NCBI GenBank assembly: GCA_025055075.1 | Contig: JANWYV010000013.1 | Location: 62,001-126,000, forward strand | Reading direction: 5' to 3' | Length of the DNA stretch: 64,000 nucleotides | Source of the DNA: Blastocatellia bacterium | GTDB taxonomy: Bacteria > Acidobacteriota > Blastocatellia > HR10 | Shown: in pieces, positions 1 to 64,000 of the stretch | How positions within the stretch are numbered: position 1 is the first letter of the stretch | Layout of the letters: every line of letters starts with the position of its first letter | Translations under genes and position numbers: made by a program | Notes under the pieces: generated by a model | What the model saw: the letters and a program-made list of their open reading frames with translations, nothing else | Database searches by the model: none | Told to the model about the DNA's origin: nothing

Positions 1-342
1 CCCCAAGGCCTCGTAGAGAGCGCGGATCGTCTTCGGCCCCACGCCTTCGATCCCCATGAGCGAGACGAGGTCAATCGGATATTTCCGCCGCAGTTCCTCA
101 TAATACGCCATCCGCCCCGTCACGAGCAGCTCCTCGATCTTCTGCGCGATGCTTTTGCCGACCCCAGGGATCTCCTCTAGGGCCTTTATCCCCCCCCGCG
201 CGTACAGCTCCGCGATCGGTTCCTCCAGCGCTTCCACGGCATAGGCGGCCTTCTCATACGCGCGCGGCTTGAATTCCACGCCCTCCATGTCGAGGAGGAA
301 AGCGATGTGTCGCAGGATCTCCGCGACGTCACGATTGGTCAT
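1..342 (-). CDS. polX: DNA polymerase X family protein, N-terminal part (cut by window edge)
   Basis: The frame starts at an ATG at 342 and stays open to base 1, giving 114 residues. They form the N-terminal 8-kDa-like domain of family X polymerases: a helical block with the FKPRAYEKAA segment, then helix-hairpin-helix motifs with IPGVGKSIAQKI and GIEGVGPKTI. Family members fill gaps in base excision repair, and bacterial versions usually carry a C-terminal PHP exonuclease domain, which would lie outside the window. The start overlaps the stop of the acyl-CoA ligase gene by 4 bases (ATGA), so the two are probably co-transcribed. Motif match is clear; catalytic residues are not visible. Confidence 0.85.
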   Translation of the reverse strand, partial: MTNRDVAEILRHIAFLLDMEGVEFKPRAYEKAAYAVEALEEPIAELYARGGIKALEEIPGVGKSIAQKIEELLVTGRMAYYEELRRKYPIDLVSLMGIEGVGPKTIRALYEALG

Positions 343-1895
343 GCCGATCCCCCTCGCTCTCGCTCGATGAGCACGCGGCGCAGGATCTTCCCTGACGCTG
401 AGCGCGGGATTTGCTCTACGAACTCCACGCGACGAATCTTCTTGTACGGCGCCACGCGCTCGGCCACGTAGGCCATCAGCTCCTCCGCCGAAGCCTCAGC
501 CTTCAGCACAATGAAGGCCTTCGGCACTTCTCCGGCTTCTTCGTCAGGGCTGGGAATGACAGCGGCATCAGCGACCGCCGGATGCGAGAGCAATACCGCC
601 TCAAGCTCGGCTGGTGCGATCTGCAAGCCCTTATACTTGATCAGCTCCTTGATCCGGTCCACGACGTAGAAATACCCGTCCTCATCCACGTAGCCGATGT
701 CGCCGGTGCGCAGCCACCCGTCCGCCGTGATCGTACGCGCCGTCTCTTCCGGGCGCTTCCAATAGCCCTTCATCACCTGTGGGCCTCGAATCCACAACTC
801 CCCCAATTGACCGACGCCTAACGGCGTTCCCGTCTCCGGATCCACGATCTGACATTCCGTGTTGGGAATGGGTGGACCAATCGAAGCCAATTTGACCCGC
901 GCCGGATCCTCGGGATTGGCATGGGTCACCGGGCTCGCCTCTGTCAACCCATAGCCTTGCAGCACGAGACATCCCAATCGCTCCGCACATGCTCGCGCGA
1001 CGGATTCGCCCAAGGGCGCGGCCCCCGACATGATGACCCGCAGCTTCGAGAGATCGTACCGATCCACCACCGGGTGCTTGGCCAACGCCAGAATGATCGG
1101 CGGCACCAAATAAGCGCGCGTCACCCCATAATCCTGGAGCGTTTGCAAGAACACTTCCAGCTCGAACCGCGGCATCGTCACGATCGTCGTCCCCTTGCAG
1201 AGCATGAAGTTCATGAGGACCAGCAGGCCGTAGCTGTGAAAGAAGGGAAGCACGCCGATGATGACATCCTCCTCTCGCACTTCCCGAAAGGCGACGTCCA
1301 CCTGACGGATATTGGCGACCAAGTTGTAGTGCGTGAGCATGACGCCTTTGGGCAAGCCCGTCGTCCCACTGGAGGCGGGCAAGGCCACGACGTCTTCGCG
1401 AGGGGAGATCGAGACCTCTGGCACGCGATCAGCATCCCCGAACAGATCGCGCCACGAGTCCTCACCGATGACGAAAACGTCTTCAACACCTGCCTGACGG
1501 GCCGCTTCCTGCGCTTTCTCCACAAGCGGCGGGACGGTCAGCAAGTACTTCGCCCCCGCATCTCGAAGTTGCGTCGCCACCTCCTCCGTCGTGTAAAGCG
1601 GATTCACCGTCGCGTTGATCCCGCCGATTAACGCGACGGCGTGAAACGCGATGGCGTATTCGGGGAGATTTGGGCTGTAGATGGCCAACACATCACCTTT
1701 GCGGAAGCCGCGCGCCCATAAGCCGGCAGCCACGCGCCGCACCGACTCGGCCAACTCGCGATAGCTCACCGCGCGTCCGGTCGGTCCGTCAATGAGCGCT
1801 GGCTTCTCCCCCCGCCGCTCCGCTTGCTCGAGCACAAACGACGTGAGTGGCACTTCGGGAATCGTGATCTCCGGATATGGCCCTCGTACGATCAT
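339..1895 (-). CDS. Acyl-CoA synthetase / 4-coumarate-CoA ligase-like AMP-binding enzyme
   Basis: 518 residues, full length for the ANL superfamily, which activates carboxylic acids as acyl-adenylates and transfers them to CoA. Visible motifs: P-loop-like SSGTTGLPKGV near residue 175, QGYGLTEASP near 315, the TGDIGYVDEDGYF segment with DRIKELIKYKG, and the C-terminal PRSASGKILRR lysine near 507. The order and spacing are those of medium/long-chain fatty-acyl-CoA or 4-coumarate-CoA ligases; the substrate cannot be told from sequence. The ATG at 1895 follows an AGGGGAGGG ribosome site. It is the first gene of a two-gene unit with the polymerase X gene. Confidence 0.9.
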   Translation of the reverse strand: MIVRGPYPEITIPEVPLTSFVLEQAERRGEKPALIDGPTGRAVSYRELAESVRRVAAGLWARGFRKGDVLAIYSPNLPEYAIAFHAVALIGGINATVNPLYTTEEVATQLRDAGAKYLLTVPPLVEKAQEAARQAGVEDVFVIGEDSWRDLFGDADRVPEVSISPREDVVALPASSGTTGLPKGVMLTHYNLVANIRQVDVAFREVREEDVIIGVLPFFHSYGLLVLMNFMLCKGTTIVTMPRFELEVFLQTLQDYGVTRAYLVPPIILALAKHPVVDRYDLSKLRVIMSGAAPLGESVARACAERLGCLVLQGYGLTEASPVTHANPEDPARVKLASIGPPIPNTECQIVDPETGTPLGVGQLGELWIRGPQVMKGYWKRPEETARTITADGWLRTGDIGYVDEDGYFYVVDRIKELIKYKGLQIAPAELEAVLLSHPAVADAAVIPSPDEEAGEVPKAFIVLKAEASAEELMAYVAERVAPYKKIRRVEFVEQIPRSASGKILRRVLIERERGGSA

Positions 1896-1927
1896 ACGAC
1901 CCTCCCCTTTCGGCGAATTTCGGCGAA

Positions 1928-1956
1928 AGTCTATCCCGCCCGCGCCATCAAGGCAA
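1928..1956 (-). promoter_or_regulatory. Putative sigma70 promoter of the acyl-CoA ligase gene
   Basis: On the minus strand TTGCCT (1956-1951) and TAGACT (1933-1928) are separated by 17 bases, about 33 bases upstream of the ligase ATG. The rest of the gap between the ligase start and the terminator at 2177 shows no convincing gene. Confidence 0.55.
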
Positions 1957-2176
1957 TCTTCGACGTCCCGACATGAGCGTAGGAATAAACGCTTGGGTAA
2001 AGCGGCTGAACGGCGGCACGAGAGAGTTGGCCGGCGGCCGGACTAACCTCTCTCCGTGAAGCGTCGGATGAATGGAGCGTCAACGCATCAGCCAGCGCTT
2101 CCACTAATCCACAAACGAAACGGATCTTCCCTTACTAGAGCAACGCCTAGCGGCCACAGAGAGCGCCTCGCTGCTC

Positions 2177-2231
2177 AAAAAAAAGATGACGCACAGGCCT
2201 CCCCACCTGAGGCGAAGGGGAGGCCCTGTGC
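2177..2231 (-). terminator. Rho-independent terminator after the beta-helix protein gene
   Basis: A GC-rich inverted repeat at 2191-2231 (arms GCACAGGCCTCCCC and GGGGAGGCCCTGTGC, one bulged base) is followed on the minus strand by eight T residues (A-run at 2177-2184 on the plus strand). It lies 11 bases past the stop of the gene at 2242. Confidence 0.9.
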
Positions 2232-2241
2232 TTCCTAACGC

Positions 2242-3519
2242 TCACGCTCCTGCGTTGGGATTCGCGCTGCTGCGGAACGGCGCGACGTCAACTTGTCCGG
2301 CTGCAGTTCCACATGCGGGCAAGACCGGCAATCCTGTTCCTGTACATCCGGTGCCGCCCCCAGGCCCCGTCGAGGTTCCCCACCAGTTATTCTCCGCGTT
2401 CAGGTTGTATGTTGGGCCATTGAAGACCAAGCCTCGAGAACCTGCCGCTATACACCCAGGCACATTCGTGCACGTGATATTATTATCGTTGACCCTCGCG
2501 GCCGGTGGACCTGCGCTGCTACTCGCAGTCAATGGATCAACGGCGACACCATCGGCATTATCTCGGATCACGTTGGCTTCAATCCGCGCGCCTGGAGAGC
2601 TGTCCAGCGCTATCCCTGTCCCTCGAAGAGGAGGGAACGGCGTCGAGGTGACGTTTGTATCTGAGAAGTTGAGGATCGTGTTTCGCCGCACGATAGCGCC
2701 GGGCGCTCCGCTTGTGGTTGGGATCGTGACAAATGGAGCGAGCGCAATCCCCGCCAGCGCATCCGCCGTCGAGCCTCCACCATCAATCCGATTCCGCTCT
2801 ACGACGATGTTCCCCCCAGCAGTGAGGCCCGTCAGACCAATTCCCACCCCCAATAAGTTCGGAGCGGAAGCGTCCGTGATGGTGATCTGATTCCACCGAA
2901 TCTGCACGTTGGCATTCGTGTTATTTCCGACTATGGCGATCGCCGCATCGCCGATCCGTCCGCTGATGATGTTCCGCTCGATGCGAAATGTAACGCCAGG
3001 TCCTCCGTTAACCCCGACGACGATGCCGCTGAAGACGGCTGTGGGCGTCGCTCCCTGAAAGCGGCATCGCTCAATCGTCAAGGGTTGGGGGGTGGGATTG
3101 GGCCATCCAATAGCTTGAATGGCCGTCGCGCCATTGGGGACGCGAAATCGCAATCCACTGATTCGCACATGCCCCCCGCGCTGTCTGGCGTCAATCATGC
3201 AGTTCACTCCTCCGCCCCAGGTGGGATCGCACGTCCCGGGAGCCGATTGTTGAATCGTCCCAGGCCAGGCGGGCGAGCCGATGATTGTGCCGAACCACCC
3301 CGGCGGGATGATCACTGGCGCCGGTTCAGTAATCGTGCCGACGACCAAAAGCGTATGTCCCGGCTGCAGGTTCGGATCCGCAAAGGCCTGCGTGAGATTC
3401 GGGTAGCTCTTGTTCAAGTTGCCATTCAAAACCCCGCCTCCTTGCGGCCACGCGGCACGCGGTACAAGAAGGCAACTGAAGCCAACGATGAGAAGAACCG
3501 AAACTGTCCACTTTTTCAT
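2242..3519 (-). CDS. Secreted right-handed parallel beta-helix repeat protein
   Basis: 425 residues. The N-terminus (MKKWTVSVLLIVGFSCLLVP... ending near AWPQ) is a Sec signal peptide. The body has irregular ~22-residue repeats rich in N, G, I and V (for example VRISGLRFRV, ITIERCRF-like turns, IVVERNRIDGG, IVRRNTILNF, ARIEANVIRDN), the pattern of right-handed parallel beta-helix (pectate-lyase-like) domains. No catalytic lyase residues can be assigned, so the role may be structural or carbohydrate-binding at the surface. The C-terminal part has paired cysteines (TCTNVPGC, GCTGTG...PACG), which fits an exported protein. It is downstream of, and co-oriented with, another secreted protein gene. 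Confidence 0.8.
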   Translation of the reverse strand: MKKWTVSVLLIVGFSCLLVPRAAWPQGGGVLNGNLNKSYPNLTQAFADPNLQPGHTLLVVGTITEPAPVIIPPGWFGTIIGSPAWPGTIQQSAPGTCDPTWGGGVNCMIDARQRGGHVRISGLRFRVPNGATAIQAIGWPNPTPQPLTIERCRFQGATPTAVFSGIVVGVNGGPGVTFRIERNIISGRIGDAAIAIVGNNTNANVQIRWNQITITDASAPNLLGVGIGLTGLTAGGNIVVERNRIDGGGSTADALAGIALAPFVTIPTTSGAPGAIVRRNTILNFSDTNVTSTPFPPLRGTGIALDSSPGARIEANVIRDNADGVAVDPLTASSSAGPPAARVNDNNITCTNVPGCIAAGSRGLVFNGPTYNLNAENNWWGTSTGPGGGTGCTGTGLPVLPACGTAAGQVDVAPFRSSANPNAGA

Positions 3520-3566
3520 CGTTCACCTCCGTGTTGTCTCAGAAATGCAGCGAGCTGGTCTTCGCC

Positions 3567-4754
3567 TCAGTTCGGCAAGACCACCCCCGTCACATCATAG
3601 GTTCGCTGCACGCTGTTGCCGGGGAAGGCGAAGGTCCTCATCGTTGGAGCGATGTACTGCTGCAGGCACAGGACGGTATAACTTCGGTTGCCGATCGTGC
3701 GCGTCGTCCCACATCGGCGGTCTCTCGGTCCGGAGACGATCTCTCCGAATTGTGTGGCGTAGAACGTACCTGTCGGATGCGGACGGAAGTCATACCATGC
3801 CACCTCGATGCGGCGCTCGTCGTTCAGCAGCCCCGTGGGGAGCCAAGTGTTCATCGCTTGCAGATCAGGATTGCTGCTTTGGCCCACGCGAGGACCGTGA
3901 TAGTACTGTGGCTTGACGCTGAACCCCAGATCCCAAGCCCATTCCGCTGCTCCCGCTCGGCTATACCAGGTCTCGAAATTCAGCGAGCAGTGGGGGAAGT
4001 TCACCATCATGACGGGACGAATGGAATGATCGCCTCCGCATGCGACAACCGGCACCACATTTGGACCCGTGTTGCTCCCTTCCCCGAAGTCCGCCCACTG
4101 GTTCCAATAGCTCACGTTTCCCGCTAAATCTCGCGCCCACACCTGATAGGAGTGAAAGCGCGAGGCATGGCCATTGGGGTTCGTGTCCAAGTGCATGATG
4201 ACATACACCTCGACGCCTCCCTTCTGGAGCAAGAATCCCTTGAAGCTCGTGTGCTTGTAGATGTTCTCTCCGGGCGTATTCCCAGGATGCGTGAACATCG
4301 GCGGGAAGCGCGAGGACAAGACCCAACTGGGAGGCGGATCCCCATGCTCATGTCCGTAGTAACATCCTCCAGGACCCACAGGGGGATGCCATCGGTCCGG
4401 ATCATGCACGCTCGGTGGACAAGGCTGCCCCGGCCGCGGTCTATCTGGTCCAGAAGATCCTTGCTCCGGCGCACAGGTGAGCGTAGCGCGCTTCCGATCC
4501 CGAGAGGTTTGCACTGTCAGAGAAGTCGAACAGGTGACCTCGAGGCTGGAATTCGGATTCATCGTCACCTGCTGTCCCTGAGGAACCGCACTCGCCAAAG
4601 CAGCCGGGAGGCCGCAAATGGCGGAACTGAGGAGAGCATTCACATCCGCACGGACTACCGCGGGAGGGACCCAGCGACCGGAGGTCCATGAGCCGCCGAT
4701 CACTAGCGAGAGCGCGAGAACCAATGAGATTCGTCTCCATCTTAGAATCCGCAT
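3567..4754 (-). CDS. Secreted protein of unknown function with a CYYGHEHGDPPP motif
   Basis: 395 residues from the ATG at 4754, chosen because GTGGAGG lies at the right distance upstream and the protein then begins with a typical signal peptide (RILRWRRISLVLALSLVIGG). I do not recognise the family. Visible features: a Pro/Gly/Cys-rich linker with several cysteines near residues 100-135, a CYYGHEHGDPPP motif that could bind metal, a second His-rich stretch (TSFKGFLL...VYVIMHLDTNPNGHASRFHSYQVW), and aromatic-rich blocks toward the C-terminus (YSRAGAAEWAWDLGF, VAWYDFRPHPTGTFYA). The composition suggests an extracellular beta-sandwich protein, but no function is claimed. A strong promoter lies just upstream, and the beta-helix gene follows 47 bases after the stop. 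Confidence 0.75.
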   Translation of the reverse strand: MRILRWRRISLVLALSLVIGGSWTSGRWVPPAVVRADVNALLSSAICGLPAALASAVPQGQQVTMNPNSSLEVTCSTSLTVQTSRDRKRATLTCAPEQGSSGPDRPRPGQPCPPSVHDPDRWHPPVGPGGCYYGHEHGDPPPSWVLSSRFPPMFTHPGNTPGENIYKHTSFKGFLLQKGGVEVYVIMHLDTNPNGHASRFHSYQVWARDLAGNVSYWNQWADFGEGSNTGPNVVPVVACGGDHSIRPVMMVNFPHCSLNFETWYSRAGAAEWAWDLGFSVKPQYYHGPRVGQSSNPDLQAMNTWLPTGLLNDERRIEVAWYDFRPHPTGTFYATQFGEIVSGPRDRRCGTTRTIGNRSYTVLCLQQYIAPTMRTFAFPGNSVQRTYDVTGVVLPN

Positions 4755-4786
4755 AGCGTTCGCCTCCACATTGTGGTCAGTTCTGG

Positions 4787-4814
4787 ATTGTATTACTCTC
4801 GCGCTCCTTGTCAA
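4787..4814 (-). promoter_or_regulatory. Sigma70 promoter of the secreted-protein gene at 4754
   Basis: On the minus strand TTGACA (4814-4809), 16-base spacer, TACAAT (4792-4787). Both boxes are near consensus and lie 33 bases upstream of the chosen ATG, which supports that start over an earlier in-frame one at 4829. Confidence 0.8.
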
Positions 4815-4984
4815 GGGCGATTTTTCCAAATGGCGTGTCCGTCAGCGAGAGGAGACACCGGTCTCGTTTCCGAGGGGGCCTGGAGAACGGAGCGCACTCC
4901 ACTGGACTCCTGCGATCGCGGCATGGGACTTCGACCGACACAGATCGCCCGATCTCGATAGGCCGCGATCTTCGCCATGCCCGC

Positions 4985-5012
4985 TTGACGCATAGGCGGA
5001 GGCCGCTATAAT
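4985..5012 (+). promoter_or_regulatory. Sigma70 promoter of the DHH phosphoesterase gene
   Basis: TTGACG (4985-4990), 16-base spacer, perfect TATAAT (5007-5012). Expected transcription start is near 5018-5020, only about 8 bases before the ATG at 5027, so the mRNA would be nearly leaderless. Confidence 0.8.
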
Positions 5013-5026
5013 TGCATGTCTTGCAT

Positions 5027-5992
5027 ATGCTCAGTCAGGTCGTCGAGTTGATCGAAGCGAAGCACTGTTTCGCCATCACCTCGCACGCGCGGCCAGATGG
5101 AGATGGGCTCGGTTCCTCGCTCGCCCTCATGCACATTCTGGAGAGCTTGGGCAAGGACGTCACCGTCGGCATGCGCGATCCGATCCCGCGCGCCTATCGG
5201 GAGCTGCCGGGGGCGGATCGCATCCTTCAGATCACCCGCTTCGACAAACGCTATGATGCTGTCTTCGTCATCGAGTGCAGCGATGTGGATCGGCCCGGCT
5301 TGCTCGATCTGGAGGAGCAGTTCCTGGTGAACATTGACCATCACGCGACGACGGAGCTGTTCGGCGACATCAACTGGATTGACTCGACGGCTTCGGCGGT
5401 CGGCGAGATGATCTACAATCTCTGCAAAGCGCTCGGCGTGCGCGTGACGCCGGCGATCGCCTCGTGCGTGTACGCGGCCATTTTGGCCGATACGGGCTCG
5501 TTTCAATTCCCCAACACGACGGAGCGCACGTTCAAGATCGCGCGCGAGCTGGTCGCGCACGGCGCGAATCCATCGGAGATCGCGCGCTTGCTTTTCTACA
5601 ATCACCCCTTCGGCAAAATGAAGCTCACGGGATTGGTCCTCTCGACCCTGCAGCGGGATGAGACCGGGCGGATCGCCTGGATGGTGATGACGCAGGAGAT
5701 GTTGCGGCAGGCCGGAGCCTGCGAAGAGGACAGCGAGGGTATCGTGAATTATCCCCTCGCGATCGAAGGCGTCGAGGTCGTCGCCTTCTTCAAGGAGATC
5801 GCTCCGGGCATCTATCGCACGTCCTTGCGCTCGAAGGGAACGGTCAACGTCTCGAAGATCGCGAGCGCTTTCGGTGGTGGGGGGCATCGCAACGCCTCCG
5901 GATGCGCGCTGGAAGGGCCCTTGCCGGAAGTCGAACGCCGCGTCATTCGGAAGTTGCAGGAAGCGCTCTCGATTCTCCCCGCGCTCACATGA
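5027..5992 (+). CDS. DHH/DHHA1 phosphoesterase, NrnA-like (oligoribonuclease / pAp phosphatase)
   Basis: 321 residues, normal for NrnA. Such enzymes degrade short RNA oligonucleotides and dephosphorylate 3'-phosphoadenosine 5'-phosphate with manganese. Motifs in order: SHARPDGDGLGSSLAL (DHH motif I), VFVIECSDVDRPG, NIDHHATTELFGDINWID (the DHH signature), ADTGSFQFPNTT, and the C-terminal DHHA1 GGGGHRNASG. A TTG at 5012 is in frame but overlaps the -10 box, so the ATG at 5027 is preferred; no Shine-Dalgarno is visible, in keeping with a near-leaderless transcript. The archease gene follows 30 bases downstream on the same strand. Confidence 0.9.
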   Translation: MLSQVVELIEAKHCFAITSHARPDGDGLGSSLALMHILESLGKDVTVGMRDPIPRAYRELPGADRILQITRFDKRYDAVFVIECSDVDRPGLLDLEEQFLVNIDHHATTELFGDINWIDSTASAVGEMIYNLCKALGVRVTPAIASCVYAAILADTGSFQFPNTTERTFKIARELVAHGANPSEIARLLFYNHPFGKMKLTGLVLSTLQRDETGRIAWMVMTQEMLRQAGACEEDSEGIVNYPLAIEGVEVVAFFKEIAPGIYRTSLRSKGTVNVSKIASAFGGGGHRNASGCALEGPLPEVERRVIRKLQEALSILPALT

Positions 5993-6022
5993 ACGCCCTC
6001 ACCTTTGAGCGGAAGCCCTCGC

Positions 6023-6442
6023 ATGAGCGCCGGATTCGAGATCCTCGATCACACGGCTGACATCGGCGTGCGCGCGTGGGGTCGAACTCCGGAAGAGATG
6101 TTCGCACAAGCTGTGCGCGCGCTCTTCCATCTCATGTATGATCCCGCGACGATCGCGCCGCGCTTGACCCGCGAGCTGGAAGTCCGCGCTGAGGGCTACG
6201 AGTATTTGCTCGTGGACCTCTTCAACGAGATCCTCTACCTCTTCGACGCCGAGAAGCTGGCCTTCGCCGATGTCGTTGTTGAGGCGCTCTCCTCAGAACA
6301 CGTCCGCGTTCGCCTCACTGGAGAAGCGTTCGATCCCACCCGACACGAGGGACGGATTTACGTCAAAGCGGCGACCCTCCACCAATTGAAGGTCGAATCC
6401 CGAGACGGTCTGTGGATCGCCGAAGTGTACCTGGACATCTGA
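6023..6442 (+). CDS. Archease family protein
   Basis: 139 residues. Archease is a small SHS2-fold protein that activates the RNA ligase RtcB, which works in tRNA splicing and RNA repair. The signature opening FEILDHTADIGVRAWG and the closing AATLHQLKVESRDGLWIAEVYLDI are both present, including the acidic C-terminal Asp that binds metal in known structures. The ATG at 6023 has GGAAG about 8 bases upstream; a TTG at 6005 is less likely. It follows the DHH gene, suggesting an RNA-processing pair. No rtcB is in the window. The stop is 4 bases from the convergent stop of the next gene. Confidence 0.9.
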   Translation: MSAGFEILDHTADIGVRAWGRTPEEMFAQAVRALFHLMYDPATIAPRLTRELEVRAEGYEYLLVDLFNEILYLFDAEKLAFADVVVEALSSEHVRVRLTGEAFDPTRHEGRIYVKAATLHQLKVESRDGLWIAEVYLDI

Positions 6443-6446
6443 GCGT

Positions 6447-7364
6447 TCACCGACGGCGATAGACGAGCAGCAAGCCTCGCCGTCCGATGGCAAATCCCTC
6501 CCGATCGTCGCGCATCGCGATGGCGTAGATGCGCTCGTTCGTGGGGACGGGCACGCGCGTCCACGTCTTCCCCTCATCCGTGGAATGCAAGATCGTCCCA
6601 TCCCATCCGACGATCCAACCCTCCTTCTTGCGAAAGGTGAGGCCAAGCAGGATCTTCTCGGTGCCGCTCGGTATGGGCACCCAGGTCTTCCCCCCATCGG
6701 TCGTGTGCAAGATCAATCCGCCTGAGCCCGTGATCCATCCCCGCCTCTTATCCCGGAAGTAGACGCGGAAGAGATCGCTCTGCGTCCCGCTGGAACGCTT
6801 CACCCAGTTTCGCCCCCCGTTCTCCGTGTGGAGAATCGTCCCGCGCGAGCCCACCACCCAACCGATCCGCTCGTTCTCGAAATGGAGGTGATAGAGGTAT
6901 TCGTCCGTGCCGCTGATCTGATGCATCCAACTGCGTCCCCCATCATCGGTGAAGAGGATGATGCCATCGGCGCCCACGATCCACCCCCGCTTCTCGTCGT
7001 GGAACCAAACGCTGTAGAGATCCTGCTCGACGACGCTGGCGACCGAGGCCCAACGTTGTCCCCCATCGGTCGTCGTGAGAATCACGCCCCCATCGCCAAC
7101 GATCCACCCGCGCCGCTTATTGATGAAGAAGACGTCGTTCAAATTCGTGCGCACGCTGGACGTTTGGACTTGCCAGCTCACGCCGCGATCCGCCGTGTGC
7201 AGGATCAGCCCCTCATCGCCGACGATCCATCCGTGGTCCTTCGTCGGGAAGTGAATGGCATTGAAATTTTGCGTGAAGCCCAGCCGTCGAAGCTCCCAAG
7301 GCTCCGCCGAAGTCGGATGCGCGAGCGCAACCCACAGGAAGACCCCAAGCCCAAGCCTTCGCAT
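6447..7364 (-). CDS. Secreted YCF48/photosystem II assembly factor-like beta-propeller protein
   Basis: 305 residues with a signal peptide (MRRLGLGVFLWVALAHPTSA). It then carries about six repeats of the form GWIVGDGGVILTTTDGGQRW, typical of the YCF48-like propeller family (BNR-like Asp/Trp-rich blades). In cyanobacteria YCF48 assists photosystem II assembly; in non-phototrophs such proteins are exported and have no agreed function. The ATG at 7364 has GAGGAGGAG 5 bases upstream; an earlier in-frame codon at 7424 would bury the signal peptide. Convergent with archease. Confidence 0.85.
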   Translation of the reverse strand: MRRLGLGVFLWVALAHPTSAEPWELRRLGFTQNFNAIHFPTKDHGWIVGDEGLILHTADRGVSWQVQTSSVRTNLNDVFFINKRRGWIVGDGGVILTTTDGGQRWASVASVVEQDLYSVWFHDEKRGWIVGADGIILFTDDGGRSWMHQISGTDEYLYHLHFENERIGWVVGSRGTILHTENGGRNWVKRSSGTQSDLFRVYFRDKRRGWITGSGGLILHTTDGGKTWVPIPSGTEKILLGLTFRKKEGWIVGWDGTILHSTDEGKTWTRVPVPTNERIYAIAMRDDREGFAIGRRGLLLVYRRR

Positions 7365-7482
7365 CGTTCGCTCCTCCTCTGTGGCGTCGGCGCGTGCGCG
7401 TAAGCATAGCATCTCGATCGCCATCGGTTCAAGCGAGCACTCTCGCGCCGTCGTCCGAAGCTATGCTACACTCGTTCTCGCT

Positions 7483-8352
7483 ATGACCGCCGCCCATGCG
7501 CCGAGCGACGTGGCGATTCGCGAGCGCATCCTCGCGCTCTTAAAAGCGCGCGGTCGAGCGATCCCACTGCACGTGTTCGGACGCGAAGTCTTTTGCTTTC
7601 GGACCGTCCCCGCCGCGTTCATGCGCCAGATGATGCGTCGCCTCTTCGCGGACGATCCCCATCTGATCCTGCGGGATGACGATTGGGTGGAGCTGCGGCC
7701 ACCGGCGAGCCCTCAAGACGCACTTCCGCCCGAGGCATGCGCGGACTGCTCGCTCGAGGAGACGGAGTACGTCGTCCTGGATGTCGAGACCACCGGGTTG
7801 CGACCGACGGCCAATCGTGTGATCGAGGTCGCCGCTTTCCGCGTCGCCGCCCGTGACGGTCGAACGCGCATTCTCGACGAGTTCGTGACGCTGGTGAATC
7901 CGGAGCAACCGCTTCCCCCGACGATCGTGCGGTTGACTGGGATCACGCCAGCGATGGTCGCTCGCGCCCCGCGCTTTTGCGAGATCGCCGACCAGTTGCT
8001 GGCGTTCGTCGGATCGCGCGTGTTGGTCGCCCACAACGCGCGCTTCGATCTGGCTTTTCTGGACGCCGAATTCCAAAGGGCCTGCGCGCTGTCGCTGAGG
8101 CCGCCGCACCTTTGCACGCTCGCGCTCAGCCGTCGGCTCTTCCCCGAATTGCCGAATCACCGGCTTCCGACCGTCGCTCAGTACATGGGCCTCGAGATGC
8201 CGACGTGGCATCGCGCGCGCTCCGATGCGTGGACCACCGCGCACCTCTTCCTCCGCTTGCTCACTCCATTGCAGGAGCGTGGCGTCTACACGCTCTCGGA
8301 TGCGATGCGCTTCCAGGCCATGCGCCGAAATCCCAAATGCATCCGGAGGTGA
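7483..8352 (+). CDS. DnaQ-like DEDDh 3'-5' exonuclease with N-terminal winged-helix-like region
   Basis: 289 residues. The C-terminal two thirds is a DEDDh exonuclease: motif I VLDVETTGLRPTANRVIE, motif II VLVAHNARFDLAFLDAEF, and motif III HRARSDAWTT with the catalytic His and Asp. The first ~85 residues (ERILALLKARGRAIPLHVFG, then FADDPHLILRDDDWVEL) resemble a small DNA-binding domain seen in DnaQ-like proteins not tied to PolC. It could act as a proofreading epsilon-like subunit or in repair. Start at ATG 7483; TATGCT at 7462-7467 hints at a nearby -10 box and no ribosome site is evident. The following gene starts 2 bases after the stop. Confidence 0.85.
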   Translation: MTAAHAPSDVAIRERILALLKARGRAIPLHVFGREVFCFRTVPAAFMRQMMRRLFADDPHLILRDDDWVELRPPASPQDALPPEACADCSLEETEYVVLDVETTGLRPTANRVIEVAAFRVAARDGRTRILDEFVTLVNPEQPLPPTIVRLTGITPAMVARAPRFCEIADQLLAFVGSRVLVAHNARFDLAFLDAEFQRACALSLRPPHLCTLALSRRLFPELPNHRLPTVAQYMGLEMPTWHRARSDAWTTAHLFLRLLTPLQERGVYTLSDAMRFQAMRRNPKCIRR

Positions 8353-8354
8353 CG

Positions 8355-8744
8355 ATGGCCGACGTGTTGCTCGCCCTCACGGATTTGCTCTTTCTCACCC
8401 GCCTCCGGGCCGCGGCCCAATCCTTGGGGCTCACCGTGGAACGCGCGACGACGCCGGACGAAGTCCTCGAACGCGCGCGACGGGAGGCGCCCGCCGCGGT
8501 GATCCTCGATCTGCAAGCCGAACGATTGGACCCCATGCGCGTCATCGCCGAGATCAAAGCCGATGCGACGCTCCGTCACATTCGGACGATCGGCTACGTC
8601 GCCCATGTCCGCGACGATCTGAAAGAGCACGCGCATCGCGCCGGATGCGATCTCGTGCTCCCGCGCTCGGCTTTCGTCGCGCGCCTCTCGGAGTTACTTG
8701 CCCAAATCGCCGCCGATCGGACGCGCGCCCGTTCCGCCGAGTGA
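8355..8744 (+). CDS. Degenerate response-regulator receiver domain protein
   Basis: 129 residues from ATG 8355, with GGAGG at 8344-8348 inside the end of the exonuclease gene. The size and alternating hydrophobic strands fit a single CheY-like receiver, and the central AAVILDLQAERLDPMRVIAEIKAD segment matches strand 3 with an Asp at the phospho-acceptor position. The usual N-terminal acidic pair is mostly lost (DVLLALTDLL), and the conserved Thr/Ser and Lys of the late motifs are replaced (TIGYVAHV, LVLPRSAF). It is probably a pseudo-receiver. Tight coupling to the exonuclease gene suggests co-translation. Confidence 0.65.
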   Translation: MADVLLALTDLLFLTRLRAAAQSLGLTVERATTPDEVLERARREAPAAVILDLQAERLDPMRVIAEIKADATLRHIRTIGYVAHVRDDLKEHAHRAGCDLVLPRSAFVARLSELLAQIAADRTRARSAE

Positions 8745-8888
8745 AACGGAGTATCGGCATGTTCCACCTTTCGCCTCGCGCTCCTCGGCAGGTGACGATC
8801 CGGATGCGGAGGCGCTCCGCTTCGCGCCCGAACGTTCAGGGAGACCTTCGCGCCACAGCGCCTCCGGCCCATTGCATGAGGTCTTCCT

Positions 8889-9806
8889 ATGAGCTTCCAC
8901 CACGCGCCTGACGATAAAGCGCCATCGGAGCGCGTGTTCATCCGCACCACGCCCCGATACGAACTCCACGGCCTTCGCCGCACCGCGCTCGCGCTCACGA
9001 CGACCGTCCCGACGGCCTATACGCTCTACGGCCTCCTGCACGGACGCGGGCGCTTGCTGGTCGCTCACGAGCGGTTCGACCTACATCCGGAAATGACCGC
9101 CCTGCTCAATCCCGCGACGCGCCATAGCCTCCGTTGCCGCGATCCGGAGATCATCCGACTCTATCTCCCGCCCGCTCTCATCGCCGATGTGGCGGCCCGA
9201 CTCCGATTGACGCGCATCGGCCAAGAGTTCACGTTCCATCAGCACGTCGTCGCAGATCCACGGCTCGCCACCTTGTGGCGCTCGGTGTGGGAAGAATTGC
9301 AACAGGCTGATGTCGGACACGACATGATCCTGGATGCGCTTGTGGACCAAATCCTCGTCCATCTGTTTCGGCACCATTTCGCCGTCCGACGAAATCTCGA
9401 TCTGGAATTCTCCCGCTTCGGATTTGTGGATCGGCGACTGCGGCGAGCCATCGAATTCATCCACACCCACTTCGATGGGGACGTACGCCTCAAGGACATG
9501 GCGCGCGCGGCCTTCATGAGTACTTTTCACTTCGCCCGCTTGTTCAAGCGCGTGGTGGGCATGACCCCGCACGCTTATTTGATGGGGGTGCGATTGGAAC
9601 AAGCCGCGCGGCTGCTGCGCACGACCGATCTCTCGATGTTGGAGATCAGCCAACGCATCGGCTATGCCAGCCAAAGCCATTTCGCTAAAGCCTTCAAAGC
9701 CTGGACCGGATTGACCCCTCGCGAGTATCGCCAAGCGAGCTGTGGTAGCCCTCCGGTCGCCTCCCTCCCCCAGGGCCCTTCCTCGTCGGACCTCCTCCGC
9801 CCCTAG
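8889..9806 (+). CDS. AraC-family transcriptional regulator
   Basis: 305 residues. The N-terminal ~190 residues form a cupin-like sensing region (LHGRGRLLVAHERFDLHPEMTALLNPATRH). The C-terminal ~100 residues hold two helix-turn-helix motifs of the AraC type: RRAIEFIHTHFDGDVRLKDMAR followed by STFHFARLFKRVVGMTPHAYLM, and RLEQAARLLRTTDLSMLEISQRIGYASQSHFAKAFKAWTGLTPREYR. The AraC fold is clear; the inducer and target genes are unknown. GAGG precedes the ATG by 6 bases. It lies next to the CRISPR leader but no functional link is shown. Confidence 0.88.
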   Translation: MSFHHAPDDKAPSERVFIRTTPRYELHGLRRTALALTTTVPTAYTLYGLLHGRGRLLVAHERFDLHPEMTALLNPATRHSLRCRDPEIIRLYLPPALIADVAARLRLTRIGQEFTFHQHVVADPRLATLWRSVWEELQQADVGHDMILDALVDQILVHLFRHHFAVRRNLDLEFSRFGFVDRRLRRAIEFIHTHFDGDVRLKDMARAAFMSTFHFARLFKRVVGMTPHAYLMGVRLEQAARLLRTTDLSMLEISQRIGYASQSHFAKAFKAWTGLTPREYRQASCGSPPVASLPQGPSSSDLLRP

Positions 9807-9863
9807 ATCAGGCAACGAGCCCGCGCGGAATCCCCGCTCGATTCCTCCTCCAGAAAACACTCA

Positions 9864-9893
9864 TTGACTTCGATCCCAAAGCTGTGATAAAAA
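9864..9893 (+). promoter_or_regulatory. Possible promoter in the CRISPR leader
   Basis: TTGACT (9864-9869) and TAAAAA (9888-9893) are 18 bases apart in the AT-richer stretch between the AraC gene and the array. The match is weak and the site is about 250 bases from the first repeat. Confidence 0.3.
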
Positions 9894-9968
9894 TAAGGCT
9901 GCCTCATGACAGCCCGATGTTTGAAAATCAGCAATGAGTCCTGGACCTGGGAAGGCTCAAGATCGAAG

Positions 9969-9989
9969 GGGGGTAACAGGGGTTATCAC
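9969..9989 (+). repeat. CRISPR leader direct repeat, copy 1
   Basis: A 21-base element (GGGGGTAACAGGGGTTATCAC) that recurs exactly at 10073-10093. It holds an imperfect inverted repeat, GTAAC/GTTAT. Confidence 0.85.
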
Positions 9990-10072
9990 CGAGAGGCTAA
10001 GCTGAGCAGCTTCAGTCTTTTATCCGGAAAAAAGCCCTCTCCGAAGGGCATCTCCGAGGCCATTTTTTCTGA

Positions 10073-10093
10073 GGGGGTAACAGGGGTTATCAC
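10073..10093 (+). repeat. CRISPR leader direct repeat, copy 2
   Basis: Second exact copy of the 21-base element at 9969-9989, 104 bases downstream and ending 47 bases before the first CRISPR repeat. Likely a leader protein-binding or integration element. Confidence 0.85.
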
Positions 10094-10140
10094 TTTCGGC
10101 CTCCTAACCCATTGAGCCGCTAAGACTAAACCCCCCCGCT

Positions 10141-11489
10141 CTCGGAAACCAGGACTCGCTTCAAAGAGGATTGCGACACAGTAGTTTTTGAATCACGACG
10201 TCGATATCTGGGTGGTAAATCTCGGAAACCAGGACTCGCTTCAAAGAGGATTGCGACAGCGCGGGAGTAAAGAGGGTGGGCACGCGGCCCACCCTCCAGC
10301 TCGGAAACCAGGACTCGCTTCAAAGAGGATTGCGACTTAATCAGGTTCCCCACCAGCTCAGTGGGGAACCCAAAACCTCGGAAACCAGGACTCGCTTCAA
10401 AGAGGATTGCGACTCGCCTCCCGCGTGCTCGCGGGAGGCGATCCCAGCGACCTCGGAAACCAGGACTCGCTTCAAAGAGGATTGCGACACCCCACAACCA
10501 TGTGCAGGAGGCCAGCCAACAGTTTCCCTCGGAAACCAGGACTCGCTTCAAAGAGGATTGCGACTCGGCTACCACACCGTGATCCCGAATTATCGGGTGC
10601 CGCCCCTCGGAAACCAGGACTCGCTTCAAAGAGGATTGCGACTCTTTATGGCCGTCGCGACTTCCTCAGCTAGGGACGCTGGCTCGGAAACCAGGACTCG
10701 CTTCAAAGAGGATTGCGACTCGACGACGATTTTAACCCCAACATTGTTCTGAACTTCCTCTCGGAAACCAGGACTCGCTTCAAAGAGGATTGCGACAGCT
10801 TCACGACGAACACTAATTCCTTGTTGTCCCTATCCATACTCGGAAACCAGGACTCGCTTCAAAGAGGATTGCGACTTCTGGTCGGGAGAGAAGCGCCTCT
10901 TGGGCCGAACGACCAACTCGGAAACCAGGACTCGCTTCAAAGAGGATTGCGACCCGAGAACTCCATGGGCCAGAGCTCGCGGGGCACGAACACATCTCGG
11001 AAACCAGGACTCGCTTCAAAGAGGATTGCGACGCATAGTGTGTGCTCGCATAGTGTGTGCCCCTCCACCACATGCTCGGAAACCAGGACTCGCTTCAAAG
11101 AGGATTGCGACATCTTGCTGCCACTCACGCCCATTTTATGGTCCACCTTCACCTCGGAAACCAGGACTCGCTTCAAAGAGGATTGCGACGGCCCGGTGTC
11201 CCCAACCTTATGCTCGACGCTAATTCCTCGGAAACCAGGACTCGCTTCAAAGAGGATTGCGACTCAACGCCACCCGAGGCCGCCACGCAAACCCAAGAAC
11301 TCGGAAACCAGGACTCGCTTCAAAGAGGATTGCGACACAACCAGCAGGGGGTCATCCCCCCGCCGGATGATGTCTCGGAAACCAGGACTCGCTTCAAAGA
11401 GGATTGCGACAGCTCTCGTTCCATGGAGTGAGAGCGTTGTTCTGGCTCCATCTCGGAAACTAGGATTGGCTTCAAACGAGGGGTGTGAG
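10141..11489 (+). CRISPR. CRISPR array: 17 intact 37-nt repeats plus one degenerate repeat, 17 spacers
   Basis: Repeats start at 10141, 10221, 10300, 10377, 10452, 10528, 10606, 10683, 10760, 10839, 10917, 10996, 11075, 11153, 11227, 11300 and 11374. Each is 37 bases, begins CTCGGAAACC and ends AGAGGATTGCGAC. Spacers are 36-43 bases. A diverged 18th repeat starts at 11452. The ATTGCGAC end resembles the 8-nt 5' handle left by Cas6 (ATTGAAAC-like), and the degenerate copy lies at the right end. Both imply transcription left to right with the leader at 9810-10140. This repeat style is common in type I and III systems, but the subtype cannot be set because no cas gene is in the window. The long open frames across the array arise from its periodicity. 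Confidence 0.98.
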
Positions 11490-11530
11490 CGCTTCGAAGA
11501 GGATAGCGATCTTCAAAGAGGGTGGCGCCA
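11490..11530 (+). repeat. Degenerate CRISPR repeat fragments beyond the array trailer
   Basis: GCTTCGAAGAGGATAGCGAT (11491-11510) and CTTCAAAGAGGGTGGCGCC (11511-11529) are imperfect copies of the 3' half of the repeat, placed directly after the degenerate repeat 18. Confidence 0.7.
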
Positions 11531-11565
11531 ATAGAAGCGGCCAGACCTGAGGAGAATGGAGAGGG

Positions 11566-11590
11566 GCAGGGGGCCGGGGTGGCCCCCTGC
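11566..11590. terminator. GC-rich stem-loop between array end and penicillin acylase stop
   Basis: Perfect 10-bp inverted repeat (GCAGGGGGCC / GGCCCCCTGC) with a 5-base loop, 21 bases past the acylase stop. There is no T-run, so its strength as a terminator is uncertain; it could serve both strands. Confidence 0.55.
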
Positions 11591-11610
11591 GGTCATTCAG
11601 CGAGTTGGTT

Positions 11611-14583
11611 TTAGCTACCGGGGCGGAAGATCTGTTCGGAGACTTTGTTCCGCTCGACCTCCTCGCGGGTGAACCACAGGGCGTGGTAGCTATTGGTCAA
11701 CCACAGACTGAGCTGGCTGGCGTAGAGGGGGCTACCCAGGATACCGCTTTGACCTCCCGGGATGATTTGGAGAGCGCGAATGCCGTCGGGACGAGCTTCG
11801 CCGAGGAATCGGCGTGCTGCTCCGCCGCCGAACATGAAGGAGTTCAAGCCTTCGGCACGGGCATCATGTCCGGAGGCATCCACAACCTCGAAGCCGCCAT
11901 CTACGGCCACGCCTCGCAAGGCAGGGGCCAGGTGAGTGAATCCACCAGCGGGCGGTATGTTGAAGGGATCTCCTAGCGTGTGCGTGAAGACGATGCGATG
12001 GAGCTTGCCCCAGCGATAGTCCTCCAGATTGGTCGAGTTATTGAAAGCGGCGCGGAACTCGTCGCTGGCGAGCCGGTCCAACGCTTCCTGTAAGCTCCTC
12101 AGGATGAGGAGATCGCGCTCGGCCTCTGGCGAGAGATCAACGCCCGGAGCATCGAAGAAATTCAACCCCGAAGCCCCACGCCCTCGATTTTGGGGGAAAT
12201 TGTCGAGCAGGTTCCGGAGGGCGACGACGGCCAGCGATCCGCCAGGCCGATACTCGCGCAAGCCGACGCGAGCGAGCGTCGCATCAATGGTGTTGGCGAT
12301 GATGCGCGCGCGCCAGACGCTGTAGATCGTCGCGGCTACGCTCGCGGCGATCTCCTCCGGAGTAGGCGGTTGTCGAATCCCGTCCACATCCGAAGCATCG
12401 TACCCTTCGGGAATGCCCGTTGGCGTGCTGAAGTCCCATCGGGAGAGCCGATCCACGGCTTCGGCCACGCGGAGATCTCGCGCCAGAGCAGCCAGTGGAG
12501 CGGGAGCCGCGCTGTCGCGCGCATTCGCGAACGCTTGTCGAATATAGGGCACGAACACCTCGGCATCCAGCATTTGGACGTTGGCTTGGAACCGCTTCAT
12601 ATCCTCGAGCGAGATGCGTCCATCGCCGCCTCGCGCCGGATCCAACTCCCGCTGGATCAGGCGCACGATCCGCCCCATGCGCGGGCCGATGCTATAGCCG
12701 GGACTCAGGTAGAGGATCCCACGCCCGCCGCGCCGCAGTTGATTGAGCGGATTGTTGTCGAGGGTCGTGCCGATGGGATCGTTGTTGGCGTTGATGATGA
12801 ATCCCCTCGAGGGATTCACGATCTGCGGCATCTCCTCGAAGGGCAAGATCTCGAAGGGCACGGCCTGTCCCGGTTGGCGCGTCTGAAGCGGCACCCAATC
12901 ATTTTTCACAATCTGCTCGATGCTTCCATCTGGTCGGAAGATGGCGCCCGCGCCATTGCGGATGAAGAAGGGGGGCAGGCCATCCACTCGTCCCTCCTGC
13001 AAATCCTCGCGCAAGGGCAACTCGCCGCTGGTGAAATAGGCGATGTTGCCGTCCACGTCCATGTAAGCCCAGTTCTGCGAGCCGAAATCGAAATATTGGA
13101 GCCCGCGTTTGAAATCGTCCAGATTCCTCGCCCGATGCCAGATGAGAAACGTCTCCAACTCCCGCGTCGGCCCGAAGCCCGTGTATTGCACGCTCAGGAC
13201 GCGGAAATCGGTGAGATCGGTCTTCACCACGCGAACGATCGGCGCATTGTTGCGCTCTGGGATGACCAAAGCGGCCGACGGGACGCTCACGCCGCTTGGT
13301 AATGTCCCCGGCGCGATTGTCTCCAGATCATCGGCGGTCCCATTGCCGGGGCGGTTCGCTCGAAACACTTGGGGAATAGCGACGATCCGCCGACGCTGAT
13401 CCCGGAAGATCGTCGCGATCGGCAACTGCGTGGAGATATCGAGGATCGCGCGTTCTTCGTAGACATCGGTCACGTCCATGGGATTCGTGGTCGCTCCCCA
13501 GGCGATCCGCTCATTCATCCCGAGCACAACGACGGGCGTTCCAGCGAAGCATACGCCCATGACGTTCATGGGATTCGATCCCTCGACGACCAGATGCATC
13601 TCGTAGAAGATCGAAGGCACGCCGAGCCCCAGGTGCGGATCGTTAGCCAGCATGGGAAAGCCCGTGTCGGTCTTGGAGCCGCTCACGATCCACCAGTTGC
13701 TTCCCAGAGGCGCTCCCGTTCGATCGAGCGCGTTCTGCAGAAATGGCAAGTTGGCGATCTCCTCCAAGTACTCGCGGGCAGCGCGAATCGTCTCCGGACT
13801 CACCCAACGGGTGATGTCTCCAATCTGCTGGCTCCAATCGCTCTTGATCGAGCGTCCGACCGTGCGCTGAGCGCTCGAGGCTTGCAGGGCTTCGGGGATA
13901 GAGATCGAAGGATCAAACGGCGCGCTTCGGAAGATATCCTCGAAAAAGAGCTTCGTTCCATCGAAGCGGAACGCCTGTCCAGCTTGCTGATAGGCTGCCA
14001 GGCGGAGGGTGAAATCAATGTCGTCTAAGCCGAACGAAAGCTGAAACGCGAGCAATTTGCCGACGACGACACTGTCCACGGGCGTCCATTCTGGAATGGC
14101 GGCCTTCGTCAACTCCAGACCCGTGTATTCCGGCGGCAGGGGATTATCGCGCAGGAAGGCGTTGACGCCGCTGGCGAAGGCTTGCAAAACGGCTTGAGCC
14201 TCTGCCGAGAGCACGGAATAGGAGGCCTCGGCGGCCCGCCGCAATCCGAGCACTCGCAGTTGGATGTCCTGCGCGAGCACCGAATCATTGGGACCACGAC
14301 CGAGCAATTCGGCCAATGTCCCACTAGCAGCGCGGCGCAAGAAATCCATTTGGAAGAACCGATCCTGTGCCTGCACGTAGCCCATCATGAAGTAGACGTC
14401 GTGATCGTTTCGCGCGAAGATGTGGGGGACGCCGAACCGGTCTCGAATGACGCGCACTTCGTCTCGCAAGCCTCGAATCAGGATTGGAGCGGCTTGCCCG
14501 GCGCTGCGTCCGCCCCTGATGCCCAAAGAGGGCAGGAGCAATGCCAAAATCGCGACAAGAGTGAACGTCCGACGCAGGTTCAT
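11611..14583 (-). CDS. Penicillin acylase family N-terminal-nucleophile hydrolase
   Basis: 990 residues. A signal peptide (first ~28 residues) suggests a periplasmic or secreted enzyme. The family makes an inactive precursor that cuts itself before a Ser, Cys or Thr; here the site is Gly294-Ser295 in LGSNWW. The alpha-subunit region (VRVIRDRFGVPHIFARNDHD, GYVQAQDRFFQMDFLRR) and the beta-subunit region after Ser295 (FPMLANDPHLGLGVPSIFYEMHL, WGATTNPMDVTDVYEE) are both present. Relatives cleave penicillin G, acyl-homoserine lactones or other amides; the substrate here is unknown. GGAGG precedes the ATG. It is transcribed toward the CRISPR array. Confidence 0.92.
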   Translation of the reverse strand: MNLRRTFTLVAILALLLPSLGIRGGRSAGQAAPILIRGLRDEVRVIRDRFGVPHIFARNDHDVYFMMGYVQAQDRFFQMDFLRRAASGTLAELLGRGPNDSVLAQDIQLRVLGLRRAAEASYSVLSAEAQAVLQAFASGVNAFLRDNPLPPEYTGLELTKAAIPEWTPVDSVVVGKLLAFQLSFGLDDIDFTLRLAAYQQAGQAFRFDGTKLFFEDIFRSAPFDPSISIPEALQASSAQRTVGRSIKSDWSQQIGDITRWVSPETIRAAREYLEEIANLPFLQNALDRTGAPLGSNWWIVSGSKTDTGFPMLANDPHLGLGVPSIFYEMHLVVEGSNPMNVMGVCFAGTPVVVLGMNERIAWGATTNPMDVTDVYEERAILDISTQLPIATIFRDQRRRIVAIPQVFRANRPGNGTADDLETIAPGTLPSGVSVPSAALVIPERNNAPIVRVVKTDLTDFRVLSVQYTGFGPTRELETFLIWHRARNLDDFKRGLQYFDFGSQNWAYMDVDGNIAYFTSGELPLREDLQEGRVDGLPPFFIRNGAGAIFRPDGSIEQIVKNDWVPLQTRQPGQAVPFEILPFEEMPQIVNPSRGFIINANNDPIGTTLDNNPLNQLRRGGRGILYLSPGYSIGPRMGRIVRLIQRELDPARGGDGRISLEDMKRFQANVQMLDAEVFVPYIRQAFANARDSAAPAPLAALARDLRVAEAVDRLSRWDFSTPTGIPEGYDASDVDGIRQPPTPEEIAASVAATIYSVWRARIIANTIDATLARVGLREYRPGGSLAVVALRNLLDNFPQNRGRGASGLNFFDAPGVDLSPEAERDLLILRSLQEALDRLASDEFRAAFNNSTNLEDYRWGKLHRIVFTHTLGDPFNIPPAGGFTHLAPALRGVAVDGGFEVVDASGHDARAEGLNSFMFGGGAARRFLGEARPDGIRALQIIPGGQSGILGSPLYASQLSLWLTNSYHALWFTREEVERNKVSEQIFRPGS

Positions 14584-14757
14584 AGATCGCCTCCTGTGGG
14601 GGATTTTTCCCTGGAGGGGAAGTTCTCTCGGCCGCGCCCGTCTTTCCCGCGGCGAAACATGACGAACACGTCCCGCGTTCGCAGCGACATAAGTCTTTGA
14701 CCTCGCCCGACTCTCCCTTCCGAGGGGCGGAATCTCTATAGATCGCGCGCCCGTGCG

Positions 14758-14786
14758 TTGTCAAGGAAAAAGTGTCCATGTATGCT
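14758..14786 (+). promoter_or_regulatory. Sigma70 promoter of the small NTPase gene
   Basis: TTGTCA (14758-14763), 17-base spacer, TATGCT (14781-14786). The ATG at 14796 is only 9 bases past the -10 box, so the transcript would be essentially leaderless. Confidence 0.65.
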
Positions 14787-14795
14787 ATCGCGTGT

Positions 14796-15335
14796 ATGAA
14801 GATCGCGATCATCGGCTCGCATGGCTGCGGGAAGACGGCGCTCGCTTTCTCCCTGTGCACGGAGTTGCAGAAGCGTGGGCGGCGCGTCGAATTGGTGGTG
14901 GAGATGGCGCGACGGAGCCCATTCCCGATTAACGAGGCGACATCCGAGGCCGGGCAGTTATGGATCTTGCATCGTCACATCGCGGCGGAATTGGAAGCTT
15001 CCGCGCGCGCGGACGTCGTCGTGTGCGACCGCTCGGTCCTAGACAACTACGCGTATTACTGCCACAAATTCGGGCGGCGCCTCCATCTGGATGCGCTCAT
15101 CAAGGAATGGATCGGCACCTACACGCTCCTGGTCAAAGTCCCGCTTGTGGACGAATGGCTTATTCCCGACGGCGTGCGATCCATGGATCGGGACTTTCAG
15201 CGCGCCATTGATCTGCTGGTCGAGGAGCTCATCGCGGAGTTGGCCGAAGGGCGGACGCGCATCCTGCGGTTGGACTATCCGTTTGACGTTCAACAAATCC
15301 TGGCGGCCTTGCCCCCCGACGCGGATTCCCGATGA
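14796..15335 (+). CDS. P-loop NTPase / NadR-like AAA ATPase (putative kinase)
   Basis: 179 residues starting with a Walker A loop, IIGSHGCGKTALA (residues 5-17). The later ADVVVCDRSVLDNYAYY segment fits the DR-containing lid/Walker B part of nucleoside or nicotinamide-riboside kinase-like folds (AAA_28 type). The substrate is unknown. Start chosen at ATG 14796 because it sits next to the promoter; upstream GTG and ATG codons in frame would fall in or before the -10 box. The stop overlaps the start of the AI-2E-type permease gene by 4 bases (ATGA), so the two form an operon. Confidence 0.75.
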   Translation: MKIAIIGSHGCGKTALAFSLCTELQKRGRRVELVVEMARRSPFPINEATSEAGQLWILHRHIAAELEASARADVVVCDRSVLDNYAYYCHKFGRRLHLDALIKEWIGTYTLLVKVPLVDEWLIPDGVRSMDRDFQRAIDLLVEELIAELAEGRTRILRLDYPFDVQQILAALPPDADSR

Positions 15336-16411
15336 AGCGGGAGACCGTTCAGATCGCGTTCCTCATCGCCCTGATTCTCGGGGTCGGATACCTCTTCTTC
15401 CAGATGCTCGCGCCCTTCCTCTCGCCGATCATATGGGCGATCGTTCTGGTGATCGTCTTCTATCCGATTCATCGGCGCGTGATCCGGCTAGTTCGGAATG
15501 CTGATGTGGCCGCTTTGCTCTCCTCCCTATTGGTGCTGGCTGTCGTGATCGTTCCAGCCACGCTGATCGTGATGGCGCTCATTGGGGAACTCATCGCCGC
15601 GTACCGGCTTGTGGAAGAGCGCATCGCTTCCGGCGCGTGGACGCTCCGTTTGGAATCGGAGCGAGGTCGGATCTTGGAACGCTCATTGAGTTGGCTCGCC
15701 CAGCACGCCGATCTCTCGGAGTTGAACCTTCGCGCTCTCATCTTGAACAACCTGCAGCGCCTCTCCAGCTATTTGGCCTCTCGATCCGCCGAAGTCGTCA
15801 GACGCTTCTCCTCGTTCGTCTTCGACCTGGGGCTGATGATCTTCACCATGTACTTCCTCTTCCGAGATGGCGCGGCGCTCATGGCGAAGCTCAAGCGTGC
15901 GGTCCCCCTGCCGACGTCGGAGGCGGAGGAAGTGTTCGGGCGGATGCAAGAGATGATTCAGGCGACGCTGTATGGGGGGGTCGCCGTGGCGTTGGCTCAA
16001 GGGACCTTGGGGGGGATCGCTTTCTGGATCGTCGGATTGCCTTCGCCGACGATTTGGGGGGCGACGATGTTCTTCTTCTCTTTTCTCCCGGTGGTCGGAG
16101 CGGCCATCATTTGGGTTCCGGCCGCTGTCGTTTTGATCGCGCAGGGGAGTTTCGGGAAAGGGCTCTTTCTGCTCTTATGGGGAACGCTCGTCATCAGCAC
16201 CGCGGACAACATCATCCGCCCGTGGGTGATCGGCGGGCGCACGCGCTTGCCCATGCTACTCATCTTCTTCAGCGTGCTCGGTGGGGTGAAGGTCTTCGGG
16301 TTCATCGGCGTCGTCGTCGGGCCCGTCATTTTGAGCGTCGCGCTCACCCTCGTGGAGATCTTTCGGCGGAAACTCACGCCCGCGCCAGAAGCGCCTCTCC
16401 AGGCGTCGTAA
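15332..16411 (+). CDS. AI-2E family (PerM/TqsA-like) membrane transporter
   Basis: 359 residues with about 7-8 predicted membrane helices: two at the N-terminus (FLIALILGVGYLFFQML, IIWAIVLVIVFYPI), one near residue 70, and a C-terminal cluster. It has the family signature region around GTLGGIAFWIVGLPSPTIWGATMFFFSFLPVVGAAIIWVP and the DNIIRPWVIGGRTRLPMLLIFFSVLGGVKVFGFIGVVVGPVILSV end. Family members include TqsA and Na+/H+ antiporter-like proteins, so the substrate is open. Starts inside the stop of the NTPase gene. Converges on the gene at 16453. Confidence 0.88.
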   Translation: MKRETVQIAFLIALILGVGYLFFQMLAPFLSPIIWAIVLVIVFYPIHRRVIRLVRNADVAALLSSLLVLAVVIVPATLIVMALIGELIAAYRLVEERIASGAWTLRLESERGRILERSLSWLAQHADLSELNLRALILNNLQRLSSYLASRSAEVVRRFSSFVFDLGLMIFTMYFLFRDGAALMAKLKRAVPLPTSEAEEVFGRMQEMIQATLYGGVAVALAQGTLGGIAFWIVGLPSPTIWGATMFFFSFLPVVGAAIIWVPAAVVLIAQGSFGKGLFLLLWGTLVISTADNIIRPWVIGGRTRLPMLLIFFSVLGGVKVFGFIGVVVGPVILSVALTLVEIFRRKLTPAPEAPLQAS

Positions 16412-16452
16412 TGCGTCCCCTTCGACGAAGGACATCCTCCGGCCCTTCGCGC

Positions 16453-17157
16453 TCAGAGGTGCGACAGCTCATCCGAAGCGTCCTCGCGTCGAGGGGTGAA
16501 CTGTCGGCGCAGCACATCGCGGGCGAGATCGCGCCCCGCCAATCCGAAGGCGATGGCCAGCGCCAACGTCACGCCGCCGAAGAAGATGGAGAAGGCAGCG
16601 ACGACGATGTGGGCCGCCAAGGCCAATTGCTCCAGCGCCATGGCCAAGGCGATGGCGACAATCAGCAGACGCACGCCACCAGCCAGTAGGCGCGCCGAGG
16701 CCAGATGAGCGTTCACAGCCGCCAAGAGGGCCGCGCGTGCCAGGAAATTCGCCACCAGGAATCCCACGATGAGAATGAGCAGTGCGGCCACGACCCGGGG
16801 GAGATAACTGAAGATGGCGGCGAGCATGCGATTCACCAGAGCGATCTCCAATTCCTCCAGTCCCACGACGAGGAAGACGAGGAACAAGAGCCAGAAGACG
16901 GCGCGCGCCAGAAGCTGCGAAGGGGCGCGTCGAATCTCCGCCCGCCGCAGGACTTGCGTGATCCCCATCTCCTCGCACCAGTGATCGAAGCGAATGGCGC
17001 GCAGCGCTCGCCCGAGCAACGATCGAACGAGGGCAGCGACGATCCATCCGGCGAAGATGAGGATCAGCAAGGCGAAGAAGTTGGGAAGAAAAGCGAGCGC
17101 GCGCTCCTCGAAGCGGTGGAATGTCCCAACCAAGGCCGTCTTCAAAGCTTCAAACAT
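16453..17157 (-). CDS. Mechanosensitive-channel-like conserved TM-helix membrane protein
   Basis: 234 residues with four to five hydrophobic helices: FFALLILIFAGWIVAALV, LLARAVFWLLFLVFLVVGLEELEIA, LPRVVAALLILIVGFLVANFLARAAL, RLLIVAIALAMALEQLALA, and the closing FSIFFGGVTLALAIAFGLAGRDLARDVL. Such repeats are the conserved TM helix family found in small-conductance mechanosensitive channel relatives that lack the MscS beta domain. GGAGGAGGAG lies just upstream of the ATG at 17157. Function as a channel is inferred only. Confidence 0.75.
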   Translation of the reverse strand: MFEALKTALVGTFHRFEERALAFLPNFFALLILIFAGWIVAALVRSLLGRALRAIRFDHWCEEMGITQVLRRAEIRRAPSQLLARAVFWLLFLVFLVVGLEELEIALVNRMLAAIFSYLPRVVAALLILIVGFLVANFLARAALLAAVNAHLASARLLAGGVRLLIVAIALAMALEQLALAAHIVVAAFSIFFGGVTLALAIAFGLAGRDLARDVLRRQFTPRREDASDELSHL

Positions 17158-17272
17158 AGGCTCCTCCTCCCTTGCCTTCCCTCGCGCGAATTCAGCGAGG
17201 GGCGATGCTCCGCATGGGCGCGCTCCGCAGAGCGCATGTTTCTGCCGGGCGCTCGCGTCACCGCTCTTTCGC

Positions 17273-18559
17273 TCATCCCGCAGCGCGAGGTCCCTCCCAT
17301 TGCGCGACCAGCTCCGGTTTTCGCTCCTCGAAGTGTTGACATAAGGCCTCGATCACGGCTTCGACCTCATCGGCCGTGCTCTCGGATGTCTCCAGCACGA
17401 AGGACGCCGTGCGCCCGAGATAGAGCGGCACGAGGGCCTGCAGCAGATGATCGCGATGGATCACGCGCCGATGGAACGCGAGGGCGAAGTCGTAGATGAC
17501 GGCGACCCATACGTCCGAAGGGAAGCGAAACGCCACGTCTTGCGATTCGGCGAGCTGTTGAACCTGACGAAAGGTCGCCGCCGAGAGAATTCGCTGCCAG
17601 AGGTCTTTCAGCTCCTCGGCGCCCAAGCGAAAGATGCCGAGCATACGCTCGACGTTGACGCGGATCGGCTCCAGGCCCACCTCGTACTCCAGGCCGAAGG
17701 TCGGCACCGGCTCCGAGCCGCGCACGCGCGCCCAGATGGGGAAGTTCGCTTCCATGAGGTCGAAGACCGATCCGACGACCTGCATGAGCATGCCGCTCAG
17801 ATCCACGCTCGGGTCTTTCGCATCGTGGATCTTCGCGCCCAAGAAGGCTTGGCACACTCGAAAGCCGCCGGTGATCGCCGTCGTGGTCATCCAAATATCC
17901 ACGCCGAAGCGCGCGACATCCGTATGCCAAACGTCTTGGGCCAAATAGTGCGCGGCCAGCCGTCCGGAGAATCCGAAGTCGCCGCCGATCGGTTGGCGCA
18001 CGCGTTTGCCGTAGAGCGCGCGCGTGAGGGGATAGACGATGGAGTTCGTGATCGTGCCGTCGTATTTGTGCCGCCGATAGAGCGGGGCGACGAAGTCGAA
18101 GCCCTCTCGCACGACGGGGCTGAGGAGCAGATCCATCCATTCGGGCGTGATGCTGCGCACGTCGGCATCCACGACGGCGCACGCGCGCGCCTGAAGTCGC
18201 ACGGCGATCTCGAAGACCAGGCGCAGGGCACTGCCTTTGCCCGGCACGCCGCGATACGGCGTCGTCAGCCGATGAATGGGACGAAGCGGATGCGCGGCCA
18301 GGACCGTGCGATAGTCGCCGAGAGCGGTTTGTCGCACGACCTCCGGCGTCCCGTCCTTGGACCCGCCATCGGAGTTGACGATCACGGCCACGTGATCCGG
18401 GAAGTATTTCGCTAATCCTGCCATCACCGCGCGCACGACGTGTCCGATGGTGCGCGCGTTGTTGTAGCTGGGGATGCCCACGACGAGATCGGCGCGCCCG
18501 ATCTCGCGCAACGTTCGTTCGACCTCATCGGCGAATGGTTTCTTCTCGGCCGAGCTCAT
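17273..18559 (-). CDS. GT-A glycosyltransferase, glucosylglycerate/mannosylglycerate synthase-like
   Basis: 428 residues from ATG 18559. The nucleotide-sugar part reads VVGIPSYNNARTIGHVVRAVM, VNSDGGSKDGTPEVV, TPYRGVPGKGSALRLVFEIA, and a DXD-like AVVDADVRSITPEWM. The later QPIGGDFGFSGRLAAHYL and DIWMTTTAITGGFRV pattern resembles enzymes making glucosylglycerate or mannosylglycerate, compatible solutes of thermophiles and halophiles. The acceptor cannot be proved from sequence. A GTG at 18652 extends the frame, but it lies at or before the likely transcription start, so I use the ATG at 18559. Confidence 0.75.
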   Translation of the reverse strand: MSSAEKKPFADEVERTLREIGRADLVVGIPSYNNARTIGHVVRAVMAGLAKYFPDHVAVIVNSDGGSKDGTPEVVRQTALGDYRTVLAAHPLRPIHRLTTPYRGVPGKGSALRLVFEIAVRLQARACAVVDADVRSITPEWMDLLLSPVVREGFDFVAPLYRRHKYDGTITNSIVYPLTRALYGKRVRQPIGGDFGFSGRLAAHYLAQDVWHTDVARFGVDIWMTTTAITGGFRVCQAFLGAKIHDAKDPSVDLSGMLMQVVGSVFDLMEANFPIWARVRGSEPVPTFGLEYEVGLEPIRVNVERMLGIFRLGAEELKDLWQRILSAATFRQVQQLAESQDVAFRFPSDVWVAVIYDFALAFHRRVIHRDHLLQALVPLYLGRTASFVLETSESTADEVEAVIEALCQHFEERKPELVAQWEGPRAAG

Positions 18560-18654
18560 GCGTTTGGTCCAGCGAGCGAATCCCCTTCGGCGCGCTCCGA
18601 AAGTCCCCGCATTCGACGCCGCATGCGACGGAGAGGGCTTTCGGCGGCTCACTC

Positions 18655-18683
18655 AATATACCCGATTCCGATGTGGCTGACCA
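18655..18683 (-). promoter_or_regulatory. Putative promoter of the glycosyltransferase gene
   Basis: On the minus strand TGGTCA (18683-18678), 17-base spacer, TATATT (18660-18655). Transcription would begin near 18648, past the GTG at 18652. The rest of 18684-18940 shows no convincing gene. Confidence 0.5.
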
Positions 18684-18940
18684 GCGAGGCTCCCTCTGGA
18701 GACGCCCCTTCTGGTAGAATTGGCGGCGACGGAACTTCCAAAGGCGGGCGTCGCGGGGGATGGGATGAGAATGGGTGAGCGAACGGAACGCAAGCGGTGC
18801 CTTCCTCAGTGAGAGCGGCTCGACTCAGCGGCGATCGGGGATGGCCGATCCTTCGCGCTCCGCCTCTTCGCCGAGCGCGAGAACGTGAGGCGCAGCGGGC
18901 GAATATTTCGATCGAAGGGGCCTCCGCTCAGGCGTAGGCG

Positions 18941-20128
18941 ATGACGCGGGAACAGCTCACGCGCGAGATCAAAGAACGAGCGCGCGCCTTGGGCTTTCAT
19001 GGCGTGGGGGTCACCGGTGTCCACCCCCTCGAAGAGGACGAGGCGCAATATCACCGATGGCTCCGCGAGGGGCGAGCGGCCGATTTGTCGTATATGCATA
19101 CCAGCGCTGCGGTGCGCGCGCATCCGCGGCGCGTCTGGCCGGAAGCGCGGTCCGTCCTCGTGCTCGCCGTGAACTACTATAGCGGCGATTTCGATCCCCT
19201 CCCGCGCGGACACGGACGCATCGCGCGCTATGCCTGGGGGCGCGATTATCACGACGTCATCCCGGCTCGACTACGACAGCTTGTGGCGGAGATCGAACGG
19301 CTCCTCGGGCGTCCGATCCGCGCTCGATGGTTCACAGATGCCGGACCGTTGCTCGAGCGCGCATTGGCGCGACGCGCCGGCTTGGGCCGCATCGGTTGGA
19401 ACGCGTGCTTGATCACGGAGGCCTTCGGCTCGTGGGTCTTCCTGAGCGAGATCCTGTTGGATGTCGAGCTGGTCCCGGATCAGGAAGAGACGCGCGCCTG
19501 CATGAGTCTGTTCGATTGCTGGCGCTACTGTCCGACGAATGCCATTACGCGGGATGGTTCGGTGGACGCGCGCCTGTGCCTCTCCTATCACACGATCGAG
19601 AATCGGGGCGTGATCCCACGACCGTTGCGGCCGAAGCTCGGAGATTGGCTCTTCGGCTGCGATGTCTGTCAAGAAGTCTGCCCCCACAACGCGCGCGTGC
19701 CGATCACCGATTGGCCGGAATTCCATCCCGAAGCGGGCGTGGGGAAAACGCTCGCGCTGGCGGACGTGCTCGCTATCGCTTCGGACGAGGCGTTCCGCGC
19801 GCGATTTCGCGGCACGGCCCTGCGGCGAGCGAAGCGCCGAGGCCTGCTGCGCAATGCGGCCATCGTCGCCGCGAATACCGGCTACGTCGAGGCGATCCCC
19901 CAGTTGCAGCACCTCGTCTCCGAAGATCCCGACGAGATCATCCGCGGGCATGCTCTGTGGGCGCTCCATGTGCTCGATCCGGTGGGCTCGCGTCCGCTTC
20001 TGGAGCGTGCGCGTCGCGATCCCCACCCGTTTGTGCGCGAGGAGGCCGAATGGGCTCTCGAGACAAGGAGCGAAGGCGAAGTGATCGTCCTCACCGGAGA
20101 TGCGCCGATCAAGCGGGATGGGCTATGA
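18941..20128 (+). CDS. queG: Epoxyqueuosine reductase QueG-like, with one cluster cysteine replaced
   Basis: 395 residues. QueG uses cobalamin and two [4Fe-4S] clusters to reduce epoxyqueuosine in tRNA, the last step of queuosine synthesis. The ordered blocks are present: FTDAGPLLERALARRAGLG (conserved Asp near 133), EILLDVELVPD, the cysteine block at 187-197, RLCLSYHTIENRG, FGCDVCQEVCPHN, and a C-terminal HEAT-repeat region. Oddity: the first ferredoxin motif reads CMSLFDCWRYCPT, so the second of its four cysteines is Leu190. GLGRIGWN also departs from the usual GLGWIGKN. It may be a divergent paralogue. The stop overlaps the next start (ATGA). Confidence 0.82.
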   Translation: MTREQLTREIKERARALGFHGVGVTGVHPLEEDEAQYHRWLREGRAADLSYMHTSAAVRAHPRRVWPEARSVLVLAVNYYSGDFDPLPRGHGRIARYAWGRDYHDVIPARLRQLVAEIERLLGRPIRARWFTDAGPLLERALARRAGLGRIGWNACLITEAFGSWVFLSEILLDVELVPDQEETRACMSLFDCWRYCPTNAITRDGSVDARLCLSYHTIENRGVIPRPLRPKLGDWLFGCDVCQEVCPHNARVPITDWPEFHPEAGVGKTLALADVLAIASDEAFRARFRGTALRRAKRRGLLRNAAIVAANTGYVEAIPQLQHLVSEDPDEIIRGHALWALHVLDPVGSRPLLERARRDPHPFVREEAEWALETRSEGEVIVLTGDAPIKRDGL

Positions 20129-20763
20129 CCTCGCCTGTGAGACAGGGACGCGTCGGACATGGGATACTGATTGGGGCGTTCCTCATCGCCGTTGCGTACT
20201 TTTTGCTCAAGCTCGCGTACACGAAGTGGCTGCCCGGGACGCTCCTCACGTTCGGATTGCTGGCCGCGGGCTCCGCGTACGCGCGCTGGGCGTGGAAAGC
20301 GCGAGTCCCTTGGTGGGTGCTCGGCTCGCTCTTTCTGGCCGTGCAAGTGGATCTGCTCGGCAATCATTTTCACATGTACGGGCGACCGTTCGGCCCCGTG
20401 CAATACGATGAGTTCGCCCACATGATGGGATCGGGCTTGAGCGTGCCGGCCTTCATCTGGCTCTTGGCAGAAGTCATGCGCCGACAGGGACTCTCGCTCT
20501 CTCGAGGATGGATCGCGACGCTAGCGGTCTCGCTCAGTTTCTCGGCGGCGGGGATCTACGAGATCATCGAACTCTGGGACGAACTCTACTTCGGGGGTCG
20601 GCGCATCTGGAGCCCGCACGATTGTCCGAATGATCTGCAATGGGATCTGGGGGGGAAGATCGTGGGCGCGACGCTCACTGTCCTCTTCTGGCGAAACGGC
20701 GAGCGCGAGACTCTCGGACGCGCTTCCGAAGAGTCTGACCGCCGCCTCCCTCACACGCCTTGA
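20125..20763 (+). CDS. DUF2238/YjdF-like integral membrane protein
   Basis: 212 residues with about six hydrophobic helices (HGILIGAFLIAVAYFLLKLAY, LLTFGLLAAGSAY, WWVLGSLFLAVQVDLLGNHF, LSVPAFIWLLAEVM, WIATLAVSLSFSAAGIYEIIE, GGKIVGATLTVLFW). Polar motifs lie between them: HFHMYGRPFGPVQYDEFAHMMG and WSPHDCPNDLQWDLGG. The alternation of His/Asp motifs with helices matches the YjdF/DUF2238 family, whose role is unknown. Translation is coupled to queG by a 4-base overlap. Confidence 0.7.
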   Translation: MTSPVRQGRVGHGILIGAFLIAVAYFLLKLAYTKWLPGTLLTFGLLAAGSAYARWAWKARVPWWVLGSLFLAVQVDLLGNHFHMYGRPFGPVQYDEFAHMMGSGLSVPAFIWLLAEVMRRQGLSLSRGWIATLAVSLSFSAAGIYEIIELWDELYFGGRRIWSPHDCPNDLQWDLGGKIVGATLTVLFWRNGERETLGRASEESDRRLPHTP

Positions 20764-20784
20764 GCTTTCCGAAGGAGCGAGCCC

Positions 20785-21843
20785 ATGGGAAAAACGGTTG
20801 CGGAAATCGCCGAATTCGTCGGCGGGCGTTTGATCGGCGAAGCGAAGCGAGAGATCTCCGGCGTGGCCAGTTTGGACGCGGCGACCGAGCATGAGATCGC
20901 TTTCGTGGATTCCGAGGCGCATCGTCCGATGGCGGAGCGCTCGCGCGCTGGATGCCTCATCGTCCCAGAAGGCCTCCATCTGCCCGGCAGAACGCTCATC
21001 GTCGTCGCGCATCCGCGCCGCGCGTTCGCCGATGTCGTTCTCCTCTTCCATCCGCCTTCGCGTCCGGCGCCGGGCATTCATCCGACGGCGATCCTCGGCG
21101 AAGGAGTCATCCTCGGCGAAGACGTGACCATCGGCCCGTATGTCGTCCTGGAGCGCGAAGTGCGCATCGGCGCGCGCACGCAGATCGGTGCGGGCGTCTA
21201 CGTCGGCGCGCGGAGCACGATCGGCGAGGAGGCGATCGTGCATCCGAACGTGACGATCTATCACGATGTGCACATCGGCGCGCGCGTCATCATTCATAGC
21301 GGGAGCGTCATCGGCAGCGACGGTTTCGGGTATTTCCTCGTCGAGGGACGCTATCGGAAGTTCCCGCAGGTCGGGAGCGTGATCATCGAAGACGACGTGG
21401 AGATCGGCGCGGGCGTTTGCATTGATCGAGGCACGTTGGGAGCGACGCGCATCGGTCGAGGGGTGAAGATCGACAATCTCGTCCAGATCGCTCACAACGT
21501 GACGATTGAGGAAGATTCAGTGATCGCGGCGCAAACGGGCATCGCCGGCAGCACCTACATCGAGCGCGGCGTGCAGATCGGAGGTCAAGTCGGCATCGCC
21601 GATCACGTGCGAATCGGCGAGCGAGCGATCATCGGCGCCCAAGCCGGAATCCCTTCGGGGAAGAAGATTCGCGCCGGCGAGTTCGTCTGGGGCACGCCCG
21701 CTCGCCCGATGCGCGAGTTCAAAGAACAGTACGCGCACGTGAGCCGCTTGCCCCACTTGTGGAAGAGAGTAGCCGCTCTGAGCGCGGAATTAGAAGAATT
21801 GCGCCGACTTCTCCCGGGCGAACGCGCGAAGGAAGGGGCTTGA
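20785..21843 (+). CDS. lpxD: UDP-3-O-(3-hydroxyacyl)glucosamine N-acyltransferase LpxD
   Basis: 352 residues, normal for LpxD, which adds the second acyl chain in lipid A synthesis. The N-terminal uridine-binding domain covers residues 1-100. It is followed by a long left-handed beta-helix of hexapeptide repeats ([28 protein letters not shown], ...). The catalytic histidine is His237 in [10 protein letters not shown], and the GSDGFGYFL motif near 178 is present. A C-terminal helix ([22 protein letters not shown]) closes the trimer. AAGGAG precedes the ATG. Its presence argues for a lipid-A-bearing outer membrane. Confidence 0.95.
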
Positions 21844-21861
21844 TGTCCTCGGCGCGCGCGA

Positions 21862-22449
21862 TCACGGGGATTGAGCCGTCACGCGCATGAAATAGGCGAC
21901 GAGGCTGGGGGAGATGTACGCCTCGATCAACGCCGCGAGGACCAGCACCACGTAAGCGACGATGACCACTTTGCCATAAGTCCGCACCTCTTGCCACCAA
22001 TCTGTATGCTGACCTCGTGCGGCCATGTAGACGCGAAATCCCAAATGCACGCCCAACGCGCCGACCGTAGCGAAGGCCGCCAGCTCCGGAATCCCATGCG
22101 GCAGCAGCGCAGCCAGCGTCACCACGAGCGGCGTCCCCTGCTGAGATGAGATCTGGCTAAGTATCCCGATGAAATATCCGATCAAGAGCATTTCGGCCAA
22201 AGAGAGTAAGCCCCCGGTCAGAATCCCCACCGTGAGCATCAGGAAGACGCGCGTGTTGTTCGTGAAGATGACGCGAAAGGTGTACTCTCCGCGGATGCTC
22301 TGCATGATCGTGATCGAAGCGTGGACGTCTCGCTCCGGCAAATGCAATTCGGGAAAGGGCGTCGCGAGCCCAGCGCCGATCCCCACAGCCAGCGCAAGGG
22401 CCATGATCCCGAATCCCACGAACATCCACCGTTTGTTCAATCTGCGCAT
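21862..22449 (-). CDS. SpoIIM-like (stage II sporulation protein M family) membrane protein
   Basis: 195 residues with five to six membrane helices. The family core is seen in FRVIFTNNTRVFLMLTVGILTGGLLSLAEMLLIGYFIGIL, LLPHGIPELAAFATVGALGVHLGFRVY and the final VVIVAYVVLVLAALIEAYISP. In Bacillus SpoIIM acts in peptidoglycan remodelling during engulfment, but the family is widespread in non-spore-formers, where its role is unclear. GGAG is placed 6 bases before the ATG. It converges on lpxD with 18 bases between stops. Confidence 0.82.
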   Translation of the reverse strand: MRRLNKRWMFVGFGIMALALAVGIGAGLATPFPELHLPERDVHASITIMQSIRGEYTFRVIFTNNTRVFLMLTVGILTGGLLSLAEMLLIGYFIGILSQISSQQGTPLVVTLAALLPHGIPELAAFATVGALGVHLGFRVYMAARGQHTDWWQEVRTYGKVVIVAYVVLVLAALIEAYISPSLVAYFMRVTAQSP

Positions 22450-22613
22450 CGTCCGCTCCGTCGTCCGTCGAGACGGCGTGAGTATATTCGGGCGAAGGCG
22501 AGCGCGTCAAGAAATCGGTCCCTTCGGCGACAGATGTCGCCAGCGAAACGTCCGCGCTTGTTCCTCCGCGGGCCTTCCGGGTACACTACCGAGCGAGTGA
22601 GGAGGAAGGATTG

Positions 22614-24281
22614 ATGCGGAGCTTTGTGATGATGCTGCTTACGATGCTTCTCATGGCCGATATCGGAGCGTTTCGAGAAGAAGCGGAACTCGTCCTGCTG
22701 GGAGGGCGGGTGTGGACGGGCGATCCCCAGCAACCGCACGCGGAGGCCGTGGCGATCGGTCGAGGGCGCATTCTGGCCGTCGGCTCAGCGGAAGCGGTGC
22801 GCGCCTGGATCGGTTCGCGCACGCATGTCTTGGACGTGCGAGGACGGCTCGTGCTTCCCGGATTCATAGACAACCACACGCACTTTGTGAACGGCGGATT
22901 CCAATTGCTGAGCGTGGATCTGCGCGATGCGCGCGATCCGCAGGAGTTCGCTCGCCGAATCGCCGAGCGCGCGAAGGCGCTTCCGCCGGGACGATGGATC
23001 ACCGGCGGCAATTGGGATCACGAGCTGTGGCCGGGGGCTCCGCTGCCGCGCAAGGAATGGATTGATCCGCACACGCCCAACACGCCGGTCTTCGTCACGC
23101 GATTGGATGGCCACATGGGATTAGCAAACAGCCTGGCCCTGCGCCGAGCAGGCATCATGCGCGAGACGCCGGATCCGCCAGGAGGGACGATCGTGCGCGA
23201 TCCGCAAACTGGCGAGCCGACGGGCATTTTGAAGGATGCGGCCATGGAGCTTGTATATCGCGTGATCCCGGAGCCGAGCGACAGCGAATATGACGAAGCC
23301 CTTCGCGCCGCGCTTCGCGAAGCGGCTCGCGTCGGCGTCACTTCGATCCAGGACATCACCGAATGGGCGCATTGGCCCGTGTATCGGCGCGCGCGCCAAC
23401 GGGGAGAGCTGACCGTGCGCGTGTACGCGCGAACGCCGATTCCGGAATGGGAGCGACAGCGCGAGGTGATCGCTCGCGAAGGCCCTGGCGATGAGTGGCT
23501 GCGATTCGGTGGCTTCAAAGGTTTCGTTGATGGTTCGCTCGGCTCGACGACGGCGCTTTTCTTCGAGCCGTATACGGACGCTCCGCAGACGAGCGGCTTG
23601 CTCCATGGCCAGATGTTCCCGGAAGGCATCATGAAGCAGCGGATCGCGGCGGCTGATCGGGCCGGATTCCAATGTTCGATTCACGCTATTGGCGACAAGG
23701 CCAATGCCCTATTGCTCGACATCTTCGAAGAGGTCATCCGCGAGAACGGTCCGCGCGATCGGCGCTTTCGCATCGAGCACGCGCAACATCTCCGCCCGCA
23801 AGACATCCCGCGCATGGCGCGACTCGGCGTCATCGCCTCCATGCAGCCCTATCACGCTATTGACGATGGCCGTTGGGCCGAAAAGCGCATCGGGCGCGAG
23901 CGCTGCAAGACGACGTATGCCTTTCGATCGCTTCTGGACGCCGGCGTGCGCGTGACGTTCGGATCGGATTGGCCAGTTGCCCCCTTGAATCCCCTGCTGG
24001 GCATTTACGCGGCCGTGACGCGAAAGACTCTGGATGGGAAGAATCCGAACGGGTGGTTCCCCGAGCAGAAGATCACGGTCGAAGAAGCCGTCCGAGCCTA
24101 CACCGTCTGGGGAGCTTACGCGGAATTCGCCGAGACCGTGAAGGGATCAATTGAGGTCGGTAAGTTCGCTGATGTGGTCGTCCTCTCTCGCGATATCTTC
24201 ACCATTCCACCGGATGAGATCGCTCAGGTCGAAGTCCTCTACACGATCGCGGGGGGGAAGATCGTCTACGCGGCACGTTGA
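22614..24281 (+). CDS. Amidohydrolase family protein, YtcJ-like, probably exported
   Basis: 555 residues from the ATG at 22614, which follows GGAGGAAGG. The first ~20 residues are hydrophobic (signal peptide or anchor). The metal-binding start [14 protein letters not shown], the carboxylated-lysine region [25 protein letters not shown], the histidines in [12 protein letters not shown] and FRIEHAQHL, and the late [22 protein letters not shown] Asp are all in place for an amidohydrolase-3 (YtcJ/NfdA-like) enzyme. Family members hydrolyse N-formyl or other amide/imide bonds; the substrate is unknown. Confidence 0.88.
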
Positions 24282-24302
24282 TCGGTCCAATCGGGGAGCC
24301 GA

Positions 24303-25322
24303 ATGCGAATCCTCATCATCCATGTCGGCGCCTTGGGCGATTGCCTGTTCACGCTTCCGGCGCTCGCTGCGCTCGCCCAGCGCTTTCCCGGAGCGTACAT
24401 GGAATTGGCCGGATCGCTTGTCCCTCACGGCTTGCTCGAACGACGCAGTCCCATCAGCCGCGTAGTCTCGATTGAAGCCCTCGGTCTCTATCGCGCCTTC
24501 ACCGGAGAGCTTCCCGAAGATCTCGCTACCTACTTGCGCCGTTTCGACGTGATCATCTCCTGGTTCGGCCACAACGATGAGGCGTACCGGCGAGCGCTCA
24601 CCCGTCTTGGCCACGGCGAATGCGCGCCGCGTTTGATCATCGCGAGCAGCCGACCGCCTGCCGAAGGTTCCGAGCATGCTGTGGATCATCTGCTGAGCAC
24701 GCTCGCCCCTCTTGGGATCGCCGCCGAAGATCGCACCCCGCGCCTCGCCCTTTTGAAGGAGGATCACGAAGCCGCCGAGCGAATGCTTCGGGCTTTCGGG
24801 ATCGAAGCGACCGACGATTCCCTTCAGCTCATCGCGATTCACCCTGGGAGCGGCAGTCGGCGGAAGTGTTGGCCGGTGGATCGGTTCGCTCGGCTCCTTC
24901 AAGCCCTCGATCGGTCAGATCGCGCGTTCCTCCTCATCGAAGGGCCGGCCGATCGCGATGTCGTCGAGCCACTTTGGACACTTCATGCTGCGGGAGATCG
25001 CGCGGGGATATCGCCGCGTCTGGTTCGAGTGACGAATGCGCCGCTGCCTCAGCTGGCTGCTGTCCTCGCGCGCAGCCATCTCTTCGTCGGCCACGATTCC
25101 GGAGTCACGCATCTGGCGGCCTCGGTCGGGACTCCTGTGATCGCCCTCTTCATCGCCACGGACCCGAGGCGCTGGGGGCCTCGCGGACCCGCCACCATCG
25201 TGCAAGGTGATCCCTCGGTCGAGGACATTCGCGCGCTTTGCGAGCGCGTGTTGGAGGCCGCTGATCTCACCAGAAGACCTCGATCTCGTACCGATCCGAT
25301 CCGCTCTTCTTGTCTTCGATGA
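24303..25322 (+). CDS. GT9 heptosyltransferase-like glycosyltransferase
   Basis: 339 residues. It starts with the GT9 signature ILIIHVGALGDCLFTLPALAAL and has the later IAIHPGSGSRRKCWPVDRFARLL and LFVGHDSGVTHLAASVGTPVIALFIATDPRRWGP motifs, which bind ADP-heptose in WaaC/WaaF. This fits lipopolysaccharide core or related surface-glycan synthesis. The gene starts 19 bases after the amidohydrolase stop. Its last 56 bases overlap, on the other strand, the end of the small secreted-protein gene at 25267. Confidence 0.88.
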   Translation: MRILIIHVGALGDCLFTLPALAALAQRFPGAYMELAGSLVPHGLLERRSPISRVVSIEALGLYRAFTGELPEDLATYLRRFDVIISWFGHNDEAYRRALTRLGHGECAPRLIIASSRPPAEGSEHAVDHLLSTLAPLGIAAEDRTPRLALLKEDHEAAERMLRAFGIEATDDSLQLIAIHPGSGSRRKCWPVDRFARLLQALDRSDRAFLLIEGPADRDVVEPLWTLHAAGDRAGISPRLVRVTNAPLPQLAAVLARSHLFVGHDSGVTHLAASVGTPVIALFIATDPRRWGPRGPATIVQGDPSVEDIRALCERVLEAADLTRRPRSRTDPIRSSCLR

Positions 25323-25683
25323 GGATGCGAGCCGTGAAATTATTCTCTCGCGAGGGTTGCTCGAGAACTTCGACGCGCCCGCGCCCTCGGATCTTTCGCA
25401 CGCTCACGGTCACTGGTTCGGCCGGCAGCGGTCGCTCTAATCGGAAATCGGTGTCCACGATCGGCTCGCCCTCTTCATGGATGACCCATACGGTCCCTCG
25501 TCGAATGCAGAGGATGTCGCGTCCATCCACGCGCCCCCACCAGCGCAAGCCGCGCTGCGGTGCTTTCTCGAACGCTTGAGGCGCGGACGATGTCGTGCTC
25601 CATGTGCGGGCGATAGGGGCTCCGAGGACCATGGCCGCACCGAGTCCAAGTGCGAGAGCCGCTCGGAGTGCTCGCTCCCACAT
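25267..25683 (-). CDS. Small secreted protein of unknown function
   Basis: 138 residues from ATG 25683, which follows GGGAGGG. An N-terminal signal peptide (MWERALRAALALGLGAAMVLGAP) precedes a compact beta-rich domain with RWWGRVDGRDILCIRRGTVWVIHEEG and, near the end, VSVRKIRGRGRVEVLEQPSRENNFTARILIEDKKSG. I do not recognise a named family; the RGRG..V.E.PS..N.FTA.I.I.D pattern is my description only. The coding end overlaps the heptosyltransferase gene by 56 bases in the opposite direction. Confidence 0.7.
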   Translation of the reverse strand: MWERALRAALALGLGAAMVLGAPIARTWSTTSSAPQAFEKAPQRGLRWWGRVDGRDILCIRRGTVWVIHEEGEPIVDTDFRLERPLPAEPVTVSVRKIRGRGRVEVLEQPSRENNFTARILIEDKKSGSDRYEIEVFW

Positions 25684-25849
25684 CTTCGTGCCCTCCCTTT
25701 GGGAATTGCCGGCAGTATATTTTAGCCAATCACGCGCTCTTGCTCTCAGAGGAGGAGGATCCCTATCATTGCCGCGCAGTGCTGACGAAGCGCACGGAAT
25801 CGGCGCTTCCCGCCGTGCTTCGATGAAGGGGATGGTTCGAGGGGACCTT

Positions 25850-26731
25850 ATGCGCAGATGGGCGCTGCTCGTCATTCTTCTCTGGGGACAAGCGACAGTT
25901 TCCCCGTCGCTCCCGCCGACCTGGCTGAGCGCAGAAGTCGCTCAGGGAGGGAGACAAGGGCGCGTCTCCCCTTCGCTCGAAGAGCACGGGCAATTCAGTC
26001 GCTGGTCGGGCGAGGCGCCCGCGACGATTCGAATCGTCAGCTACAACATCCATTTGGGCCGAAAGTTGGAGCAGATCCTCGCGACCTTTCGCAGCCACCC
26101 GGAACTCTCGCGCGCTGACGTGCTCGCTCTGCAGGAGGTCGTGCGCGATCCGCGCACAAGCCAAGCGCGCGTTCTGGCCGAACGTCTGGAGCTGAACTAC
26201 GTCTATCTCCCCGGTAAGAAGAGAGGCGATCGGGAGATCGGGCTCGCTCTCCTCAGTCGGTATCCTATCCTGGATGTCGAGCGCATCGTGCTGCCACAAG
26301 AGCGACGCCCTGATGACCTGCCCCGCATTGCTCTTGGAGCTACGATTGCGATCGGCGCCACGCGTCTTCGTCTGTACAATTTGCACGTTCAAGCACTCGT
26401 GCCCGTCGAGCTGAAGGTGCGACAAGTCGAGGCCGCTCTTCAAAGCGCACTTCGACAGGCGACGCCTCATCGCCTCATCCTCGGCGACTTCAACACGCTC
26501 ACGCGAGGAGACCGGCGCGCGCTGGATCGCGCGCTGCGACACGCCGGATTCTCTCCGGCGCTCCCCGGATCTGCATGGACGTATCAGCGATTGCTCATCC
26601 GCATGACGCTCGATTGGATCTACGTGCAGAATTTGCGCGTGCTCGGCCATGGGGTCGCTCAAGAAGTCACGGCATCTGATCATCGCCCGATTTGGGTGGA
26701 TGTCGCGCTTCCCTCCCCCAATGAGCAATGA
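25850..26731 (+). CDS. Endonuclease/exonuclease/phosphatase family protein, exported
   Basis: 293 residues from the ATG at 25850 (GAGGGG upstream). A hydrophobic N-terminus (WALLVILLWGQATVSPSLPP) indicates export. The EEP fold is shown by VSYNIHLGRKLEQIL (Asn), VLALQEVV (metal-binding Glu), LYNLHVQ (His), LILGDFNTLT (DFN), and the closing SDHRPIWVDV. The family cuts phosphodiesters in nucleic acids, phosphoinositides or sphingomyelin; the target here is unknown. It is followed on the same strand by a second secreted phosphoesterase. Confidence 0.88.
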   Translation: MRRWALLVILLWGQATVSPSLPPTWLSAEVAQGGRQGRVSPSLEEHGQFSRWSGEAPATIRIVSYNIHLGRKLEQILATFRSHPELSRADVLALQEVVRDPRTSQARVLAERLELNYVYLPGKKRGDREIGLALLSRYPILDVERIVLPQERRPDDLPRIALGATIAIGATRLRLYNLHVQALVPVELKVRQVEAALQSALRQATPHRLILGDFNTLTRGDRRALDRALRHAGFSPALPGSAWTYQRLLIRMTLDWIYVQNLRVLGHGVAQEVTASDHRPIWVDVALPSPNEQ

Positions 26732-26851
26732 GCGTCCCAAGGACGATCCCTCGCGCTTGCCTCCCGCTCCCTTTTTGCGGTGAAATAGGACGGGCGTAGG
26801 AATGTCGCCGGGAGCACGACGCATCACGCGAGAGCGAAAGAGGAGGACGCG

Positions 26852-28402
26852 ATGAAACAGCATCAGCCGTATATCAGCGCTCGAGCGAACGCCGCGCTTG
26901 AGAGCACGAGGGTGTGGTTCTTCCCGCGGCTTTGGAGGAAGCGCGGGCTTGGGCGAGCGCTCGCGATCGGGCTCATGCTTCTGCTCGTGTGCGGGCTTCC
27001 TCTCCACAGGCCGCGATCCGTCGCCTCCGAATCTGCGGAAGCCCATGTCGTCATGATCTCGATTGACGGCCTGGTGCCCGATTACTACCGAAATCCGGAT
27101 CGCTATGGGTTGAAGATCCCGACGCTGCGTCGGCTGCGCAACGAAGGAGCGTTTGCCGACGCCGTAATCGGCGTGTATCCCACGGTGACGTATCCATCGC
27201 ACACGGCGATGGTGACGGGAGCGCGTCCGCGCGATCATGGCATCTACTTCAATCGCATCTTCGAGGAGCCGACGGCGCCGCAAACGGGTCGGTGGTATTG
27301 GTGGGCCTCGGCGATTCGGAGCGAGCCGCTATGGGTGGCCGCCCGTCGCGCCGGGCGTCGCACGGCGGCTATCAGTTGGCCCGTCACAGTGGAAGCGGAG
27401 ATTGATCACAATATCCCGGAGATCTTCGATCCTCGAGCGGCTCAAGGTGGACCGCCCGCATGGGCGCTCGTCGCGCAGCATTCGCGACCGGCGGGCATCG
27501 TGGAAGAGATCTTGCGCGCGGTGGGGAAGCCCGATGCTTTGGAAGATGACGATCTGCGCGTAGAAGCCGCCGTGCATTTGCTCACGCGCTATCGGCCGCA
27601 TCTGCTGTTGTTGCACCTCATCCAATTGGACAGCGTGCAGCATCGCACGGGCCCGCATTCGAAAGAGGCGTATGCCGAGCTGGAGAAGCAGGATGCGCGC
27701 GTTGGACGAATCTTAGACGCGATTCGACGCGCGGGGATGGAAGCGAACACGACCGTGGTGATCGTCTCCGATCACGGCTTCATGCCCGTGGAGCGGGAAT
27801 TTCATCCGGGCGTGGTGCTCGCGCAAGCGGGCTTGGTGAAATTCGATTCGGAGGGGCGCATCGTCGAATGGCGCGCAGCCGTATGGCCGAACGGCGGATC
27901 GGCTGCGATCATCTTGCGCGATCCTTCGGATGAGGCCGCGCGCGAGACCATACGGCGGGTTTTCCAGGAATGGGTGCAACGGCCAGGCTCGCCGCTTCTG
28001 CGGGTGATCGAAGCCGCAGAGCTGGAGCGACTCGGCGCGGCGCCCACGGCCGCGTTCTTTTTAGAGGGAGCCGATTTCTGCGCCTTGGGAGGAGATTATC
28101 GCGGTGAAGCCCTTCGTCCCGCGCGTCCGAATTATCGCGGCACGCACGGATACTTGCCCGACCGCCCGCAAATGTTCGCTTCGCTCATCCTCTGGGGACG
28201 AGGCGTGCGACGGGGCGCTCGCGCTCCGGTCGTCAATATGACGGACATCGCGCCGACGCTCGCCGCGCTTCTGGGCGTAGAATTGAAAACGCCGGCCTAC
28301 AGCCGGCCAATCGCGCTGTTTCTCGATCTGCCGCGCCGCGAATCGGGTGATCGCACCAGCTCGTCGGGATCGCGCTCTGCACACGGCGCGCGCGGGTCGT
28401 GA
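26852..28402 (+). CDS. Type I phosphodiesterase / nucleotide pyrophosphatase (alkaline phosphatase superfamily)
   Basis: 516 residues with one N-terminal membrane segment (LAIGLMLLLVCGLPL), so exported or anchored. Metal and nucleophile motifs of ENPP enzymes are in order: VVMISIDGLVPDYY, the threonine nucleophile region VYPTVTYPSHTAMVTG, LLHLIQLDSVQHRTG, TTVVIVSDHGFMPV and NYRGTHGYLPD. The enzymes hydrolyse nucleotide or lipid phosphodiesters with two zinc ions. GAGGACG lies upstream of the ATG at 26852. It sits between the EEP gene and the polysaccharide group. Confidence 0.9.
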   Translation: MKQHQPYISARANAALESTRVWFFPRLWRKRGLGRALAIGLMLLLVCGLPLHRPRSVASESAEAHVVMISIDGLVPDYYRNPDRYGLKIPTLRRLRNEGAFADAVIGVYPTVTYPSHTAMVTGARPRDHGIYFNRIFEEPTAPQTGRWYWWASAIRSEPLWVAARRAGRRTAAISWPVTVEAEIDHNIPEIFDPRAAQGGPPAWALVAQHSRPAGIVEEILRAVGKPDALEDDDLRVEAAVHLLTRYRPHLLLLHLIQLDSVQHRTGPHSKEAYAELEKQDARVGRILDAIRRAGMEANTTVVIVSDHGFMPVEREFHPGVVLAQAGLVKFDSEGRIVEWRAAVWPNGGSAAIILRDPSDEAARETIRRVFQEWVQRPGSPLLRVIEAAELERLGAAPTAAFFLEGADFCALGGDYRGEALRPARPNYRGTHGYLPDRPQMFASLILWGRGVRRGARAPVVNMTDIAPTLAALLGVELKTPAYSRPIALFLDLPRRESGDRTSSSGSRSAHGARGS

Positions 28403-28450
28403 GGCCGCTTTCGCCTTCGGGCAGAGCCCAGCTAGGATGCGCTGGCCAAC

Positions 28451-29656
28451 ATGAGTCGAGAGCAGCTTCTCGCCTATGGCTACATCGTGGGAGTCGCCTT
28501 CATTCTCTCGAACGGGTTGATCCTGGCGATCCGCAAGGTGGCGCTCGCGATCGGCATTTTGGACTATCCGGGCGCGCATAAGCAGCATCGGGAACCGAAG
28601 CCGCTTCTGGGTGGAGTCGCCGTGTTCCTGGCCCTGCTCGCGGTGATCGGTGGGCATCTCGCCGCTCTGCCGCTGCTGCGTCAGCAGGAATTCGCGCGTC
28701 GGCTCTTTCCTGAAGTGCTCGCCAAGTTCGACACGCTTGCGCTCGTGCTCCCGACGCTCTGGGTGATCTTGGCCGGATCGGTCGTCGTCCTCATCACGGG
28801 ATTGGCCGATGACCTCTCTGGTCCACGTTTTCCGGCGTGGGCGAAGCTGATCGGTCAAACGATAGCCGCAGCATTGATCGTGGCGGCGGGCGTGCGCGTC
28901 TCGCTCTTGGAGGCCTATCCATGGTTGGCGGCACTGGCGACGCTCGTGTGGATCGTCGGCATCACCAATGCCTTCAATCTGCTCGACAACATGGATGGGC
29001 TGGCCACGGGCGTCGCTCTCATCTGCAGTCTTTTGCTTTGGCTCATCACAACAGCGCTTGGGGAATTCTACATCGGCCTCTTCCTCTCGGCGCTCATCGG
29101 CGCGCTGGCGGGCTTCCTCGCACATAATTTCCCCCCCGCGCGCATCTTCCTCGGGGATGCTGGGAGCTTGTTGATCGGATATGTCCTCGGTGTCATCACG
29201 GTCCTGGCCTCCTACGTCGCCCCCGAGGAGAAGATCCGCAATGAATGGTTCGCCCCCTTCATGCCCGTGATCGTGCTCGGACTCCCCCTCTACGATATGG
29301 CTTCGGTGATCTGGATTCGATGGCGCGAAGGACGGCCGATCTATCGAGGCGATCGTTCGCATCTGTCCCATCGGCTCGTGGAGCTGGGGATGAGCGAGCG
29401 GGAGGCCGTCGGAACGATCTATCTCCTGACGTTCTGTTTGGGCGCGAGCGCCCTCTTGCTTCGAGATGCGACGCCGATGCTGACGCTCCTGGCTCTTGGG
29501 CAGGTCGCTGCGATCATCGCCGTGACGACGATCCTCATGGTCGTGCCCCGTCGCACGAGCTTCGTGGAGATCCGCCTCTTTTCGGAGCAGGTTGGTCAAG
29601 CGCCTCCCATGAGCGCTTCGGAATCGGAGCGCGACCAGAGCTCCCGCTCGACCTGA
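28451..29656 (+). CDS. MraY/WecA-type undecaprenyl-phosphate sugar-1-phosphate transferase
   Basis: 401 residues with about ten membrane helices. The signatures are DYPGAHKQHREPKPLLGGVAVFLAL, VVLITGLADDLSGP (catalytic Asp pair), GITNAFNLLDNMDGLATGV and HNFPPARIFLGDAGSLLIGY, with a His-rich cytoplasmic loop RGDRSHLSHRLVELGMSE. This is the WecA/TagO/RfE-like branch rather than MraY itself, since the gene heads a surface-polysaccharide group. It would load UDP-GlcNAc- or similar sugar-phosphate onto undecaprenyl phosphate. The next gene starts 7 bases after the stop. Confidence 0.9.
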   Translation: MSREQLLAYGYIVGVAFILSNGLILAIRKVALAIGILDYPGAHKQHREPKPLLGGVAVFLALLAVIGGHLAALPLLRQQEFARRLFPEVLAKFDTLALVLPTLWVILAGSVVVLITGLADDLSGPRFPAWAKLIGQTIAAALIVAAGVRVSLLEAYPWLAALATLVWIVGITNAFNLLDNMDGLATGVALICSLLLWLITTALGEFYIGLFLSALIGALAGFLAHNFPPARIFLGDAGSLLIGYVLGVITVLASYVAPEEKIRNEWFAPFMPVIVLGLPLYDMASVIWIRWREGRPIYRGDRSHLSHRLVELGMSEREAVGTIYLLTFCLGASALLLRDATPMLTLLALGQVAAIIAVTTILMVVPRRTSFVEIRLFSEQVGQAPPMSASESERDQSSRST

Positions 29657-29663
29657 GTACGGT

Positions 29664-31082
29664 ATGATGCGAAAGCTCGCCATCGCTGGTGTCGTCCTTC
29701 TCCTGGTCCGCCTCGGATCTCCGTTCGCGCAAACGCCATCGAGCCCTTCAGCCACGCGGCCGGAATCGAAGAAGCCCGCTCAAGAACTGGAGCCACTGCC
29801 TGTGACGGCGCCGGGAAGCGATGTGACGGTCTTCGCGCCCGGCCGCTCCATCGCGCGCGATTATCTGCGCGGGGGGATCGTGCTCGGCCGAGCGCTCTTG
29901 CGTCCCACGTTGGAGGTGGGGCTGGAAGGCGACAGCAATTTCCTCACCCTCGCGGAGACGCGCGGCGCGCGAAACGGCATCTTCGCCATCGCTCCCGGAG
30001 TGGATCTGGAAGTCCCCGCACTGCGCAGCGGATTCCGCCTGACTTACGCTCCGCTCATCCGCGTGCTTCGCATCGCAGAGCTGCCCTCGTCGAATGTGGC
30101 GCATCGGCTCGACGTTGATTTCACGACGCGCTTGGGGCCAGCGGTGACGCTCGCCGTTCGCGACCATTGGACGAAGGCGACCTTCGACACGCTCGAATTC
30201 GATCCCGGGCGCGAAATCTTCTTCAACGCGAAGCCCTTCTGGCGGAACGATCTCGCCGTGCGCGCGGAATATGCGGTGACCGAACGCGATCGCCTGAGCG
30301 CCCACATCGGCCTCAACCGCGTGGAGCTCTCCGGTCCCCCTCGTCCCGATGACCTCTTCTTCGACTACACGACGCTGACGGTCGCCCTCGCGTACGCGCG
30401 CCGCTGGCGTCCGCGCCACACGCTTCAATTCGACGTGGAGATCGGGCGCACTCACTCCCGTCGGGCCGAGAATGCGCGCGATCCACGATTGAACGACGCA
30501 CGATTGCTGCAAGTGGGCGCGACCTTGCGGAGTCGCCTAATGCCCACGCTGCGCGCCGAGGTACAAGTGGCCGCGCGCCGCCATCGCTTCCCCCGCGCGG
30601 CTCGTAACTTCTTCGGTCCATATCTGGCAGTCGCTCTGGAACGCGAATTCGGCCATCGGCTAACGCTCTCCATAAGCGGTATGCGCACGACCGTACTCTC
30701 GGCCTTCAATCCCGAAGAGGGGAACGCCTTCGCGCTGACCGCCGGCCTCTCGGCCACTCTCACGCAGCGCATCGGGCCGCGGCTCACGTGGGCGATCGGA
30801 GCGGAGGCGCAGCGCCTGAGCTTCCCCGTCCCCATCGGCCTCGATTCAAGCTTCGGCGGAGTGCCTCTCTGGGAATTCGTCGGCGTGCGACGCACGGATC
30901 GGTTGGTGGGAACGCGCGCCGAGATCACGTTTCGCCTGCACGAGCTTCTGGCCGTGCAAGTCGGCTATATCTTTTACGAGCGGGGTTCGACGATCACCCC
31001 CTTCTCCTTCGAGCGGAGTCGGTTTAAAATGGGGGTGGTCCTGGGCCGATGGATCCCTGGGACGGCAGCGAGACGATTTTGA
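29664..31082 (+). CDS. Outer-membrane beta-barrel protein of a polysaccharide locus
   Basis: 472 residues, signal peptide to about residue 22 (LGSPFAQ). The body alternates short amphipathic strands ending in aromatic residues (FRLTYAPLIRVLRI, VTLAVRDHWTKATFDTLEF, LSAHIGLNRVELSG, LTWAIGAEAQRLSFPV, LAVQVGYIFYERGS). It ends with RSRFKMGVVLGRW..ARRF, in keeping with a terminal aromatic barrel signal. This resembles the putative beta-barrel porin-2 type proteins found beside Wza-like exporters. It could help secrete or anchor the polymer. The Wza-like gene follows after 6 bases. Confidence 0.75.
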   Translation: MMRKLAIAGVVLLLVRLGSPFAQTPSSPSATRPESKKPAQELEPLPVTAPGSDVTVFAPGRSIARDYLRGGIVLGRALLRPTLEVGLEGDSNFLTLAETRGARNGIFAIAPGVDLEVPALRSGFRLTYAPLIRVLRIAELPSSNVAHRLDVDFTTRLGPAVTLAVRDHWTKATFDTLEFDPGREIFFNAKPFWRNDLAVRAEYAVTERDRLSAHIGLNRVELSGPPRPDDLFFDYTTLTVALAYARRWRPRHTLQFDVEIGRTHSRRAENARDPRLNDARLLQVGATLRSRLMPTLRAEVQVAARRHRFPRAARNFFGPYLAVALEREFGHRLTLSISGMRTTVLSAFNPEEGNAFALTAGLSATLTQRIGPRLTWAIGAEAQRLSFPVPIGLDSSFGGVPLWEFVGVRRTDRLVGTRAEITFRLHELLAVQVGYIFYERGSTITPFSFERSRFKMGVVLGRWIPGTAARRF

Positions 31083-31088
31083 ACGACC

Positions 31089-31985
31089 ATGCGCGCACGA
31101 CGACTTGAGAGAAGGCTCCGCCAATGGGTGCTCGCCTCGCTCGGTGCGCTTCTCTTCTCCTCTCCGCACACCTTCAGCGCACCATGGCACCAGGAGGCCG
31201 CTTCGCGAAAGCCGATCTCCGTACCGATGGACGCGTCCGAGTCACGGCTCACGGAGATCTATCTCGTGGGGCCGGAAGATGTGCTGGAGATCACGCTCGC
31301 GAATGATCCCGAACTGCCGCGCGAGTATCGCGTCTCCTCGGGTGGGCACATCTTCTTCCCTTACTTGGGGAGCGTCTCGGTCGCGGGGAAGACGACGGCG
31401 GAAATTGAGGAAGAGCTGCGGCGACTCTTGCGAAACGGATATTTTGAAAACCCCGAGCTGACGGTGGCCGTCAAGGAGTATCGCAGCCACGTTATCTATC
31501 TGCTCGGGGACGTGGGAGCGGTGGGACCATTCATCCTCAGGCGCGAGCGCGTCCCACTCATCGAAGTCCTAGCGCGCGCGGGCGTGCGTCCGACGGCGCG
31601 CCGCGTCACGCTCACGCGGTGGAGCGAAGGGCGTCCAACGACCCTCACCGTGGATCTCACGACGCTCGAGAAGTACACGACGCTTGTCGCGCCCGGCGAC
31701 ATCCTCGAAGTCCAATCGCCTCGAGAATACGTCTTCCTCACGGGCGAAGTCCGAACGCCGCAAGCCATCGAGTATACCCCTGGACTCACGCTCTCACAGG
31801 CCATCATTCACGCTGGCGGCCCGAGCGAATTCGCCAAGCGGAGTAAGATTCAGATCAAACGCCGACGGGCCGATGGCAGCGTCGAGATCCTGCGCGCCGA
31901 CCTCGATAAGATCATCCGCGGCCACAGTCCCGATGTAGAACTCAAGCCCAACGATACCGTCTTCGTCCCTAGGCGCTTCTGGTGA
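31089..31985 (+). CDS. Wza-like polysaccharide biosynthesis/export protein with SLBB domains
   Basis: 298 residues with an N-terminal signal sequence. LVGPEDVLEITLANDPELPREYRVSSGGHIFFPYLGSVSVAGKT is the Poly_export (PES) domain. Two SLBB-type segments follow (VIYLLGDVGAVGPFILRRERVPLIEVLARAG and YVFLTGEVRTPQAIEYTPGLTLSQAIIHAGG). Wza-type proteins form the outer-membrane exit channel for exopolysaccharide. No lipobox Cys is obvious at the signal end. Co-oriented with the sugar-phosphate transferase and the barrel gene; a Wzc-like co-polymerase is not in the window. The stop is 10 bases from the convergent gene's stop. Confidence 0.88.
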   Translation: MRARRLERRLRQWVLASLGALLFSSPHTFSAPWHQEAASRKPISVPMDASESRLTEIYLVGPEDVLEITLANDPELPREYRVSSGGHIFFPYLGSVSVAGKTTAEIEEELRRLLRNGYFENPELTVAVKEYRSHVIYLLGDVGAVGPFILRRERVPLIEVLARAGVRPTARRVTLTRWSEGRPTTLTVDLTTLEKYTTLVAPGDILEVQSPREYVFLTGEVRTPQAIEYTPGLTLSQAIIHAGGPSEFAKRSKIQIKRRRADGSVEILRADLDKIIRGHSPDVELKPNDTVFVPRRFW

Positions 31986-31995
31986 GCCGTGGCTC

Positions 31996-32559
31996 CTATG
32001 GCCCAAAGGGCGGTAAGCATACACATATCGGACGAGGGTTAGGGAGATCGAGAATACTAAGCTGACACCTCCAACCTGGCGTTCCACAGCACAGGGATGG
32101 GAACTGCCCGCATTGTCCTGGACGCCGTCGCGAGCAATCTGCCGGGGTGACGCACGTTGCCGCCTGAGCCGCCGTCGGAGCGAGAATGGCTTTGACCGTG
32201 GGAAGCAAGAGGGCGAGGCCTGCCGAAAGCCCCCATCGTCCGATCTGGCGCATCACCTCTCGCCGGGATGGCGAGCGCGGGTCGTTCAGAAAAGGCTGCC
32301 AGTTCTCCAGAAGGCGCGCTCGCGCCAACCGGTTCACCGCCAAGCGCACGATCGACTCGCCTTCGGGCACCTTGAAGGTGCGCTCGACGATGCGACTCAA
32401 AGCAGCGATCGTGCGTCGCCCGTTGGCGCGCCGCCAGACCAGCGCGGCCATCGGATTCAAACAAAAGGCGCGATGCCGCCTTTGATCGTAAATGAGCAGT
32501 TCCTCCCCCACCTCTTGTTGGATCAAATCCTGGCGCCGCGCTTTGGGTCGCTCCTTCAT
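31996..32559 (-). CDS. PqqD-like protein fused to a TM/Tat-like segment and a cysteine-rich tail
   Basis: 187 residues. Residues 10-90 look like a PqqD-type peptide-binding domain (EELLIYDQRRHRAFCLNPMAALVW, then IVERTFKVPEGESIVRLAVNRLARARLL), the fold that holds precursor peptides in RiPP pathways. Residues 98-135 read as an internal twin-arginine-like export signal (SRREVMRQIG, hydrophobic GLSAGLALLLPTV, then AQAA). The last ~52 residues contain eight cysteines (136, 142, 150, 157, 158, 165, 179, 181), with a CC pair like knottins. The start overlaps the stop of the kinase-like gene (ATGA), with GGAGG upstream. The tail may be an exported disulfide-rich module or modification substrate; this is inference. 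Confidence 0.75.
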   Translation of the reverse strand: MKERPKARRQDLIQQEVGEELLIYDQRRHRAFCLNPMAALVWRRANGRRTIAALSRIVERTFKVPEGESIVRLAVNRLARARLLENWQPFLNDPRSPSRREVMRQIGRWGLSAGLALLLPTVKAILAPTAAQAATCVTPADCSRRRPGQCGQFPSLCCGTPGWRCQLSILDLPNPRPICVCLPPFGP

Positions 32560-33386
32560 CGCACTTCCTCCAAAAGAGCCAACAGCGCGTGTGCCACTTC
32601 TTCGGCTTCCCCTCGCGCGCTCTTCATGACGGGAACGCGCTCGACGAGCGCGCCGAGCGTCCCGAGCACGAACTGCGGCATCCACGCTGTGGAGAACACA
32701 TGTCGCAGCAACTCCACCCCCGCTTCTCCGGGTGAAAGCTCGCGCGGTCGCCATCGCGCCCCGGCTCGATATCGCGTGAAGACAATGAGTCCGATCGGAA
32801 GTGGACGACGTGCCGTCTCTCCTCCTAGGTCCTCCGCCGCATGTTTCTCCAGCTTCCCATCGGTCGAGCGCGCCAACTCGATTGGGACCGGATAGGGATG
32901 CACGCGCCCGCGCCGGTCGAGCACGGCGAAGCGATCGGATAGATAGCTCGCTCCAGCCCGCACAAGCGCCGCGACCAGATGACTCTTTCCGCTCCCTCGC
33001 GGCCCCGGCAAAAGGAGCGCTCGGCCTCGCCATCCGATCACTCCCGCATGCACAAAGATATGCCGCGGCGCGGCTTCGGCGATGTAGAAATGCAGGTCCA
33101 ATTCAAAGAAGCGCAGCGCTTCTTCCAAATCGAACGTCCGCGCCAAACGCGTTATTCCCGAATAGACGAGATGATACCGACGCACGCGCCCCTCCGCCTG
33201 CGCCTCTTGCAGAATGAGCGAATACAAATGCTCCACCACTGGCGTGCGCGCCAGCTTCCACCCCGGAGGCAAAAGTGACCGGACACATTCCAACGCGCGC
33301 GCATGGTTTGCGCGAATGCCCACGCGTACGCCGAATGCTTCAATCGCTAGCCCGGCCTCCCACCTGAGGCGGTCGAGTTTCTCCAT
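32556..33386 (-). CDS. HPr kinase-like P-loop protein linked to a PqqD-like gene
   Basis: 276 residues. The core has a Walker A loop LLPGPRGSGKSHLVAALVRAG (residues 126-144) preceded by HIFVHAGVIGWRGRALL, and followed by YLSDRFAVLDRRGRVHPYP. This is the layout of the HPr serine kinase C-terminal domain. It lacks an evident HPr-recognition N-terminal domain. Similar kinase-like proteins occur in RiPP loci, where some phosphorylate precursor peptides. Its ATG follows directly on the stop of a 17-codon ORF that has the strong Shine-Dalgarno, so it probably starts by re-initiation. Overlaps the PqqD-like gene by 4 bases. Confidence 0.75.
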   Translation of the reverse strand: MEKLDRLRWEAGLAIEAFGVRVGIRANHARALECVRSLLPPGWKLARTPVVEHLYSLILQEAQAEGRVRRYHLVYSGITRLARTFDLEEALRFFELDLHFYIAEAAPRHIFVHAGVIGWRGRALLLPGPRGSGKSHLVAALVRAGASYLSDRFAVLDRRGRVHPYPVPIELARSTDGKLEKHAAEDLGGETARRPLPIGLIVFTRYRAGARWRPRELSPGEAGVELLRHVFSTAWMPQFVLGTLGALVERVPVMKSARGEAEEVAHALLALLEEVR

Positions 33387-33440
33387 TCACGACGACCCCC
33401 ACCGCAAGCGCGGCAAGAGGCCAGACGCTGCGTTTCTCAT
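33387..33440 (-). CDS. Possible 17-residue upstream peptide (MRNAASGLLPRLRWGSS)
   Basis: The ATG at 33440 follows a strong GAGGAGGAGGAG ribosome site. The ORF ends with TGA immediately before the ATG of the HPr-kinase-like gene (TGAATG). A start at 33458 would add six residues but has no ribosome site. The peptide could be a translational-coupling leader or a small substrate peptide. It ends in two serines. Confidence 0.4.
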   Translation of the reverse strand: MRNAASGLLPRLRWGSS

Positions 33441-33479
33441 CTCCTCCTCCTCACTCATCGCGTGGAAAATCGCTCGGCT

Positions 33480-33509
33480 ATTGTATGCTAGTCCCGCGCG
33501 CGAAATCAA
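33480..33509 (-). promoter_or_regulatory. Promoter of the HprK-like/PqqD-like operon
   Basis: On the minus strand TTGATT (33509-33504), 18-base spacer, TACAAT (33485-33480), about 40 bases upstream of the small ORF start. No gene is seen between here and the rpmH promoter. Confidence 0.65.
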
Positions 33510-33639
33510 TCTTCCCCCTCCCTCTCGCCTCGCGAATCGGAGCGCGCTTTGAAGACGATGCGCACGAGGACGACATATCCTGCTGCCGGAGCGCACCAAC
33601 ACGTCCTTCGGGAAAGAGCGCGCCGATCGGCGCGCTCGG

Positions 33640-33668
33640 TTGACACTCCGCCGGAATTCGAGTATTCT
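33640..33668 (+). promoter_or_regulatory. Promoter of rpmH operon
   Basis: TTGACA (33640-33645), 17-base spacer, TATTCT (33663-33668): perfect -35, near-consensus -10, about 50 bases upstream of rpmH. Confidence 0.85.
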
Positions 33669-33720
33669 CTTGGACTTTGGAGACTTGGCGATGCGATGGT
33701 CCTGAGGGGGAAAACACGCG

Positions 33721-33864
33721 ATGAAGCGCACGTACCAACCGAACAATCGGCGCCGAGCTAAGACCCATGGATTCCGAGCGCGAATGAGCACGAAAGCCGG
33801 GCGAAAGGTCTTGCAACGGCGGCGGCGAAAGGGACGATACCGACTCACGCCGGAGCATTATTGA
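33721..33864 (+). CDS. rpmH: 50S ribosomal protein L34
   Basis: 47 residues, starting [20 protein letters not shown] and ending [14 protein letters not shown], the classic short, arginine-rich L34. It binds 23S rRNA in the large subunit. The ATG at 33721 follows GAGGGGG. It is the first gene of the conserved rpmH-rnpA-yidD-yidC-mnmE series. Confidence 0.97.
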
Positions 33865-33915
33865 AGGGAGAGCGCTCGCGCCGTGACGCGACCCTTGGTC
33901 GAGGATAGGGAGCGC

Positions 33916-34401
33916 ATGCCGGATGAGCGATTCCGAAAGTCGGAGCGTTTGCAGAGGCGACGGGATTTCCTGAAGGTCTATACTGAAGGCAAGCGCTACA
34001 GCTCACCGCTATTCACCATCTTCGCGCGTATGAGCGAAGAGCCGCGATCTCGATTGGGCATCGCCGTCTCGCGAAAGATCGGCAAGGCCGTGCGTCGGAA
34101 TCGAGCCAAGCGCCTGATTCGGGAGGTCTTCCGCAAGAACAAAGGACGACTCCCCTGCCCACTCGACCTCGTGGTGAATGTGAAGGAGGCCATTCGCGAA
34201 GCCGACTATTGGGCCGTCGAAGCCGAGTTTCTCCGATTCATCGAGCGCGTGACCCGAAACCTGCGCGAGCGCAGGAGCGAAACGCCGAGTCCGAGGGCGA
34301 TGCCCCCGCCGGAAACGTCTTCCTGCGCAGAGCTGGGACGTGAGTCCCTTCGCTCACGATATGCCGAGGTCACGCTTGCTCCCTCGCCGATCGCGCTATG
34401 A
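33916..34401 (+). CDS. rnpA: Ribonuclease P protein component
   Basis: 161 residues from the ATG at 33916 (GGGAG upstream; a GTG at 33883 is in frame but less likely). RnpA binds RNase P RNA to mature tRNA 5' ends. The signature [17 protein letters not shown] and the preceding [15 protein letters not shown] central-cleft segment are clear. After the usual end (near residue 115) there is a Pro/Ser/Glu-rich extension of about 45 residues that reads as low-complexity. The stop overlaps yidD by 4 bases (ATGA). Confidence 0.95.
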
Positions 34402-34649
34402 AATGGATCGCCATTTTCTTGCTCAAGGCCTACAAATTCGGCATCTCGCCGATGCTGCCCCCCGCGTGCCGCTTCATCCCGACGTGTTCGGAGTACACGG
34501 CTGAAGCCATCGCGCGCTTTGGTTTCTGGCGCGGGGCCTGGATGGGATTCCGACGACTGCTCCGCTGCCATCCCTTCCATCCGGGGGGCTATGATCCGGT
34601 CCCCCACTGGTCGCGCGAGACGAGGGAACTCCTGTCCCACTCGAGGTGA
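34398..34649 (+). CDS. yidD: Membrane protein insertion efficiency factor YidD
   Basis: 83 residues of the small YidD family: [34 protein letters not shown], then [24 protein letters not shown]. The conserved cysteines ([10 protein letters not shown]) are present. YidD supports membrane-protein insertion with YidC. Coupled by ATGA overlap to rnpA, with yidC starting 6 bases after its stop. Confidence 0.96.
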
Positions 34650-34655
34650 GCTTCG

Positions 34656-36407
34656 ATGGAAAAGCGCGTGCTGTTAGCGTTTGTCCTCTCGACGGCGATC
34701 TTGGCCATCTGGTACTACTTCTTCGCGCCACCGCCGCCGCAACCGACGATGCCCGAGAAGAAACCGCAACCGCCGGCACGCGTGGAAGAAAAGCGTGCGG
34801 TGCCGACAGAACCTCCGGCCGCCGCGCCGATCGCGAACATTCCGGAACGAGAGATTCGCATTGAGACGCCCTTTTGGACGGCCATCTTCACGAATCGAGG
34901 CGCCGTCGCGCGAAGCTGGAACATTCATCACCGACCAAATGGACAACCTCTGCTCGGCGACGATCGGCGGCCGCTCGAGTTGATCCCTCAAGAGCGCGAT
35001 GTCGTTGAGAAACTGGGCCGCCCGTTCGCCCTGCGAAGCCAAGAGGCTGCGCTCGATCGCCAATTGCAAGAGGCCACCTACGCCCTCTCGTCCGAAGAGA
35101 CCGTGCTCCGCATTGGAAAAGGCGAGACGCGCGCGCTCACCTTCACTTATGAGGATCCGGGGCGTGGGCTTCGAGTCCAGAAAGCATTCACGTTTTTCGG
35201 CGACCGATATGATTTTCGCCTCTCAATCTCGGCGTACCGCGAGGGACGCCCGCTTGATCTTTCTCTCGTCCTCGGGCCGAACTTCGGCGATCAGAGCATT
35301 AAGCGGAGCGATACCTACACGAAGACCCCGCCGATCGCTATCGTGCGCGCGCGCGAAGAGACCGTGCGCGTCCCGGCTGAGAAAGCGTCTAAGGAATCCC
35401 CTCAAGGCCCGATCACTTGGGCCGGCGTTGAGGACAACTACTTCGCTTTGGTCGCTATCCCCAAGACTCCCGCTGCAGGGGTGAGTTTCTCCACGCACGA
35501 GCGAAAGGAGACAATCGAGGAGGAAGAGATCACGCGTCGGTTCGTCGCCTTGTCGCTTCCGGTGAGCGGACCGCAGGAGTACACGGTGTTCGCCGGGCCG
35601 AAGGATCCGAAGGTCCTGGAGGCGCTCGATGCGCAGTTGGGCGGCGTAGCGCTCGAAGAGGTCATCAACTACGGGTTCTTCTCCTCGGTCGTAAAGCCCC
35701 TCATCACCTGGATTCTGCTTCCGGCGCTGCAGGGCGTACATCGGCTCACGGGCAACTACGGCGTCGGCATCATCGTCGTGACGATCGTGCTCAACCTCTT
35801 CTTCTATCCCTTGCGCCGATCCTCCACCATTCGCATGCGGAAGGCGAGCGCGCTACAGCCCAAGATGCGCGAATTGCAGGAGAAGATGAAGGGCTTGAAG
35901 AAGAATGATCCTCGCCTCCAGGAGCTGCAGATGGAACAACTGCGGCTCATGAAGGAGGCGAATCCTCTGGCCGGATGTCTGCCGCTGCTGCTGCAACTGC
36001 CGATCTTCTGGGCGATGTTCGTCTTGCTGACGGTTAGCCTCGATGTGCGCCAGGCGCGCTTCGTGGGATGGATTGATGATCTCTCCTCGCCCGATCGGTG
36101 GCACATTCTGCCGATCCTCATGTGCGTCTCGATGATCGCCTCGACGCTTCTGACGCCCATGCCGAGCAACGATCCCGCGCAGCGCGTCCAACGCTTCATG
36201 ATGGCCTACCTGATGCCCATCCTGCTCACCTACCTCTTCTTCTGGCGAGCGCCGAGCGGACTCGTTCTTTACTGGATGTTCAGCAACTTGGTGGGCATCG
36301 GCCAGCAGCTTCTCATCAATCGGGCACTCGGCGCACTCCCACCCCCCACTGAAGCTGCCGAGACGACACGGCGAGATAAGAAGCCTCAGGTCGCGACCAA
36401 AAGCTGA
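34656..36407 (+). CDS. yidC: Membrane protein insertase YidC
   Basis: 583 residues, Gram-negative type: an N-terminal membrane anchor (VLLAFVLSTAILAIWYYFFAP), a large periplasmic P1 domain (residues ~60-345), then the conserved five-helix core with GNYGVGIIVVTIVLNLFFYPLRRSS, ANPLAGCLPLLLQLPIFWAMFVLL and RAPSGLVLYWMFSNLVGIGQQLLI. It inserts proteins into the inner membrane alone or with Sec. The length and P1 domain support an organism with an outer membrane. A GC hairpin follows the gene. Confidence 0.96.
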   Translation: MEKRVLLAFVLSTAILAIWYYFFAPPPPQPTMPEKKPQPPARVEEKRAVPTEPPAAAPIANIPEREIRIETPFWTAIFTNRGAVARSWNIHHRPNGQPLLGDDRRPLELIPQERDVVEKLGRPFALRSQEAALDRQLQEATYALSSEETVLRIGKGETRALTFTYEDPGRGLRVQKAFTFFGDRYDFRLSISAYREGRPLDLSLVLGPNFGDQSIKRSDTYTKTPPIAIVRAREETVRVPAEKASKESPQGPITWAGVEDNYFALVAIPKTPAAGVSFSTHERKETIEEEEITRRFVALSLPVSGPQEYTVFAGPKDPKVLEALDAQLGGVALEEVINYGFFSSVVKPLITWILLPALQGVHRLTGNYGVGIIVVTIVLNLFFYPLRRSSTIRMRKASALQPKMRELQEKMKGLKKNDPRLQELQMEQLRLMKEANPLAGCLPLLLQLPIFWAMFVLLTVSLDVRQARFVGWIDDLSSPDRWHILPILMCVSMIASTLLTPMPSNDPAQRVQRFMMAYLMPILLTYLFFWRAPSGLVLYWMFSNLVGIGQQLLINRALGALPPPTEAAETTRRDKKPQVATKS

Positions 36408-36454
36408 TCCCTTTCGTCGAATTGCCCTCAGCGCGTCTGCGTCATTATAAAGCC

Positions 36455-36479
36455 CGCCCCCTTCCGAGCGTGGGGGGCG
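36455..36479 (+). terminator. Stem-loop between yidC and mnmE
   Basis: CGCCCCC (36455-36461) pairs with GGGGGCG (36473-36479) around an 11-base loop. There is no T-run, so it may be a weak terminator or an mRNA-stabilising hairpin. Confidence 0.4.
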
Positions 36480-36549
36480 CAAGTGACGTTTTGCGTGTCT
36501 TCCCTGCCCGAGGACAAAATATCCTTACGGGCGCGTGAGGAGAAGGCCT

Positions 36550-37932
36550 ATGTACCCATCTGAGGACACAATCGCCGCGATCTCGACGCCGCCCGGACGC
36601 AGCGGCATCGGCGTCATCCGCTTGAGCGGTCCCGCGGCGCGAGAGATCGCGCGAATGATCTTTCATCCCAAGAGCGAGAGCGCAGACCTCTCGCCGCGCC
36701 GGGCGACCTTCGGCGAGATTCGCGATCCCCATACGGGCGACCTCGTGGATGAGGCCATCGTCACCTTCTTTCCAGGACCGCACAGTTACACGGGAGAAGA
36801 CCTCGTCGAGCTGAGTTGTCACGGAAGCCCCGTCGTGCTGCGACGCGTCCTGGAGCTCGTGCTCGAACGCGGGGCGCGCGCTGCTGGACCGGGAGAGTTC
36901 ACCCTCCGCGCGTTCCTCAATGGGCGCCTCGACCTCGTCCAAGCTGAAGCGATCCGCGATCTCATCGAAGCGCAAACCATCACCCAAGCCCGCGTCGCTT
37001 TGCGGCAGATGCAGGGGAGCCTCTCCCGACGCCTCCATCCCATTCGACAAGCCCTCGTGGACGCGATCGTGCAGATGGAGACGGCCGTCGAATTCGTCGA
37101 GGACGACGTTATGACTGAGAGCCGCTCCGCTCTCATGGCGCGGCTCGAGGGCGCGATCGCCGAACTGGACGCTATCGCCGCTCAATACCGCACCGGACGC
37201 ATCGTCCGCGAAGGCATCCATGTGGCCATCGTGGGAAAGCCGAACGTCGGGAAATCGAGCCTCTTCAACCGCCTCTTGGAACGCGAGCGCGCCATCGTGA
37301 CCGAGATCCCAGGCACGACGCGCGACATGCTCATTGAGACGGCCTCGATCGCGGGCGTCCCCGTGCACCTAGTAGACACGGCGGGCTTGCGCGAGGCGAG
37401 CGATCGAGTGGAGCGATTGGGGATCGAACGCAGCCGACAGGCTATCGCCGACGCCGATCTCGTGCTCGTCGTCCTAGATGGCTCGCAACCCCTCGATGCG
37501 GATGATCGCGCAGTCCTGGAGGCGACCGCATCGGTCCCACGACTCATCGCCATCAACAAATGCGATCTTCCCGAACGGCTGGATCCCCAATCGGTTCGAG
37601 CGCTCGAGGCCACTGCTCCGCTCTGCCGCGTCTCTGCGCTGACGGGTCAAAGACTGGACGAGTTGCGACAGCGGATCCTGGAGATCATCACGTCCGGTAG
37701 CGCGTTTCAGCCCGAGGATGTTATACTCACTAATGCGCGCCATCACCGGTTGATCGTCGCAGCGTGCGAGCGCCTGCGAGAGGCGCACCGCGCGCTCGAG
37801 GAGGGATACTCGGAAGAGGTCGCGCTCGTGGGATTGCACGACGCGTTGCGCCATTTGGGGGAGATCACGGGCGAGGTGACGATCGAAGATATCCTCGATC
37901 AAATCTTCTCGACTTTTTGCATTGGGAAATGA
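36550..37932 (+). CDS. mnmE: tRNA uridine-5-carboxymethylaminomethyl modification GTPase MnmE
   Basis: 460 residues from ATG 36550 (GAGGAG upstream; GTG at 36535 rejected). The N-terminal formyl-THF-binding region ([38 protein letters not shown]), helical domain, G domain ([32 protein letters not shown]) and terminal CIGK box are all complete. With MnmG it modifies U34 in tRNA anticodons. The stop overlaps mnmG by 4 bases. Confidence 0.97.
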
Positions 37933-39830
37933 AGGCCGTGAACTTCACCGATCGCTTCGATGTGATCGTCGTCGGCGGCGGACATGCTGGCTGCGAAGCC
38001 GCTCACGCGGCCGCTCGCATGGGGTGCCGAACCGCTCTCGTCACGCTCTCGACGGAGTTGATCGCTCAAATGTCCTGCAACCCAGCTATTGGCGGTATCG
38101 CCAAAGGCCACCTCGTGCGCGAGATTGATGCCCTCGGGGGCCTCATGGGCGTGGTCACCGATCGCATCGGTATCCATTTCCGCGTCCTCAACCGTAGCCG
38201 CGGCCCAGCCGTCCAATCCCCCCGCGCTCAATGCGATCGGACCGTATACCGTCAGGAAATGCAACGGCAACTGCGCCAAACCCCAGGCCTTTCGATCATC
38301 GAGGGTGAAGTCGCCGACTTGCTCACCGATGGTCGAGAAATCTACGGCGTCCTCTTAGCCGACGGACGCGCCCTAGCAGCTCGCGCCGTCGTCCTCACAA
38401 CCGGGACGTTCTTGCGCGGCCTCATCCACATCGGGCGATTGACTTTTCCCGCCGGACGCTTGAGCGAAAAGCCCTCGCTGCAGCTGGCCGAGACCCTGCG
38501 CCGAATCGGCTTCCGCATCGGGCGCTTGAAGACAGGCACCCCACCACGCCTCGACGGTCGGACGATCGACTTCTCCCAAGCCGAACGCCAACCGAGCGAT
38601 GATCCTCCGCAGCCGTTCTCCTTCACCACGCGCGCCATCACGCAACCGCTCATTGACTGCTTCATCGTCTACACGACCCCGAAATCCCACGAGGTCATTC
38701 GCCGGAATCTCGAGAAGTCGGCCCTCTACAGCGGACAAATCCACGGCATCGGTCCCCGCTACTGTCCCTCCATCGAGGACAAGATCGTGAAGTTCCCCGA
38801 TAAGGAGCGGCATCAGATCTTCCTCGAGCCCGAAGGCTATTACACCGACGAGATCTATCCAAACGGCATCTCCTCCAGCATGCCCGTCGAAGTGCAACTA
38901 GAATTCGTGCGAACGATCCCCGGACTAGAACGCGCGAAGTTCATCCGCCCGGCTTACGCCATCGAGTACGACTTTGTGGATCCGACCGAACTTCATCCTT
39001 GGCTGGAGACCAAGCGCATTCGCGGCCTCTTCCATGCCGGCCAGATCAACGGGACGACCGGATATGAAGAGGCTGCTGCTCAAGGCATTATGGCTGGAAT
39101 CAATGCCGCATTGCGCGTCCGCGGCGAAGACCCTCTGGTGCTCAGCCGTTCCCAGGCCTATATCGGCATCCTCATTGATGATCTGGTGACGAAAGGAGTA
39201 GACGAGCCATACCGCATGTTCACATCGCGAGCGGAATTGCGCCTGCTTCTTCGACACGACAATGCCGATATGAGACTCACAGAAATTGGCTATCGCATAG
39301 GCATGATAAGCGGAGATCGCTATATCGAATTTTCGAAAAAGCGGGAGAGCATAGAAACGCTGAAGCGATACTTCTGGAATACGAAGATCAAGAGTGAGAC
39401 ACCGGGTTTCCAACGTTTCAGTGAGGTAACGGGAATTCGGCTGAATGAACCGACGCTTTTGGCGAAGCTCGTCTGTCGTCCCGAGGTCGAAGCCGAACAC
39501 GTCGCGATTCTTTTGTCCGAAGGATTGCGGGAGCACACAGATCGAGAAGCGCTTCGAGTGGCAGTGAACGATTTGAAATATGCCGGATACATCGAGAGCC
39601 AGTATCAGTTGGCGGAGAAGCTCGAGCGGATGGAGACGCGGGTGATCCCTGAAGACTTGGATTTCAGTCAGATCTCGGGGCTCTCGCGGGAGGTTGTGGA
39701 GAAGCTGACGCGGATTCGGCCTCGGACGCTCGGACAAGCGCGTCGAATTCCGGGCATGACGCCTGCGGCTTTGACGCTCTTGAACATCTATCTTGAGCTG
39801 CGATCACGGCGTGAGCAAGCCCGGGCGTAA
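37929..39830 (+). CDS. mnmG: tRNA uridine-5-carboxymethylaminomethyl modification enzyme MnmG
   Basis: 633 residues, typical. FAD-binding [21 protein letters not shown] at the start; [24 protein letters not shown] with the conserved Cys; [27 protein letters not shown]-like and [15 protein letters not shown] segments; [20 protein letters not shown] near 390; and the helical C-terminal MnmE-binding region. The ATG at 37929 overlaps mnmE's stop (ATGA). A longer frame from 37764 is an out-of-context extension into mnmE. Confidence 0.97.
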
Positions 39831-40458
39831 ACGGGAAGAGTTTTGCGCTCACGCGCTCGCGTGGGCGGAGCGATTTGGTCTCTCCCTCTCAGCAGCGCTC
39901 TGTCACAAGCTTGGCGAGCACTACGAACTCTTGCTTCATTGGAACGAGCGGATCAATCTCACGCGGATCACCGAGCCCGAGGAAGCGGCTCGATTTCACT
40001 ATGTGGAGTCGCTGTACGTAGGGGAATTCCTACTCCCTTCGGTTCGGCGGATCGCCGACGTGGGATCGGGAGGGGGATTTCCTGGGATTCCCTTGGCGGT
40101 GGTGCGGCCAGACATGGAGGTGATTTTGATTGAGAAGGACCGACGGCGCGCCATCTTCCTCTCGGAAGCAATCCGCCGACTCGGTCTGGAGAACGTCGAG
40201 GTCGTTTGCGAACGATTCCAGGCTTATGAGCGTCGGGATTTCGACGCGCTCCTTTGTCGAGCGCTTGAGCGTATGGCGGAGCGAGTCCCGGAACTTCTGG
40301 CTTTCGCTGAAGCATGTCGGCAGGTCCTCCTCCTTGGGGGGAGCGATTTGGAGCGAACCGTCAGGCGTCATGCTGGTCCCAGATGGACCTGGCGCTCTCT
40401 CCCCATCCCCTATGCTCACAAACGGCGCATGCTTCTCCTTGAACAGTCGACTCCTTGA
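39811..40458 (+). CDS. rsmG: 16S rRNA (guanine527-N7)-methyltransferase RsmG
   Basis: About 215 residues. The SAM-binding [41 protein letters not shown] and the upstream [28 protein letters not shown] identify RsmG (GidB). No clear Shine-Dalgarno is seen: candidate starts are GTG 39811 and TTG 39793, both inside the end of mnmG, so initiation is probably coupled. I use 39811 with modest certainty. parS sites follow directly. Confidence 0.92.
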
Positions 40459-40460
40459 GG

Positions 40461-40476
40461 GGTTTCACGTGGAACG
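40461..40476 (+). promoter_or_regulatory. parS site 1
   Basis: GGTTTCACGTGGAACG. It keeps the CACGTG core and most of the consensus TGTTTCACGTGAAACA bound by ParB. It starts 3 bases after the rsmG stop. Confidence 0.85.
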
Positions 40477-40488
40477 CCAGCCGCGCAC

Positions 40489-40504
40489 GGTTCCACGTGG
40501 AACA
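40489..40504 (+). promoter_or_regulatory. parS site 2
   Basis: GGTTCCACGTGGAACA, a near-perfect palindrome around CACGTG, 28 bases from site 1 (start to start) and 55 bases before the parA ATG. Confidence 0.9.
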
Positions 40505-40559
40505 GAAAATTCGGCTTTTCAACCTCGCTATTTTGTGCTATCTTCACGCCGACGCGACG

Positions 40560-41345
40560 ATGGGTCGCACGATCGCCATCGCGAATCAAAAGGGAGGCGT
40601 GGGCAAGACCACGACGGCCGTTAATCTCTCGGCTGCCCTAGCTGCCTTGGAACGGCGCGTGCTGCTTGTGGATTTCGACCCCCAGGCCAATGCCACATCC
40701 GGGCTCGGACTTCGACGAGGTACCATCCGGAAATCGGTCTATCATGCCCTTATCTTCGGCGAGCCCATCGCCAACCTCATCCATCCGACGGAAATCCCTA
40801 CGCTTTGGCTCGTGCCATCGGAACGCAATCTCACCGGCGCCGAAGTCGAGCTTGTGGACTTAGAGCGACGCGAATACCGTCTTCGCGACGCTCTAGATCC
40901 CATCCGAGATCAGTACGACTTCATCTTCATTGACTGCCCGCCCTCGCTCGGACTCCTCACGCTCAATGCCTTGACCGCCGCCGATTCGGTGCTCGTGCCC
41001 ATCCAGTGCGAATATTACGCATTGGAAGGCGTCTCGGAATTGTGGGATACGCTTGTCCGCATCCGACGGCAGTTCAATCCCCGCCTTCAAATCGAGGGGT
41101 TCCTCCTCACGATGCACGACGAGCGGACAAACCTCTCCCATCAAGTCATGGCCGATCTCAGGGATTTTCTCGGCTCGCAGGTCTTTCAAACGGTCATCCC
41201 GCGCAATGTGCGCTTGGCCGAAGCCCCGAGTCACGGCAAACCCATCATCCTCTATGACGATCGCTCCCGTGGAGCGGAGAGTTATCGAAATCTCGCTCTG
41301 GAGGTTCTCAATCATGACGCGAAAGGCACTCGGCAGGGGACTTGA
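40560..41345 (+). CDS. parA: Chromosome-partitioning ATPase ParA/Soj
   Basis: 261 residues from ATG 40560. Deviant Walker A AIANQKGGVGKTTTAVNLSAAL at residues 5-26, DFDPQANATSGLG, FIFIDCPPSLGLLTLNAL (Walker B) and the C-terminal VIPRNVRLAEAPSHGKPIILYDDRSRGAESYR are typical of chromosomal ParA. An in-frame codon at 40455 would place the parS sites inside the gene and is not used. No strong ribosome site is visible. Its 3' end overlaps parB by 32 bases. Confidence 0.96.
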   Translation: MGRTIAIANQKGGVGKTTTAVNLSAALAALERRVLLVDFDPQANATSGLGLRRGTIRKSVYHALIFGEPIANLIHPTEIPTLWLVPSERNLTGAEVELVDLERREYRLRDALDPIRDQYDFIFIDCPPSLGLLTLNALTAADSVLVPIQCEYYALEGVSELWDTLVRIRRQFNPRLQIEGFLLTMHDERTNLSHQVMADLRDFLGSQVFQTVIPRNVRLAEAPSHGKPIILYDDRSRGAESYRNLALEVLNHDAKGTRQGT

Positions 41346-42171
41346 AGCGCTCCTTGGTGAGACAGCGACGACGGAGCAGATCACCGAGTTGGACATTGAC
41401 CTCATTGATCCGAACCCGCACCAACCCCGCACGCGCTATAACGAAGATCGCCTGCGCGAGCTAGCGGACTCGATCCGCGCTCATGGCCTTGTACAACCGA
41501 TCCTCGTGCGCCGCCGTGGGCTTCGCTATGAGATCATCGCTGGAGAACGCCGATGGCGAGCAGCTCAGTTGGCAGGACTGCTGAAAGTCCCGGCCGTCGT
41601 TCGAGATGTCCCCGAGGAGCAGGTGCTGGAGCTCTCGCTCATCGAGAACATTCAACGCGAAGACCTCAATCCCATCGAAGAGGCGCAAGCCTATCAGCGG
41701 CTCATTGAACAGCTGGGTCTGACGCAGGAAGAGCTTGCTCGGCGCGTTGGCCGCGATCGCACCTCGATCGCCAATTCGTTGCGATTGCTCCGCCTTCCGA
41801 GCGACATCCAAGCTTTGATCGAGGAAGGGAAGATCTCCTTCGGACATGCGAAAGCCCTTCTCGGGCTTTCTTCGAGCGAACTCCAAAAGCAGCTGGCTCA
41901 TGAGATCGTCGCTCGAGGACTCTCCGTGCGCGAGACCGAGGCCCTCGTGCGACGTTTGAACGCAGCGCCGCCGGTTCGCGCGCGGAGAGAGCGTGCGCCC
42001 TTGGATCCGCATCTTCGTGCAGCCGCCGAACGGCTCAGCCGATACTTGGGAACAAAGGTGCGGATCATCCCCGGGGCTACCGGTGGGAAGATCGAGATCG
42101 AATACTACTCAGCTACCGATCTCGAACGTCTCTACACGCTCATCCTTCGGAAAGGAGATGCTCCATCATGA
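41314..42171 (+). CDS. parB: Chromosome-partitioning protein ParB/Spo0J (CTPase, parS-binding)
   Basis: 285 residues from ATG 41314, with GGAGG at 41300-41304. The N-terminal ParB/sulfiredoxin CTP-binding domain holds IDLIDPNPHQPRTRYNEDRLRELADSI and IIAGERRWRAAQLAGL (GERR box). Next come SLIENIQREDLNPIEEAQAY and the helix-turn-helix VGRDRTSIANSLRLLRLP, then a C-terminal dimer domain (KVRIIPGATGGKIEIEYYS). It loads on the two parS sites just upstream of parA. The stop overlaps the bactofilin start (ATGA). Confidence 0.97.
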   Translation: MTRKALGRGLEALLGETATTEQITELDIDLIDPNPHQPRTRYNEDRLRELADSIRAHGLVQPILVRRRGLRYEIIAGERRWRAAQLAGLLKVPAVVRDVPEEQVLELSLIENIQREDLNPIEEAQAYQRLIEQLGLTQEELARRVGRDRTSIANSLRLLRLPSDIQALIEEGKISFGHAKALLGLSSSELQKQLAHEIVARGLSVRETEALVRRLNAAPPVRARRERAPLDPHLRAAAERLSRYLGTKVRIIPGATGGKIEIEYYSATDLERLYTLILRKGDAPS

Positions 42172-42572
42172 GATTCCGAAGAGAGCCCGCTGTGGAAGTC
42201 CGCGGATTCCTCGACGAAGGGACGGAGGTCATCGGCGATCTGAGATTCTCTGACGTCCTGCACCTCCATGGACGGATTAAAGGAAGAGTGGTCTCCGACG
42301 GAGAGCTGGTCGTCGGCCAAAAGGGCGTCATCGAGGGAGATGTCGAAGTCGGTATCCTCACTCTCGGCGGAACGCTCATCGGTAACGTCATCGCCAAAAA
42401 AAAGGTGCACTTTCTGAATACGGCGCGCATCCGTGGCGATGTCTCGACGCCAATCCTTCGCGTGGACGAAGGCGCCGAGTGGGAAGGGAGCATCACGACT
42501 CTCGCGGAGGTGCAAGAGAAGTCCCCCGAGCATATGGCCCATGCCGCCGGAGAGGTCGAAGCCGCACGATAG
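42168..42572 (+). CDS. Bactofilin family polymer-forming cytoskeletal protein
   Basis: 134 residues. The central ~90 residues are a short beta-helix with IGDLRFSDVLHLHGRIKGRVVSDGELVVGQKGVIEGDVEVGILTLGGTLIGNV, the bactofilin (DUF583) fold, flanked by short charged tails. Bactofilins form filaments and in some bacteria position ParABS complexes. The 4-base overlap with parB suggests such a link here. Confidence 0.92.
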   Translation: MRFRREPAVEVRGFLDEGTEVIGDLRFSDVLHLHGRIKGRVVSDGELVVGQKGVIEGDVEVGILTLGGTLIGNVIAKKKVHFLNTARIRGDVSTPILRVDEGAEWEGSITTLAEVQEKSPEHMAHAAGEVEAAR

Positions 42573-42633
42573 CGGCTTGACGCAGGACGCCATCCCGCTC
42601 ACAATGTGAGGATTCGAAAGGAGGGAATGAGCC

Positions 42634-42819
42634 ATGGAAGAGAGGCACGAGCAGGAAACAATGGCGACCCAAGACGAGGAGATCACCTATCACGCCGTCG
42701 AGAAAGATGGCGAGATCGCCGCGATTTGGGTTATGAAAGGGAGAAAGCATCTGCGCACGATTGATCCGAAAAGTGAGGAAGGACGCCGAATCCTTCAGGC
42801 CTATCGGCCAAGCCCGTGA
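42634..42819 (+). CDS. Small conserved-looking protein of unknown function
   Basis: 61 residues, acidic start then ITYHAVEKDGEIAAIWVMKGRKHLRTIDPKSEEGRRILQAY. A strong AAAGGAGGGAA ribosome site precedes the ATG at 42634, and a terminator follows at 42832, so it is probably a real gene. I do not recognise the family. Confidence 0.65.
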   Translation: MEERHEQETMATQDEEITYHAVEKDGEIAAIWVMKGRKHLRTIDPKSEEGRRILQAYRPSP

Positions 42820-42831
42820 TGCTCTCCCCCC

Positions 42832-42873
42832 CTAGGAGAAGGCCGCTTCTCCCGTACGGTCTCCTAGATTTTT
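42832..42873 (+). terminator. Rho-independent terminator after the parAB-bactofilin operon
   Basis: CTAGGAG pairs with CTCCTAG (42861-42867), with inner GGCCG/CGGTC pairs, followed by ATTTTT. It begins 13 bases past the small gene's stop. Confidence 0.75.
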
Positions 42874-42937
42874 GCCAAGTGCTGCTACGAAGGCCATAGG
42901 GCCTGCCTTCCCAGGTCAAGAAAATTTTTGGGCGACC

Positions 42938-43083
42938 TGTGGATTTTTCTTGCCAAACGAGCGATTTTGTGCTACTCTTTGGCGGGTTTTCAACAGGGTA
43001 AGTTATTGAGAATAGAGGCACTTATATGATTAAAGTCGAATTTGAGGCTGCGATTTCTGGGGTTGTGGAAAAATTGTGGAAAA
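42938..43083 (+). promoter_or_regulatory. dnaA promoter with upstream and leader DnaA boxes
   Basis: TTGCCA (42950-42955), 17-base spacer, TACTCT (42973-42978). DnaA-box-like TGTGGATTT lies just upstream at 42938-42946, and two TGTGGAAAA boxes at 43064-43072 and 43075-43083 lie in the leader. This suits autoregulation by DnaA and may form the upstream part of a bipartite origin. The rest of the gap to 43192 shows no gene. Confidence 0.75.
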
Positions 43084-43192
43084 ATCAAATTACTCGCGGT
43101 CCTTCAATTGGGTCGAGGCGGTCGGCCCGACCCCAAGATTTCTCTCTTGCTGCGCAAAGCTGGAGCGAAAACTTCGACAAGGAGTGGAGCCT

Positions 43193-44584
43193 ATGTCACG
43201 CCAGATCTGGGATGCGCTGCTTTCGGCCATAGAGAAGAGGGTCAATCACCATAGCTTCAGCACCTGGTTTTTGCCGTTGGTTTTTCGCGAGGCGAAAGAG
43301 AACTCGATAATCGTCGAAGCGCCCAATGCGATGTTCCGAGACTGGATCACGGACAACTACATGGATGTGATCGAGGAGGCGCTTGCCGAGCTTCGCCTGG
43401 AGAATCACTCGATCAGGTTCCTCGTCAGGGGAGAAGAAGAAGTCCCAGAATGGACGCCAAAAGACGACGTCTCGAAGAATCACGTCGGGCTCTCGCTCTT
43501 TGAAGGAGAGGAGAGCGATCTGATCGTCCCTCCAGCGACGCGATTTGTGGACCTGGAGCCGGTCGAGTTGCCGTTGAATCCTCGGTATACATTCGACACC
43601 TTCGTCGTCGGTTCCTCGAACCAATTTGCACATGCCGCGGCTTTGGCCGTAGCCGAAGCGCCTTCGCGAGCCTATAATCCTCTTTACATCTATGGCGGCG
43701 TGGGATTGGGGAAAACGCATCTCATGCATGCCATTGGCCATGCCATTCGGGCCAAGAACAAACACCTGCGCCTCACCTATGTCTCCTCGGAGCGCTTCAT
43801 GAACGAGCTGATCAACGCTATTCGCTACGATAAGACCCTGGCCTTTCGCGAGCGGTATCGGAACATAGACGTGTTGCTCATTGACGACATCCAATTCCTC
43901 GCCGGGAAGGAGCGCACGCAGGAAGAATTCTTCCATACGTTCAACGCGCTCTACGACGCGCAGAAACAGATCGTCATCACTAGCGATTGTCCCCCACGCG
44001 AGATCCCCACGCTCGAAGAGCGACTCCACTCCCGGTTCGAGTGGGGTCTGATCGCCGATATTCAGCCTCCCGATCTGGAGACCAAGGTCGCGATCCTGAA
44101 GCGAAAAGCCGAGCAGGAGAAGATCACCCTTCCGGACAATGTGGCACTCTTCATCGCGAGCAAGATCAAATCGAACATTCGCGAGCTGGAAGGCGCCCTG
44201 ATTCGCCTGATCGCGTATTCGTCACTGACCGGGCGTCCCATCACCCTCGGGCTTGCTCAAGAGACACTTCGTGGGCTCGTAGAGGAAGAGGAAGAAAAGA
44301 CGATCACGATCGAATTGATTCAAAGGACGGTGGCTGACTACTTCGGCCTGAGAGTTTCCGATCTGAAATCGAAGAATAATTCGCGCTCGGTCGCTGAGCC
44401 CAGGCAAATCGCCATGTACCTGTGCAAGCGCTTAACCAAGGCGAGCCTTCCGGAGATCGGTCGGGAATTCGGCGGGAAGCATCATACGACCGTACTGCAC
44501 AGCATCAACAAGATCAGCGAGCTGTACGAGCAGCGAGAAGATTTCCACAGGATTATCAACAGCCTAATTGATAGATTGAAATAG
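43193..44584 (+). CDS. dnaA: Chromosomal replication initiator protein DnaA
   Basis: 463 residues from ATG 43193 (AAGGAG upstream). Domain I ([27 protein letters not shown]), a short domain II, and the AAA+ domain III with [49 protein letters not shown] and the [10 protein letters not shown] region. Domain IV holds the DnaA-box-binding helix-turn-helix ending [19 protein letters not shown]. It melts oriC and loads the helicase. An earlier in-frame codon at 43076 would start inside a DnaA box region and has no ribosome site. Confidence 0.98.
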
Positions 44585-44595
44585 ACTTGCTATGG

Positions 44596-44822
44596 TTTTC
44601 CACATCCCCCACCTGTGGATGGCTTGTGGAAATTTGTGGAAACTCCTTGGAGTGGGCATTCTTCCACAGGCGTCCACAGTTCTTCCACAGCATTTTCCAC
44701 AAGCCAAAAATCATGTAAGCGCAATAATTCAATGGACTTACCGAAAGTCATCCACATTTCCACAGCGCCTACTACGACTACTGGATCTATCTTTTCTTTT
44801 TTTAAAAAGATCTCTAAAGATC
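44596..44822 (+). other. Origin of replication (oriC): ten DnaA boxes, DnaA-trio tract and AT-rich unwinding region
   Basis: Boxes (9 bases, consensus-like TTTTCCACA or its complement) at 44596, 44614, 44625, 44635, 44660, 44670, 44681, 44693, 44748 and 44756. After the last box a short GCGC leads to CTACTACGACTACTG (44769-44783). Read on the other strand this gives trinucleotides TAG-TCG-TAG-TAG, the DnaA-trio pattern of the bacterial basal unwinding system. A T-rich run (CTTTTCTTTTTTTAAAAAGA) follows at about 44791-44810. It lies between dnaA and dnaN. Confidence 0.93.
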
Positions 44823-44845
44823 TCTAGAGAAAGGGAGAAGCAGCC

Positions 44846-45946
44846 ATGCACATACAGCTCGTTAAATCGGCCTTTCAGAGGGAGCTTGGACTCGTGCAAA
44901 CGGTGGTTGAGCGAAGGCATACGATTCCTATCTTGGCATACGTCCGATTGGAAACGCGGGAAGGAAAGGTACGACTCACGGGAACGGATTTGGACGTGAG
45001 CATGCAGTTGGAGTGCGAGGCGGAAGTGGGAGAGGATGGAGTTGTATGCCTGCCGGCACGGAAACTCTTTGACATCGTGCGGGCATTGCCTGAGGAACCG
45101 ATCGAGCTTTCAGGGACGGAGGAGCGCGTGACGCTCACGTGCGGGCGAGCGCGGTTTCGGCTCTCTGGACTCGCGGCGGAGAATTTTCCCGATGTCCCGA
45201 CTTTCCCGAAGGAAGGTCGCGCGCTTTCGGCTGGAAAGTGGATACAGGGGATCGAGCGCGTGATCTTCGCGACGACGATGGAGGAGATGCGATATGCGTT
45301 GTCGGGAGTGCAAACGGAGTGGTGGGATGGTGGAGTGCGGTTGGTGGCGACCGATGGACACCGGTTGGCGTTATGGGAGACGGCTGAGCCACCGATGTCG
45401 CGGAACACGTGCCTAATTCCGAAGAAGACGATGCGCGAGCTGAGTCGGCTTATTGAGCATGCGGAAGAAGAGGCGTCCGTTGAGTTCGCAGCGGATACGA
45501 ACCACGTGTACTTTCGGGTGGCAGGACGGGAGTTGGTGTCTCGGTTGCTGACCGGACAATTCCCGAATTACGAATTAGTGATCCCGAAGGAAGCAGCAGC
45601 GCGAGCTGTCGTTTCGGCGGAGAGTCTTCGCGAAGCCTGTCGTCGGGTGGCTATTTTGGCGGACGAACGCAGCCGAGGAGTGCGGCTCAGTTTCTCCCAA
45701 GGGCGTCTGGTACTCACGGCGCGGTCGGCCTCCGAGGACGAGGAAGCTACGGAAGAATTGTTGTGCGCATACGATGGGGAGCCAATAGATGTGGCATTCA
45801 ATGTCGAGTATCTGTTGGATTTCTTGAGTGTCGTGAGTGGGGAGGTGGAGATCGCCCTTCGGGATGGGCAAAGTCCTGCGCGGCTTTGCCCGCTCGGGGA
45901 AGAGGGACGGTATCTCTACGTCGTCATGCCGATGCGACTCCTCTGA
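44846..45946 (+). CDS. dnaN: DNA polymerase III beta sliding clamp
   Basis: 366 residues, normal for DnaN, with three similar domains: QRELGLVQTVVERRHTIPILAYVRLE, the middle RYALSGVQTEWWDGGVRLVATDGHRLALWE, and VEYLLDFLSVVSGEVEIALRDGQSPARLCP leading to the terminal YVVMPMRL clamp signature. The ring tethers polymerase to DNA. The ATG at 44846 has GGGAG upstream, close after the origin. Confidence 0.97.
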   Translation: MHIQLVKSAFQRELGLVQTVVERRHTIPILAYVRLETREGKVRLTGTDLDVSMQLECEAEVGEDGVVCLPARKLFDIVRALPEEPIELSGTEERVTLTCGRARFRLSGLAAENFPDVPTFPKEGRALSAGKWIQGIERVIFATTMEEMRYALSGVQTEWWDGGVRLVATDGHRLALWETAEPPMSRNTCLIPKKTMRELSRLIEHAEEEASVEFAADTNHVYFRVAGRELVSRLLTGQFPNYELVIPKEAAARAVVSAESLREACRRVAILADERSRGVRLSFSQGRLVLTARSASEDEEATEELLCAYDGEPIDVAFNVEYLLDFLSVVSGEVEIALRDGQSPARLCPLGEEGRYLYVVMPMRLL

Positions 45947-46000
45947 ATCAGCGGGCATGCGATCGGACGCGACCCAGAAAGTCGCGTGGAGGAACTCCCA

Positions 46001-46028
46001 TTGGCTCTCCGAGCGAACGTGGTAGAAT
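46001..46028 (+). promoter_or_regulatory. Promoter of the ABC-2 exporter operon
   Basis: TTGGCT (46001-46006), 16-base spacer, TAGAAT (46023-46028), about 37 bases before the ATPase gene. Confidence 0.6.
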
Positions 46029-46064
46029 GGCAAGGCGCGAGGGCTCTGCGGGAGGCATGGAGAG

Positions 46065-46850
46065 ATGAGCGGACCGATGATCGAGGTCGTTGATTTGACG
46101 AAGCGATACGATGGCGTGCTGGCCGTGGATCGGATCTCCTTCACGATCGCCCGGGGAGAGATCGTCGGGTATCTCGGCCCCAATGGAGCGGGCAAGAGCA
46201 CGACGGTGAAAATGCTCACGGGCATCTTGCGACCGACCGATGGCACGATCGTCATTGACGGTCTCGATCTGTTGAAGGATCCGATCGAAGTGAAGCGGCG
46301 CATTGGATATGTTCCGGAGACGGGTGGAGTATACGAGAGTTTGACGGCCTACGAGTACCTGCAACTTGTCGGGCGTTTGTATCACCTCTCGGAGGAGGTC
46401 CTCGATTATCGAATCGAGGAGTTCTTGAAACTGTTCGGACTGGAGTCCTTCATGCACGAACGGCTCTCCAGTTACTCGAAGGGGATGAAGCAGAAGGTGC
46501 TCATTTCGGCCGCGCTCCTTCACAATCCGAAGGTGCTCTTTCTCGATGAGCCACTCACGGGACTGGATGCACACAGCGCCTTGCTCTTGAAAGAATTGCT
46601 TCGGCGTTTGGCCGCTGAGGGAAAGACGATCTTCTACTGTTCGCACATCTTGGATGTCGTCGAGCGGACGTGCACGCGAGTGATCATCATTCACAAGGGG
46701 CGGATCGTCGCCGATGGGACGGTCGAGCAGCTCAAGGAGCTGACGCGTCAGGGGACGCTCGAAGATATCTTCAAGCAATTGACCTACAGTTCGGATATCG
46801 AAGAAGTGGCGGAAGCGTTCGCTCGAAGCGTCCTGGGGATGGAAAAATGA
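46065..46850 (+). CDS. ABC-2 type transporter ATP-binding protein
   Basis: 261 residues. Walker A GYLGPNGAGKSTTVKMLTG, Q-loop region GYVPETGGVYESLTAYEY, signature LSSYSKGMKQKVLISAALLHNPKVLFLDEPLTGLD (signature plus Walker B), and switch His in IFYCSHILDVVERTC. It powers export by the large permease encoded by the next gene, whose ATG overlaps this stop (ATGA). The substrate is unknown. Confidence 0.93.
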   Translation: MSGPMIEVVDLTKRYDGVLAVDRISFTIARGEIVGYLGPNGAGKSTTVKMLTGILRPTDGTIVIDGLDLLKDPIEVKRRIGYVPETGGVYESLTAYEYLQLVGRLYHLSEEVLDYRIEEFLKLFGLESFMHERLSSYSKGMKQKVLISAALLHNPKVLFLDEPLTGLDAHSALLLKELLRRLAAEGKTIFYCSHILDVVERTCTRVIIIHKGRIVADGTVEQLKELTRQGTLEDIFKQLTYSSDIEEVAEAFARSVLGMEK

Positions 46851-48538
46851 GTCCTCGGCTGATCGCGTGGTTGGAGCGGCTGGCGCGCCGTTTGGGGATT
46901 GATCCCCACCAGTATTGGCATCTGTTGCACGTCTCGTTGATCTTGGACTTTCGGCGCCAGAGCGCCTTGTCCGCTGGTCAGGACATGCGCTCTCCTTTGC
47001 TGATGACCTGCTTGATCTATGGGATCTTCAGCCTGATCTTCGCGCTCTTCACCTTTCGAACGCTCGAGCTGTTTCACTATTCGCTCATCTTCCTCGCCTA
47101 TTCGATGCTGATGGTCGCCTTCATCGTCCTCTCCGAATTCGGGGCGACGATCGTCAGTCCTGACGACTACGAGATTCTGGGGCATCGGCCGATCAGCTCT
47201 CGAACGTATTTCGCGGCGAAATTGAGCAATCTCCTGTTTTACGTCCTGCTGATCGGCTCGGCGCTCAATGTCTTTCCGGCGTTGCTGGGTGCGTTCTCGG
47301 ACGCCGAGAAGCGGTCTTTCCCATTCGCGTATTTTCCGGTAGCGCTTTTAGCCAGCCTCTTCTCGGCGATGCTCATCGTGCTCCTGTATGGCGCCCTCTT
47401 GCGCGTCATCAATTACGAGCGATTCAAGGACGTGCTCGTTTACGTGCAGATTGTCTTCTCGTTCGTCGTCATCTTCGGTTATCAGGTGATCCTGCGCGCG
47501 ATGCCGTATTGGGAACAAGAGGGACTTGCCGAAAGTCGCCGGGCGATCCTTCTGACGCCGCCGGGATGGTTTGCGAGCTTAGTGCAGATCGGGCTAGGGC
47601 AGTGGGAGCGCGACTATATGCTCTGGGCGGGATGGGGCATGCTCATGACGGGCGTCCTCGTCGGCGCGGGCCTGCGGAGTTTCTCCTTGGAGTATTCGTT
47701 CCATCTGGCGCGATTGCGCGCGGCGACGGCCGAACGATGGCGTGCTCGTTCCCCGATTCGTCGGCGGATCGCGCGCGCTCTCGAACGGCTCGTGGCGAGG
47801 AGTCCTGAAGAGCGTGCTGCCTTCTATCTCATCCGGCGGATGCTCAGACGGGATCGCGCGCTGAAGCTGCGCCTGTACCCGGCGCTCGGCTTTCCCATCG
47901 CCTTCATCGCGCTCGGCATCGCGGAGAAGAGCCTGACCGATCCCTTCCTTCCGAGCAAGAGATTCCCCTCGACGGCGTTCTTCACGCTGCTTGTTGGTCC
48001 GCTTCTCATCATGAATTTTCAGGCCCTTTTGCCCTATTCGCAGGAGCATGCGGCGGCGTGGCTCTTTCGCGTGACGCCCGTGCGAGACCTCGTGCGCTTT
48101 TTCGCTGGCGTCCGGAAGGCGTTTCTCATCTTTCTCCTCTTGCCGCTTTTCCTTCTCATCGGCGCCTCCTTCGCTTGGTTCTGGAAACCGTGGCATGCCT
48201 TCTTGTATGCGGTGCTGGGATTTGCGCTCAGCTACATCTTCCTCGGCATCGCGTTCCTGTTTTATCGAGGTGGGTTCCCGTTCTCGCAGGAACCGGCGAA
48301 GATGACCCAGACGCGGCAGGTGACGCTCGCGTTCCTCTCCATGCCGATTTTCGGCGTGTTCCTCACCATCCTGTATGTGCTCTCCAAGCATCCGAAGTGG
48401 TTGATCGTGGCTCTCGGGCTCATTCTGCTGCTTGGATGGATCCTGAATCGCGCAGCCGATCGAAGGGCGGCCCATGCGACGTGGATGCAGCAGGAGTTAG
48501 AGGGGGGGCTTTTCCAGCGGCTCGAGGAGCCGTCGTAA
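46847..48538 (+). CDS. Large ABC-2-like membrane permease
   Basis: 563 residues with roughly 12 hydrophobic segments (PLLMTCLIYGIFSLIFALFTF, IFLAYSMLMVAFIVLSEFGATIV, YVQIVFSFVVIFGYQVIL, TAFFTLLVGPLLIMNFQALLPY, FLIFLLLPLFLLIGASFAWFW, WHAFLYAVLGFALSYIFLGIAFLFY, and others). The NLLFYVLL..FPALL layout and pairing with a C-type ATPase fit ABC-2 exporters. Start at ATG 46847 within the ATPase stop; a longer frame from 46670 runs inside that gene and is rejected. Confidence 0.8.
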   Translation: MSPRLIAWLERLARRLGIDPHQYWHLLHVSLILDFRRQSALSAGQDMRSPLLMTCLIYGIFSLIFALFTFRTLELFHYSLIFLAYSMLMVAFIVLSEFGATIVSPDDYEILGHRPISSRTYFAAKLSNLLFYVLLIGSALNVFPALLGAFSDAEKRSFPFAYFPVALLASLFSAMLIVLLYGALLRVINYERFKDVLVYVQIVFSFVVIFGYQVILRAMPYWEQEGLAESRRAILLTPPGWFASLVQIGLGQWERDYMLWAGWGMLMTGVLVGAGLRSFSLEYSFHLARLRAATAERWRARSPIRRRIARALERLVARSPEERAAFYLIRRMLRRDRALKLRLYPALGFPIAFIALGIAEKSLTDPFLPSKRFPSTAFFTLLVGPLLIMNFQALLPYSQEHAAAWLFRVTPVRDLVRFFAGVRKAFLIFLLLPLFLLIGASFAWFWKPWHAFLYAVLGFALSYIFLGIAFLFYRGGFPFSQEPAKMTQTRQVTLAFLSMPIFGVFLTILYVLSKHPKWLIVALGLILLLGWILNRAADRRAAHATWMQQELEGGLFQRLEEPS

Positions 48539-48620
48539 GCGGTGATGAGATCACCGCGCGCGTAGCGGAGGTGGGATCGCCGACGGCGCGGCTCGAACAA
48601 GCAGACCTTATCGCTCTGCC

Positions 48621-48650
48621 TTGCCTTTCGGAAATCGGGGAACATACAAT
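48621..48650 (+). promoter_or_regulatory. Promoter of the S9 peptidase gene
   Basis: TTGCCT (48621-48626), 18-base spacer, TACAAT (48645-48650), with a leader of about 50 bases before the ATG at 48708 and GGAGG close to it. Confidence 0.6.
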
Positions 48651-48707
48651 CATGGGGCTCGAAAGAGCCTAGCGCGCAAGCAGACTTTAAACTTGGAGGG
48701 GTGAGCC

Positions 48708-51182
48708 ATGATGTGGAAGAACCAATTCGCCCATCGTCGAGTGATGGGGATCGTGCTGTCGCTGTTGGTGAGCCTGAGCCTCTGGCTCCTCGGCGTTGCG
48801 CGCGGGCAGACGCCGGAGACGTACAAGAAACCGCCGCCGGAGATCTTGGAGGTGCTTCATGCGCCGGTCACGCCACAGGTCTCCGTCAGCCCGACGCGCG
48901 ACTTCATGATGCTTATCGAGGGCGTGCGATATCCGCCGATTGCGGATCTGGCGCAGCCGATGTTGCGCCTGGCCGGCCTTCGAATCAATCCCAAGACGAA
49001 TGGGCCGCATCGCGATCCGTACATCGCCTCGCTCACGATCGTCAAGATCGCTGATGGAACGAGCATGAAGGTCGCGCTCCCCTCGGGCGCGCGTCCGAGC
49101 ATTCCGCGCTGGAGCCCGGATGGACGACACTTCGCCTTCCTGAATACGTTGGAGAATGGGATCGAGTTGTGGATAGGTGAGACGGCGACGGGACGGATTC
49201 GTCGGCTCGTCGAGGCGAAGATCAACGCCGCCTATGGAGAACCGTTCCAGTGGATGCCCGATGGTCGCACGTTACTCATTCAACTCATCCCGGAGGGGCG
49301 AGGACGGCCGCCGGAGCCGCCTGCTGTTCCTCTCGGGCCGAACGTTCAAGAGGGAGCCGGGCGTCCCACCCCGGTGCGCACCTATCAAGACTTGCTGCGG
49401 ACGCCGCATGATGAGGTGCTCTTCGAATATTACGCTAGAGCACAGCTCGCCCTGGTAGAAAGCGATACTGGGCGCCTTGCGCGCATTGGCTCGCCCGATA
49501 TCTTTCAAACGGTCGAGCCTTCTCCCAATGGGCAATATCTCCTTGTTGCGCGCGTGCGTCGGCCCTATTCGTATTTGGTGCCGCATACGGCGTTCCCGAA
49601 AGAGGTCGAAGTCTGGGATCGCTCGGGCCGAATGGTCTATAGACTGGCGAGTCTGCCGCTGCAAGAGCACGTGCCGATCGAGGGCGTGCCGACCGGCCCG
49701 CGCGAGTATGCCTGGCGACCGACTGAGCCGGCGACGCTTGTATGGGTCGAAGCCCTCGATGAAGGCGATCCGCGCAAGCGCGTCCCACATCGGGATCGCT
49801 TGATGATGCTCAGCGCGCCGTTCACCAATCCTCCGATCGAGGTGCTGAAGCTCGAACATCGGTTCGCCGGCATTCAATGGGGAGAGAAGGGCGGATGGGC
49901 CTTCGTGCGCGATTACGATCGCAATCGCCGGTGGCGGCGCACCTTCCTGATCACGCCTGATGATCGGACAGCGGTACCGCGCTTGATCTGGAGCCTCAAT
50001 GTGCAGGATCGGTACAACGATCCTGGAACCCCCGTTCTTCGCACGCTGCCTAATGGCCAGCGCGTGATTCAACAGGATGGCGATTGGATCTTCCTGATTG
50101 GTGCTGGAGCTTCGCCCGAGGGCGAACGGCCCTTCCTGGATCGGTTCAATTTGAAGACGCTCGCGACCGAGCGCCTCTTCCGGTGCGATGAGCAGAGTTA
50201 CGAGATGGTCATCGCCGTGCTGCGGGATGATGGCACGGAAGTACTCACGCGCCGGGAGACGTCCACCGATCCACCGAACTATTACGTCCGCACGCTGCGC
50301 GCGGGAGGAACGGTCGCACTCCGAGCGCTCACGCGCTTTCCAGATCCGACGCCGCAGCTTCGGAAGATCAAAAAGCAATTGGTCACCTACCAGCGCGAAG
50401 ATGGGGTGCAGCTCTCGTTCACCCTCTATCTGCCGCCCGACTACAAAGAGGGGACGCGCTTGCCGACAGTCGTCTGGGCGTATCCCATCGAGTTCACCGA
50501 TCCGACGGTCGCCAGCCAGGTCGCTGGTTCGCCCCATCGGTTCTTGACGATTCAAGGGGCGTCGCATCTGTTCTTCGTCTTGGCCGGGTATGCCGTGCTG
50601 GATAACGCGGCCATGCCCGTGGTCGGCGATCCGGAGACGGTCAACAATACGTTCCTCGATCAAATCGTCATGAATGCGCGCGCGGCGATTCGCAAAGCTG
50701 TCGAGATGGGCGTGACTGATCCCGATCGCGTGGGCGTCGCCGGTCACAGCTACGGGGGCTTCATGACGGCGAACTTACTCGCGCATTCAGATCTGTTTCG
50801 CGCGGGTATCGCTCGCAGCGGAGCGTACAATCGCACGCTGACGCCTTTCGGCTTCCAAAACGAACGGCGCACGCTTTGGGAAGCGCCCGATCTCTACATC
50901 AAGGTCTCGCCGCTCATGTCCGCGCACAAGATCAACGAGCCTCTGCTGCTCATCCACGGAGAGGCGGATAACAATCCCGGGACGTTCCCGATCCAATCCG
51001 AGCGCCTGTATCACGCCGTTCGCGGCAACGGGGGGACAGTTCGCTTGGTCATGCTCCCGTACGAATCGCACGGCTATGTTGCGCGCGAATCGGTCGAGCA
51101 CGTCATCTACGAGATGCTCGCCTGGTTCGAGAAGTACGTCAAAAACGCGCCGCCGCGCGAGCGCGTGAATGTCCCTCAGTGA
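48708..51182 (+). CDS. Secreted S9-family peptidase (glutamyl/prolyl oligopeptidase-like)
   Basis: 824 residues with a signal peptide (VMGIVLSLLVSLSLWLLGVARGQ). An N-terminal propeller-like region of about 530 residues has WSPDGRHFAFLN-type repeats. The C-terminal alpha/beta-hydrolase domain carries the Ser nucleophile in VAGHSYGGFMTANLL, an Asp in LLIHGEADNNPGTFPIQ and the His in LPYESHGYVARE. Such enzymes cut short peptides after Pro or acidic residues; this layout suggests the glutamyl endopeptidase-like branch. Expected in the periplasm. A hairpin terminator follows. Confidence 0.9.
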   Translation: MMWKNQFAHRRVMGIVLSLLVSLSLWLLGVARGQTPETYKKPPPEILEVLHAPVTPQVSVSPTRDFMMLIEGVRYPPIADLAQPMLRLAGLRINPKTNGPHRDPYIASLTIVKIADGTSMKVALPSGARPSIPRWSPDGRHFAFLNTLENGIELWIGETATGRIRRLVEAKINAAYGEPFQWMPDGRTLLIQLIPEGRGRPPEPPAVPLGPNVQEGAGRPTPVRTYQDLLRTPHDEVLFEYYARAQLALVESDTGRLARIGSPDIFQTVEPSPNGQYLLVARVRRPYSYLVPHTAFPKEVEVWDRSGRMVYRLASLPLQEHVPIEGVPTGPREYAWRPTEPATLVWVEALDEGDPRKRVPHRDRLMMLSAPFTNPPIEVLKLEHRFAGIQWGEKGGWAFVRDYDRNRRWRRTFLITPDDRTAVPRLIWSLNVQDRYNDPGTPVLRTLPNGQRVIQQDGDWIFLIGAGASPEGERPFLDRFNLKTLATERLFRCDEQSYEMVIAVLRDDGTEVLTRRETSTDPPNYYVRTLRAGGTVALRALTRFPDPTPQLRKIKKQLVTYQREDGVQLSFTLYLPPDYKEGTRLPTVVWAYPIEFTDPTVASQVAGSPHRFLTIQGASHLFFVLAGYAVLDNAAMPVVGDPETVNNTFLDQIVMNARAAIRKAVEMGVTDPDRVGVAGHSYGGFMTANLLAHSDLFRAGIARSGAYNRTLTPFGFQNERRTLWEAPDLYIKVSPLMSAHKINEPLLLIHGEADNNPGTFPIQSERLYHAVRGNGGTVRLVMLPYESHGYVARESVEHVIYEMLAWFEKYVKNAPPRERVNVPQ

Positions 51183-51188
51183 GGGAGT

Positions 51189-51223
51189 GGACTCCTTGCG
51201 CGCGAGCGAGCGCGAAGGAGTCC
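51189..51223 (+). terminator. Terminator after the S9 peptidase gene
   Basis: GGACTCCTT at 51189 pairs with AAGGAGTCC ending at 51223, with further GCGC pairing inside, then CTTTG. The hairpin is clear but the T-tract is short. Confidence 0.7.
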
Positions 51224-51261
51224 CTTTGATCCGCTGGGCTCAATGGAAGTCGCGAGGGGGC

Positions 51262-51507
51262 TTGACAGAGAGGTGGAGCTTGTGAAAAATTCTGAGCCTT
51301 GCGATTCGCGCGGCCTGTGGGATGAGGCGCATGCGTAGGCTTAGCTCGCAAAGGAAGGAGTGGAATGACCGCCGGATGGTCATGTGTTGTTGTCCTTGGC
51401 CGAGGAGTGGCTCTCCGGCGGTGGCGTTCGTGAGCTGAGCCGGACGCGACACCGTATCGGGATTGAAAGAACCCACTGCCGGAGAGATTCCGGCGGTGGG
51501 TTTTTTT
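51262..51507 (+). promoter_or_regulatory. Structured leader with attenuator (putative riboswitch) upstream of cysM-like gene
   Basis: A TTGACA at 51262 may be the -35 box (the -10 is weak). The leader has CCTTGCGA/TCGCAAAGG pairing around 51297-51352, then four interacting segments. A (51368-51376, ACCGCCGGA) pairs with B (51414-51422, TCCGGCGGT). B, extended to CTCTCCGGCGGTGG (51411-51424), pairs over 14 bases with C (51473-51486, one G-U). C (51472-51483) pairs with D (51489-51500) to make a terminator hairpin followed by seven T. The three states are mutually exclusive, the layout of an attenuator. No known riboswitch class was recognised. Confidence 0.75.
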
Positions 51508-51524
51508 ATGGGCATCGAACGAAC

Positions 51525-52511
51525 ATGTGGCGAGGATCGCCCATAAGGAAAGCGAGTGAAGCCTCGAAAGCGTTGGAGGGCCATCGGGCGATCTGGCGCG
51601 AATGGGAGCGGCCGACCGATCTGCTGTCGCTAGTTGGGCGGACGCCGCTTCTTCGGTTGTCGCGGATCGCGAGTGAATTCTCCGGCGTGGAGATTTACGC
51701 CAAAGCGGAGTGGTACAACCCCGGGGGATCGGTGAAAGATCGGGCGGGACTTTGGATCATTCGGGAAGCGGAGGCCACGGGACAGTTGACCCCGGAGAAG
51801 ATCATCCTCGATGCGACTTCGGGCAACACAGGCATCGCCTATGCGTGGATCGCGCGGGTGAAGGGGTATCGGGTGACGCTGGCCATTCCGGCCAACGTGA
51901 CGCCGGAGCGAAAGCGTATTTTGAGCGCTTTAGGAGCTGAGCTGATCTTCACCGATCCTCGGGAGGGATCTGATGGAGCGATCCGTATGGCGCGGCGTTT
52001 GGCAGCCGAGCATCCAGAGCGATACTTCTACGCCGATCAGTACAACAATCCGGCCAATTGGCGCGCGCATTACGAGACGACGGGCGTGGAGATCTTCGAG
52101 CAAACGGAAGGACGGATCACGCATTTTGTCGCTGGCTTGGGTACGAGCGGGACATTCGTGGGAGCCGGACGTCGTCTGCGCGAGCTGTGCCCTGGGATCA
52201 CGCTCGTATCGGTGCAACCGAATGGGCCGTTTCATGGGATCGAGGGCTTGAAGCATATGCCGACGGCCATTCGACCGGGCATTTACGATAAGACGTTGGC
52301 GGACGTGAATCTGGAGGTGGCGACCGAAGAGGCATATGCGATGGTGCGGCGCTTGGCGCGCGAAGAAGGGATGTTGGTGGGCGTCTCTTCGGGAGCGGCT
52401 CTGGCCGGTGTGCTTCGCATCGCGCGGACGCTTCGACGAGGCGTTATCGTCACGGTCTTCCCCGACAGTGGGGACAAGTACTTGAGCGAGCGCTTTTGGG
52501 AGGAGCTATGA
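51525..52511 (+). CDS. cysM: Cysteine synthase (CysM/CysK-like PLP enzyme)
   Basis: 328 residues from ATG 51525. LSLVGRTPLLRLSRIA opens the catalytic fold. The PLP lysine is in YNPGGSVKDRAGLW; TSGNTGIAYAWIA, LGTSGTFVGAGRRL (phosphate loop) and VGVSSGAALAGVLRIAR complete it. The enzyme makes cysteine from an activated serine and a sulfur donor. Its neighbours, a JAMM peptidase and a sulfur-carrier/E1 fusion, match the mycobacterial CysM-CysO-Mec arrangement, so the donor is probably a carrier-protein thiocarboxylate rather than free sulfide. No ribosome site is obvious. The stop overlaps the JAMM gene start (ATGA). Confidence 0.85.
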   Translation: MWRGSPIRKASEASKALEGHRAIWREWERPTDLLSLVGRTPLLRLSRIASEFSGVEIYAKAEWYNPGGSVKDRAGLWIIREAEATGQLTPEKIILDATSGNTGIAYAWIARVKGYRVTLAIPANVTPERKRILSALGAELIFTDPREGSDGAIRMARRLAAEHPERYFYADQYNNPANWRAHYETTGVEIFEQTEGRITHFVAGLGTSGTFVGAGRRLRELCPGITLVSVQPNGPFHGIEGLKHMPTAIRPGIYDKTLADVNLEVATEEAYAMVRRLAREEGMLVGVSSGAALAGVLRIARTLRRGVIVTVFPDSGDKYLSERFWEEL

Positions 52512-52927
52512 TTCGACTCACGATCGAACAACTGGAGGTGATCAAGCGGCATGGGGAGCACGCCTATCCCGAGGAGGGCTGCGGCGTGTTGCTCGGACAT
52601 GTTGAGGGAGAGGCGAAGGTCGTCGAGGAAATTCGCCTGACGCCCAATGCGCGACGGGATTCACCGCGCAACCGCTATGCCATCGCCCCGGAAGAACTGC
52701 TGCGGCTCGAACGCGAGGCGCGTGCTCGTGGGCGCGAAGTCCTCGGCTTCTTCCATTCGCATCCGGATGCTGAGGCGCGCCCGTCCGCCTATGATCTTGA
52801 ACATGCGTGGCCATGGTACTCCTACCTCATCGTCTCGGTTCGAGCGGCGGCCTCTGAGAGCGTGCACTCTTGGGTATTGCGCGAGGATCGTTCGCGGTTC
52901 GAGCAGGAGGAGATTCTCATCGGATGA
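52508..52927 (+). CDS. JAMM/MPN+ metallopeptidase (Mec-like)
   Basis: 139 residues. The zinc motif H-S-H with ten residues before the Asp (FFHSHPDAEARPSAYD) and the upstream Glu in YPEEGCGVLLGH identify a bacterial JAMM peptidase. In mycobacteria the homologue Mec cleaves cysteine from the CysO C-terminal Gly-Gly. Position between cysM and the carrier fusion supports the same role here, and possibly cutting of the fusion at its internal Gly-Gly. GGGAGG precedes the ATG. Confidence 0.88.
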   Translation: MIRLTIEQLEVIKRHGEHAYPEEGCGVLLGHVEGEAKVVEEIRLTPNARRDSPRNRYAIAPEELLRLEREARARGREVLGFFHSHPDAEARPSAYDLEHAWPWYSYLIVSVRAAASESVHSWVLREDRSRFEQEEILIG

Positions 52928-52971
52928 TCTCGCGCGAGGGCGCATGGCGTCCTCGCAGAAAGGAGGAGACG

Positions 52972-54450
52972 ATGCCGGTCAAGATTTCACTGCCGACTGC
53001 TTTGCGGCGATATGCTGCTGAGAGCGATGTGCTTCAGATCGAGGGGCGGACCGTGGGGGAAGCGCTCGCCCAGTTGGTCGAACAGTATCCCGACTTGCGG
53101 CTGCATCTCTTCACCGAAGACGGGCGGCTACGCCACTTCGTCAACGTGTACGTCAACGATGAAGACGTGCGGTATTTGCAGGAGCTGGAGACGCCGGTGA
53201 GAGAAGGGGATGAGATCACCATCGTGCCTTCGGTGGCCGGAGGGAGCGAGCGCGCGTCTTCCGATGGGGGACGGTCGGACAGACTTGCGGCGATCGGCGA
53301 GCGAGCCGAAGCCGTGCGGCTCAGCCCAGAGGAGATTCTGCGCTACAGCCGCCATCTCATCATGCCGGAAGTGACGATGGAAGGACAGCGGCGGCTCAAA
53401 GCGGCGCGCGTCTTGATCGTGGGAGCCGGAGGCTTGGGCTCACCCTTGGCGTTGTATTTGGCGGCCGCCGGCGTCGGACGGATCGGGCTCGTGGACTTCG
53501 ACGTCGTGGATTTCACGAACCTTCAACGGCAGGTCCTCTATACGACGTATGACGTCGGTCAGCCCAAGCTCCAGAAGGCCAAGGAGCGGCTCCACGCGAT
53601 CAATCCGCACATCGAGATTGAGACCTATGAGATGCGGCTCACCTCGGCGAATGCGCTCGACATTTTGCGCGACTATGATGTGATTGTGGATGGCACGGAC
53701 AATTTCCCGACGCGGTATCTCGTCAACGATGCCTGCGTGCTGCTCGGCAAGCCGAACGTCTATGGGAGCATCTTTCGTTTCGAGGGACAGGCGTCGGTCT
53801 TCTATGCCGAGCGGGGACCGTGCTACCGCTGTTTGTATCCAGAGCCTCCGCCACCGGGTCTGGTGCCGAGTTGCGCCGAGGGCGGCGTGCTCGGCGTTCT
53901 GCCGGGGATCATCGGCGCGATTCAAGCCAATGAGACGATCAAGCTCATTCTGGGGCGAGGGGAGCCGCTCATCGGCCGGCTTCTGCTCTTCGATGCCTGG
54001 CGCATGCAGTTCCGCACGGTGAAGGTGCGCAAAGATCCGCAGTGCCCGATTTGCGGCGAACGTCCGACGATTCGCGAGCTGATTGACTACGAGGAGTTCT
54101 GCGGCGTGACGCCCGAGCCGGTGCTCGCCGAGGAGTTGGAGATCACGCCGCGTCAGTTGAAAGAACGTCTCGATCGCGGCGAGCCCATCTTCTTGCTCGA
54201 TGTCCGCGAGCCTCACGAATGGCAAATCGCGCATCTGCCGGGGGCGACGCTCATCCCGATGAACCGGATTCCGGCGAGCCTGCACGAGCTGCCGACGACC
54301 GACGAGATCGTCGTCTACTGCAGGACGGGGGGGCGTAGCGCGCAGGTCCTTCGATTCCTCTACAACGCGGGCTTCCGGCGGATCAAGAACCTCAAAGGGG
54401 GGATTGATCGTTGGGCCGTCGAAGTGGATCCGAGCATGCCCCGGTATTGA
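52972..54450 (+). CDS. Sulfur-carrier (MoaD/ThiS-like) - MoeB/ThiF E1 - rhodanese fusion
   Basis: 492 residues from ATG 52972 (AAAGGAGGAG upstream). Residues 1-91 are a ubiquitin-like sulfur carrier ending VPSVAGG (Gly90-Gly91), followed by a linker with a second GG at 99-100. Residues ~118-372 are an E1-like adenylyltransferase: VLIVGAGGLGSPLALYL, VDFDVVDFTNLQRQ, DGTDNFPTRYL, zinc pairs Cys284/287 and Cys358/361, and Cys301. Residues ~390-485 are a rhodanese with active-site Cys450 (VVYCRTGGRS). It would adenylate and thiolate a carrier C-terminus for cysteine or cofactor synthesis. For its own carrier to work, the chain must be cut after Gly91. Confidence 0.9.
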   Translation: MPVKISLPTALRRYAAESDVLQIEGRTVGEALAQLVEQYPDLRLHLFTEDGRLRHFVNVYVNDEDVRYLQELETPVREGDEITIVPSVAGGSERASSDGGRSDRLAAIGERAEAVRLSPEEILRYSRHLIMPEVTMEGQRRLKAARVLIVGAGGLGSPLALYLAAAGVGRIGLVDFDVVDFTNLQRQVLYTTYDVGQPKLQKAKERLHAINPHIEIETYEMRLTSANALDILRDYDVIVDGTDNFPTRYLVNDACVLLGKPNVYGSIFRFEGQASVFYAERGPCYRCLYPEPPPPGLVPSCAEGGVLGVLPGIIGAIQANETIKLILGRGEPLIGRLLLFDAWRMQFRTVKVRKDPQCPICGERPTIRELIDYEEFCGVTPEPVLAEELEITPRQLKERLDRGEPIFLLDVREPHEWQIAHLPGATLIPMNRIPASLHELPTTDEIVVYCRTGGRSAQVLRFLYNAGFRRIKNLKGGIDRWAVEVDPSMPRY

Positions 54451-54533
54451 AGCTCGAGATCAAACGCTCGCGAGGCTACGCGCCGAAGCGTCCGAGCTTC
54501 GCCGAATGTCAGCGGCGCACAAGGGGGTCCAGC

Positions 54534-55030
54534 ATGAGCGCCATAGATGAGGCCCTGAGAGCCAGCGAAGCCTACGCCGCGCAGTTCGTGTGCAGGGAAC
54601 TTCCGGCTCCACCTGTTCGCAAGCCGATCGCGCTCACCTGAACGGATGCTCGATTGATCGTCTGATCTCGGGCTTAGGGCCCCGTGACGCGCATGTCTTT
54701 CGTCATGCTGGCGGGATCGTGACCGAAGATGTCCTGCGCTCGGTGCTCATCTCGCATCATCTGTTGGGGACGCAAGAGCCGATGATCATTGAGCACACGG
54801 ATTGTGGCATGCTCACGTTTGCGGGTGAAGACCTCTTGGAGCACCTCCGACGCGAGAAGGGAACGGCCGTCGTCGCTCCCGCGCACTTTTTCGCTTTCCG
54901 CGATCTGGAGGCGAACGTGCGGGAGCAGATCGAGAAGGTGCGATCGCATCCTTGGATCCCCGCGCACTTCGTCTTGCGCGGCTTCATCTACGACGTGAAG
55001 ACAGGCCGATTGCGCGAGGTCTCCGCTTGA
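54534..55030 (+). pseudogene. Beta-carbonic anhydrase-like gene, interrupted
   Basis: From ATG 54534 the frame matches the start of small beta-carbonic anhydrases (SAIDEALRASEAYAAQFVC, PPVRKPIALT), then meets TGA at 54639 exactly where the first zinc cysteine of CMDAR is expected; the next codons give TDARL. Around 54656 a missing base shifts the match into another frame, which continues GLGPRDAHVFRHAGGIVTEDVLRS, EHTDCGMLTF (second zinc site), and AHFVLRGFIYDVKTGRLREV to 55030. So one stop and one frameshift break it, unless the assembly is wrong. Confidence 0.75.
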
Positions 55031-55068
55031 AAGCTTACGCCCGCCGCGCTTTCGAGAATTCGCAGGCG

Positions 55069-55103
55069 AAAAGGGGCTCCGGGCGCATGCGCCCCGGAGC
55101 CCC
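55069..55103. terminator. Bidirectional terminator between carbonic anhydrase remnant and TonB receptor
   Basis: Long GC hairpin, arms GGGGCTCCGGGCGC and GCGCCCCGGAGCCCC (55073-55103), with AAAA at 55069-55072 that becomes TTTT after the hairpin on the minus strand. Confidence 0.75.
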
Positions 55104-55111
55104 ATCGTCGG

Positions 55112-58100
55112 TCAGAAGGAGAGCTTCAAGCCGAACTGGATGATGCGCGGATCGCGCGCGCTGCTGATGGAGCCAAATCCGGCGACGCCCAAGGTCGCGC
55201 CCGGCGTCCCCAGTTGCGTGTGATTGAAGGCGTTGAAGAACTCAGCGCGGAACTGCAGCCGCACTTGCTCGGTGAGCGCGAAGTTCTTCATGAGGCTAAT
55301 GTCCCAGTTGTTGACGCCAGCCGCGCGAATGATGTTGCGTCCCGCAGTCCCGAAGGTCGTCGTCGCGCGCCGGAAGGCATCGGTGTTGAACCACCGAGCA
55401 GCGGTGCGCTGACCCTTCGGCAAGCGCGGATTCGCGATCAGATCCGGACGCGTCGTCCCACCAGCGGGGAACGGCCCAACCAGCAGCGTGTCTCCGGACT
55501 GCACGACGGTGAAGGGCAGACCGCTCCAGAAGGTGGTGATGCCCGAGAGCTGCCAGCCGCCCAGAATAGCACGCACGGCCGGATGGGCTTCTCGTAAGGC
55601 GGGTAATTCCCAGATGTAGCTGATCGTCAGCACGTGCTGCCGCTGGAACGAAGATGGCGCGCGCTCGGCGCGGATGTTGAGCGAATCCTGCGGGGCATCG
55701 GAACGATCCGTCGAAGCATTAGTCATGTTCTTGCCCCAGGTGTAGACCCCGCCGATCTGGAACCCCCGGCTCATGCGCTTCTGAATGGACATCTGCAGCG
55801 AGTGATAGCGCGAGATGCCCGTCGTCTGACGCTCCTGAATGAGCGCGTATCCGAGATAGGGACGCACCAGGTTGACGACGCCGCCCACTCTGTTGGCCTC
55901 CAGAGGACGCGGTTGATTGATGTTGATCAGCCGCAGGAGATTGTTGCCACCCGAGCCCACGTAGCCGATCTCGAAGAGCGTCTGGGGGAAGATCTCCCGC
56001 TGATAGCTCAGGTTCCACTGCTGCATGGTCGGCGCGCGGAAGGGGAAGCCCGTCGTGAGCAAGCTGATGGGCAGGATCGTGTCGCGAGTGACCCCGGCCG
56101 CCGGATTGCTGAGCAACGCATTGTCAATAGTCACGCGCTGGTTCGCCTTGGGATTGACGAACCCGTTCTGCAGCGTGATCCCCGTCAGCGAGCGATCGTA
56201 GTAGATGCCATATCCGCCGCGCAAGACAGCCTTCCCGCGTCCGGACGGATCCCACGCGAAACCGAAGCGTGGGCCCACGAGGTCGAAGTTGTTCTCCTGC
56301 ACACGTCGCCCGAAGGGAGAGTTCTCCCCGGCGAAGATCATCCCGTTGAAGCGATCTCCACTGCCCGGAATGATGAAGCCGCGCGAATCCAACCGCACGG
56401 CGCGCTCCGGACGGTAGAGATCGGGTCGGAACGTCTGCAGGAGATTGTTCTTCTCCACCGGATTACCGAACATCGAGAAGCGAACGCCGAAGTCGAGCGT
56501 CAGGTTCGGCCGCACCTTCCAACTGTCCTGCACGTAGAACTCGTAGGTGTTGTATCGGAGGTCCAAATTCACGTCCACCTGATCCTCAGTGTACGTCGTC
56601 GCGAGGCCGAGCAGGAAATCAGCAAACGCGTTGCCCGTGAAGCGCCCCTCGAACGTGAACGAACCGTCCACGGGATTGCTGCCAGCGTTCTCGAACTTCC
56701 GCTCTGTCGCCACGAAGGCGCCGGTCTTGAACGTGTGCCTCCCCGTCGTGTAGGTGAAGTTGTAGGTGAACGAGTGGCTGGGATTCCCGTTCCGATAGGG
56801 GCCGAAGAAGCTGATCGTCGCGAAACCGGAGATGGAGATGTTGGGCACGAGATCGCGATTGCCGGGGAAGATCTCAGGGATCCTCAAGCCCAGAACGCTG
56901 CGCTTGCCGCGCCCGATGATGTCGCTGATGATCTGGTTGCGGGAGAAGTCATAGGCGAATTCGCTCACGGCTCGCGCTCCATGGACGCGCGTGGCCGCCA
57001 CTTTGAAGTTGACAGCCGGCGTATCGGTGGCCGTCGTCGCGACATCCGGCAAGAGGATGGCGTTGAACAATCCCCCTGGCTCTATGCGCGAGAAGATGTC
57101 CCGGATGTACCGCACCCACATGCGGAAGTTGGGCGTGAACGTGTGATCCACGCGCCACAGCTCTTGGCGGAAATTGACCGGCTGCGCCAACGTGGGACGG
57201 TAGAAGCGTGGGTCTCCTTCTGCGGCTGCGTTGGGGAGGGGGAAGAGTTGCTCCACGATGATCCGAGCGTTGGGATCAATGCGATCCGGGGGAATGATAT
57301 TCCCGGGGAAGGGCTGCCCCGTCCGCGGATCTCGGATGGCCGGAAAACCTGAGAAATCCCCTCGACGCATGGCGGCCGTCGGGACGGTCGTTCGCGGCGT
57401 CGTGAATTCCCGAATGCGGCGGAACTCCTGCGAGAAGAAGAAGAACGTCTTGTCGCGCTGCTTGTTGTAGCCGAAGAGCGTGACCGGCCCGCCGATGTTC
57501 CACCCGAAGTTGTTATAGCGCAGCGGTGGCTTCAAGCTCGTGCGCCCCACGATGGGCGGGGTGAACCGAAACGGCTCGCGCGCCGCGATCACATCATTGC
57601 GCAGGAAGTGATAGGCGCCGCCATGAAACTCCCGCGTCCCCGACTTGGTGATGATGTTCACAACACCTCCGGCATTGCGCCCGAACTCCGCGCTGTAGAC
57701 GTTGGTGAGGATGCGAAACTCCGCCACGGCATCCACGCTGGGATAATTGAAGAGCGTCAGATTCGATCCCGTGTCCACGTTACGCCCGCCGTCCACAAGC
57801 CAGTTGATGCCGCTGGTGCGGCTCCCACTGACGGAGATCGAAATCGTGGTGAGTCCGCCAAAGCCCACCTGACTCGGTAAGGCCGAGGAGACGCCTGGCA
57901 CCAGATACGTCAACTGCACGAAGTTTCGGTTGTTCAGGGGCAGCTCGGTCATCTGTCGGCCAGAGACGAGTCCACTGATGGTGGGACTTTGCTGAACGAG
58001 CACCTCTTCTGCGGTGACGGTGACCGTCTCTTGAATCTCTCCCAGTTGCAGCGTCACGTTGAGGGCGACGCGGTCATTAACCGACAAGACGATGTTCTCC

Positions 58101-58378
58101 CGCACGAAGCGCTTGAATCCCGGAGCTTCGACCGTGAGTTGGTATCTTCCGATCGGCAGATACGTCACCACGTAGTTCCCCTCGGCATCCGTGCGCACGC
58201 TGCGCGAGAGCCCCGTGTCCATGTTTTTCACCACGACCTCAACGCCAGGAACGACGGCCCCCGTCGGATCCGTCACGCGGCCGAAGATGGTTGCCGTCAG
58301 CTCTTGCGCACCGGTGGTGGCCGTCGAGAGTCCGAGAGCGATGAGGATGATAAGGCGAGAGAAAATTTCTCTCCGCAT
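55112..58378 (-). CDS. TonB-dependent receptor with N-terminal carboxypeptidase-regulatory-like domain
   Basis: 1088 residues, signal peptide (LIILIALGLSTATTGAQ). Residues ~28-115 form a CarboxypepD_reg beta-sandwich (ATIFGRVTDPTGAVVPGVEVVVKNMDTGLSRSVRTDAEGNYVV). Next is a plug domain (residues ~130-260) with a region IKSGTREFHGGAYHFLRNDVIAAREPF, then a long 22-strand-type barrel ending FGLKLSF. This Oar-like architecture is highly expanded in Acidobacteriota. It would import a glycan fragment or siderophore with TonB/ExbBD; ligand unknown. GGAGGGAAG precedes the ATG. A terminator follows the stop. Confidence 0.93.
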   Translation of the reverse strand: MRREIFSRLIILIALGLSTATTGAQELTATIFGRVTDPTGAVVPGVEVVVKNMDTGLSRSVRTDAEGNYVVTYLPIGRYQLTVEAPGFKRFVRENIVLSVNDRVALNVTLQLGEIQETVTVTAEEVLVQQSPTISGLVSGRQMTELPLNNRNFVQLTYLVPGVSSALPSQVGFGGLTTISISVSGSRTSGINWLVDGGRNVDTGSNLTLFNYPSVDAVAEFRILTNVYSAEFGRNAGGVVNIITKSGTREFHGGAYHFLRNDVIAAREPFRFTPPIVGRTSLKPPLRYNNFGWNIGGPVTLFGYNKQRDKTFFFFSQEFRRIREFTTPRTTVPTAAMRRGDFSGFPAIRDPRTGQPFPGNIIPPDRIDPNARIIVEQLFPLPNAAAEGDPRFYRPTLAQPVNFRQELWRVDHTFTPNFRMWVRYIRDIFSRIEPGGLFNAILLPDVATTATDTPAVNFKVAATRVHGARAVSEFAYDFSRNQIISDIIGRGKRSVLGLRIPEIFPGNRDLVPNISISGFATISFFGPYRNGNPSHSFTYNFTYTTGRHTFKTGAFVATERKFENAGSNPVDGSFTFEGRFTGNAFADFLLGLATTYTEDQVDVNLDLRYNTYEFYVQDSWKVRPNLTLDFGVRFSMFGNPVEKNNLLQTFRPDLYRPERAVRLDSRGFIIPGSGDRFNGMIFAGENSPFGRRVQENNFDLVGPRFGFAWDPSGRGKAVLRGGYGIYYDRSLTGITLQNGFVNPKANQRVTIDNALLSNPAAGVTRDTILPISLLTTGFPFRAPTMQQWNLSYQREIFPQTLFEIGYVGSGGNNLLRLININQPRPLEANRVGGVVNLVRPYLGYALIQERQTTGISRYHSLQMSIQKRMSRGFQIGGVYTWGKNMTNASTDRSDAPQDSLNIRAERAPSSFQRQHVLTISYIWELPALREAHPAVRAILGGWQLSGITTFWSGLPFTVVQSGDTLLVGPFPAGGTTRPDLIANPRLPKGQRTAARWFNTDAFRRATTTFGTAGRNIIRAAGVNNWDISLMKNFALTEQVRLQFRAEFFNAFNHTQLGTPGATLGVAGFGSISSARDPRIIQFGLKLSF

Positions 58379-58416
58379 AGCTTCCCTCCTTAGCGTCGAA
58401 ATTCACGCCCGCGGAG

Positions 58417-58446
58417 ATTGTAACCGATCCTTCGGGAAAAAGTCGA
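58417..58446 (-). promoter_or_regulatory. Putative promoter of the TonB-dependent receptor gene
   Basis: On the minus strand TCGACT (58446-58441), 18-base spacer, TACAAT (58422-58417), about 38 bases upstream of the ATG. Confidence 0.5.
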
Positions 58447-58624
58447 ACGAGGAGATTTTATGGGTTCGATAAGGGCTGCTGATGAGGTGTGCGCTTCATC
58501 CGCGTCGGACCGTCAACCGCGAATGCTGACTTCGCACGCCCACTTCAATGAGATGCGTCTCCGCGCGAGTTCGCGTCGCTCATTCCAGACCGAATTCGAG
58601 CGCTCCTCTTCGAGGAGCCTCGCC

Positions 58625-59995
58625 TTACGAGCTTGCATTCGGCTTTCCCACGCGTCGGGGACGCGTACGGGGCTCAGGCGAAACCGATTTCGCACGCTCT
58701 CGGCGCTCGATGCGTTGGATGGCGAGATTGGCAGCGTTCACCAGATCCGGGTCTTCGGCGCGGAGCAACGGCCTGAGATGTTCAATGGCTTCACGGGAGC
58801 CGGTGCGCCCGAGAGCTTCTGTGACCGCGCGCCGCGCCCGCGGACTGCCGCGCTGGAGGAAGGGGTAGAGGTCTTGCGGTTCGACTTCAAGCAGATAGGC
58901 GGCCGCTTGCGCGTGATGCCCCCCATCGAGTTCTTGGAAGATCGCCTCCAAGAATTCCCGTCGGCCCAGCCGATACAGAGCGAAGGCTTGGGCCAGTTGC
59001 GCGCTGCGATCTCGCTCTTGCAACCGCAGGCGCGAGATGCGTTCGACGTAGGCCGTGTCGCCGAGTCGCCCCAACCCTTCGGCGGCGAACCGACGCCGTT
59101 CAGGAAGCGGGTGTTCGAGATTCTGGAGGAAAATCTTCTCGGCGGCGCGATCTCCAATGAGCGCCAGCGCTTCCAGAGCTAAGCGCGCTGTCTCCTCATC
59201 CCGCGGGCGCTCGAACACCTCGATGAGCTTCGGCACGGCTTCCGTGACGCGCAAGAGCCCGACGGCAATGAGGGCTGACTTTCGCACAGCAGCATCGGAA
59301 TCGTTGAGGAAGGGGATGATGTAGGGTCCGGCGCTGGGATCGCCGAGCTTCATGAATGTCTTCAGGATCTCGACCCGAAGAGCGCTGTGGCCGACGAACA
59401 GTCGGCCGAGTTGGGGAACAATTGTCGTAGCGCGGAGCACGCCCAGCGCGCGGATAGCCGCGTAACGCACGCCGAGATCCCCATCGCTCTGAGCGACGCG
59501 CAGAAGACCCTGAATGATCCGCTCATCCACGCTCGTCTCTGGCTCCACGAGGGTCGCTTCGTATGTGCTCAAGAAGGGATTCAAGATCTGCCAGCCGCGG
59601 CGCTCGGCCGTGATGAACTCGATGTTCGTCTCGATGTAGAAGCTGACCAAGGCGAGGATCGCCGCGCGACGCACATCGCGGTTGGCATCCGCGAGGGCGG
59701 CCAGTAGCGCGGGTATGGTCGCTTCGTCCTTGATGAGGCCGAGAGCGCGCGCTGCTTCTCGACGCACATCGGCGCGGGCATCGGTCCGAAGAACGCGCGC
59801 CAAAGGCTCAGCGGCTTCGCGCTGTCGGCGCTCACCGAGTTTTCGCGCGGCCTCCAAGCGCGTCTTCGCGAGCGGGCTCTGGAGATTGGCGATCAACTCT
59901 TCGGTCGTCTGCGCGAGTCCTCCACTGTGGAGGCTCACGAGCAGCAGGATTCCCATCGCGTTCGCCCTTCTGCACCAAGACCTGGTCTGTCGCAT
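58625..59995 (-). CDS. Secreted HEAT-repeat protein
   Basis: 456 residues from ATG 59995. A hydrophobic stretch (GILLLVSLHSGGLAQ) acts as signal peptide; an ATG at 59956 with GAAGGG upstream is an alternative start. The rest is a chain of alpha-helical HEAT/PBS-lyase-like repeats (LAKTRLEAARKLGERRQREAAEPLARVL, ADVRREAARALGLIKDEATIPALLAAL, ALRVEILKTFMKLGDPSAGPYIIPFL, and more), ending in a basic tail. Such proteins are scaffolds; partner unknown. Confidence 0.85.
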   Translation of the reverse strand: MRQTRSWCRRANAMGILLLVSLHSGGLAQTTEELIANLQSPLAKTRLEAARKLGERRQREAAEPLARVLRTDARADVRREAARALGLIKDEATIPALLAALADANRDVRRAAILALVSFYIETNIEFITAERRGWQILNPFLSTYEATLVEPETSVDERIIQGLLRVAQSDGDLGVRYAAIRALGVLRATTIVPQLGRLFVGHSALRVEILKTFMKLGDPSAGPYIIPFLNDSDAAVRKSALIAVGLLRVTEAVPKLIEVFERPRDEETARLALEALALIGDRAAEKIFLQNLEHPLPERRRFAAEGLGRLGDTAYVERISRLRLQERDRSAQLAQAFALYRLGRREFLEAIFQELDGGHHAQAAAYLLEVEPQDLYPFLQRGSPRARRAVTEALGRTGSREAIEHLRPLLRAEDPDLVNAANLAIQRIERRERAKSVSPEPRTRPRRVGKPNASS

Positions 59996-60178
59996 CACGG
60001 GCGATTCTACTCCGCGTCGGGGAAAAGTCAAGAATGGCGCAAGTGGCTCCTCTGCTCGGAACGGGCGAAGGTCGCTCGATCCTCCGCGGGTGCGAGGGAG
60101 GCGATGCATGCGCCTGCTGGCGTGACCCATGGGGAGCGACGCTTTCCTTACCATGGACATTGGAGGCGCGCGGGCCCG

Positions 60179-60208
60179 TTGACAATGAAGCCGAATGTGG
60201 GGTAAAAG
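60179..60208 (+). promoter_or_regulatory. Putative promoter of the def-fmt-rsmB operon
   Basis: TTGACA (60179-60184) with TAAAAG (60203-60208) after 18 bases, or GTAAAA after 17. The -35 is perfect, the -10 is weak. The rest of 59996-60300 shows no gene. Confidence 0.5.
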
Positions 60209-60300
60209 TGGCGACTTGGACCTCGGGATACCCCATGCGATCCGAACGATCGCAGTGGGATTTCCCATCAAGGGAGATTTCGCGGCAAGGAGGAAGGACG

Positions 60301-60810
60301 TTGGTTCGCGACATCCTCAAGTACGGCGATCCGCGACTCACGCGGCCTTCGGAACCGGTGACCGAATTCACCGGTGAGCTTCGGCAGCTCGTCGAGGATA
60401 TGTTCGAAACGATGTATGCGGCGCGCGGAGTCGGCTTAGCTGCTCCGCAGATTGGAATCAATCGCCGGATCTTCGTCATGGACTGCAGCGGCGGTCGCGA
60501 CGCCCAGCAGAAGGTCGTGCTCATCAATCCCGAGATCCTCGCGACCGAGGGAGAGGTCGTCGAAGAGGAGGGATGCTTGAGCCTGCCGGGGCTTTATGCG
60601 AAGGTCGCGCGTCCCTCGCGCGTGCTGGTGCGCGGACTCGATCTCCAGGAGCGGGAGATCACGTTGGACGTGACGGGCTTGGCCGCTCGCTGCGTATGCC
60701 ACGAGGTGGATCATCTGGATGGACGGCTCTACATCTCCCGCCTGAGCCCGCTCAAGCGCGATCTCCTGGAGCGCAAGATCCGAAAGATGATCAAAGCTGG
60801 GGAATGGTGA
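60301..60810 (+). CDS. def: Peptide deformylase (TTG start)
   Basis: 169 residues, normal size. The first codon is TTG at 60301, chosen because GGAGGAAGG lies 4-5 bases upstream and the protein then begins VRDILKYGDPRL as in the family. Motifs: RGVGLAAPQIGINRRIFVMD, EEGCLSLPGLYAKV and CHEVDHLDGRLY (metal His pair and catalytic Glu). It removes formyl groups from nascent proteins. Followed closely by fmt. Confidence 0.96.
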   Translation: MVRDILKYGDPRLTRPSEPVTEFTGELRQLVEDMFETMYAARGVGLAAPQIGINRRIFVMDCSGGRDAQQKVVLINPEILATEGEVVEEEGCLSLPGLYAKVARPSRVLVRGLDLQEREITLDVTGLAARCVCHEVDHLDGRLYISRLSPLKRDLLERKIRKMIKAGEW

Positions 60811-60847
60811 GGTCGCGCGACGGGCCCTTCCTCAAAGGAGTCATCGC

Positions 60848-61816
60848 ATGCGCGTCATCTTCATGGGAACGCCTGAGGCGGCCGTGCCAACGCTCCAGCG
60901 GATCCTTTCCGAGCATGAGGTCCTCGCCGTCTTCACGCAGCCGGATCGGCCTGTCGGGCGACACCAAGTCCTCACGCCGCCACCGGTGAAAGAAGTCGCG
61001 CAAGCCCATGGGATCCCCGTCTATCAGCCGGAGAAGCTGAAGACAAACGAGGAGGTGCACGCACTCATTCGTGCGCTCTCGCCGGAGGTGATCGTCGTCG
61101 TCGCCTATGGGAAAATTCTGCCGGGATGGTTGCTTAGCATCCCGCCGCTCGGATGCGTGAACGTGCATTTCTCGCTCTTGCCCAAGTATCGGGGAGCGGC
61201 GCCAGTGCAATGGGCTATCGCTATGGGTGAGACGGTCACGGGGGTGACGACGATGCTCATGGATGAAGGCTTGGATACGGGGCCGATCCTCCTTCAGCGC
61301 GCGTGTGAGATCGGCCCTGAGGAGACGGCGCCGGAGGTGACCGAGCGATTGGCGCACATGGGGGCGGAGTTGCTCTCGGAAACCCTCGAGGGGTTGCGCG
61401 TAGGGCGCATTGAACCGAAACCACAGGAGGAGGCGCAGGCGTCATGGGCGCCGCTGCTCCGGCGTGAGCACGGATGGGTGGATTGGACGTTGCCCGCGGA
61501 GGCGATCCGTAACCGAATTCGAGGATTTCAGCCGTGGCCCGGCGCCTGGACGACGCTTCACGGCGCGCGCTTGATCCTGTGGAAAGCGCAGGCCGATGTC
61601 GGTCGGCCAGGCGAGGAACTCTCGTTTCCTCCGGGGACCGTGAGCGCCATCGAACGCGACGCCTTCGTCGTCGCTTGTGGTGAGGGCACGCGGTTGCGCA
61701 TCACCGAAGTACAGCTTGAGGGGCGACGACGTCTGCCCGCGGGCGAATTCCTGAAAGGCGCGCGGCTTTCGGTTGGTCTGCGACTCGGTCAAGAGGGCCC
61801 CCCTGCCGCTTCATGA
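60848..61816 (+). CDS. fmt: Methionyl-tRNA formyltransferase
   Basis: 322 residues. VIFMGTPEAAVPTLQRIL at the start; VVVAYGKILPGWLLSIPPLGCVNVHFSLLPKYRGAAPVQWAI with the conserved Asn-His pair; TTMLMDEGLDTGPIL with the catalytic Asp; and the C-terminal OB-like domain with RNRIRGFQPWPGAWT. It formylates initiator Met-tRNA, the reverse partner of deformylase. GGAG lies 10 bases before the ATG. Confidence 0.97.
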   Translation: MRVIFMGTPEAAVPTLQRILSEHEVLAVFTQPDRPVGRHQVLTPPPVKEVAQAHGIPVYQPEKLKTNEEVHALIRALSPEVIVVVAYGKILPGWLLSIPPLGCVNVHFSLLPKYRGAAPVQWAIAMGETVTGVTTMLMDEGLDTGPILLQRACEIGPEETAPEVTERLAHMGAELLSETLEGLRVGRIEPKPQEEAQASWAPLLRREHGWVDWTLPAEAIRNRIRGFQPWPGAWTTLHGARLILWKAQADVGRPGEELSFPPGTVSAIERDAFVVACGEGTRLRITEVQLEGRRRLPAGEFLKGARLSVGLRLGQEGPPAAS

Positions 61817-61835
61817 AGCGAACCCACGGTCGTTC

Positions 61836-63185
61836 ATGCTCAGCCCAGCTCGAAAGCTTGCCTTTCGGGTTTTACGGCGCGTCGCTGCGCAGGGCAGCCG
61901 AGCGAGTGATCTCTTGGCTTCCCTTCAGGCGGAGAAGCTCTCGGAGCGAGATCGCCGATTGGCTTATGAGCTGGTGCTCGGTGTCTTGCGCTGGCAGCGG
62001 TTACTCGATCACCTCATCGCGCATTACAGCGGGCGAGCGCCCGAGCGCCTCGACGAGCCCATTCGAATCGCTTTGCGATTGGGGCTATATCAACTGCGCT
62101 TTCTAGAACGCATCCCGGCCTATGCGGCTGTGAGCGAGGCCGTTGCTTTGGTGAAACAGTATGGCCCGGCATGGGGAGCCGGATTGGTCAACGCCGTCTT
62201 ACGGCGAGCGGCTTCAGCACCTGATGATCGCCCGTGGAGGAAGATCGCTGACCCCATCGAACGCGCGAGTATCGAGTGGTCACACCCGGCGTGGCTTGTC
62301 CGAAAGTGGGTGAAGGATTTCGGCATGGAGGAAGCGCTGGCGCTCCTGCGCGCGAACAATCAAGCGCCCACCATTACGATCCGTCTCAATCCCCTCGCTG
62401 CTCCGGATGACGAAATCATGCGCGCGCTCGCACACCAGGAGATCGAGATCGAGCCTTCACCCTATGTGCCCGGGGCTTACCGCGTGCGATCCGGCTCGCT
62501 CTCGCCGCGCGTGGACGCCTGGCAGCGCGGATGGATCTACGTTCAAGAGGAAGCATCGCAGCTCATCGCGCACATCGTCGCACCCGAGCCTGGAATGCGC
62601 ATTTTGGAAATATGTGCTGCTCCGGGTAGTAAGACGACGCATTTGGCGGCCCTCATGGCGAATCGTGGGATGATCGTCGCTGGCGATCGGCACTTCGGGC
62701 GATTGCGACAGCTCCAACTCTTAGCCGAGCGCCTGCACGTGCGGATCGCTCATCCGGTCGTCTTCGAAGGAAAGGATCCATTGCCTCTTCTCCCTACTGA
62801 GCGATTCGACCGCGTGCTGCTCGATGCGCCCTGTTCGGGGACAGGGACCCTCCGGCGACATCCGGAGATCAAGTGGCGTCTGACGCAAGAAGAGGTGCAT
62901 CGAATGGCCGAGCAACAAAAGGCGCTGCTTCGCGAAGCCGCACGATGGGTTGCACCCGGAGGGTGGCTCATCTATTCGACCTGTTCCTTGGAGCAGGAAG
63001 AGAATGAGGAGATCGTCGGCGCGTTCCTCGCTTCGCAGCCGGAATTTCGCCTAGTGGTCCCTTCGGTAGCCGAAGTGTTTCGGACTGAAGGCGGATATAT
63101 TCGGACGTTCCCCCATCGGCACGGGATGGATGGATTCTTCGCAGCCGTGTTGGAGAGAATCCCGACGGCGGCAGAAGGTCCCTAA
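61836..63185 (+). CDS. rsmB: 16S rRNA (cytosine967-C5)-methyltransferase RsmB
   Basis: 449 residues from ATG 61836. The N-terminal ~140 residues are the NusB-like domain (ARKLAFRVLRRVAAQGSRASDLL, LAYELVLGVLRWQRLLDHLI). The methyltransferase part has RILEICAAPGSKTTHLAALM, FDRVLLDAPCSGTGTLRRHPEIKWR (catalytic-loop Cys) and LIYSTCSLEQEENEEIV (second Cys). Start could be a GTG at 61773 inside fmt, but the ATG is more likely. Together def-fmt-rsmB form a common translation operon. Confidence 0.95.
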   Translation: MLSPARKLAFRVLRRVAAQGSRASDLLASLQAEKLSERDRRLAYELVLGVLRWQRLLDHLIAHYSGRAPERLDEPIRIALRLGLYQLRFLERIPAYAAVSEAVALVKQYGPAWGAGLVNAVLRRAASAPDDRPWRKIADPIERASIEWSHPAWLVRKWVKDFGMEEALALLRANNQAPTITIRLNPLAAPDDEIMRALAHQEIEIEPSPYVPGAYRVRSGSLSPRVDAWQRGWIYVQEEASQLIAHIVAPEPGMRILEICAAPGSKTTHLAALMANRGMIVAGDRHFGRLRQLQLLAERLHVRIAHPVVFEGKDPLPLLPTERFDRVLLDAPCSGTGTLRRHPEIKWRLTQEEVHRMAEQQKALLREAARWVAPGGWLIYSTCSLEQEENEEIVGAFLASQPEFRLVVPSVAEVFRTEGGYIRTFPHRHGMDGFFAAVLERIPTAAEGP

Positions 63186-63510
63186 GAGCGTGGTGAGTTC
63201 GGAGCATCGAGGCCTGGGCCCTCTCAATCCGAGGTTCAAAGAGCACTCTCCCTCCGAAGCCTTCCTCAGCTCGACCTTCGGGCCAGGAAGCCTGAGCGCG
63301 ATTCGAGCACTTCCTGAGGAAGCGAAGGCTGCAAAAGTGTTCGACGCAGATCGGGGAAGGAAACCATGGCGCTCTATTGGGGCGTGCGACCCTCCGACTC
63401 GATCCGCGCAAAAACGCGCAGGATTGGGCGAAAAAGCCCCCGCAGTTGTTAAGCGGATCGGCGTATTTCCTCGACTAGCTCACTTTTTCCGAGCCGCTTC
63501 GCATAGGGCG

Positions 63511-63539
63511 TTGCAACGGTACGTGATTTGCCCTACAAT
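63511..63539 (+). promoter_or_regulatory. Promoter of the sulfhydrogenase-type gene
   Basis: TTGCAA (63511-63516), 17-base spacer, TACAAT (63534-63539). The stretch 63186-63510 shows no gene. Confidence 0.75.
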
Positions 63540-63568
63540 CGCTGAAGGTGATGATGGAGGAGCAGCTC

Positions 63569-64000
63569 ATGCCGGAAGCGCGAATCTTCGAAACGATCCT
63601 CCTCGAACGCCAACACGTTGACCTCTTGCTTGAGGCATTGGCCCACAAGGGCTATCGTCTCGTGGGACCGACCGTTCGTGACGGAGCAATCGTCTACGAA
63701 GAGTTGACTTCTGCGGCTGACCTTCCCATTGGCTGGACGGATGAGCAGGATGGTGGAAGCTACCGCCTCAAGAAACGCAACGACCAGGCCCTCTTCGGTT
63801 ATGTCGTCGGCCCTCACTCCTGGAAAAAATTTCTCTTTCCACCGACACTCAAGCTCTTTACCGCTCGACGCACGGAAGGTGGATTCGAGATCATCTCGGA
63901 CGAAGCCGTCCCCTCCTCGGCCTTCCGAGACCCACAACCCTCACGCCCCAATCCGCAATCAGAAGGTTCGTCCTCCGTTCCCCACCCTCCGAAGTTCGCT
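63569..64000 (+). CDS. Sulfhydrogenase/NiFe hydrogenase beta subunit-like protein, N-terminal part (cut by window edge)
   Basis: 144 codons open to the edge from ATG 63569 (GGAGG 8 bases upstream; in-frame ATGs at 63551 and 63554 are less well placed). ARIFETILLERQHVDLLLEALAHKGYRLVGPTVRDGAIVYEEL, DLPIGWTDEQDGGSYRLKKRNDQALFGYVVGPHSWKKFLFPP match the start of the HydB/HyhB-type iron-sulfur subunit of group 3b NiFe hydrogenases and related anaerobic sulfite reductase subunit A proteins, before the ferredoxin clusters. The tail of the visible part (SSAFRDPQPSRPNPQSE) is a proline-rich linker. The clusters and partner subunits lie outside the window. Confidence 0.8.
   Translation, partial: MPEARIFETILLERQHVDLLLEALAHKGYRLVGPTVRDGAIVYEELTSAADLPIGWTDEQDGGSYRLKKRNDQALFGYVVGPHSWKKFLFPPTLKLFTARRTEGGFEIISDEAVPSSAFRDPQPSRPNPQSEGSSSVPHPPKFA

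What the first reader, a model, noticed from the sequence alone, without database searches (positions are those of the whole stretch)
10272..10441. Three consecutive CRISPR spacers each contain a perfect 10-12 bp inverted repeat
Seen: spacer 2 has GAGGGTGGGC/GCCCACCCTC (10272-10296, 5-base loop), spacer 3 GGTTCCCCAC/GTGGGGAACC (10344-10370, 7-base loop), spacer 4 TCGCCTCCCGCG/CGCGGGAGGCGA (10414-10441, 4-base loop). Weaker ones occur in spacers 6, 16 and 17. Perfect stems of this length are not expected by chance in ~40-base spacers. They resemble intrinsic terminator hairpins such as those at 2191 and 11566. Inference: the adaptation machinery may favour structured or terminator-derived fragments, possibly from RNA via a reverse-transcriptase-Cas1, or the crRNAs fold in a useful way.
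Basis: partly seen in the sequence, partly recalled or inferred. Interest (0 to 1): 0.72.

Follow-up and report, generated by a model that had tools for sequence, protein, structure and literature searches.

The report
Hairpin-biased spacers in RT-free type III CRISPR
A heat-loving acidobacterium and its relatives fill their CRISPR memory with an unusual share of hairpin-forming fragments, often cut exactly at the foot of the hairpin, which suggests that their reverse-transcriptase-free capture machinery picks up folded single-stranded pieces of invader DNA.

Summary
Spacers 2-4 of the window's 17-spacer array carry perfect stems of 10, 10 and 12 bp, far above chance. The array belongs to a type III system: III-A and III-B effectors, and a plain Cas1-Cas2 beside a second array with the same leader. 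No reverse transcriptase (PF00078) was found in six genomes of the family, so RT-Cas1 is not supported. The wider idea, that adaptation favours structured DNA, is supported. Without the trio, family spacers are still hairpin-enriched about threefold. Related arrays in another family of the order replicate it strongly (stem>=7: 16 of 122, about 2 expected). Thermus and Synechocystis arrays do not show it clearly. A sharper, post hoc signature appeared: an inverted-repeat arm starts exactly at spacer position 1 in 26 of 307 spacers (1.1-1.5% per spacer in host and phage DNA, p about 2e-12), not at the other edge (7). Best reading: capture of hairpin-bearing single-stranded invader DNA, as reported for RT-free type III-A systems, with the hairpin foot setting one prespacer end. 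No protospacer was found, so the source and the end-setting step remain inferred. Terminator origin is plausible for a few spacers, not general.

The parts
9968..10140 (+). Leader of the array, with two copies of GGGGGTAACAGGGGTTATCAC (9969-9989, 10073-10093)
   Evidence: aligns well with the leader of the second array on contig C46, next to cas1-cas2
10141..11488 (+). CRISPR array: 17 identical 37-nt repeats CTCGGAAACCAGGACTCGCTTCAAAGAGGATTGCGAC, 17 spacers of 36-43 nt, degenerate last repeat at 11452-11488
   Evidence: repeat ends in ATTGCGAC; the array is leader-proximal at the left
10258..10299 (+). Spacer 2; hairpin 10272-10296, 10-bp stem, 5-base loop; on the target strand the hairpin is followed by TTTACT
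10337..10376 (+). Spacer 3; hairpin 10344-10370, 10-bp stem, 7-base loop
10414..10451 (+). Spacer 4; hairpin 10414-10441, 12-bp stem, 4-base loop, starting exactly at spacer position 1 (edge-locked class)

Best explanation
The array belongs to a type III-A/III-B CRISPR system with a plain, RT-free Cas1-Cas2. Its adaptation step, shared with related families of the order, preferentially captures single-stranded invader DNA that folds into hairpins (shown: the enrichment; inferred: that it acts at capture, on folded ssDNA). In many cases the foot of the hairpin coincides with one end of the captured piece, the end that becomes spacer position 1, which is the 3' end of the strand complementary to the crRNA (shown). 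The likely reason is that a hairpin at a 3' end blocks 3'-to-5' trimming or presents the duplex end that Cas1 holds (inferred). The piece is stored so that the crRNA tends to be antisense to invader mRNA, as type III targeting requires (shown by the start-codon orientation). Spacers 2-4 are three consecutive captures of such hairpins from an unidentified mobile element.
For: Trio far above chance. Family spacers without the trio: stem>=6, loop<=8: 18 vs about 6 in GC-matched host DNA. Independent arrays in another family: stem>=7: 16 of 122 vs 1.9; stem>=8: 8 vs 0.6; a further array of the same genome (C63) repeats it, 6 of 58 vs 1.0. Edge lock: inverted-repeat arm>=6 starting exactly at position 1 in 26 of 307 deduplicated spacers; baselines are 1.1-1.5% in host, P23-45 and lambda DNA; p about 2e-12; distal edge 7, not significant; left vs right p = 0.0013; seen separately in the family (11 vs 4) and the order set (15 vs 3). 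Most edge-locked loops are short (17 of 26 are 8 nt or less). System assignment: csm and cmr genes, Cas6, cas1-cas2 beside the twin array and leader, no RT. Antisense orientation: strong SD+ATG on the crRNA-complementary strand 12, sense strand 0, host DNA 2.4 per strand; order set 12 vs 5, 5.0 expected. Literature: review PMC9048733 reports that RT-free type III-A systems take spacers preferentially from ssDNA hairpins (single-strand origins, oriT, attenuator terminators, rRNA/tRNA) and near start codons.
Against: No protospacer was found for any spacer, so it is not shown that the hairpins lie in an invader's ssDNA, nor which strand was captured. Natural arrays are filtered by selection, so bias at capture is inferred. 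The edge statistic was found after looking at the data, although it holds in two separate clades. Most order-level spacers come from one genome (G021), which also carries an RT-Cas1 that could act in trans. Thermus type III arrays (53 spacers), whose repeat has the same ATTGCGAC end, show no bias, so it is not a general type III property.
Confidence: 0.5

Rival explanations
1. RNA-derived acquisition: 3' ends of invader transcripts, trimmed back to a terminator or other hairpin, are reverse transcribed (RT-Cas1 or another RT) and integrated.
For: Fits the hairpin at the 3' end of the mRNA-sense strand and the antisense crRNAs; an RT-Cas1 (RVT_1 + GIIM + Cas1, 803 aa) exists in the order-level relative G021; a few spacers look like real terminators.
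Against: No PF00078 RT in six family genomes, where the edge lock is still 11 vs 4; the RT-Cas1 sits beside a different array with a weaker bias (3 of 69; comparison p = 0.058); T tracts mostly absent.
Confidence: 0.12
2. Snap-back synthesis: the 3' end of a single-stranded fragment folds on itself and is extended by a polymerase, so the inverted repeat is made during capture and is absent from the invader.
For: Explains why the repeat starts exactly at one edge, is perfect, and can have long loops (9 of 26 edge-locked cases have loops of 10-30).
Against: Interior hairpins such as spacers 2 and 3 are also enriched and cannot be made this way; related hairpins recur with variation in several spacers (C41_93/C63_48 with matched changes in both arms; C63_24/37/46; C41_66/69), as expected for pre-existing elements.
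Confidence: 0.15
3. Source composition: the spacers simply come from mobile elements that are unusually rich in hairpins; capture is unbiased.
For: Related hairpins recur among G021 spacers, as if some elements carry hairpin families; the trio is consecutive (p = 3.5e-4), as if from one element; a viral contig (L063) carries an intergenic hairpin with the same 10-bp stem as spacer 2, 28 bases after a predicted ORF's stop codon.
Against: P23-45 and lambda DNA have only 1-2% of 39-mers with stem>=7 against 10% of the spacers; composition alone gives no one-sided edge lock.
Confidence: 0.15
4. Functional selection: hairpin-bearing crRNAs or targets work better (for example a partly palindromic guide matches transcripts of either strand), so such spacers are retained.
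For: Natural arrays are post-selection; a palindromic core is complementary to both strands (inference only, from the sequences).
Against: A guide with a 10-12 bp internal stem should hinder target pairing; selection for function does not predict a start exactly at position 1; no such bias in Thermus type III arrays.
Confidence: 0.08

Closest known systems
RT-free type III-A adaptation of Streptococcus thermophilus (Zhang et al. 2022, NAR 50:1562) and Staphylococcus epidermidis (Aviram et al. 2022), as summarised in PMC9048733
   Same: No RT; type III; preference for hairpin-forming DNA; enrichment near gene starts
   Different: Those are new spacers in laboratory strains with known sources; here the trace is in natural arrays of thermophilic Acidobacteriota, with an exact edge position of the hairpin that I did not find described. 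The two primary papers are not held, so this rests on the review.
RT-Cas1 type III systems (Marinomonas mediterranea III-B, Vibrio vulnificus III-D, Fusicatenibacter)
   Same: Type III; spacers antisense to transcripts would be useful; an RT-Cas1 occurs in the order-level relative G021
   Different: No RT in the window's genome or family; the strongest hairpin bias goes with the RT-free Cas1
Thermus thermophilus type III-A/III-B arrays on pTT27
   Same: Repeat ends in ATTGCGAC, III-A plus III-B effectors, RT-free Cas1
   Different: 53 spacers show no hairpin or edge bias

Membership tests
Type III (III-A/III-B) CRISPR-Cas | Cas10 with Csm or Cmr effector genes in the genome | tested here: met
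   Csm1-Csm5 and Csx1 on C3; Cas10b, Cmr1, Cmr3, Cmr4, Cmr6 on C3/C8/C23
Type III (III-A/III-B) CRISPR-Cas | This array is served by a Cas1-Cas2 of the same genome with the same repeat and leader | tested here: met
   Identical repeat and aligned leader beside cas1-cas2 on C46; array and effector genes are on different contigs, so their pairing is inferred
RT-Cas1 type III system (RNA spacer acquisition) | Reverse transcriptase fused to or beside Cas1 | tested here: not met
   No PF00078 match in the window's genome (98.8% complete) or five family relatives; RTs outside PF00078 not tested
RT-free hairpin-preferring type III adaptation (S. thermophilus type) | Spacers enriched in hairpin-forming sequence | tested here: met
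RT-free hairpin-preferring type III adaptation (S. thermophilus type) | Protospacers at ssDNA hairpins (single-strand origins, oriT, attenuators) of identified elements | tested here: inconclusive
   No protospacers in own and genus genomes, phages, plasmids, or exact-pattern viral scans
RT-free hairpin-preferring type III adaptation (S. thermophilus type) | Bias present in freshly acquired, unselected spacers | not testable with these tools
   needs an acquisition experiment
Terminator-derived spacers | Hairpin followed by a T tract on the transcribed strand | tested here: inconclusive
   One of 34 hairpin spacers has 5 or more T in the 8 bases after the hairpin; T fraction 31% vs 21% overall

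The most novel reading that the evidence does not exclude
In this clade the hairpin is not just preferred but defines the prespacer: a plain Cas1-Cas2 accepts a single-stranded fragment whose 3' hairpin foot becomes the 3' end integrated on the spacer side, a PAM-free way of choosing one end and one orientation of a type III spacer.
Probability: 0.33. Interest if true: 0.75.

Novelty: new variant of a known kind. Interest (0 to 1): 0.58.

Why it matters
How type III systems without a reverse transcriptase choose their fragments, and how they orient them without a PAM, is not settled. A natural spacer set in which the hairpin foot coincides with one spacer edge gives a concrete, testable rule for end selection. 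It also suggests that the hairpin preference seen in laboratory streptococcal and staphylococcal type III-A systems has a counterpart in unrelated thermophiles.

Tried and rejected
Protospacers: blastn of the whole array against phages and plasmids, of order-level arrays, against all genus genomes, and six exact viral-contig scans for spacers 2, 3, 4 and C41_46: no protospacer. The 16-mer hits for spacer 3 do not extend beyond the pattern. Self-derived terminators: no match in the own genome. RT-Cas1: rejected for this genome. Rfam: no match in the array region. A general type III property: not supported by Thermus and Synechocystis controls.

Full report
1. What is there. The window (contig C13 of an acidobacterial genome, 3.02 Mb, 98.8% complete; congeners are Bacterium HR08/HR10, an Acidobacteriota MAG and a Blastocatellia MAG) holds an array of 17 identical 37-nt repeats ending in ATTGCGAC with 17 spacers. 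The degenerate last repeat at 11452-11488 marks the trailer end; the leader is on the left, so spacers 2-4 are among the newest. The three inverted repeats exist exactly as described and are well beyond chance. As single-stranded DNA they fold at -13, -12 and -18.4 kcal/mol with z-scores of -3.7 to -5.7.

2. Which system. The same repeat and an aligned leader recur on contig C46 next to cas1 and cas2. Effectors are type III: Cas10a/Csm2-5 and Csx1 on C3, and Cas6, Cmr1, Cas10b, Cmr3, Cmr4 and Cmr6 split over C23, C8 and C3. PF00078 finds no reverse transcriptase in this genome or five relatives. A second, I-B-like cas4-cas1-cas2 lies on C2. That the C13 array is read by the type III effectors is inferred from the repeat; arrays and effectors lie on different contigs.

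3. Is the bias wider than the trio? In 135 spacers from the same-repeat arrays of six family genomes, the only stems>=10 (loop<=8) are the trio, which sit consecutively (p = 3.5e-4). Leaving the trio out, stem>=6 with loop<=8 is found in 18 of 132 against about 6 in GC-matched host DNA and 5 in shuffles. A second, independent set from another family of the same order (G021 C41 and G022, 122 spacers) gives stem>=7 in 16 against 1.9, and stem>=8 in 8 against 0.6; G021 C63 gives 6 of 58 against 1.0. Background rates of stem>=7 in P23-45, lambda, window and G021 DNA are 1.0-2.1%, against 31 of 307 in the deduplicated RT-free-Cas1 arrays.

4. Controls. Thermus thermophilus pTT27 type III arrays, whose repeat also ends in ATTGCGAC, show nothing (53 unique spacers), nor do Thermus type I arrays (29 spacers). 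Synechocystis pSYSA I-D and III-B show nothing; III-D is slightly raised (4 against 1.6 at stem>=6, too few to call). So the bias belongs to this clade's system, not to type III arrays at large.

5. An edge lock. Listing the hairpins showed that many begin at spacer position 1. The clean statistic is the longest arm that starts exactly at an edge and recurs as an inverted repeat inside the spacer. Arms>=6 at position 1: 27 of 311 (26 of 307 after removing near-duplicates), with 3.6 expected; the offset profile is 27, 7, 4, 8, 7... from the left and 7, 5, 5, 5, 3... from the right. The family (11 left, 4 right) and the order set (15 left, 3 right) both show it. This was a post hoc find; the two clades are a partial check. 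By the standard integration chemistry (established knowledge of Cas1-Cas2), position 1 is where the 3' end of the crRNA-complementary strand joined the array, so the hairpin foot sits at a 3' end.

6. Reverse transcriptase. The order-level relative G021 does encode an RT-Cas1 fusion (RVT_1, GIIM, Cas1), beside its own 71-repeat array with a variant repeat. That array is less biased (3 of 69 stem>=7) than the two arrays of the window type (p = 0.058). G021 C41 lies beside a Cas1 that is 61% identical to the window genome's RT-free Cas1. So the RT is neither needed for the bias nor best correlated with it.

7. What the hairpins are. No protospacer was found. Some spacers are terminator-like: G021 C41 spacer 11 reads TGGGGGAGCAGAAGACTCCCCCATTTTTTTT on the target strand. 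In general T tracts are weak. Variant copies of the same hairpin occur in several spacers, including matched changes in both arms (CACCGAC-N5-GTCGGTG and CCACCGAT-N5-ATCGGTGG), which suggests natural, multi-copy hairpins of mobile elements. A viral contig carries an intergenic hairpin with the same 10-bp stem as spacer 2, 28 bases after a predicted ORF's stop codon; it is not the protospacer.

8. Orientation. With a strong SD motif and an in-frame ATG, 12 of 135 family spacers show a gene start on the crRNA-complementary strand and none on the other; host DNA predicts 2.4 per strand. The order set gives 12 against 5, with 5.0 expected. crRNAs thus tend to be antisense to invader mRNA around translation starts.

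9. Mechanism. A review (PMC9048733) reports that RT-free type III-A systems take up ssDNA hairpins and sequences near start codons, with the displaced coding strand as likely source. The data here fit this and add the edge lock. The favoured model is capture of hairpin-bearing ssDNA, with the hairpin foot setting the 3' end by blocking trimming. Capture on ssDNA, the trimming step and the source element are inferred. Snap-back synthesis, a hairpin-rich source and RNA origin remain open.

Noticed in passing
L148 15622-18033 (G021 C44): RT-Cas1 fusion (RVT_1 + group II maturase domain + Cas1, 803 aa) beside a 71-repeat array with a variant of the window repeat; a close RT is at a contig end in G020 (L151).
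   Followed up: partly
G002 C2:74341, C14:70066, C18:9685, C23:40570, C30:9649, C37:20380, C54:7811: Solitary copies of the CRISPR repeat scattered over one genome, outside arrays; possibly off-target integration or array remnants.
   Followed up: no
G021 C41 spacers 48/49 and 25/26, C44 spacers 62/63 (L141, L148): Neighbouring spacers overlap by 31, 26 and 23 nt in the same orientation, as if successive captures came from the same spot.
   Followed up: no
L047 1471-3084 (G003): A Csx1-like CARF-HEPN gene split into two reading frames directly beside the array.
   Followed up: no
L071 11716-13224 (G000 C3): CARF-HEPN protein with a Csx3-like C-terminal domain between the III-A and III-B gene blocks.
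   Followed up: no
G001-G003 and G021 arrays (L039-L048, L141, L148, L150): Spacers whose complement carries a ribosome-binding site plus ATG are enriched in antisense orientation (12 vs 0 in the family set).
   Followed up: partly

Follow-up and report, generated by a model that had tools for sequence, protein, structure and literature searches.

A predicted cysteine-codon transcription attenuator ahead of a cysM-JAMM-sulfur carrier operon in Acidobacteriota, with related leaders in other bacteria

The 64,000-nucleotide stretch of DNA analysed here (the window) very probably contains a ribosome-mediated transcription attenuator of the trp type, which would sense charged tRNA-Cys and control a cysM-JAMM-sulfur carrier-E1-rhodanese operon. 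This reading was built from the sequences of the window and its relatives, in which a short open reading frame with consecutive Cys codons is placed between a promoter-like site and an intrinsic terminator, and mutually exclusive helices connect that frame to the terminator. The genome belongs to the Acidobacteriota, its named relatives falling in Blastocatellia together with the bins HRbin08 and HRbin10, and we compared nine cysM loci: the window, four sister species (L003-L006), L007 from one genus of the family, and L008-L010 from three genomes of the order. All features of the window lie on the + strand.

A consensus scan of 50700-52000 found a single sigma-70-like site, TTGACA separated by 17 nt from AAAAAT (51262..51290, with AAAAAT at 51285-51290), and the stretch is therefore best read as a transcribed leader of about 210 nt, with transcription expected to start near 51297. 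Between this site and the terminator lies a leader peptide ORF, MRRLSSQRKEWNDRRMVMCCCPWPRSGSPAVAFVS (51331..51438), which the first-pass annotation had not recorded. Its start is uncertain, the best ATG being at 51331 and further in-frame ATGs occurring at 51322, 51376 and 51382; its stop is the TGA at 51436-51438. Three consecutive Cys codons, TGT TGT TGT, occupy 51385..51393. The leader has a weak ribosome-binding site in the window and two sisters, and a good one in L005-L007. Another candidate leader, an SD-preceded ORF at 51365 (MTAGWSCVVV..., one Cys), was rejected, as L003, L005 and L006 lack its start and several relatives interrupt its frame.

Four segments of the leader can pair in alternative ways. 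Segment A (1), ACCGCCGGA at 51368-51376, extends to ACCGCCGGA.TGGT (51368..51381) and pairs with part of 51409-51423 in a helix of 13 bp with one mismatch; it is the predicted partner of B when the leader is untranslated. Segment B (2), CTCTCCGGCGGTGG (51411..51424), lies entirely inside the leader ORF, whose stop codon follows 11 nt later, and can pair with either A or C. Segment C (3), CCACTGCCGGAGAG at 51473-51486 (51472..51486 with its full pairing arm), is common to two mutually exclusive helices, the antiterminator B:C (14 bp including one G-U) and the terminator C:D (12 bp including one G-U, with a 5' arm of strictly 51472-51483). Segment D (4), TCCGGCGGTGGG at 51489-51500, is followed by seven T at 51501-51507, and together they (51489..51507) form the 3' half of an intrinsic terminator at 51472-51507, between the leader ORF and the first structural gene. 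Duplex energies are -24.7 kcal/mol for A:B, -28.4 for B:C and -27.2 for C:D. When 51297-51468 was shuffled 3000 times with its dinucleotides preserved and C kept fixed, no shuffle yielded an equally good B, and A:B in the window was significant by shuffling at p=0.015. The first-pass annotation had placed the four segments at exactly these positions; its lengths for B:C and C:D and its terminator/antiterminator logic were borne out, and its A:B pairing stands at a greater length than the 9 bp that it had given.

The Cys run begins three bases past the extended segment A and so sits between A and B, with 17 nt from the last Cys codon to B. A ribosome held on such Cys codons would cover A and expose B, and a ribosome that moves onward would cover B, the same geometry as in attenuators of the trp type. 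From this arrangement we infer translation of the leader, stalling when Cys-tRNA is low and readthrough that depends on Cys. RNA polymerase would begin near 51297 and a ribosome would start a leader peptide of about 35 codons. If Cys-tRNA were scarce, the ribosome would stall at the Cys codons (51385-51393) and cover A, leaving B free to form the antiterminator with C, so that C:D would not form and the operon would be transcribed. If Cys-tRNA were ample, the ribosome would pass B and reach the stop codon (51436-51438), C:D would form and transcription would terminate in the T tract. On an untranslated leader, A:B would form and leave C free for D, making the predicted default state off. If regulation works in this way, a ribosome stalled for lack of cysteine should switch the operon on. 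The short leader ORF carries what is expected of an attenuator, tandem codons for the amino acid of the pathway (CCC here, three to five Cys in the family), and the genes downstream make or supply cysteine, both in the cysM operon and, in relatives, at cysH and sulfite reductase.

The first gene of the operon is cysM, encoding a cysteine synthase (51525..52511, start uncertain; PALP PF00291, E=1e-70), for which TIGR01138 cysM is the best match at a score slightly under its cut-off. It is followed by a JAMM/Prok-JAB peptidase gene (52496..52927; PF14464, E=4e-25) and by a gene for a fusion of a sulfur carrier (ThiS), an E1 (ThiF/MoeB) and a rhodanese domain (52972..54450; PF02597, PF00899, PF00581). 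The union of ThiS, E1-like ThiF/MoeB and rhodanese in one protein, adjoining a JAMM peptidase and cysM, presumably recalls the mec+-cysO-cysM cluster of M. tuberculosis with MoeZ. In eight genomes of the order no match to CysE/serine acetyltransferase (TIGR01172) exceeded the curated cut-off, and CysM may accordingly use either O-acetyl- or O-phosphoserine as its acceptor.

Comparison within the order shows which parts of the leader are kept. All nine cysM loci (9/9) have the promoter-like TTGACA, a short ORF rich in Cys, and a terminator followed by a T-run; the family loci have three to five consecutive Cys codons (6/6) with 10-17 nt from the last of them to B; and every member of the genus (5/5) has the terminator and the B:C pairing together with an open frame that contains the Cys run. 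Leaders of the genus differ in length by whole codons, and the frame stays open in all five members, with the other two frames interrupted in some. Apart from the Cys run and the B-coded GSPAV, the peptide is not conserved (23 synonymous versus 143 non-synonymous codon differences), so that the position of the ribosome, not the product, appears to matter.

The first-pass annotation had staked its reading on covariation across homologous leaders, and such covariation is present in both B:C and C:D. In a segment alignment (A2) of the nine order loci, which comprises few sequences (7 distinct rows, with five closely related genus members), B:C is paired in 86.5% of cells, against 40-54% when slid, with 5 pairs altered on both sides, and C:D is paired in 98.6%, against 28-60% when slid, with 4 such pairs. 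Columns 24 and 27 show coordinated changes in B, C and D, with a G to A change at column 24 matched by C-to-U in both B and D; several such changes are three-way because C is common to both helices. By shuffling, A:B is significant in the five genus members, whose low p-values are not independent since they are closely related, and in L008-L010, and is not significant in L007; B:C is weak in L008 and L009 (p 0.12-0.19), and several other Cys-leader loci show no significant B:C.

Leaders of this kind also precede other genes of cysteine and sulfate metabolism. A search of ten order genomes with the terminator pattern RCCCAC..GTGGGYTTTT returned few matches, and the reversed control pattern returned none. 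In one genome of the window's family (G005), a tandem pair of Cys leaders, each with a terminator behind it, stands ahead of a PAPS-reductase gene (cysH), and a further Cys leader (RCMCCCPM) with a terminator precedes a sulfite/nitrite reductase-type gene, while a second genome of the order (G007) has a CCCCC leader and terminator ahead of cysH. B:C p-values for these leaders are 0.001, 0.001, 0.03 and 0.03 (range 0.001-0.032). Because Cys codons stand ahead of three different cysteine/sulfate genes, the amino-acid specificity is convincing. The tandem units of G005, MVAVALKRKVEVSRLRRSGMCCLDMSQMCCRP... and MNDRRQRRSALRVICWWCRPQCMLQ... (contig C58, L201 reverse complement, about 5612-6120), form an unusual double attenuator upstream of cysH. 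In the window's own genome, the stretches examined upstream of cysS and of the cysH operon contain no Cys leader, and in eight order genomes we saw no Cys-run leader with a terminator before cysS. Searches by DNA, pattern and family found the cysM leader once in its own genome; two other terminator-pattern matches, on other contigs and without a Cys ORF, were discarded as second copies.

To look beyond the order, we sampled 80 cysM loci from GTDB genomes together with class-wide sets around one Ignavibacteria and one Anaerolineae genome. A short ORF with at least three consecutive Cys codons lies upstream of 26 of 148 non-redundant cysM genes; the corresponding counts are 56 of 6000 for random windows and 9 of 825 for upstream regions of other genes in those loci, an enrichment of about 17-fold ahead of cysM. 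Cys-run leaders on the Ignavibacteria side include L049 (YACCCCRIC), L071 (AAACCCCCCMP), L109 (MSCYCACCNC), L115, L128 and L133, and those on the Anaerolineae side L088, L144, L145, L146 and L147. In L049, L071 and L109, B:C reaches the floor of the shuffle test (p=0.003), and L128 gives p=0.023; these four loci have 8-18 nt from the last Cys codon to B, and L049 and L071 share the operon of the window, with cysM, JAMM and a ThiS-E1-rhodanese fusion. The predicted attenuator anatomy of the window precedes a matching operon in Ignavibacteria. A:B is not significant by shuffling in most Ignavibacteria, as in L007, so that the translation-off branch appears to be less general. Two loci with this CysM type, L085 and L110, come from public metagenome-assembled genomes whose titles, 'Bifidobacterium breve' and 'Bordetella parapertussis', look mislabelled.

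The Anaerolineae loci bear on an alternative in which cysteine would act on translation or mRNA stability, as in mycobacterial poly-Cys ORFs, and the hairpin would be a minor, partial terminator. Terminators or B:C are mostly absent or non-significant in the Cys-leader loci of this class, and we accordingly do not claim transcription attenuation for Anaerolineae; several of its cysM loci have Cys leaders with no clear terminator, and terminator-less Cys leaders have likewise been reported in Actinobacteria (PMC1262725). Within the window's order, however, the T7 terminator is retained and covaries with B and C, and cysM starts outside and past the hairpin, which makes this alternative very unlikely for the window. 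In Thermoflexus and relatives (L059, L064, L078, L083, L086), the short ORFs conserved 220-420 nt ahead of the cysM match end in ...CICPGRGR, with the Cys codons near the stop. In family f8 of the window's class (L017, L019, L021, L026), a short poly-Cys-tailed ORF, e.g. MNYKASTNCYATIDTRCCCCC, overlaps the first cysM codons out of frame, and could either sense Cys at the level of translation or be a by-product of an Ala/Val-rich N-terminus.

A second alternative, raised by the first-pass annotation, is a metabolite riboswitch in which 51297-51352 would be an aptamer and cysteine, O-acetylserine, O-phosphoserine or SAM would select between B:C and C:D. The 5' part of the window's leader does fold (-22.2 kcal/mol) and an expression platform of antiterminator and terminator exists, but each genus member folds this region differently, and the stem at 51297-51352 is not kept in the four sister species and varies in length. 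What is conserved is instead an open frame with a Cys run between promoter and terminator, which a riboswitch leaves unexplained. The annotation had matched no known class by eye, and an Rfam scan agreed, with no family at its gathering score anywhere in the window; matches at relaxed thresholds were sub-threshold, driven mostly by the terminator hairpin and at best 25.2 bits against a cut-off of 58 (ncS01), and were set aside. We therefore find the proposal of a new riboswitch not supported and extremely unlikely to be correct. The expectation that the leader senses a sulfur or amino-acid metabolite had the right direction, as the trp-type attenuator would respond to cysteine through aminoacylated tRNA-Cys. 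The chance that the leader is a T-box-like tRNA-binding element, or a constitutive terminator ending a short RNA, with an incidental Cys ORF, is close to nil: a terminator exists and sub-threshold sRNA matches occur, but the T-box covariance model has no match, and Cys-run ORFs are enriched before cysM and recur before cysH and sulfite reductase.

We tentatively propose, at somewhat less than even confidence, that poly-Cys leaders reading tRNA-Cys charging are a general control of cysteine synthesis in several phyla (Acidobacteriota, Ignavibacteria and Chloroflexota), with a small regulon (cysM-JAMM-sulfur carrier, cysH and sulfite reductase), attenuation that is sometimes tandem, and translation-level variants elsewhere, including the out-of-frame uORF overlapping cysM. 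Cysteine attenuators appear in any case to be unexpectedly widespread, with predicted members in at least one phylum besides Acidobacteriota. In a literature search that was thin on subscription papers, no complete Cys attenuator came up either ahead of cysM-JAMM-sulfur-carrier genes or cysH, or in Acidobacteriota or Ignavibacteria. Cys attenuation as a kind is already known; what is new, as far as could be checked, is the cysM member together with its gene context and spread. These leaders suggest that, in at least two phyla, cysteine synthesis by the CysM-JAMM-ThiS/E1 sulfur-carrier route is linked to the charging of tRNA-Cys, and the combination of a Cys-run ORF, segment B and a terminator provides a search rule for the cysteine regulons of uncultured bacteria.

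T-box leaders of Firmicutes bind tRNA directly, have no leader ORF and control termination. Like them, the window's leader is predicted to read tRNA charging and control termination; unlike them, it has a leader ORF and no Rfam match. In logic it resembles the trp, his and leu attenuators of the E. coli type, with which it shares tandem regulatory codons, mutually exclusive helices (2:3, 3:4 and a candidate 1:2), an intrinsic terminator and, by prediction, control of an operon that makes the amino acid sensed; it differs in its Cys codons, its cysM-JAMM-sulfur carrier operon and its host phylum, Acidobacteriota, and no sequence relation to those attenuators is shown. In Rhodobacterales, the uORFC-8-2 motif before cysS combines a two-Cys-codon ORF with a terminator and is predicted to act by ribosome-mediated attenuation according to tRNA-Cys charging (PMC8632094). 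A terminator and a short ORF with tandem Cys codons are common to both elements, but uORFC-8-2 places its two Cys codons within a stem, before a cysteinyl-tRNA synthetase (PMC8632094), whereas here the Cys run is followed by a separate B and then by biosynthetic or assimilatory genes, in the window cysM rather than cysS. Predictions of Cys leader peptides also exist for the cys operons of Mycobacterium and P. acnes and for cbs in B. longum, with no conserved terminator hairpins (PMC1262725), and the poly-Cys leaderless ORFs of M. smegmatis are described as acting by translation attenuation (Canestrari 2020, as cited in PMC13236596). Like these Actinobacterial elements, the window's leader places consecutive Cys codons in a short ORF ahead of cysteine genes; unlike the mycobacterial poly-Cys attenuators, it has a strong terminator between the leader and the first gene, and it thereby supplies the complete terminator/antiterminator that is missing from the Actinobacterial Cys leaders.
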